Virus record (IMG/VR): IMGVR_UViG_3300045965_000090 | Location: 1-22,430 of that record | Strand: one strand, 5' to 3' | DNA: 22,430 nt | DNA from: a virus | Shown: one piece after another, positions 1-22,430 of the stretch | How the letters are laid out: every line of letters starts with the position of its first letter | How positions within the stretch are numbered: position 1 is the stretch's first letter | The notes under the pieces: model-generated | Told to the model about the DNA's origin: nothing | The model's input: only the letters and a program-made list of their open reading frames with translations | Database searches by the model: none | Program-made: the position numbers and the translations under genes

Positions 1-699
1 GCCGCGAACATCGGCAGCGTGTTTGGAGACTTGCTGCATGAGGTGGAGAAGGCCGGCAAAACGGGACTGGACTTCGCCTCGCCGCGCGCCTGCTTCACCT
101 CCTGGGACTTGGGCATCGCGGACAAAACGGCAATCTGGGTCTGGGCGCTCACCCCCGAGGGCCTTACGCTATTCGACTACATCGAGGCGTCCGGCAAGCC
201 CTTCTCCTTCTTCGCAGATTGGCTGAAAGGCAAAGACTACAAGTACCTCAAGCACTGGCTGCCGCATGACGCACGGGCTCGAAACCTCCTCACCGGCGGG
301 ACTGTCGTCGAGCTGGCGTCTGCCGCGTTCGGTGCCGAGAACGTCGGCATCACCCCCGAGCTGTCCTTGGCGGATGGCATCCAGGCGGCGAGGTGGCTGC
401 TCCAGAAACCCATTCGCTTTCACCGACGCTGCGAGGAAGGCGTCGAGGCGCTCAAGGCATATGCCTACGATTGGGATGATGAGAAGAAAGCTTTTAGCAA
501 GAAACCATTGCACGACTGGTCGAGCCACGGGGCGGATGCATTCCGCTACGTCGCGTGTGTCGTCCGCGTGTCTGAGGCGATGGTGGACGGCCCTGCCCAG
601 AAGGTGGTGAAGATGCCCAAGCCCATTACCGAAGTGACGACGCTTGACAACCTCTGGCGCGAGGAAGCAGCCAAGCGTGACAACTTCAGGAGGATTTGA
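1..699 (+). CDS. Terminase large subunit, C-terminal (nuclease) part, 5'-truncated
   Basis: The open frame runs from the first base of the window, so the N-terminal ATPase domain lies upstream and the in-frame GTG at 19 is not the true start. The visible part looks like the RNase-H-fold nuclease domain of phage large terminases, which cuts concatemeric DNA during packaging at the portal. Candidate metal-binding acidic residues, numbered from the codon at 19, are D30 in SWDLG, D84 in LPHDAR and D173 in HDWSSHGADAFRY; the last is the usual closing motif of this domain. The C-terminus after about residue 190 is a basic tail. The stop codon overlaps the portal start (TGATG). The portal immediately downstream supports the call. 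Confidence is high for family, but the ATPase motifs cannot be checked here. Confidence 0.9.
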   Translation, partial: AANIGSVFGDLLHEVEKAGKTGLDFASPRACFTSWDLGIADKTAIWVWALTPEGLTLFDYIEASGKPFSFFADWLKGKDYKYLKHWLPHDARARNLLTGGTVVELASAAFGAENVGITPELSLADGIQAARWLLQKPIRFHRRCEEGVEALKAYAYDWDDEKKAFSKKPLHDWSSHGADAFRYVACVVRVSEAMVDGPAQKVVKMPKPITEVTTLDNLWREEAAKRDNFRRI

Positions 700-2711
700 T
701 GAATCCATACGGCGAACAATCCGCCTCTGACTATGAGCAGACGCCCTCGGGCTGGGCGCAGCGCTGGCGCGTAGAACTCCAGGCAGCCAAGAAGGAGGTC
801 GAGACGTTTCACACGCAAGGCGACTCGGTGCTCGAGCGATTCCGGGACGAGAAGCGTGAGAGCGCCAAGACAAAGCGCGTGGCTATTTTTACGTCCAACA
901 TCCAATTCATGCGTTGCATCCTGTACGGCAGGACGCCATCCGTCTCCGTTCAGCGCAAGTGGAAGGATGCGAATGCGGACGTGGCCCGCGTCGCGGGCGT
1001 CATCCTCGAGCGGCTCCTCAACGCCGATGTCTGTCGCGATGGAGACAGCTACGCGCAGACGCTGGGCTATGCGCTGGATGACAGACTCTTGCCCGGGCTT
1101 GGGACAGCAACAGTGCGCTATGAGGCACACATCGAACAACGAGTCGACTCGGCAACGGGCATTTCGTCGGATGCGCTCGTCGATGAGTACGCCGAAGTCG
1201 ACTACGTGCACTGGAAGTCCCAGCTTTGGAGCTGCGGCAGCCGTGTTTTCGGCGAGCGGCGCTGGTGGGCTTACGAGAAGCTGATGACCAAGGAGCAGCT
1301 ACAAAAGCGCTTTGGACCCGAGCCATCGGATGACAGCGTGGAAGCCCGAGCTCGCCGAGCGCTCGTCGACTCAGTGCCGATGAAGGGGAAGTCTGGTCAA
1401 TATGCGAGTCAGAATGGGAGCGAGTACAAGACGGAACCTTGGAGTCGCGCGTGCGTCTGGGAAATCTGGAGCAAGGAGGACGGGGCCGTCTACTGGTACG
1501 TGGACGGCATGGATGTGACGCTGGACATGCAAAGGCCCAACCAGACAGACGGCCTCATTGCGTTCGAGGCGTTCTGGCCAGGGCCGCGCCCCATGTCGGC
1601 GAACCTCACCACGACGTCCGAAGTCCCCAAGGCGGACTTCATCCTGGTGCAGGACACGTACAACGAGATTGACCGGGCGCAGACCCGAGCCGCGGACCTA
1701 ATCGAAATGGCCCGCGTGCGTGGCTGGTATGACAAGCGCGTTGGGAAGGACATCTCCGCCGTAGCCGGCGCATGGGAAGGCGCACTCACTCCCGTTGAGA
1801 ATCTCGCGGGACTGTCCGAGAGGGGCGGCATCGTCGGGCTCATCGAGTGGTACCCGGTGGACCGAATCGTGGCGGCGCTTCAGCAAGTGCTTCAGTACAA
1901 GCAAGAGCAAGAGGCGGAAGCCGACAGAGTCTCAGGCATCGCGGACATCATGCGCGGGCAGGCCATAGCGCCTGGTGCCACGGCCACGGAGCAAGGCATC
2001 AAGGCGGGCTTTGGCTCGGTGCGTATGCAGGCGCTTCAGGACGAATTCGCTCGCTTCGCGACGGACATCCAGAAACTCAAGGCCGAAGTGATTGCGAAGC
2101 GCTTCAGTCCAGAAACCATCATCCGCCGAAGCGGCATCATGCAGACGGCGGACGGGGCCAACCCCGAACTCGTCATGCAGGCGGTGGGCCTGCTCAAGTC
2201 CCGCTGGTGGGAGTACGCCATCGAGGTGAAGCCGGAGTCCATCAACCTGACGGACCTCTCCTCGATGCGGAGCGAGAAGCAAGACACGCTTTCGGCGCTA
2301 GGCGGCTTCCTTCAAATTGCAGCGCCCATCGCGCAGCAGTTTCCCGGCAGCGCGCCCTACCTCATCGAACTGTGCAAGTGGACATTGGCGGGGACGCGCG
2401 GCGCGTCTACGGCCGAAGGCATCTTCGACAAGATGGCTGAAGCGGCGCAGCAGATGGCGGCGCAGCAAGCGGCCAACCCCCAGCCGCAGCAGATGGACCC
2501 GAAGCTTCAGGCGCAGATGCTCAAGAATCAAGGGGAGCAAGCGAAACTCGACAAGGAGCTACAGAACGACCTGGTCCGCTTGCAGGCGGAGACGGCCGCC
2601 AAGGGCGAGCAGGAGAAGCAGCAGGCGCAAGCGAACGTCGCCGAGGCCAGGGCAAAGGCGCTCGTCACGCAAAGCAATCGACTCGTTCCAAATGGGAGGC
2701 CTTTCCGATGA
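699..2711 (+). CDS. Portal protein, P22-like (podovirus type)
   Basis: A 670-aa protein that would form the dodecameric ring at one capsid vertex, the channel for DNA packaging and exit and the docking site of the terminase. I chose the ATG at 699, which overlaps the terminase stop and sits 5 nt after AGGAGG; an in-frame TTG at 696 is too close to that ribosome site. The size and the order terminase-portal-scaffold-capsid fit P22-type portals, as does the middle segment around VPKADFILVQDTYNEIDRAQ. The last ~95 residues are Gln/Ala/Lys-rich with a strong coiled-coil pattern (from about residue 575), like the helical C-terminal barrel or crown of large portals. The assignment rests on recognition of sequence style and position, not on a computed alignment. 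Confidence 0.88.
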   Translation: MNPYGEQSASDYEQTPSGWAQRWRVELQAAKKEVETFHTQGDSVLERFRDEKRESAKTKRVAIFTSNIQFMRCILYGRTPSVSVQRKWKDANADVARVAGVILERLLNADVCRDGDSYAQTLGYALDDRLLPGLGTATVRYEAHIEQRVDSATGISSDALVDEYAEVDYVHWKSQLWSCGSRVFGERRWWAYEKLMTKEQLQKRFGPEPSDDSVEARARRALVDSVPMKGKSGQYASQNGSEYKTEPWSRACVWEIWSKEDGAVYWYVDGMDVTLDMQRPNQTDGLIAFEAFWPGPRPMSANLTTTSEVPKADFILVQDTYNEIDRAQTRAADLIEMARVRGWYDKRVGKDISAVAGAWEGALTPVENLAGLSERGGIVGLIEWYPVDRIVAALQQVLQYKQEQEAEADRVSGIADIMRGQAIAPGATATEQGIKAGFGSVRMQALQDEFARFATDIQKLKAEVIAKRFSPETIIRRSGIMQTADGANPELVMQAVGLLKSRWWEYAIEVKPESINLTDLSSMRSEKQDTLSALGGFLQIAAPIAQQFPGSAPYLIELCKWTLAGTRGASTAEGIFDKMAEAAQQMAAQQAANPQPQQMDPKLQAQMLKNQGEQAKLDKELQNDLVRLQAETAAKGEQEKQQAQANVAEARAKALVTQSNRLVPNGRPFR

Positions 2712-2758
2712 ATCGCGACATGACGCCAGGCGATGACGACCAGATGGAAGGTAACTAG
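2708..2758 (+). CDS. Possible 16-aa micro-ORF between portal and FN3 gene
   Basis: An ATG overlaps the portal stop (ATGA) and is preceded by GGAGG with 8 nt spacing. It opens a frame of 16 codons, MNRDMTPGDDDQMEGN, ending in TAG three bases before the next gene. It is acidic and hydrophilic with no recognisable domain. It could be a real micro-protein, or simply a translational bridge that carries ribosomes from the portal gene into the FN3 gene. Evidence is only the ribosome site and the overlap geometry. Confidence 0.3.
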   Translation: MNRDMTPGDDDQMEGN

Positions 2759-2761
2759 GCC

Positions 2762-3565
2762 ATGGCGAACAAGCCGCTCGCACCCATCATCGGCGGTGCC
2801 ACCGCAGGCAACGCGCAGGCAACCGTCACGTTTGCTCCGCCCTCGAGCGATGGCGGCGCACCGATTACGAGCTATTTGGCCACGTCTACGCCCGACGGAT
2901 TCATCGGGACGGGCGCGGCGAGTCCCATCACCGTCACAAACCTCCACAACGGCACCGCCTACACGTTCAAGGTACGTGCGACGAACGAGGTAGGCACGGG
3001 GCCAGAGTCACAGGCGTCGAATTCTGTAACCCCGGCGACCGTGCCAGGCGCGCCGCTCATCGGTGCTGCTTACGCCGGAAACGCGCAAGCGATGGTTTCA
3101 TTCACGCCGCCGACAACGAATGGTGGGAGCGCCATAGTCAGCTACACGGCGACGTCGAGTCCTGGAGGCATCTCGAGAAGTGGCCCCGCGAGTCCGCTTC
3201 TCGTTGAGGGCCTCGCCAATGGGACGACGTACACGTTTAGCGTCACGGCTACCAATGCGGTCGGGACAGGCCCACCCTCGTCGGTCTCGAATGCAGTGGC
3301 ACCGAGCGCCGAGCCAACGTCGGGGCAGGCCAAGCTAGAACTCATCGACACATTCGCAACGGCCGCGATGTCGGCGCTGATTATGGCGCACGCGACACAC
3401 TCGGTGGCCCCGCCCGCGAATCACTACCTGCGTGTCGCGCAAGACGCGTACCTCGCCGCGCAGGCGATGCTTAACGCCCGCCTGGCGGCGCTCGAGAAAT
3501 TCATCCCGATGGCCATCCCGTTGGGCCTCCCAGCGCCGTTACCGCCACAACCGGAGCCACCATGA
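2762..3565 (+). CDS. Fibronectin type III repeat protein with C-terminal small phage domain; probable virion decoration
   Basis: A 267-aa protein with two tandem FN3 domains, about residues 4-93 and 94-182. Both show the FN3 signatures GNAQA-V-F-PP, GG..I.SY.A.S.P, and NGT.YTF.V.ATN.VGTGP.S..SN.V.P, and they are clearly duplicates of each other. A helical domain at about 187-245 follows, then a Pro-rich tail. FN3 and other Ig-like domains in phage structural regions are usually surface-displayed decorations thought to bind cell-surface or environmental carbohydrates; that role here is inference. The C-terminal domain resembles the whole protein encoded by the next gene, with which it overlaps by ATGA. 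The start ATG follows the micro-ORF stop by three bases; GGAAGG upstream is 12 nt away, so translation may rely on coupling. Confidence 0.8.
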   Translation: MANKPLAPIIGGATAGNAQATVTFAPPSSDGGAPITSYLATSTPDGFIGTGAASPITVTNLHNGTAYTFKVRATNEVGTGPESQASNSVTPATVPGAPLIGAAYAGNAQAMVSFTPPTTNGGSAIVSYTATSSPGGISRSGPASPLLVEGLANGTTYTFSVTATNAVGTGPPSSVSNAVAPSAEPTSGQAKLELIDTFATAAMSALIMAHATHSVAPPANHYLRVAQDAYLAAQAMLNARLAALEKFIPMAIPLGLPAPLPPQPEPP

Positions 3566-3780
3566 CTCGCTCGCCGCCCTATGTGAATCCCGCGGAGCTG
3601 GCGCTGCTCGACTGGTACGCGGGCTGTGCGCTCCCGGGCCTCATCGCGGACCCACACGCTGACCATTCGACTTTCGAGGAGGTGTCGCAGGACGCTTTCG
3701 ACATCGCCCGCGAAATGCTCAAAGCACGCTCGAGGCACGTCCCGCGTGAGGCCGTCCCGACAGAGGAGCCGACGCCGTGA
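3562..3780 (+). CDS. Small phage protein (72 aa), paralogue of the FN3 protein's C-terminal domain
   Basis: A 72-aa protein of unknown function. Residues 10-56 (PAELALLDWYAGCALPGLIA, then SQDAFDIAREMLKAR) align with residues 188-240 of the preceding FN3 protein (KLELIDTFATAAMSALIMAH, then AQDAYLAAQAMLNAR). This pattern, a short helix, a variable loop and A..A(Y/F).IA..ML.AR at the end, recurs in many short uncharacterised phage proteins in virion gene clusters. The ATGA overlap with the upstream stop and the GTGA overlap with the downstream gene make it part of a coupled run. I cannot name a function; interaction with virion or assembly partners is a guess from position. Confidence 0.7.
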   Translation: MTRSPPYVNPAELALLDWYAGCALPGLIADPHADHSTFEEVSQDAFDIAREMLKARSRHVPREAVPTEEPTP

Positions 3781-4136
3781 GGCGCTACCGCATCTACTTC
3801 ACGCGAGGCGGCATGCCCTGCGAGCCGTACACGATCGAGGGCGATGAAGAGTCAGAGGGCCAGCAGGCGCCGAAGCTCCAAATCATCACGGGCAAATGCC
3901 ACGAGGGCCAAGTGGCGCCCGATGGCACCCTCATCGACACCCGGCGAAAACGCGAGGAGTACAAGCGGCGGGCCGGCGTCGAGGACGAATCCGACTGCAG
4001 AGAGTTCGTTCAGAAGCGCAAGCGCGAACGCGAAGCATTCTTTCTGGGCGAGCAACCCATAGGCCCCTACCGAGAAGCAGCGGCGGAGGCCTTTCGCGAG
4101 CTACGCGAAACCAAGGGACGAGGTAGGGACAGATAA
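3777..4136 (+). CDS. Hypothetical phage protein (119 aa) between portal and scaffold
   Basis: It starts at GTG overlapping the previous stop (GTGA) and ends in TAA overlapping the scaffold ATG (TAATG). The central part, PDGTLIDTRRKREEYKRRAG followed by VEDESDCREF, resembles a motif in short proteins that sit just upstream of scaffold genes in many podoviruses and siphoviruses (a G..I.sR....e..k..G..e stretch). The C-terminal half is a charged helix rich in Arg, Glu and Lys. No enzyme motif or membrane segment is present. Position suggests a head-assembly accessory role, which is inference. Confidence 0.65.
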   Translation: MRRYRIYFTRGGMPCEPYTIEGDEESEGQQAPKLQIITGKCHEGQVAPDGTLIDTRRKREEYKRRAGVEDESDCREFVQKRKREREAFFLGEQPIGPYREAAAEAFRELRETKGRGRDR

Positions 4137-5293
4137 TGGATGAGAGTGACAACATTCACGCCGAAGCACAGGCGGCGTTCGAGAGCCTCACGGGCACGGC
4201 CGAAAGCGCACCGGAACCAGCCCCAACGCCACCACCGCCTACGCCAACGCCCGCGCAGTCCGAAGCCAAGCCGCTGGAAGTCCCCGCGCCAGCGCAGGCC
4301 GCGTCGATCGAGAAGTCGACGCAGGTAGCCCCGCAGCCCGGACGAGACGAAAAGGGTCGTTTTCTTCCGGGGGCCACCAATGGCGCGCGCACGGTGGCGC
4401 CCAAGCCAGAAGCCACGGCGAAGACGCCAGAGCCACAAGCGCCCGCGGGCACTGAAGCAGCGGCGCCACAGCCCGGAGCGACCGACGTCTCCAAGCCGCC
4501 GGTGGGGTTTGGTCCGCTGGCCAGGGCCAAGTGGGAAGCCACCCCGGTTGAGGTGCGCGAGGACATCTGGCAGCGGGAGAAGTCAGTCTCGCAGGCCCTG
4601 CGCGCCTCGACGGAGGCTAGGCAGTTTCATGACGCCTGGCAGAAAGTCTCGGCGCCCTATGAGGCGATGTTTCGCGCCGAGGGCGTGGATCACTTAACCG
4701 GCATTCAGAATCTGCTTCAGTCGATGGCGGTGCTTCATGGCCCGATGCCGTCCGCCAAAGCGGCGATTGTGGCCAGCATCATCAAAAACTATGGCGCCCC
4801 CATCGAGGGCGTGCTTCAGCTTTTGGGCGTCGACGTCAAGGACGGCCAGCTCTCGGCCGCGCAGCCGCAGGTTTCTTCCGACTGGGCGCAGGCCCAGCAG
4901 CACATCAGTCAGCTTCAGCAGCGCATCTCCGACATGGAAGCGCAGCGCGCCCAGGCCGGCGAGCAGTGGGCCAAGGGGCATGTGGCGGACTTCCGGCGCA
5001 TGCACGAATTCTACGATGATTTGAAGGACGACATCGCGAAGCTGTACTCCGCGGGCTACGAGCTCGAGGAGGCCTACGAGCTCGCCGCCTACCGAAACCC
5101 CCAGACGCGAAAGCTGGTCCAGGAGAAAGAGGCCCAGGCGCAGCTTCAACAGCAGCAGGCCCAGGCGCAAAAGGCCAAGGCGGCATCCGCCAGCGTTCGG
5201 AGCGCCCCCGTAGCGACGCCGAGGGCTCCGGTGGGGGATGACCACTACTCAGAGGCCGCGGCCGCCTACCAGGAGCTCCTCGCGCGGGGGTAG
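4136..5293 (+). CDS. Capsid scaffolding protein
   Basis: A 385-aa protein expected to guide procapsid assembly and then leave the shell. Residues ~20-125 are acidic, Pro/Ala-rich and disordered-looking. Residues ~130-240 carry the conserved core of phage scaffolds: FGPLARAKWEATPVEVREDI, a QREKSVSQALR helix, the WQKVSAPYEAMF segment, and the end of the core in IIKNYGAPIEGVLQLLGVD. Residues ~250-285 and ~315-350 are Gln-rich coiled coils, and the C-terminus is short and basic, as is common for the coat-binding end. The position upstream of the capsid gene is canonical. No protease motif is visible. Its frame overlaps the upstream TAA by one base. Confidence 0.85.
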   Translation: MDESDNIHAEAQAAFESLTGTAESAPEPAPTPPPPTPTPAQSEAKPLEVPAPAQAASIEKSTQVAPQPGRDEKGRFLPGATNGARTVAPKPEATAKTPEPQAPAGTEAAAPQPGATDVSKPPVGFGPLARAKWEATPVEVREDIWQREKSVSQALRASTEARQFHDAWQKVSAPYEAMFRAEGVDHLTGIQNLLQSMAVLHGPMPSAKAAIVASIIKNYGAPIEGVLQLLGVDVKDGQLSAAQPQVSSDWAQAQQHISQLQQRISDMEAQRAQAGEQWAKGHVADFRRMHEFYDDLKDDIAKLYSAGYELEEAYELAAYRNPQTRKLVQEKEAQAQLQQQQAQAQKAKAASASVRSAPVATPRAPVGDDHYSEAAAAYQELLARG

Positions 5294-5295
5294 GG

Positions 5296-5324
5296 TTGCG
5301 CATGCCATATGGGTTCCATATGCT
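5296..5324 (+). promoter_or_regulatory. Candidate promoter with operator-like CATATGG/CCATATG repeat
   Basis: Just after the scaffold stop, CATATGG (5306-5312) and CCATATG (5316-5322) form a perfect 7-bp inverted repeat separated by 3 bp. The same bases hold two direct copies of CCATATG whose starts are 11 bp apart, about one helical turn. The A/T-rich block stands out in GC-rich surroundings. A weak sigma70-like pair, TTGCGC (5296-5301) and TATGCT (5319-5324) with a 17-bp spacer, would put the repeat between -35 and -10. Ribbon-helix-helix repressors such as Arc bind sites of this geometry, and such a protein is encoded two genes downstream. A short RNA hairpin is the alternative reading. 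Confidence 0.4.
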
Positions 5325-5344
5325 AGCCCCAGAAAGGGGAGTGC

Positions 5345-5605
5345 ATGGCGGGAATCAATGGGAATGGCGGCAGCGGGAAGGACCTCTGGGTTGAAGTTCG
5401 TGAGTCCGTCGAGCAGTTGCAGTCGGACGTGGATGGCTGGGTCGATGACATCGCGGACTTGACGGACATCGTGACGCGGCTGGACAGGCGTTCTCGTCAC
5501 ATGCAGCGCAGCGTAAAGCGCTTCGGCGATCGCATCAGCAAACTAGGCGAGCGAATGAAGGCCACGGAAGCGCGGGTGGCAGCGCTCGAAGGGAAGCAGC
5601 CGTGA
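5345..5605 (+). CDS. Small coiled-coil protein (86 aa)
   Basis: The ATG at 5345 follows AAAGGGGA by about 5 nt. After a Gly/Asn-rich start (residues 1-11) nearly the whole chain is a heptad-patterned helix (roughly 12-83), for example VEQLQSDVDGWVDDIADLTD and KRFGDRISKLGERM, so it is probably an oligomeric coiled coil. There are no membrane or catalytic signatures. It is the first gene after the candidate promoter/operator and overlaps the ribbon-helix-helix gene by GTGA. I do not recognise a specific family. Possible roles include head accessory protein or partner of the DNA-binding protein; both are guesses. Confidence 0.7.
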   Translation: MAGINGNGGSGKDLWVEVRESVEQLQSDVDGWVDDIADLTDIVTRLDRRSRHMQRSVKRFGDRISKLGERMKATEARVAALEGKQP

Positions 5606-5850
5606 AGCGCGGACCGCGCGGCCCCGCTGGCAGCGCCGAGACGGCGCTTCTGGTGGGCATGAGTCGGGGACTACGCAGAGACTTGGCCAGGGCGGCGAAG
5701 CGGAGCGGCGTCACCTCGACGGAGTATGTCCGCCAGGCCATCCGCGAGCGGCTCTGGAAAACTGGCGCCCTCCCCTTGCTCGAGGCGAATAAGAAGGCGC
5801 CCCCCAGGGAGGCAGAGGGCGACGCCTTGAAATCAAACGCAGTCGCTTGA
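5602..5850 (+). CDS. Ribbon-helix-helix (Arc/CopG-like) DNA-binding protein
   Basis: An 82-aa protein starting at GTG within the GTGA overlap. Residues ~14-52 match the RHH fold: a beta-strand (TALLVGM), helix A (SRGLRRDLARAAKRSG) and helix B (STEYVRQAIRERL). The ending YVRQAIRERL corresponds to the conserved sefiR.air..l pattern. The N-terminus is basic (KRGPRGP). Proteins of this fold act as dimers whose paired strands enter the major groove. Here it would be a phage regulator encoded between scaffold and capsid. Its likely targets are the phased repeat at 5305-5322 upstream of its own operon, or the region downstream before the capsid gene; both are inference. The stop TGA lies at the start of the structured capsid leader. 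Confidence 0.72.
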   Translation: MKRGPRGPAGSAETALLVGMSRGLRRDLARAAKRSGVTSTEYVRQAIRERLWKTGALPLLEANKKAPPREAEGDALKSNAVA

Positions 5851-6107
5851 CGAGTGCACGCCTTGATGCGCAAATAGCTACGTGCCCTTCTCAAAGGCCT
5901 AGGCGAGCGCGAAATCCGCCCCCACGCCGAACGCCCCAAAGAAGAGCAAAGCGGCCCCGTCCACGGTGCCGCGCCGAGCTGGGAGCGCCATAGGCCCCCA
6001 CCTGGCTCGAAGGTCCCTTGGCGGTAACCTGGGACGCGGGAGCGCCGTGTAAGGCCCCTACCCGCGAAAGGCCGCGACAACCTCGCCTTTTGCGGAGCCC
6101 TGGGACT
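5851..6107 (+). promoter_or_regulatory. Structured 257-nt leader of the major capsid gene
   Basis: No coding frame is supported here. Five successive inverted repeats can be drawn: GCGGC/GCCGC with inner CCG/CGG (5951-5972); CGAGCTGGG/CCTGGCTCG (5975-6009); GTCCC/GGGAC (6013-6035); CGCGGG/CCCGCG (6035-6066); and AAAGGC/GCCTTT (6067-6090). The capsid ribosome site GGAG (6094-6097) follows the last. The third and fourth share base 6035 and would compete at that edge. A weak TTGACG (5847-5852) has no convincing -10. The leader could regulate or stabilise capsid mRNA, the message needed in the largest amount. Structure in GC-rich DNA arises easily by chance, so only the second and fourth hairpins (listed separately) are strongly notable. 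Confidence 0.5.
5975..6066 (+). repeat. Two tandem hairpins with a shared internal loop (candidate RNA motif)
   Basis: Hairpin A (5975-6009) has a 9-bp outer helix CGAGCTGGG/CCTGGCTCG (two G-T pairs), an internal loop AGC on one side and CCCCA on the other, then GCC/GGC closing an ATA loop. Hairpin B (6035-6066) has a 6-bp outer helix CGCGGG/CCCGCG, an internal loop AGC and CCCTA, then GCC/GGC closing GTGTAA. The internal loop and its closing pairs are the same, while outer stems and terminal loops differ yet still pair. That is the pattern expected of a selected RNA structure present twice. No homologues can be checked here. Confidence 0.5.
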
Positions 6108-7076
6108 ATGGCAGCCCCCAACGCATCCATTTCAGAAATCGCAGTCGTTACCTTGCGCAACCGGCGCGGGAAAATCGCCGACAACATCCTCAAGAACAAC
6201 GCCGGCCTGGCGCGCATCCAGCAGATTGGCAACGCGAACCGCAAAATTACAGGCGGCAGCGAGATTCTCGAAGAAATCGCTTTCGCCGAAAACGGCAACG
6301 CGTCCTGGTACTCGGGCGCAGACCCGCTGGACACCTCGGCCCGAGAGATGTTCACGGCAGCGACGTACTCGCTCAAGCAAGTGGCGGCGGCGTTCACCGT
6401 CACGGGCCTCGAGGAACTCCAAAACTCCGGGCCAGAGCAGAAGATTGATTTGGCCGCGCAGCGCGCGAAAGCGAGCGAGTCTACCCTCCTAAACCTGTGC
6501 GCCGAGGCCTTCTACTCGGATGGCACGGGCTATGGCGGCAAGCAGCTACCGGGCCTAGGCGCGTTCATCATCGCGGCGCCTACCAGCGGCTCGGCCGGCG
6601 GCATCGACCGCTCCAACACCTGGTGGCGAAACGCGGCCACTGGCTCTCTAGGCGTACCCACGTCCGCGAACATCCAGGGCTTCATGAACACCGCGTTCAA
6701 CGGTGTTGTCCGGGGCAACGATGCGCCAGACTTGATTCTCTTTGGCACCACCGTCTACGGGACGTTCGAGGCCTCGCTGCAGCCGCAGCAGCGCTTCACC
6801 GACCCAAAGATGGCGGAGCTGGGCTTCCAGTCGCTCAAGTACAAGGGCGCGGTCGTCGTCCTGGATGGTGGCATCGGCGGCAATTGCCCGGCTGCCGTGG
6901 GCTACATGCTGAACACCAAATACATCCACTGGCGCCCACACAAAGACAGAGACGTCGCCGTGATTGGCGGGGACAGAGTGCCGGTGAATCAGGACGCCAT
7001 CACGCGCATTCTGGCATGGGCCGGTGCGATGACGGTGTCGGGCATGAAGTACCACGTGTATTTCCAGGCTAGCTAG
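6108..7076 (+). CDS. Major capsid protein
   Basis: A 322-aa shell protein. It begins MAAPNASISEIAVVTLRNR, and I placed the start at the ATG at 6108, 10 nt after GGAG; an upstream in-frame TTG at 6018 lies inside the hairpin region and would add a low-complexity leader. Landmarks of this capsid family are visible: GGSEILEEIAFAENGN, the SWYSGADPLD segment, FTAATYSLKQVAAAFTVTGL, IDLAAQRAKASE, and AEAFYSDGTGYGGKQLPGLG, followed by GGIDRSNTWWRN. It is an HK97-fold family common in podo- and siphoviruses. The scaffold upstream and decoration-like protein downstream agree. No protease-processed propeptide is apparent. Confidence 0.92.
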   Translation: MAAPNASISEIAVVTLRNRRGKIADNILKNNAGLARIQQIGNANRKITGGSEILEEIAFAENGNASWYSGADPLDTSAREMFTAATYSLKQVAAAFTVTGLEELQNSGPEQKIDLAAQRAKASESTLLNLCAEAFYSDGTGYGGKQLPGLGAFIIAAPTSGSAGGIDRSNTWWRNAATGSLGVPTSANIQGFMNTAFNGVVRGNDAPDLILFGTTVYGTFEASLQPQQRFTDPKMAELGFQSLKYKGAVVVLDGGIGGNCPAAVGYMLNTKYIHWRPHKDRDVAVIGGDRVPVNQDAITRILAWAGAMTVSGMKYHVYFQAS

Positions 7077-7091
7077 AGAGGACGGGCGCAC

Positions 7092-7607
7092 ATGGCTTAC
7101 TCAACCAACTATCAGGTGCTAACGCCCATCTGCGGCGCACAACCCATCGCGGACGTCAGCACGACGAAGCAGCATTCGCTGGGAACCATCGTCCAGGCCA
7201 TCGACAAGGGCAGTAACGACAACGGAGCCGGGCAGTTCATCTACGTGAAGGGCGTTACGAACGGAGCCGCTGGCTCATGGGTGACAATCAACTCGGATGA
7301 CGGCTCAGTCACGCTTTTGGGTCAGAATGCCATCGGCCCGGTAGGCATCCTCATGGCTGCGCTGGATGCATCCACGAAGTACGGGTGGGCGCAAATCGCC
7401 GGCAAGGCCGTAGGCAAGGCGCTTGCTCTCTTCGCGGATGACGCCAACGTCTACGCAACCGTCACAGCGGGCAGCGTGGATGATGCCGTCGTCGCAGGCG
7501 ACAGAGTGAAGAATGCGAAGGGCGCATCCGCGATTGATGGGCCAGCAACGGGCATGGCGGAGTTCGAGATTCTCTTCCCGTTCATGGATGATGCGCTAGC
7601 GGCGTAA
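7092..7607 (+). CDS. Capsid decoration / head accessory-like protein
   Basis: A 171-aa protein 15 nt after the capsid stop; GAGAGG lies upstream of its ATG. Recognisable segments are GAGQFIYVKGVTNGAAGSWV, a GPVGILMAAL stretch, YGWAQIAGKAVGKALALFAD, TAGSVDDAVVAGDRV and the ending FPFMDDALAA. I recall this combination from a widespread phage family encoded directly after the major capsid gene and usually left as hypothetical or head protein. A surface cementing role is inferred from gene order and abundance-linked expression, not proven. No cysteine cluster or membrane segment beyond the single C in PICGAQ. Confidence 0.72.
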   Translation: MAYSTNYQVLTPICGAQPIADVSTTKQHSLGTIVQAIDKGSNDNGAGQFIYVKGVTNGAAGSWVTINSDDGSVTLLGQNAIGPVGILMAALDASTKYGWAQIAGKAVGKALALFADDANVYATVTAGSVDDAVVAGDRVKNAKGASAIDGPATGMAEFEILFPFMDDALAA

Positions 7608-7623
7608 GGACACAAGCCCAGAA

Positions 7624-7661
7624 CGCGACCTGGTGGGTCTCCGACTGTCCGCCAGGTCGCG
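7624..7661. terminator. Strong hairpin after the capsid/decoration genes
   Basis: A 13-bp stem, CGCGACCTGGTGG (7624-7636) paired with CCGCCAGGTCGCG (7649-7661), contains one G-T pair and closes a 12-nt loop. It lies 17 nt after the decoration gene stop and 28 nt before the next start. There is no T-run after it, so it is not a textbook intrinsic terminator. It may partly terminate, pause, or protect the 3' end of a capsid-rich message from exonucleases. Confidence 0.6.
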
Positions 7662-7689
7662 CATTGGATGTCTCACTCGGGGGTAGCAT

Positions 7690-8337
7690 ATGCAGGGCGG
7701 CGTCAATGGTTACTGGGCGGACGAGGGAGATTTAACCAAGCCCGCGGCCGTGGGCGATGCTGCGCTTCCCGTCTACTTCTACACGGGCCGGCACTGGCGT
7801 CAGCCCATGGGCGAAGATGGAATCCCGACCGGCCCGGCGGAATGGTTCGACGTGCCCTTCATCCACATCGAGCTTGGGGATGCGAACCTGGTGCCGGACA
7901 GGTTGGCGTGGATTGACGAGCGCCACCCGTACGCGGACAACCGCCGCTGGCCTAAAGCCTGGGAGGCCTACAAGTCGGGCCAGGCCGCGGGACTCACCGG
8001 GACGCCGCTCGAGCAATGGCCGCTCATTCTGAAGGGGCAAATCGAGACGTGTCGGCACCGCCACATCTACACCGTAGAGCAGCTGGCCAACCTGCCTGAT
8101 GGCAATGCACAGTTTCTGGGCGGGCTGGAACTTAGGGAGCAAGCAAAGAAGTGGCTTCGGGACAGGGCCGAAGCCTCGGTAGCGAAAACGTCGGATGTGG
8201 ACGCGATTAGGGCCGAACTCTCGGCCATGAAGGAAGAGAACGCCAAGTTGCTAGCGCTCGCCGAGGCCAGGCCGGCTGCAGTCCCGCCGACTGTGCGCAA
8301 ACGCGGACGCCCACCCAAGCAAGCGGTGGCACCCTAA
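7690..8337 (+). CDS. Phage structural-region protein with C-terminal coiled coil and AT-hook
   Basis: A 215-aa protein; ATG at 7690 about 6 nt after GGGGGTA. The middle matches a family I recall from podovirus and siphovirus head-tail regions: FIHIELGDANLVPDRLAWID, RRWPKAWEAYKSGQ, then GTPLEQWPLI and IYTVEQLANLPDG followed by a LR.QA..WL helix. Such proteins are normally annotated hypothetical. Residues ~168-194 form a coiled coil. Residues 203-210 (RKRGRPPK) are an AT-hook-like motif with the RGRP core, which in known proteins sits in the minor groove of A/T-rich DNA. A role contacting packaged DNA or the connector is inference. The 82-nt gap upstream holds the hairpin. Confidence 0.65.
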   Translation: MQGGVNGYWADEGDLTKPAAVGDAALPVYFYTGRHWRQPMGEDGIPTGPAEWFDVPFIHIELGDANLVPDRLAWIDERHPYADNRRWPKAWEAYKSGQAAGLTGTPLEQWPLILKGQIETCRHRHIYTVEQLANLPDGNAQFLGGLELREQAKKWLRDRAEASVAKTSDVDAIRAELSAMKEENAKLLALAEARPAAVPPTVRKRGRPPKQAVAP

Positions 8338-8350
8338 CCGGAGGGCCTAC

Positions 8351-8371
8351 GTGGAAACGTTGGCATTGTGA
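8351..8371 (+). other. Six-codon in-frame leader ending in TGA, directly before the adaptor gene
   Basis: GGAGG (8339-8343) lies 7 nt before GTG at 8351, which reads GTG GAA ACG TTG GCA TTG TGA and touches the adaptor ATG at 8372 (TGAATG) in the same frame. The adaptor ATG itself has no good ribosome site. So either ribosomes load here and reinitiate at 8372, or the gene once began at 8351 and acquired a TGA. Both are inference. Confidence 0.3.
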
Positions 8372-9142
8372 ATGCCTCTCGCCTACACGTTCGCCTTCCT
8401 CTTTGGCGGCACATCCACTGCGCTGGACACGGCCGGCAGCATCATCAACGACGCGGCCGTCGAAATGGGCCTTTCCGCGGTTGAGGACCCGTACACCAAT
8501 ACGAGCGACCCCAACTTCACTCAGCTCGCCGCGCTTCTAAAGTCTTTGGGTAGAGACCTCTGGCGGCGGCACACCTGGCCAAACCTCACGAAGGTGGCAC
8601 TCGTCACGACGGAAGAAGATGACGGCGCATACCCGTTGCCGGCTGACTTCGGCTATTTCATCCAGGACACCGCCTGGAATCGCTCCACGTCCTACCCCAT
8701 GTACCCGATGACACCCGCCGATTGGCAGGCCGTCAAAGGGCGTTCCACACAGCTCACGCTGACCAACTTCTTTCGCATCCAACAGCATCAACTCATGCTG
8801 TTGCCCGACACGACGCTGCCGGCCGGGCAAACCATCGCGTATGAGTATGTGTCGCGCTTCTGGGTGCAGCCCGCGACGGAAAGCGAGCCCACCACTACCG
8901 CGCCGACTGCCAATGACGATGTCCTTTGGTTCGACCCGCTTCTGTGCGTCCGGGGCCTCAAGGCCTACTTCCTGGCGGCCAAGGGACTCCCCACGGCGGC
9001 CGCGGCCAAGGAGGAGTTCGACGAGACGCTTTACCTCTGCATGGGAGACCATGAAACCGCCCCCGTTGTGTCCTCTGGGCCGCGGCATGTGCACTACCTC
9101 ATCGATGAGAACAACCTGCCGGACACGGGGCACGGCACATGA
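8372..9142 (+). CDS. Head-tail adaptor / short-tail connector protein
   Basis: A 256-aa protein resembling adaptor proteins that bind beneath the portal in podoviruses (P22 gp4 / T7 tail-tubular-A type roles). Visible features are an N-terminal helix DTAGSIINDAAVEMGL, QLAALLKSLGRDLWRRHTWP, YPLPADFGYFIQDTAWNRST, a TPADWQAVKGR turn, FFRIQQHQLMLLPDTTLPAG and TIAYEYVSRFWV, then helices ending with a KEEFDETLY stretch. This is the general outline of the Y.LP.DF ... WNR ... FEY.S family. The first ~15 residues (MPLAYTFAFLFGG) look atypically hydrophobic, and initiation here is unusual (see the leader before it). It overlaps the next gene by ATGA. The specific equivalence to gp4 is uncertain. Confidence 0.7.
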   Translation: MPLAYTFAFLFGGTSTALDTAGSIINDAAVEMGLSAVEDPYTNTSDPNFTQLAALLKSLGRDLWRRHTWPNLTKVALVTTEEDDGAYPLPADFGYFIQDTAWNRSTSYPMYPMTPADWQAVKGRSTQLTLTNFFRIQQHQLMLLPDTTLPAGQTIAYEYVSRFWVQPATESEPTTTAPTANDDVLWFDPLLCVRGLKAYFLAAKGLPTAAAAKEEFDETLYLCMGDHETAPVVSSGPRHVHYLIDENNLPDTGHGT

Positions 9143-10968
9143 GGCCCCAGGCCAGAATGCCGGGCTACCCAAGGCGGCCCTTGCCGCTGGGAAACACCGA
9201 CTCGGCGACGCTGCCGGCGCCATCCGGGGGTGTCAATGCAGTGGACCCGCCCACCGTAATGCCGGCATCGGACGCCATCTCGGCCTTCAACGTCATCGGC
9301 AGTAAACTCGGCGTCCGCGTCCGGCTCGGGTATGAGGAATGGGTCACCGGGTTGCCGAGCGACGTCTTGACCGAGATGCCTTTCTCTGGCAACGCGGCGA
9401 CCGGCGCCGACGACAAGCTCTTCGCCGCTTGCTCCGAGGGCATCTTTGATGTGTCCGCTTCCACGGACTCGCCCGTGGTGGACTTCGCGTTCGCCATTAC
9501 CTCGGGTGAGGCGGGCCGGGGGATGTCGTTTGTCGCGAGCTCCACGGGCGCGCGCTTCCTCGTCTATTGCGATGAGGAGAATGGACTTCACATCTACCCC
9601 GCCGGCGGCCCGTGGGCGACGGTGCCGAATGAGACAACGCAGTTGTGGGAGCCCAATACCGAATATGAGCCCGGTAACCGTGTCATCAGCGGCGGCAACG
9701 TTTACGAATGCGACACCGCTGGCGTCTCCTCCTCCAGCGGCGGTCCGACCGGCATCGCCGCCGACATCGTGGATGGGACGACGCGCTGGGACTTCATAGA
9801 GGCCCAGACGCCCAACGCCATAGGGCCGAGTCTCGCGGACCAAAACCTCGGGTACTCTGGTGACCCAGCCAATTTCGTCTTCGGCACGGTGTGGGGAAGT
9901 CGCATCTGGTTTGTCGAGAAGAATTCCACGCGCGCTTGGTATGGCGACATCCAGGCGCTGTATGGCACGTACACCTCTTTCGACTTCGGCACGCGCATGC
10001 GGCACGGCGGGCCGCTGAAAGCGCTCTACACCTGGAGCTATGACGCGGGAGCGGGCCTCGAGTCGCTACTTGTTGGGCTGTCCGAGGCGGGAGACGTCGT
10101 CATCTACGGGGGTTCCGACCCATCCAGTCCCGAGACGTTTTCGCTGCGCGGCAGCTGGTTTGCCGGCGGCTTCCCGGCGGGGCGCACCATCGCGACCGAG
10201 GACGCGGGCGAATTGCTCGTGATGACGAAGCTCGGCATCTTGCCAGCGTCGCGGCTGATTACGGGCGCGAGCATCGAGGAAGCGAACATCTACATCACGA
10301 GGAAAATCTCCCCCATCATCGCCCAGCTCGTCGACAGCAAGGGCGACATTCCGGGATGGGCGCTGCACATTCACCCGACCGACAACGCGCTGTTGGCCCT
10401 CATCCCGGAGGAAGGCGAGCCAACGACGCAGTGGGCTTACAGCTACCTCACGAAGGGGTGGTTCCCCTGCGCGGACTTGCCCATGCTGTCGGCCGCCGTC
10501 TGGAACGGGCAGCTCTTTTTTGGGACGACGGATGGCCGCGTCTGCGTGAATCAGGGGAATCTCGACAACGTGCTGCTCTCGGACCCCAACGTCTCCTCGC
10601 CCATCAGCTGGGGCGTCCTGCACGCCTACCAAACGCTCGGCACGGCCCGCCTCAAGCGTGTGCACATGGTGCGGCCCGTTCTTCTTTCCGACTCGCCCGA
10701 CTCCCTGGTGACCGCTGGTGCGCGTTACGACTTTGACTTAACGCCCCTCAACGCGCCCTCTGGGAGCGCTGCCACGAGTGGCGCTGCGCTTTGGGACACG
10801 GCGATTTGGGACGTAGACCTCTGGGGCGGTGACAGCTTCCCGACCGCGAGACTGCTGGGCGCGACGGGCCTAGGCCGAGCGGTATCCGTCGCGGTCCGCG
10901 GGACGAGCAGCACCGAAACGATTCTGGCGTCCACCGACGTCATGTTCGATGTGGGTGGATTGTTATGA
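9139..10968 (+). CDS. Tail/stabilisation protein, P22 gp10-like, with inserted carbohydrate-binding-like module
   Basis: A 609-aa protein with the beta-rich, propeller-like character of podovirus tail needle-platform (stabilisation) proteins. Early elements are GYEEWVTGLP and a run of short strands; later come NFVFGTVWGSRIWFVEKNST, AWYGDIQALYG, TEDAGELLVMTKLGILPAS and YSYLTKGWFPCADLP. The C-terminal ALWDTAIWDVDLWGGD is typical of this class. At residues ~168-222 an extra module is inserted: LWEPNTEYEPGNRVISGGNVYEC, then SSSSGGPTG and DGTTRWDFI; the W..nt.Y.pG..V..gg..Ye pattern is that of CBM5/12-like chitin-binding domains found in phage tail proteins. It is coupled on both sides by ATGA. 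Specific substrate unknown. Confidence 0.75.
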   Translation: MRPQARMPGYPRRPLPLGNTDSATLPAPSGGVNAVDPPTVMPASDAISAFNVIGSKLGVRVRLGYEEWVTGLPSDVLTEMPFSGNAATGADDKLFAACSEGIFDVSASTDSPVVDFAFAITSGEAGRGMSFVASSTGARFLVYCDEENGLHIYPAGGPWATVPNETTQLWEPNTEYEPGNRVISGGNVYECDTAGVSSSSGGPTGIAADIVDGTTRWDFIEAQTPNAIGPSLADQNLGYSGDPANFVFGTVWGSRIWFVEKNSTRAWYGDIQALYGTYTSFDFGTRMRHGGPLKALYTWSYDAGAGLESLLVGLSEAGDVVIYGGSDPSSPETFSLRGSWFAGGFPAGRTIATEDAGELLVMTKLGILPASRLITGASIEEANIYITRKISPIIAQLVDSKGDIPGWALHIHPTDNALLALIPEEGEPTTQWAYSYLTKGWFPCADLPMLSAAVWNGQLFFGTTDGRVCVNQGNLDNVLLSDPNVSSPISWGVLHAYQTLGTARLKRVHMVRPVLLSDSPDSLVTAGARYDFDLTPLNAPSGSAATSGAALWDTAIWDVDLWGGDSFPTARLLGATGLGRAVSVAVRGTSSTETILASTDVMFDVGGLL

Positions 10969-11393
10969 CCATCGTCCAGGCTGCGCCGCCCGCAGACTAT
11001 CGCTGGCTCAAGCGAAGGACGCACTGTGCCCTTACGGATGACTTTCGCGCCATCGAGGCCATCGATGAGAGAGGGCGCATTCGAGGCATGGTGGGCTTCT
11101 GTCTTTGGGCGCCCAATTCGGTCCAATGCCACATGGCGACCGAGACGCCCATCATCTGGCGGCATCTGCTGCGGCCAGCGCTCTCGTACGCCTTCGAGGA
11201 AGTGGGGGTGTGGAAAATGATTGGCGTCATCCCCTCCAGAAACCGCCACAGCATCTCATTGTGCGAGCACGTCGGGTTTAGGGAGACGCATCGCATTGAT
11301 GACGGGTGGGAAAGGGGCGAGGATTTGTGTGTCCTGGAATTTACTCGCCAGGAGGCGGTGCGCTGGCTCTGTATGAATAGGAGGGCCGCTTAG
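10965..11393 (+). CDS. GNAT-like (N-acetyltransferase fold) protein in tail module
   Basis: A 142-aa protein overlapping the previous stop by ATGA. The second half matches the end of the GNAT fold: a helix RPALSYAFEEVGVWKMIGVI, then PSRNRHSISLCEHVGFRETH and a final strand GEDLCVLEF. The N...s..l.e..GF pattern is the usual last helix-strand of GNATs. The canonical Q/RxxGxG/A pyrophosphate loop of motif A is not obvious, so acetyl-CoA binding is uncertain. GNAT-fold proteins are repeatedly encoded between tail genes of podoviruses and their job there is not established. It may modify a virion or host protein, or may be a non-catalytic structural relative. Confidence 0.65.
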   Translation: MTIVQAAPPADYRWLKRRTHCALTDDFRAIEAIDERGRIRGMVGFCLWAPNSVQCHMATETPIIWRHLLRPALSYAFEEVGVWKMIGVIPSRNRHSISLCEHVGFRETHRIDDGWERGEDLCVLEFTRQEAVRWLCMNRRAA

Positions 11394-11395
11394 TT

Positions 11396-12391
11396 ATGGG
11401 CAAGTCGGCTGGGCAAGTTCCGGACTACACCGGCGCCGCGCAGCAGCAGGCGGACGCTTCTCGAGCGGCGGTGGACCGTCAAACGCAACAGAATCGCCCG
11501 GGCATCAGTACGCCGTTCATGCAGCAGACATGGACGGTGGGGCCAGACGGCACGCCACAGCTTTCAACGGGCTTTGCCGGTGGCTTGGGCGCTGGCGTCA
11601 GCGCTGCGACAGACCAGGCGGGCCAGGCGCTCTCGAGGGGCCTAGACCCTTCCCTCTTCTCCCCGGTGATGTCGGGCAACGCGGCCAGAGACCAGGCCAT
11701 TCAGGGCGCCTTCGATCAGTCGATGTCGCGGCTAAACCCCATGCTAGAGCAGCGCGAGACGCAGCTGCGCGCGCGGCTCGCGAACCAGGGCCTCTCTCCC
11801 AACTCCCAGGCGTACCGGACGGCGAGCGGCGCCTTTGGGAGAGACCGAAACGATGCCATCCAGAGCGCACTCGCCTCCGCCATCGGTCAAGGTACGGCCG
11901 CGGGGGAGTCCGCGCTCCGCGGCAACATCGCTGGCTCGCAGGCGAACATCGCGAATGCGCTGACGCAACGAAACGCGCCGATTCAGTCGCTGGGTGCACT
12001 TCAGGGCCTCATGTCCACCCCGCAGTTTGCGCAAGCGGGGGCGGCGGACCCTGGGCAATTCCTGAATGCCCTGATGGCGCAAGGCAACTTCAACCTTCAG
12101 AACGCGCAGCAGCAGGGCCAGGCGTGGGGTAGTGGCTTGTCGGGGCTTCTCAGTGGCCTCGGCGGCTTCGCAATGCTTTCCGACGAGCGCCTCAAGACCA
12201 ACATCGTCCGAGACTCCGTCGAGGCCCTTCCGGGTGTGCGGTTCGCTACATGGGAATGGAAGGGCACGCCCGGGCGACGCTACCTTGGCGTCATCGCGCA
12301 GGACGTCGAAAAGGTGCGGCCCGATTTGGTCTACGTGGGTCCAGACGGGTTTAGGCGCGTGGATTACAGCTTTCTTTGGGGTGACGCATGA
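11396..12391 (+). CDS. Virion-associated protein with C-terminal S74 intramolecular-chaperone domain
   Basis: A 331-aa protein. The N-terminus (PDYTGAAQQQADASRAAVDR, QTQQNRPGISTPF, then WTVGPDGTPQLS) matches a family common in podovirus tail/ejection clusters; the middle (~75-245) is helical and Gln/Ala-rich. From residue 262 the chain reads SDERLKTNI, continues through LPGVRFATWEWK and RRYLGVIAQDVEKVRPDLV, and ends RRVDYSFLW: a clear peptidase S74 / intramolecular chaperone domain. In tail spikes this domain trimerises the fibre and cleaves itself just before the Ser of the SD.R.K motif (here S262-D263); whether it does so here, on a helical rather than beta-helical stem, is unknown. It follows the GNAT gene by 2 nt and overlaps the next by ATGA. 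Confidence 0.8.
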   Translation: MGKSAGQVPDYTGAAQQQADASRAAVDRQTQQNRPGISTPFMQQTWTVGPDGTPQLSTGFAGGLGAGVSAATDQAGQALSRGLDPSLFSPVMSGNAARDQAIQGAFDQSMSRLNPMLEQRETQLRARLANQGLSPNSQAYRTASGAFGRDRNDAIQSALASAIGQGTAAGESALRGNIAGSQANIANALTQRNAPIQSLGALQGLMSTPQFAQAGAADPGQFLNALMAQGNFNLQNAQQQGQAWGSGLSGLLSGLGGFAMLSDERLKTNIVRDSVEALPGVRFATWEWKGTPGRRYLGVIAQDVEKVRPDLVYVGPDGFRRVDYSFLWGDA

Positions 12392-12786
12392 ACGTGCCCG
12401 GAACGGGACAGCTCGACCTGCTGGCTGGGCTTTCGCCTGAAGAGAAGCGACGAATGATTAGCGACATACTCAGGCTTGGCCAGTCAGAGACGGCCGACGA
12501 ACTGTCACAGCAAGAAATCCAGCGCGCGATGTCGGGAACGTTCGAGCCAGGAGCAGCGTACGGCATCGCGGGAGGCTTGGGCCAAGGGCTCGGCTCGGCG
12601 ATGTCTAAAATCGCCGCAGGGATTGTTGGGAGCAGAGAGCGAGACGCTATGGCCAAGCGCGCGGCCGCGCGGCAGCCGATTCTCGAGGCGCTGGGAATGA
12701 CACTAGGTCGCGACGCAACGCCAGGCCCAACCCCAGGCTCAACCCCAGGTCCCGAGTCAGACCCGCTCTATTACATAAGGCGCTAA
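12388..12786 (+). CDS. Small ejection-cluster protein (132 aa)
   Basis: It starts in an ATGA overlap. The sequence is helical: SPEEKRRMISDILRLGQ, a YGIAGGLGQGLGSAMSKIAA segment, and RERDAMAKRAAARQPILEAL. The Gly/Ala-rich central helix is weakly amphipathic, as in phage proteins that enter the host envelope during DNA ejection. A Pro-Gly linker with a short repeat (PGPTPGSTPGPE) precedes the C-terminal YYIRR. The linker is encoded by degenerate copies of an about 12-nt unit near 12720-12755. No specific family name is assigned; the ejection role comes from the two larger ejection-type genes downstream. Confidence 0.6.
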   Translation: MNVPGTGQLDLLAGLSPEEKRRMISDILRLGQSETADELSQQEIQRAMSGTFEPGAAYGIAGGLGQGLGSAMSKIAAGIVGSRERDAMAKRAAARQPILEALGMTLGRDATPGPTPGSTPGPESDPLYYIRR

Positions 12787-12789
12787 GCC

Positions 12790-13926
12790 ATGGACGAGCT
12801 CCTCACCGACGACGAGAAGCGACAGGCGATGCTGCAGGCGCTGGGCGCGCAGAGACAGCAGCGGCTCGGCCAAATCATGCAGCTGGCTGGCGGTAGGACT
12901 TTGCCCAGGTTGGGCGAGAGTCTCATGGCTGGCGGGCTTGAGCAGGCGAAGATGCTGGAGCGCACAGCCCAGAGAAGGGAAGAGGCCAAGATGCGCGCCG
13001 AGGCGATGGCGGCCGCGGCGGAGGAGCGACGCATCGACAATGAGCGCGCCGAACGCATTTTCGAGTGGAACAAGACGCATCCGACAATGCAGTTTGCTGA
13101 CCTTCAGGGCATGGGACTTGTTGGACTCAATACGAGAGATCCCAACGCACCGCCAGTGCCTGTCGGTGGCGGCGCAGCGCCGCCTGCGGGTGGTGCTGCG
13201 CCACAGCCGCCTCCTGCCGCGGCGGGCTCGCCTCCGTCCGCTCGTGCGGCGCCGCCGCTTCGCAAGTCGAAAGACTTGGGCAGACCAGAGAAGGAGGAGC
13301 TGCAGGCGGCGGCCGAGGGCGTCGCGGGCATCTCCCGGCTCGCCGAGACATTCAGGGACGAATACGCCGGTGGTGGTGCGCTCAAGGGCTCTGTGGACGA
13401 GCTCGCCGACCGCTACGGCGGCGGCGGCGGCGTCATGGGCGAAGTCGTGGGCGCCATCACGGGCCAAGACCCCGAGGCCATCAAGGAGAGATCGGAATGG
13501 TGGCGAACGTACGAAGGACTAATCAACCTGCCCGAGCGAAACAGAATCTTTGGGGCATCTCTCTCCGAGGGCGAGCGCAAGTCATGGGAGCAAGCGAGGA
13601 AGGTGGCGCGAGGTTCTGACCATCAAAAGGCGCGCGAAGCACTCTTGTGGCTTCAAGCAAAGGCCGAAGAGAAGCTCGCGGGCCTTCGTGAGTCTGCAAT
13701 TGCGGAGGGAGCGGAACCCTCCGCCGTAAGCGCCCTCACGCGGACGGCTCCCATGCCAACTAGCGCGCCATCGCCGTCAGGGCAAAAGACACCTGCGCCA
13801 GTTGAGTCCCTCAAGGCCAGGCAGATTGAGGCCATCGCGAAGCTCAAAGCCTCTGGCATAACCGACACGAAAGCCATTCGCGGCCAGCTCGAGAAGTTGG
13901 GGCTCGTCTCAGGGGCTGGTCCATGA
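12790..13926 (+). CDS. Internal virion / DNA ejection-type protein (378 aa)
   Basis: ATG at 12790, 3 nt after the previous stop. Residues 1-95 are a long charged helix or coiled coil (KRQAMLQALGAQRQQRLGQI, ...RREEAKMRAEAMAAAAEERR). Residues ~115-160 are a Gly/Pro/Ala-rich linker. Residues ~170-300 are a helical domain with VAGISRLAETFRDEY, YEGLINLPERNRIFGASLSE, GERKSWEQARK and a final REALLWLQAKAEEKL helix; the R..FGA.LS..E...W..A pattern is known from phage DNA-transfer proteins. A Ser/Pro-rich linker and a short helix close the chain. Such proteins are packaged in the head and injected with DNA. The GVMGEVVG Gly run is unusual but within the linker region. It overlaps the next gene by ATGA. 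Confidence 0.68.
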   Translation: MDELLTDDEKRQAMLQALGAQRQQRLGQIMQLAGGRTLPRLGESLMAGGLEQAKMLERTAQRREEAKMRAEAMAAAAEERRIDNERAERIFEWNKTHPTMQFADLQGMGLVGLNTRDPNAPPVPVGGGAAPPAGGAAPQPPPAAAGSPPSARAAPPLRKSKDLGRPEKEELQAAAEGVAGISRLAETFRDEYAGGGALKGSVDELADRYGGGGGVMGEVVGAITGQDPEAIKERSEWWRTYEGLINLPERNRIFGASLSEGERKSWEQARKVARGSDHQKAREALLWLQAKAEEKLAGLRESAIAEGAEPSAVSALTRTAPMPTSAPSPSGQKTPAPVESLKARQIEAIAKLKASGITDTKAIRGQLEKLGLVSGAGP

Positions 13927-15809
13927 GTGACGCACTGGATGCGCTCATCGACGAGACGCCTCCGCGAGCGGGGGATGAGCTCGACGCGCTCATCGCATCC
14001 ACGCCTACGCCAAAGGGGCGTGGCAGGGCCAAGTTGCCGGCCGTCGGCGTCGGCGAGGCGTTGCAGCAAGGAGCTGGACAAGGCGTCTATGGCCTAGGCG
14101 ATGAACTCGGCGCGGGCCTTCAGGGATGGCTGAAGTTTTTCGGCAATCTCGGCAAGGGTCCCAAGGAGGCGATGCGGCTCGCCGAGAGAACGGAGCTGCA
14201 AGCGCTCGGCGAGAATCGAGCGCTGCGAGACGCTGCGCGTACGCAGCATCCCGGCGCGTATTACCCAGCGATGATTGCCTCTGCTGTCGCAACGCCTGGG
14301 CCCAAGGGACTTAGGGAAGCAGCGTTTCTGCCCCGCCTCCTTTCGTCGGCCGGCGCTGGCTTTGTGCAAGGCGGTCTCTTCGGCGCTGGCGCATCCGACG
14401 CCCCCACGGAGGCCGGTCGCCTTAAGGACGCCGCACTGCCCGCCATCTTTGGCGGTGGAGTGGGTGGCCTCTTTACGGCGTTGGGCGCCCCTTTTCGCGC
14501 CGCTGCGCGGGGTCTCATAAAGCCTGGCCAGGCCGCGGGGGCACTCCAAAAGCTTGGCGTCGATGATTTGACGCTTGGGCAGATGGCGCCACAGAGCGCG
14601 CTCGGCAGCGTCGAGGCGGCGGCCGCAGAAACACCAAGTCTTCTGGGCACCGGCCTTCGCGCGCAAAGAGAGGGCGGCCTGGACTCCTGGCGCACAGCTG
14701 TATTGAACGCCATCCGCGCACCAGGAAAGGAGCGCCTGCAGCCAGGCACCATCCCAGAGCGCATTGCTGAGGCGCAGCGGGGCTTCGATGACATCTATGG
14801 CGCCATTAAGGCCGAACCTATTCCGGCCGAGATGGGTGGCGTCAGCATGCGTAAGGCAATGTCTGACGTGTTTCGTGAAATAACGGATGACCCATTGACA
14901 TATGCGTCACAGACCGCGCGGGACGACGTGAGCAAGTATTTACAGAACCAAGCCACCATCCTGGACAAGGTGCCCATCAGTCCTTGGCCCTCATCGCCGC
15001 TGTTGCCAGGTGGCGTCGTGTCCGGAGCGCGAGCATTGCCCGCTACGGGGGCGCAAGCGGCAGCAATGGTGCCGGCGGCGCAAAGCGCGCTAGCGCGTCA
15101 GGGCCTCGTCGTTCCGCCAAACCAAATCATTCCGCCCCTGCGCGGTTCAATTCCGGCAGAGGCCGTGATGAAGGCGCGAGAAGGCATCCGCGCCGCGAGG
15201 CGAGAAGTGCTGTCAGGGAAGAATCCCGACTATACCGCCGCGAAGTTTTTCGGTAGTGCCGAGGAGCCTTTGACGGAAGCGCTCGGGCGCTTTCTGCCTG
15301 AGGGCGCCGGTAAGGCGTTAAGGAAGGCTGATGAACAATATCGCAAACTGAAAGTGGTCGAAGACGCTGTTCGAAGCGCCGGCGATTCGCCTCAAGGACT
15401 TTTGCCACATCAGCTGTCCAGCGCAGTCAGGGCGGCTGAGGAACGCAGCAGCTACGCGCGCGGTGGCGGCGGTGACTTGCGACAGTTGGCCGGGCTAGGG
15501 CGCGAAGTCTTCGAAGCCAAGACGCGCGGCACTGGCGCCCGTCTCTTGGGCTCGATTCCCATCGTAGACAAGCTGGTCCAAGGCGGCGTCTATTTGGCCA
15601 ACGCGAACCCAACCCTAAGGCGTCTCGCGCTAGGACAGACGTGGCCACAGCGCATCGCTCAGGGCGCTGGCGGGTTGGCTAACCAGCTTAGGCTGGACGA
15701 CGCCGCGGCCAAGGCCATGAAGCTGCTTCCCATCGACGCGCTGTTGGCGCAAAGAAGACGACGGGTCATCCAAGACGCGTTGTCAGAGGAGGCCAACAAT
15801 GTCCCGTAA
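13923..15809 (+). CDS. Large internal virion / DNA ejection-type protein (628 aa)
   Basis: The N-terminus carries two copies of a short motif, DALDALIDETPP and DELDALIASTPT, followed by a basic linker (KGRGRAK). Residues ~43-125 hold the motif GEALQQGAGQGVYGLGDELG plus ...ENRALRDAARTQHPGAYYPA, which corresponds to the GA.QG..fG..DE...R....A....P hallmark of podovirus internal virion and DNA transfer proteins. Gly/Ala-rich hydrophobic helices (~128-200) could insert into membranes. The rest is helical with no lysozyme or transglycosylase motif that I can see. Together with the two upstream proteins it would form the ejection set. Its 3' end overlaps the fibre gene start by 11 nt. Confidence 0.7.
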   Translation: MSDALDALIDETPPRAGDELDALIASTPTPKGRGRAKLPAVGVGEALQQGAGQGVYGLGDELGAGLQGWLKFFGNLGKGPKEAMRLAERTELQALGENRALRDAARTQHPGAYYPAMIASAVATPGPKGLREAAFLPRLLSSAGAGFVQGGLFGAGASDAPTEAGRLKDAALPAIFGGGVGGLFTALGAPFRAAARGLIKPGQAAGALQKLGVDDLTLGQMAPQSALGSVEAAAAETPSLLGTGLRAQREGGLDSWRTAVLNAIRAPGKERLQPGTIPERIAEAQRGFDDIYGAIKAEPIPAEMGGVSMRKAMSDVFREITDDPLTYASQTARDDVSKYLQNQATILDKVPISPWPSSPLLPGGVVSGARALPATGAQAAAMVPAAQSALARQGLVVPPNQIIPPLRGSIPAEAVMKAREGIRAARREVLSGKNPDYTAAKFFGSAEEPLTEALGRFLPEGAGKALRKADEQYRKLKVVEDAVRSAGDSPQGLLPHQLSSAVRAAEERSSYARGGGGDLRQLAGLGREVFEAKTRGTGARLLGSIPIVDKLVQGGVYLANANPTLRRLALGQTWPQRIAQGAGGLANQLRLDDAAAKAMKLLPIDALLAQRRRRVIQDALSEEANNVP

Positions 15810-17232
15810 CCCAGCCGGCGACTACTCGCTCCCCGCGGGCAACCCCGTAACGACGGGCACCGTCATCAACTCCACGGTGTACAACAACACGATGTCGGAC
15901 ATCGCGGATGAAATTACCAACAGCCTGGACCGCACTGGCAACGGCGGGATGCAGGCGCCGCTCGGTTTGACGAATGGCTCCATCGTCGCGCCCTCCCTCA
16001 CCTTCAACACCGAATCCGCAACGGGCCTCTACCGGCAAGGCAGCGGGGACATTCGCTTCAGTGTGGCCGGCACTCAAGTCCAGCGCTGGACGCCTACGGG
16101 CACGGTGTTTCCGGCTGGCGCCACACTGACTCAAACCGTCGCCGACTCGACGGCACTCGACGTCACAGGCAACGGCACCGGCCCCGGCGTGGACGCCACC
16201 GGCGGGAGCTCGAATGGCACCGGTGTCGTGGGCACCGGTGGCGTGACGAACGGAATCGGGGTCGATGGCCAGGGCACCGGGAGCGGCGCCGGTGTCCGAG
16301 GCACGGGCGGTGCCACCGGGGTCGGCGTCCAGGGAGTTGGTGGCGCCACGTCTGGCGCAGGCGTCACCGGAACGGCCGCCGCCGGGAACAGCTCGGGCGT
16401 TGTCGGGACGGGCATCGGGACCGGAGCTGGGGTTTCGGGCACTGGCGGAACATCCCCTGGCGCATCAGGAGTCGAGGGCATCGGCGCAGGTGCGTCCGGG
16501 ACTGGCGTCATCGGCACGGGAGCGGGCACTGGCGAGGGCGGCGAGTTTCAGGGTGGCCCGACGGCAGGCAACGGCGTCGAGGGCGTCGGTGGCTCGGGTG
16601 GAATCGGCGTGCTCGGCACGGGCGGCGGCAACGGCGTCGGTGTGCAGGGCATGGGCGGCAGCGGCAACGGTGATGGGGTCAAGGGCTACGGCGGAGGCAC
16701 CGGCACCTCGGGCGTGTATGGCGAAGGCGGAAGCAACGGAGCTGGTGTCTGGGGGGTGGGCGGCACCGGCAACACGACTGGTGTCAGGGGCATTGCCGGA
16801 GGCTCTGGGGTGGGCGGCAATTTCACCGCGACCAGCGGGAACGCCGTCACCGCGACTTCCACGAGCGGCAAGGGCGTCGTCGCGATTGCCTCCGGCGCAA
16901 ACAGTGGCGTCGAGGGCTACAGCAACGGCGGCGATGGCGTGCTCGGCACTGCGTCCTCGGGCGGCGGCGCCGGCGTGCGCGGGGTCGCCGGGACCGGGAG
17001 TTATGCCGTCTTCGCGGACAACACCGGCGTCGGCGATGCGGTGGGCGCGCGTTCGGCGAACGGCTGCGCGGGCGTCTTCGAGGCGACGAACAACATCCGC
17101 GGGACCATCTACCTCGCTCAGGTGACGGCGGACCCAAGCTCTCCACAGAACGGAGACATCTGGATTCGCTCCGACACGAATCAATTCTGCGTTCGGATCG
17201 CCGGGACTACGCGAAGGGCCGCTCTCTTATAG
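15799..17232 (+). CDS. Tail fibre with virion-anchoring N-terminus and glycine-rich GV.G.G repeats
   Basis: A 477-aa protein; ATG at 15799 follows GAGGAGG. Residues 1-105 are a conserved tail-attachment region: SRNPAGDYSLPAGNPVTTGT, VINSTVYNNTMSDIADEITN, SLDRTGNGGMQAPL, then a LTFNTESATGLYRQGSGDIRFSV-like strand segment (given here only in part). Residues ~115-430 are a repetitive Gly-rich shaft. The C-terminus (LAQVTADPSSPQNGDIWIRS) is a short fibre-tip segment of a kind seen in other fibres, with DP..P.NGDIW. No enzymatic site or S74 domain is seen. Receptor binding is the expected role. The very high Gly/Thr/Val content produces long spurious frames on both strands. Confidence 0.8.
   Translation: MSRNPAGDYSLPAGNPVTTGTVINSTVYNNTMSDIADEITNSLDRTGNGGMQAPLGLTNGSIVAPSLTFNTESATGLYRQGSGDIRFSVAGTQVQRWTPTGTVFPAGATLTQTVADSTALDVTGNGTGPGVDATGGSSNGTGVVGTGGVTNGIGVDGQGTGSGAGVRGTGGATGVGVQGVGGATSGAGVTGTAAAGNSSGVVGTGIGTGAGVSGTGGTSPGASGVEGIGAGASGTGVIGTGAGTGEGGEFQGGPTAGNGVEGVGGSGGIGVLGTGGGNGVGVQGMGGSGNGDGVKGYGGGTGTSGVYGEGGSNGAGVWGVGGTGNTTGVRGIAGGSGVGGNFTATSGNAVTATSTSGKGVVAIASGANSGVEGYSNGGDGVLGTASSGGGAGVRGVAGTGSYAVFADNTGVGDAVGARSANGCAGVFEATNNIRGTIYLAQVTADPSSPQNGDIWIRSDTNQFCVRIAGTTRRAALL
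16141..17085 (+). repeat. Degenerate repeat array encoding the GV.G.G fibre shaft
   Basis: About twenty-five imperfect in-frame units of roughly 11-13 codons share the pattern G-(T/A/S)-G-V-x-G-x-G-G-x-x-x-G, for example GTGVVGTGGVTNG and GVGVQGVGGATSG. Neighbouring DNA units differ at many third positions, so selection is at protein level. The periodicity suggests a solenoid (left-handed or triple-stranded beta-helix-like) rod in which each unit gives a turn. Confidence 0.75.
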
Positions 17233-17244
17233 CGAGGAACCTCG

Positions 17245-18300
17245 ATGCCATTCCTAGACGGTGAATTCGACATCGCGGGGCCGAAAAGCGATTTGACCGC
17301 GCCCACGAATGCCACGACCGAACTCAAGGCCGAGGACTGGAACCAAGTCAGAGACGGCATGCACGAGATTCGCACCGTCGTGAATACCGTCGATGACATC
17401 GAGACGGACGTCGCGGCGGCCCAAACTGATGCCACCGCGGCCCTCGCAGCAGCGACAGCGGCCCAAACAGACGCCACGTCAGCGCTCGCCAGTGCGGCCA
17501 CGGCGCAAGCTACAGCGACGTCTGCCGCCTCGGCCGCGAGCGCAGCACAGACTGATGCGACAAGCGCGCTTTCGGATGCTGCGGCCGCGCAGGCGGATGC
17601 AGATGCTGCGCAAGCGGATGCCGCGACTGCCCTCTTGACGGCAAATACGGCGAACACGGCGGCGAGCGCTGCGAGTTCGGCCGCCGCCGCGGCTCAAGCG
17701 GATGCGGCGGCCGCGCTCTCGAGCGCCGCAGCGGCGCAGGCAGACGCCGCGAGCGCGCTTTTGGCGGCGGCAGATGCCGAAACAGCGGCTGACAACGCTA
17801 CTGAACTGGCGTTCGCTACGTTCTTCGGCACCGGCCACGACGGTGACGTCGTCATGGGGGCGTCCGGCCTTACGCAGTTGGATAGGGATTACTATTACAA
17901 CAGCCTCTCGTGGCCAGCGGCATCGACGGCACAAATAGACAGCAACAACTACCGCATCTTTGTCAAAGCCACTCTGGACCTAACCAACGCGCCAGTTGGC
18001 GGAATCAAGTGTAACGGCGTCAACGGCAACAACGGCACGAACGCGAGCGCCGGGTCTGGAGGCACCGCTCGCGGGGGCGCCATCTTCGCGACCGCGGGCG
18101 CAGGCGTCGCCGGCGCCACGGGCGGAACAGCAAACGGCAACAACGGAGGCGCGGCCGCAAACCTGGCCACCCCTGCTGGCGGCGGACGACCAAGCGCCAG
18201 CGCGTTCAATGGCAACGGCGGTGCCGGCAATGGTGGAGCTACGAGTGGAGGCACGGGCGGCACAAGCAATGCGACGACCTCCTCGATGGCAATCGGTTAA
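17245..18300 (+). CDS. Glycine-rich tail fibre, N-terminal part (interrupted by in-frame TAA)
   Basis: A 351-aa product starting 12 nt after the first fibre; its GAGG ribosome site lies in a small CGAG/CTCG inverted repeat abutting the ATG. Residues 1-55 are an attachment-like region (FDIAGPKSDLTAPTNATTEL, EDWNQVRDGMHEIR). Residues ~55-190 are an alanine-rich heptad coiled coil built from AQTDAT/AQADA repeats. Residues ~200-255 (GHDGDVVMGASGL, RDYYYNSLSWP, NNYRIFVKATLDL, CNG) match a domain that introduces Gly-rich phage fibres and surface proteins. The Gly-rich tail then begins and is cut by TAA at 18298. The frame stays open beyond the stop to 18867, so this looks like the front of a ~540-codon gene. 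Confidence 0.72.
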   Translation: MPFLDGEFDIAGPKSDLTAPTNATTELKAEDWNQVRDGMHEIRTVVNTVDDIETDVAAAQTDATAALAAATAAQTDATSALASAATAQATATSAASAASAAQTDATSALSDAAAAQADADAAQADAATALLTANTANTAASAASSAAAAAQADAAAALSSAAAAQADAASALLAAADAETAADNATELAFATFFGTGHDGDVVMGASGLTQLDRDYYYNSLSWPAASTAQIDSNNYRIFVKATLDLTNAPVGGIKCNGVNGNNGTNASAGSGGTARGGAIFATAGAGVAGATGGTANGNNGGAAANLATPAGGGRPSASAFNGNGGAGNGGATSGGTGGTSNATTSSMAIG

Positions 18301-18867
18301 GCGACGACGCTGCCGCAGATTGGCAGCGGCGGGACTGTGCAATCGCTTGGAGGGGGCAACGGCGCTCCGGGTGGCGGCGGAGGGGGTGGCGACGGAACCG
18401 CCGGCGCTGGAGGAGGCGGCGGCGGTGGCGGCGGAGGGTGTCTTGCTGTTTACGCGCGGACTCTCATCACGGGCGCGAGCACGCCCGCTGCCGCGATTTG
18501 TGCCCTCGGTGGCAACGGGGGAACAGGCGGGACCCCTTTGGCCGGAAACAGAGGCGGCGGAGGGGGTGGATCCGGCGGCGCGGGCGGCCTTGTGTATTGC
18601 GTCGTGGGCGAAAGGAGCGGCGCTGCTGTCACGGGCCTTCTGGCAGCGGATTCGGGCGCCGGCGGCGCAGCGGGTAACGGCACGGGCACGGGCACCGGTG
18701 GCAACGGCGGCGGGACAATGCAGGGAGGCCGCGTCACGCTGTTTCGCGTCGACACCCAGACCTTCTCAATGGTCGTGCCGTCCGGCGGCACGCTAACCGG
18801 TGGCACTGCCAGCGGCACGACGGGCGGCACCGGCGCCGCGGCGAGCCAGGCAAGGATTACGCTATGA
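18301..18867 (+). pseudogene. Glycine-rich tail fibre, C-terminal remainder in the same frame after the TAA
   Basis: Directly after the TAA the same frame reads ATTLPQIGSGGTVQSLGGGN, then runs of GGGGG and the segment CLAVYARTLITGAST, and finishes RVTLFRVDTQTFSMVVPSGG. The order Gly-rich block, ...AR.L..., second Gly-rich block (GGGGGGSGGAGGLVYCVV) is the usual C-terminus of Gly-rich fibre proteins, so it belongs to the preceding gene. A GTG at 18337 could start a separate 176-aa product but has no clear ribosome site at the right distance. A one-base change (for example CAA or GAA to TAA) or a sequencing error would explain the break; readthrough is possible. Confidence 0.6.
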
Positions 18868-18884
18868 GCTTTCTTGTCACCAAA

Positions 18885-18927
18885 GAGAACGGCGGCATGG
18901 CGTCATTTCACGCCGGCCGCCGTTCTC
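18885..18927. terminator. Large hairpin at the convergent gene junction (bidirectional terminator candidate)
   Basis: A perfect 11-bp stem, GAGAACGGCGG (18885-18895) with CCGCCGTTCTC (18917-18927), encloses a second perfect 5-bp stem GGCGT/ACGCC around a 6-nt loop. It lies 18 nt after the last plus-strand frame and 24 nt beyond the stop of the minus-strand gene ending at 18951, exactly where the two transcription units meet. A T-rich stretch follows only on the minus-strand side (CTTTGG), so efficiency is uncertain. Confidence 0.72.
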
Positions 18928-18950
18928 CGTTCCGGGAGTCGTTTCAGGTC

Positions 18951-19124
18951 CTACTGCACAACCCAGGACGCGTGTCCTGCAGGGCAGCGGTACTCGTACA
19001 GTAGTTTCCCCCAGGCGCTTCTTGTTTGGCCGGTCCATATCATCATCATGTCGTCGAGCGGGCACGTGACGCTTCCGAATGCGAGTGCCACTGCTACCGC
19101 GAGCGCTGCAATTGCTTTCAGCAT
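18951..19124 (-). CDS. Small predicted secreted protein (57 aa), CPxDD...GH family, copy 1
   Basis: ATG at 19124 follows AGGAGA by about 7 nt, a good ribosome site, which I prefer to an in-frame upstream start at 19187. Residues 1-20 are a signal peptide (K, then LAVAVALAFG, then SVT) ending just before C21. The mature part is CPLDDMMMIWTG, LLYEYRCPAGH, WVVQ, with two Cys (21, 47) and H51 that might bind metal or form a disulfide in the periplasm. No lipobox of the strict LAGC type is present. It is the last gene of the minus-strand unit and shares about half its residues with the 58-aa gene at 20206-20382. Function unknown. Confidence 0.68.
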   Translation of the reverse strand: MLKAIAALAVAVALAFGSVTCPLDDMMMIWTGQTRSAWGKLLYEYRCPAGHASWVVQ

Positions 19125-19167
19125 TGTGCGTTTCTCCTGTTGTTGAACGTGTTGGGTTGGACTTCGG

Positions 19168-19611
19168 TCAGTAGTCATCGGTCGCATCCTTTGCCGCTAC
19201 GCGCAGGTGCACCACATTCTCCCCGATGCGGTTCGCCTCGCGCTCGAGCGCGTCACCTCGCGCGAAGTCGCCCGTCTTATAGGCCGCGACCGACTGCTTG
19301 CGGAGCTCCCACTCATCCAATTGGCCAGCGTCGGCGATCTGTTTCGCGTCCTGGCGCAGCTCGTTGAGGCCAGATTGGCGCTTCATCTCCTTCGCCCACA
19401 TGGCCAATTCGCGGCGCAAGTCCTCGTCGTCGGATGCGCGAAAGGATTCTGGGCGCGCGACGCCGTTCTCGTCGAGGCCCCAGGCCAAGTCACTGCAGCG
19501 CGTGCAGAGTGATGACCACCGGTGGCCTGGCCCGGATGCGTGGCGGCCGCAGTTCCACTTGCAGGGCTTCGCGATGGTGTTCGTCTTCTTTCCAAACAGG
19601 GTTGCGAACAT
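19168..19611 (-). CDS. Cys-rich (zinc-ribbon-like) hypothetical protein, 147 aa
   Basis: ATG at 19611 follows AAGGAGA with good spacing. Residues 17-39 contain C17xxxC21 and C36xxC39 (PCKWNCGRHASGPGH... LCTRC), likely a zinc-binding finger. The remainder is helical and charged (DLRRELAMWAKEMKRQSGLN, ELRKQSVAAYKTGDFARGDA, LEREANRIGENV), with a TPR-like look but no clear repeat. I do not recognise a family. It sits between an HTPGPW-family gene and the secreted protein, with 43-nt and 78-nt gaps that hold only ribosome sites. Nucleic-acid or protein binding is suggested by the finger alone. Confidence 0.6.
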   Translation of the reverse strand: MFATLFGKKTNTIAKPCKWNCGRHASGPGHRWSSLCTRCSDLAWGLDENGVARPESFRASDDEDLRRELAMWAKEMKRQSGLNELRQDAKQIADAGQLDEWELRKQSVAAYKTGDFARGDALEREANRIGENVVHLRVAAKDATDDY

Positions 19612-19689
19612 GGACTTCTCCTTGGTGTGGGTACACGGGTGACGTTCCTGGATCTCGCCAGGTGCTACGGGTTAGGGGTTTGAGTGGGG

Positions 19690-19956
19690 CTAGGGCGCTT
19701 CGCCCTCCGCCTTGGCGATGGCGGCGCAAGCCATGTCGTAGGCTGGCTCAATCTTCGCCCCGACGCCGAGCACTTCGACGCCGGCGACGAGCAGCGTCAG
19801 CGCCGTGAGCAGCTCCGGCGCGGCGGACGCGAGGCGCGCGTCCTCGCGTCGGTCCATGACGCCGATCAGGCGTCCATCGGTGCCAGGTTCCTCCGCATAG
19901 ACGGTCCGCCCAACCTTGCGGCCCACGCGCCAGGGCCCTGGTGTGTGCTTACTCAT
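19690..19956 (-). CDS. HTPGPW-family phage protein (88 aa)
   Basis: I start it at the ATG at 19956 (MSKHTPGPWRVGRKVGRTVY), 6 nt after GAGGG; an in-frame start 11 codons earlier is less likely. The protein fits a very common uncharacterised phage family: HTPGPW.V at the start, I....D.....A.LA.AAPELL.AL in the middle (here DARLASAAPELLTALTLLVA) and A.AAIAKA.G at the end. Function is unknown although it is found in many temperate and virulent phages. It overlaps the previous gene by 8 nt (ATGAGTAA). A 6-bp inverted repeat AGGGCG/CGCCCT with a 3-nt loop spans its stop codon (19692-19706) and could slow transcription there. Confidence 0.75.
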   Translation of the reverse strand: MSKHTPGPWRVGRKVGRTVYAEEPGTDGRLIGVMDRREDARLASAAPELLTALTLLVAGVEVLGVGAKIEPAYDMACAAIAKAEGEAP

Positions 19957-20209
19957 GGGTGCCCTCGGCTTTCGCGATGACGGCTCCAACCTCGTCGCAC
20001 TTCTGGACGTGTTCGATGCCGTTGTCCTCGTCTGGGACGCAATAGGTGCCGCACAGATCGCGGCGCGCGCCCCTTAGCTCCTCGAGCAATACCCCTTCGC
20101 TCGCCCGCGCGCGGCGGACTTCCTCGACGAGCATCTGGAGGAAGCGGCCCTGTCGTTGCCGGGCCTGCTCGATGACGTCCTCAATCTCCGCGTCGTGAAT
20201 GCGGCTCAT
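19949..20209 (-). CDS. Hypothetical protein (86 aa), helical
   Basis: ATG at 20209 overlaps the stop of the 58-aa secreted protein (ATGA). The sequence begins MSRIHDAEIEDVIEQARQRQ, continues as an amphipathic helix (FLQMLVEEVRRARASEGVLL, EELRGARRDL), has a short CGTYC turn and ends GAVIAKAEGTHE. The last seven-residue stretch is like the end of the next gene's product (AAIAKAEGEAP), and the DNA is similar there too. Coiled-coil oligomerisation is likely. Function not recognised. Confidence 0.6.
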   Translation of the reverse strand: MSRIHDAEIEDVIEQARQRQGRFLQMLVEEVRRARASEGVLLEELRGARRDLCGTYCVPDEDNGIEHVQKCDEVGAVIAKAEGTHE

Positions 20210-20382
20210 TGGGCCACCACCCACATCCGATGGCCGTAGAGGCACTTGTACTCTTTGAGCGTCTTCGCCAACTCGTACTCGACGCGGCCCGTCCACGCCA
20301 TCGAACTGTCATCGATGGGGCACCGCGGCTGTCCGAAGGCGATTGCGGCGATGACGGCCAGCCCTGCGAGAGCGCGCCTCAT
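20206..20382 (-). CDS. Small predicted secreted protein (58 aa), CPxDD...GH family, copy 2
   Basis: A short frame overlapping both neighbours by ATGA. It has a basic start (MRR), a hydrophobic stretch LAGLAVIAAIAFG and a mature part CPIDDSSMAWTG, TLKEYKCLYGH, MWVVAQ. Aligned with the 57-aa protein at 18951-19124 about 29 of 57 positions are identical, including the signal-sequence end AFG, CPxDD, M.WTG, EY.C..GH and WVV. Such conservation on both sides of the signal region argues that both are real genes. C21, C47 and H51 are kept and may form a disulfide or metal site. Likely exported to the periplasm; function unknown. Confidence 0.7.
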   Translation of the reverse strand: MRRALAGLAVIAAIAFGQPRCPIDDSSMAWTGRVEYELAKTLKEYKCLYGHRMWVVAQ

Positions 20383-20927
20383 GCGCCCCCCTGTGCAACT
20401 TCGGAGTCGGGCTGGAGCTCGCCAGTGTCAGGGTCGAATTCGTCGGCCTCGGGCTCGGATTCAGGCGGAGGGGCGGTTTCCGCGATCTTTCCGGCGGTCT
20501 TCTTGAGGCGAATGGTCGCCAGCACGACGCCAATCTGGCACTCGACGTCGATGTCGCGTTCGATGTCAGGCGAACCGAGGATGCGGATTCCGTCCACCAT
20601 CTGACCGCCGATCCCCCTCACCTTGCGAACGTGCATCGTCACACGCTTGCCAATCCAGTCGGCGACCCGCTTGCCCCACATCCCCTTGAGGCATTCTCCG
20701 TTCGTCTTGTTCAGGATGAGCTGCATCTCGCGCTCCCGAAACGCCATGACGACTTTCCACTTCATGGCGCCGGGAACATCGGGGTCGGGCATCTTCTCCA
20801 TCTCAACTGCAGAGATGGTTAGCGTCACCGCCTTGCCCTTAAAAAGGCCGCTCTTCAGGAAGCGCCCAGGAAAAAGCTCGTCGTACGACTGCGGAACCTT
20901 CGTCTCTCTCTTCTCCTTCGTGCTCAC
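20379..20927 (-). CDS. ssDNA-binding-like recombination protein with acidic tail (182 aa)
   Basis: It begins at GTG in a GTGA overlap with the exonuclease gene. Residues 14-120 read YDELFPGRFLKSGLFKGKAV, TLTISAVEMEKM, MQLILNKTNGECLKGMWGKR, VADWIGKRVTMHVRKVR, then GIRILGSP; this is the pattern of a phage family (YDE.FPG.FLK...L.GK.V.LTI ... LNKTN ... WIGKRV) found beside phage exonucleases and thought to be OB-fold, SSB-like. Residues ~150-182 are Pro/Glu/Asp-rich, like the acidic C-terminal tails of single-strand DNA-binding proteins. Role would be to bind ssDNA made by the exonuclease; this is family-based inference. Confidence 0.68.
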   Translation of the reverse strand: MSTKEKRETKVPQSYDELFPGRFLKSGLFKGKAVTLTISAVEMEKMPDPDVPGAMKWKVVMAFREREMQLILNKTNGECLKGMWGKRVADWIGKRVTMHVRKVRGIGGQMVDGIRILGSPDIERDIDVECQIGVVLATIRLKKTAGKIAETAPPPESEPEADEFDPDTGELQPDSEVAQGGA

Positions 20928-21802
20928 GCTGCTTCCTCCACTCCTTCGAGTCCAAGTGCCGACAGGTCGCCGTCGTCATCCTCCGGCGCGTCCCATGTCG
21001 GCAGCTCCAGTGTGATGGGCCGATCCGCATAGCCGCGCCAATCGTTCGTCTGCTGGCAGCGATGGAGTTGGTCCAGGCACGTGCGAAACCTGCTCTCCCC
21101 GCGCAGCAACTGCGCCTCCGTGAGAATGTAGGGCTGGGAGATGTGCGGCTCGTCACTCTCGACAGCGACCAGCACGCAAGGCAGGTCCTTACGCGTCAGC
21201 GTACGGTAGCCATGGCGGTAAAACGCAGACTGGCTCGTGTACAGATATCGAGAAGCGGACTTGCCGAATTCGGTTGGGCTTCCGTCCTTCGTCGTCTTCA
21301 GGTCCACCAGCGCGTCCGCGCCGACGTCCGGGCGACCCTTGCATAGGATGCGGTAGCCAGGCTCGCCATCCGGTCCAGGAGGCGCCTCGTACCACCAGAC
21401 GAGGGTGACTTCGGCTTGGCCACCGCGCAGGTACGCCGCGCAAAGCTCGTCGCGCGTAGCAGCCTCCGCCATCGCCTTGCTCTTGCGATGCATTTTTTCG
21501 GTGAGAATCTCGAGGCCCTCTGCCTCGCATTTCCTGGAAAACGCCTTCCAGTCGTTCCCTGTGCGTCGCTCGCCGTCCCAGATCGCGAACCTGCGGAAGA
21601 ACTGGTCCGGCTCGAATGCGAGCACGTGCGTTGCACTGCCGATGCGCATCGGGTCGGTTACTTTCTTTTTTCGCTTGAGCTCGGCGCGGTAGTGCGCCGG
21701 CGAGCGCAGAATCTCTTTGAGCGTGCTCCAGTTGACCGCGTCGATCCGCTCGTAATCGGCTCGAGAAATGCCGGGGTAAATGCCAGGGGTGTTGGGAATC
21801 AT
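20924..21802 (-). CDS. RecE/PD-(D/E)XK-type exonuclease (292 aa)
   Basis: The start chosen is the ATG at 21802 (MIPNTPGIYPGISRADYERI), preceded by GAGGAGA. The protein follows the exonuclease VIII / DUF3799 plan: opening YPGISRADYERIDAVNWSTL, then GSATHVLAFEP (H59), GGQAEVTLVW (E131), CKGRPDVGADALVDLKTT (D159, D167, K169) and LYTSQSAFYRHGY (Q191, Y195). These are the RecB-nuclease motifs, and all the expected catalytic residues are visible. It would degrade one strand of duplex DNA ends for recombination-dependent replication or repair of phage genomes, working with the ssDNA-binding-like protein next to it. The stop overlaps that gene's GTG. Confidence 0.85.
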   Translation of the reverse strand: MIPNTPGIYPGISRADYERIDAVNWSTLKEILRSPAHYRAELKRKKKVTDPMRIGSATHVLAFEPDQFFRRFAIWDGERRTGNDWKAFSRKCEAEGLEILTEKMHRKSKAMAEAATRDELCAAYLRGGQAEVTLVWWYEAPPGPDGEPGYRILCKGRPDVGADALVDLKTTKDGSPTEFGKSASRYLYTSQSAFYRHGYRTLTRKDLPCVLVAVESDEPHISQPYILTEAQLLRGESRFRTCLDQLHRCQQTNDWRGYADRPITLELPTWDAPEDDDGDLSALGLEGVEEAA

Positions 21803-22014
21803 CAGACTTCTCCTCTCAGTACGGCGCGAACGGCACTGACGAAACCGGGGTACACGTTCTCGGTCGGCGAATACCTGTCGACCCACGTCTGCCGCCAGAT
21901 GCGCGCCCTGCCGTCAGCCTCGATGGCGATGTGGCCATACAGGGTGTCTTCATTGGACAGCTGATGCAGGACAGTCCCGCCCTCGAGCTTGATTTCGTAG
22001 CGTTCCACACTCAT
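21802..22014 (-). CDS. Hypothetical protein (70 aa)
   Basis: The ATG at 22014 lies 4 nt after GGAGGGC and overlaps the previous stop (ATGA); its TGA overlaps the exonuclease ATG by one base. Sequence: MSVERYEIKLEGGTVLHQLS, NEDTLYGHIAIEADGRARIW, then a RQTWVDRYSPTENVYPGFV segment, which suggests a small beta-rich domain. No known motif or cysteines. Position immediately upstream of the exonuclease suggests a recombination or early-function accessory role only by association. Confidence 0.62.
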   Translation of the reverse strand: MSVERYEIKLEGGTVLHQLSNEDTLYGHIAIEADGRARIWRQTWVDRYSPTENVYPGFVSAVRAVLRGEV

Positions 22015-22325
22015 TTCGCCCTCCGAACCATCGCTAGTGCTGCGTTTAGGCATTTCGCGTTCGTCCACATGCACTCCTCAATCTCGTCGCGCAACTCAGA
22101 GGCGGCGGCGCCAGGACGGTGTGCCATCGCCAAAAGCTTCTCGAGCCGCACCCGCACCAAGTCCAATTCGACCATGAGGTTCAAAGGCTCGCCGTTCAGC
22201 CTGACATCGCGCCTCGACTCACACTCGATGCTGCACGTCACAAACCCCGCACCCTCTCCTGGAATCGGGATGCCGCACACTTCGCAGCGCGGAAACCTTG
22301 GAGGCGGTTTCGTTGGGTCGCTCAT
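22011..22325 (-). CDS. Zinc-ribbon hypothetical protein (104 aa)
   Basis: ATG at 22325 overlaps the stop of the partial gene upstream (ATGA). Residues 14-35 contain C14xxC17 and C31xxxC35 (CEVCGIPIPG ... FVTCSIEC), a treble-clef or zinc-ribbon type knuckle. The remainder is two helices: LNLMVELDLVRVRLEKLLAM and AASELRDEIEECMWTNAKCL, followed by NAALAMVRRAK. Function not recognised; a DNA or protein-contact role is plausible from the zinc knuckle. Confidence 0.62.
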   Translation of the reverse strand: MSDPTKPPPRFPRCEVCGIPIPGEGAGFVTCSIECESRRDVRLNGEPLNLMVELDLVRVRLEKLLAMAHRPGAAASELRDEIEECMWTNAKCLNAALAMVRRAK

Positions 22326-22430
22326 CGCGCCGCACCCTGCGACAGAACGAATGCCCGCACCTTGGCCAGGTACGCCCGCGCCCTGACGGGGGATGCGCCA
22401 AGGTCCAGCGCGAGGCGGACGTAGTTCTCG
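22322..22430 (-). CDS. Unknown gene, C-terminal 35 residues only (5' end outside window)
   Basis: The minus-strand frame is open from the window edge to the TGA at 22322, which overlaps the next gene's ATG (ATGA). The visible end is ENYVRLALDLGASPVRARAY, LAKVRAFVLSQGAAR: a helical, Arg/Ala-rich tail. Its overlap with the downstream gene supports it being real, but there is too little to name it. Confidence 0.5.
   Translation of the reverse strand, partial: ENYVRLALDLGASPVRARAYLAKVRAFVLSQGAAR

Follow-up and report, generated by a model that had tools for sequence, protein, structure and literature searches.

The stretch of DNA analyzed here, which we refer to as the window, is a 22,430-base virus record from IMG/VR. 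A portal gene (696-2711) and a scaffold-like gene (4136-5293) are followed by the major capsid protein gene (6108-7076, + strand), whose 322 aa product matched the PHROG 9953 major head protein family with an E value of 8e-85 and has Mx8-like relatives. The nearest named capsid relatives, at 45-49% identity, come from Bradyrhizobium phage ppBjS10J-1, Stenotrophomonas phage BUCT555 and Myxococcus phages Mx8 and Mx9. Judged from the sequence and its open reading frames, a 257-nt capsid 5' leader (5851-6107, + strand) extends from the stop codon of a small open reading frame to the capsid start codon, and a likely Shine-Dalgarno sequence, GGAG (6094-6097, + strand), is found 10 nt 5' of that codon. 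The small open reading frame directly 5' of the leader (5602-5850, + strand, 82 aa) looks ribbon-helix-helix-like by eye and is a candidate regulator; its weak match (E 5e-4) is to phrog_5333, a phage family of unknown function. Elsewhere in the window, an open reading frame between the portal and scaffold genes (2762-3565) contains by eye two fibronectin type III-like repeats, and another at 15799-17232 carries many short repeats of the G-V-G-T-G type and likely encodes a fibre or collagen-like structural protein. No intrinsic terminator on the + strand, defined as a GC-rich stem followed by a U-run, was found at 5560-6130.

A sequence-only reading of the leader had described two tandem hairpins with a shared core of AGC opposite CCCYA, and for both of them the coordinates, stems, loops and core were confirmed. 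Hairpin A (5975-6009, + strand) consists of an outer stem (5975-5983/6001-6009), A5984 opposite CCA at 5998-6000, a G5985-C5997 pair, a C5986.C5996 mismatch and an inner stem (5987-5989/5993-5995) closed by the loop AUA. Similarly, hairpin B (6035-6066, + strand) has an outer stem at 6035-6040/6061-6066, A6041 opposite CUA at 6058-6060, a G6042-C6057 pair, a C6043.C6056 mismatch and an inner stem at 6044-6046/6053-6055 with the loop GUGUAA. The leader, however, harbors three such hairpins and not two. The copy that had been overlooked (5902-5928, + strand; GGCG-A-GCGCG-AAAUC-CGCCC-CCA-CGCC) was found by a motif scan and also forms in the leader's minimum-energy fold. It combines an outer stem at 5902-5905/5925-5928, A5906 opposite CCA at 5922-5924, a G5907-C5921 pair and a C5908.C5920 mismatch with an inner stem at 5909-5911/5917-5919, where GCG/CGC replaces GCC/GGC through one G-C for C-G exchange. 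All three copies fit the same order of helix, A opposite CCA or CUA, and helix, with the C.C mismatch within each inner helix, while the outer stems differ among all three. When hairpin B was folded alone with ViennaRNA, an A6041-U6059 pair was slightly favored over the A/CUA loop (-16.8 vs -15.6).

Within the window, the pattern GGGAGCGCC-N-GGCCCCNACC, which was picked post hoc, occurs exactly 2 times against 0.00 expected from 100 shuffles. A match to a looser version of the core at 4047-4071 lies inside a coding open reading frame and was dismissed. Searching IMG/VR for the exact core of the window returned, beyond the same phage, 17 other matches, which were mostly intragenic and lacked a hairpin, so this exact core is private to the window phage. 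Three contigs of the same phage (L002-L004) carry a leader identical to that of the window, and covariation therefore has to come from more distant phages. The fold energy of the whole leader is ordinary (z -1.18, with 28/200 shuffles folding equally well), and the single hairpins reach z values of -1.46 (third copy), -1.86 (A) and -2.89 (B). Comparison of the leader's energy with shuffled controls, proposed in the sequence-only reading both as a check and as grounds for discarding the structure if shuffles folded as strongly, was thus not discriminating and in the latter use would have misled. Energy alone neither proves nor refutes selected structure, and a comparison across phages is needed.

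The capsid protein was used as a query for relatives in IMG/VR, GTDB genomes and phage records, and the comparison set comprised, after dereplication, 172 leaders that precede related capsid genes (PHROG 9953, Mx8-like). Distant leaders look unrelated in sequence, yet they repeatedly hold hairpins in which an A faces CCA, for example in loci L011 (GUUAG-A-GCGC-AAAA-GCGC-CCA-CUAGC) and L272 (CUAGG-A-GCGC-GAAA-GCGC-CCA-CCUAC) and in phage Mx8 (GCGAG-A-GCC-UC-GGC-CCA-CUCGC). When all 1x3 internal loops were counted across the 172 leaders, A/CCA was present in 43 and the runner-up in 9, with 0-3 in shuffled leaders. Once 3x1 loops were added, the strand-swapped CCA/A ranked second with 12 leaders (shuffle mean 0.9, maximum 3). 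The same two loops ranked first and second (37 and 11 leaders) under a looser rule admitting distant partners, where the 95th percentile over 253 loop types was 3. About 60% of the long leaders lack a module above threshold. Since the motif had first been noticed in the first batch of loci, the counts were repeated on a held-out set of 113 leaders without blastn similarity to those seen when the motif was defined. Among all 1x3 and 3x1 loops in this set, A/CCA again came first (41/113), followed by CCA/A (13) and the next loop type (7). Overall, the leaders with the motif form 19 groups that share no blastn similarity with one another, one of which is large (15 leaders).

The stems vary between lineages and the loop is constant. 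The pair just outside the A, which was not a search criterion, is purine-pyrimidine in 39/45 leader hits as opposed to 23/49 hits elsewhere. Pair counts over 25 instances revealed many compensatory changes, which are partly built in given that the instances were chosen for pairing, and a strand test of G.U against A.C in single hairpins was uninformative (9 vs 6). The shared core AGC/CCCYA stands for A and B in the window; across phages, only A/C(C,U)A is conserved. Two further features, the C.C mismatch and the GCC/GGC inner stem, are peculiar to the window phage.

The hairpins are also unevenly placed. Between -200 and 0 of the capsid start we counted 45 A/CCA hits, or 1.31/kb, against 49 hits in the remaining 1.19 Mb of these loci, or 0.041/kb. 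This amounts to a roughly 30-fold enrichment before capsid genes, and most of 17 control loops were not raised there. The module is present in 43/105 leaders with an intergenic stretch of at least 120 nt and in 0/46 with less than 60 nt, bearing in mind that short gaps also give less room. The window element itself is directly upstream of a PHROG 9953 capsid gene. Phage LUZ24, with another capsid family, has no leader between its scaffold and capsid genes, so it provides no control. In L197, L352 and L355, A/CCA hairpins at about -200 from the capsid start also fall within the last part of the preceding coding region (CGACCCC..GGGGCCACG), and the scaffold gene may therefore contain part of the element. 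Some relatives (L005, L010 and L188) lack a leader, and between their scaffold and capsid genes the apparent end of an HNH endonuclease gene was recognized by eye (HVVPLRG..GLHVE.NLQ..).

A mostly freshwater clade allowed 45 leaders to be aligned over about 190 nt. Their consensus fold is a long rod with a direct A/CCA hairpin at its tip, where variation is accompanied by compensatory changes. In the lower rod, CAG-CCA-CCG faces CGG-A-CUG, forming the strand-swapped module, which is invariant in 45/45 leaders; the rod also has invariant unpaired blocks (CAGCCACCG, CGGACUG). The alignment folds better in the sense than in the antisense direction (-21.7 vs -14.7), and a pattern for the clade element retrieved 31 full copies from IMG/VR, 31/31 of them directly before a PHROG 9953-type capsid gene. 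In this clade, the pairing partner of the 3' arm is a site some 65 nt 5' of the capsid start. This pairing is missing in some members, and a competing helix at that site was rejected as a general model for the clade.

The window was then compared with a covariance model built from 25 relatives, the window itself excluded, and run with filters off. Hairpin A gave the second-best match (10.9 bits at 5979-6005, E 1.1), and hairpin B (8.5 bits at 6036-6065, E 5.0) and the third hairpin (8.0 bits at 5901-5929, E 6.6) were also recovered, none of the three being significant alone. However, 3 of the 14 matches with at least 8.0 bits lie inside one 257-nt stretch on one strand, where by our own calculation 0.08 would be expected, and such a cluster is unlikely by chance.

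Taken together, the module is selected, is concentrated in the capsid leaders of this phage lineage, and occurs singly, in tandem or nested and in either strand order. The sequence-only reading had taken changing bases with preserved pairing as the signature of a selected RNA structure, had regarded any role in capsid mRNA translation, stability or protein binding as inference, and had allowed that relatives without the core loop would speak against the structure. The relatives do carry the A/CCA loop, and the claim is borne out by the loop counts, the position and the held-out leaders. A selected RNA structure in the capsid leader is well supported.

How such a structure might act is suggested by a second pairing available to the leader. 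In the minimum-energy fold of the whole window leader, hairpin B is broken in favor of a competing stem (6062-6072/6085-6095, spanning 6062-6095 on the + strand). This stem shares 6062-6066 with hairpin B, pairs the GCGG at the start of the Shine-Dalgarno region and has a z of -3.55 with 0/200 shuffles as stable; the 3' arm of hairpin B duplexed with the downstream sequence gives a z of -3.81. Complementarity of the hairpin 3' arm and the following bases to the ribosome-binding region was likewise detected in L220 (z -4.0), L011 (-3.4), Mx8 (-2.7) and L256 (-2.6), and the same arrangement is found in Mx9 and L297. Strong complementarity, however, is limited to 5 of about 40 hits; other hits lack it or show a different arrangement. 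The 3' arm covers Shine-Dalgarno bases in L220 and L011 and the GCGAG adjoining the Shine-Dalgarno sequence in Mx8-type leaders, and in the window the CCGCG of hairpin B covers the GCGG of GCGGAG. Constrained folds of the window place the state with B formed 2.3 kcal/mol above the free minimum, and the state with A and B about 7 kcal/mol above that with A and the competing stem. A closed form favored by about 2-7 kcal/mol, as these folds predict, would fit a ligand-dependent switch or no switch. The potential pairing between the 3' arm and the ribosome-binding region in several unrelated lineages suggests a translational switch for capsid synthesis.

Several leaders begin close to a promoter. 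In L011, the hairpin follows the end of a consensus sigma-70 promoter by 10 nt, and the first hairpin is only a few nt from where the transcript is expected to begin; near-consensus sigma-70 promoters precede the leaders of L160, L222, L098 (BUCT555) and others. Promoters directly upstream agree with an RNA function and also with a stability role. The 17-nt spacer of the promoters in L011, L160, L222 and L098 contains a recurring inverted repeat (TTGACACGC...GCGTGGTATAAT) that is operator-like between -35 and -10. At the other end of the leader, in the last 60 nt before the capsid start of L034, L040, L147 and L055, there is a further conserved hairpin that takes in part of the Shine-Dalgarno region (CAGGUGAA..GCG..AGGCUUAACUUCAUCUGGAG); its inner stems change compensatorily, and it looks like a separate element closing the ribosome site.

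On balance, and with moderate confidence, we favor the view that the window hairpins are copies of a recurrent capsid-mRNA leader module that is predicted to be a binding site and to control translation of the capsid gene. The module consists of two helices flanking an asymmetric internal loop, a single A versus CCA (sometimes CUA), and would be bound most likely by a protein, candidates for the binder being a phage structural protein, another phage protein and a host factor. Control of capsid translation by hairpin formation is inferred from the ability of the hairpin 3' arm to pair also with the Shine-Dalgarno region in several lineages. A stabilized hairpin would withhold its 3' arm and leave the ribosome site free, whereas without such stabilization the site would be closed. 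In the window, the site would be closed by default and open when a binder, or co-transcriptional folding, holds the module. A broader proposal, which we put forward more tentatively, is that one conserved factor reads the A/CCA module in either strand order and that the translational switch sets capsid synthesis across a tailed-phage lineage ranging from Myxococcus phages to freshwater and soil phages.

Other explanations have to be weighed against these data. The hairpins might shield the 5' terminus of the abundant capsid transcript against degradation, or define where it is processed, with translation control being incidental. The capsid is the most abundant virion protein, the stems are variable, and the predicted transcript start of L011 (and, by the same spacing, of L160 and L098) is only a few nt away from the first hairpin. 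Yet protection needs neither an invariant A/CCA loop nor a purine before the A nor the equal use of both strand orders, and most lineages have no recognizable promoter directly upstream, so we regard this explanation as unlikely. Still less probable is an action on RNA polymerase, as nascent-RNA antitermination or antipausing in the manner of HK022 put. The put elements are likewise about 70 nt long with two stem-loops and act without phage proteins (PMC9378689), and a target on the host polymerase would explain occurrence in phages of different hosts. However, put sites lie behind early promoters and the A/CCA element is found only before one late structural gene, and the lineages with competing Shine-Dalgarno pairing point to translation. 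The window element, leading a late structural gene and not placed behind an early promoter, was accordingly not assigned to the put group.

The long rod of the freshwater clade, with its invariant unpaired blocks, is riboswitch-like, and the competing Shine-Dalgarno pairing would suit a sensor of a metabolite or ion as well. We nonetheless give a riboswitch only a slight chance, given that the elements always precede the same capsid gene and never a metabolic one, that a structural gene would be an unusual target, and that no Rfam riboswitch matched. The least probable reading, and in our view a very improbable one, is that the two hairpins arose by chance or by neutral duplication within GC-rich sequence and serve no selected function. 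It could draw on the ordinary energy of the whole leader, on the C.C version being private to the window phage and on A and B perhaps being a recent duplication. Set against it are the roughly 30-fold loop enrichment before capsid genes in unrelated leaders, its confirmation in held-out leaders, and the presence in the window of three copies with different stems. A neutral origin is contradicted for the motif as a whole, and a single window copy could possibly still be due to chance.

No match at the gathering score of Rfam 15 was obtained in the window or in 19 related loci, and a permissive search yielded only sub-threshold noise. We found no paper on a capsid-leader motif of the A/CCA kind in the open-licence literature, so an unseen report is possible. 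As far as the accessible parts of two reports extend (PMC2864571, PMC8040213), the phage-associated structured RNA motifs manA, wcaG, c4 and others were likewise found by comparative genomics in phage leaders, and none is described there for a capsid leader. The element represents a structured leader RNA family that had not been listed before, although its general kind is known, and its role is probably to set the amount of capsid protein made. Each virion of a tailed phage requires hundreds of capsid subunits, produced in balance with scaffold and portal, and for most of these phages the RNA-level control of this supply is unexplained. A module found ahead of one and the same gene in 19 or more unrelated leaders, those of the cultivated phages Mx8 and Mx9 included, offers a concrete and testable handle on the binder and on the gating of translation. 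It also illustrates how an RNA family can escape ordinary sequence searches when its core is tiny and the stems around it vary.

The element can be compared with several known systems. The coat-protein operator of RNA phages of the MS2 type is a short hairpin with an unpaired A on its 5' side, beside the capsid-protein gene or its neighbor. There the A bulge has nothing opposite and the loop is also read. In the A/CCA element, by contrast, CCA stands across from the A, the terminal loop is variable, and the capsid protein is of the HK97 type of tailed phages. The major capsid gene of phage T7, gene 10, is driven by a strong promoter of its own and has a structured leader, and several of the leaders described here similarly start at a promoter directly before the hairpins; no recurring internal-loop module is known in the gene 10 leader. 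HK022 putL and putR resemble the element in that they too are nascent phage RNAs, whose two stem-loops are internally irregular, but the A/CCA element lies 60-200 nt before the capsid start and no sequence relation to them was found. Finally, autogenous or factor-bound 5' leader RNAs of bacteria and phages, such as the ribosomal-protein leaders and the T4 gene 32 leader, differ from the element in that its core, an A/CCA internal loop, occurs in either strand order, is repeated 1-3 times and has a phage capsid gene as its target. Like them, it combines a structured 5' leader in cis to a single gene, a short conserved recognition core, stems that vary and an alternative pairing around the Shine-Dalgarno sequence.
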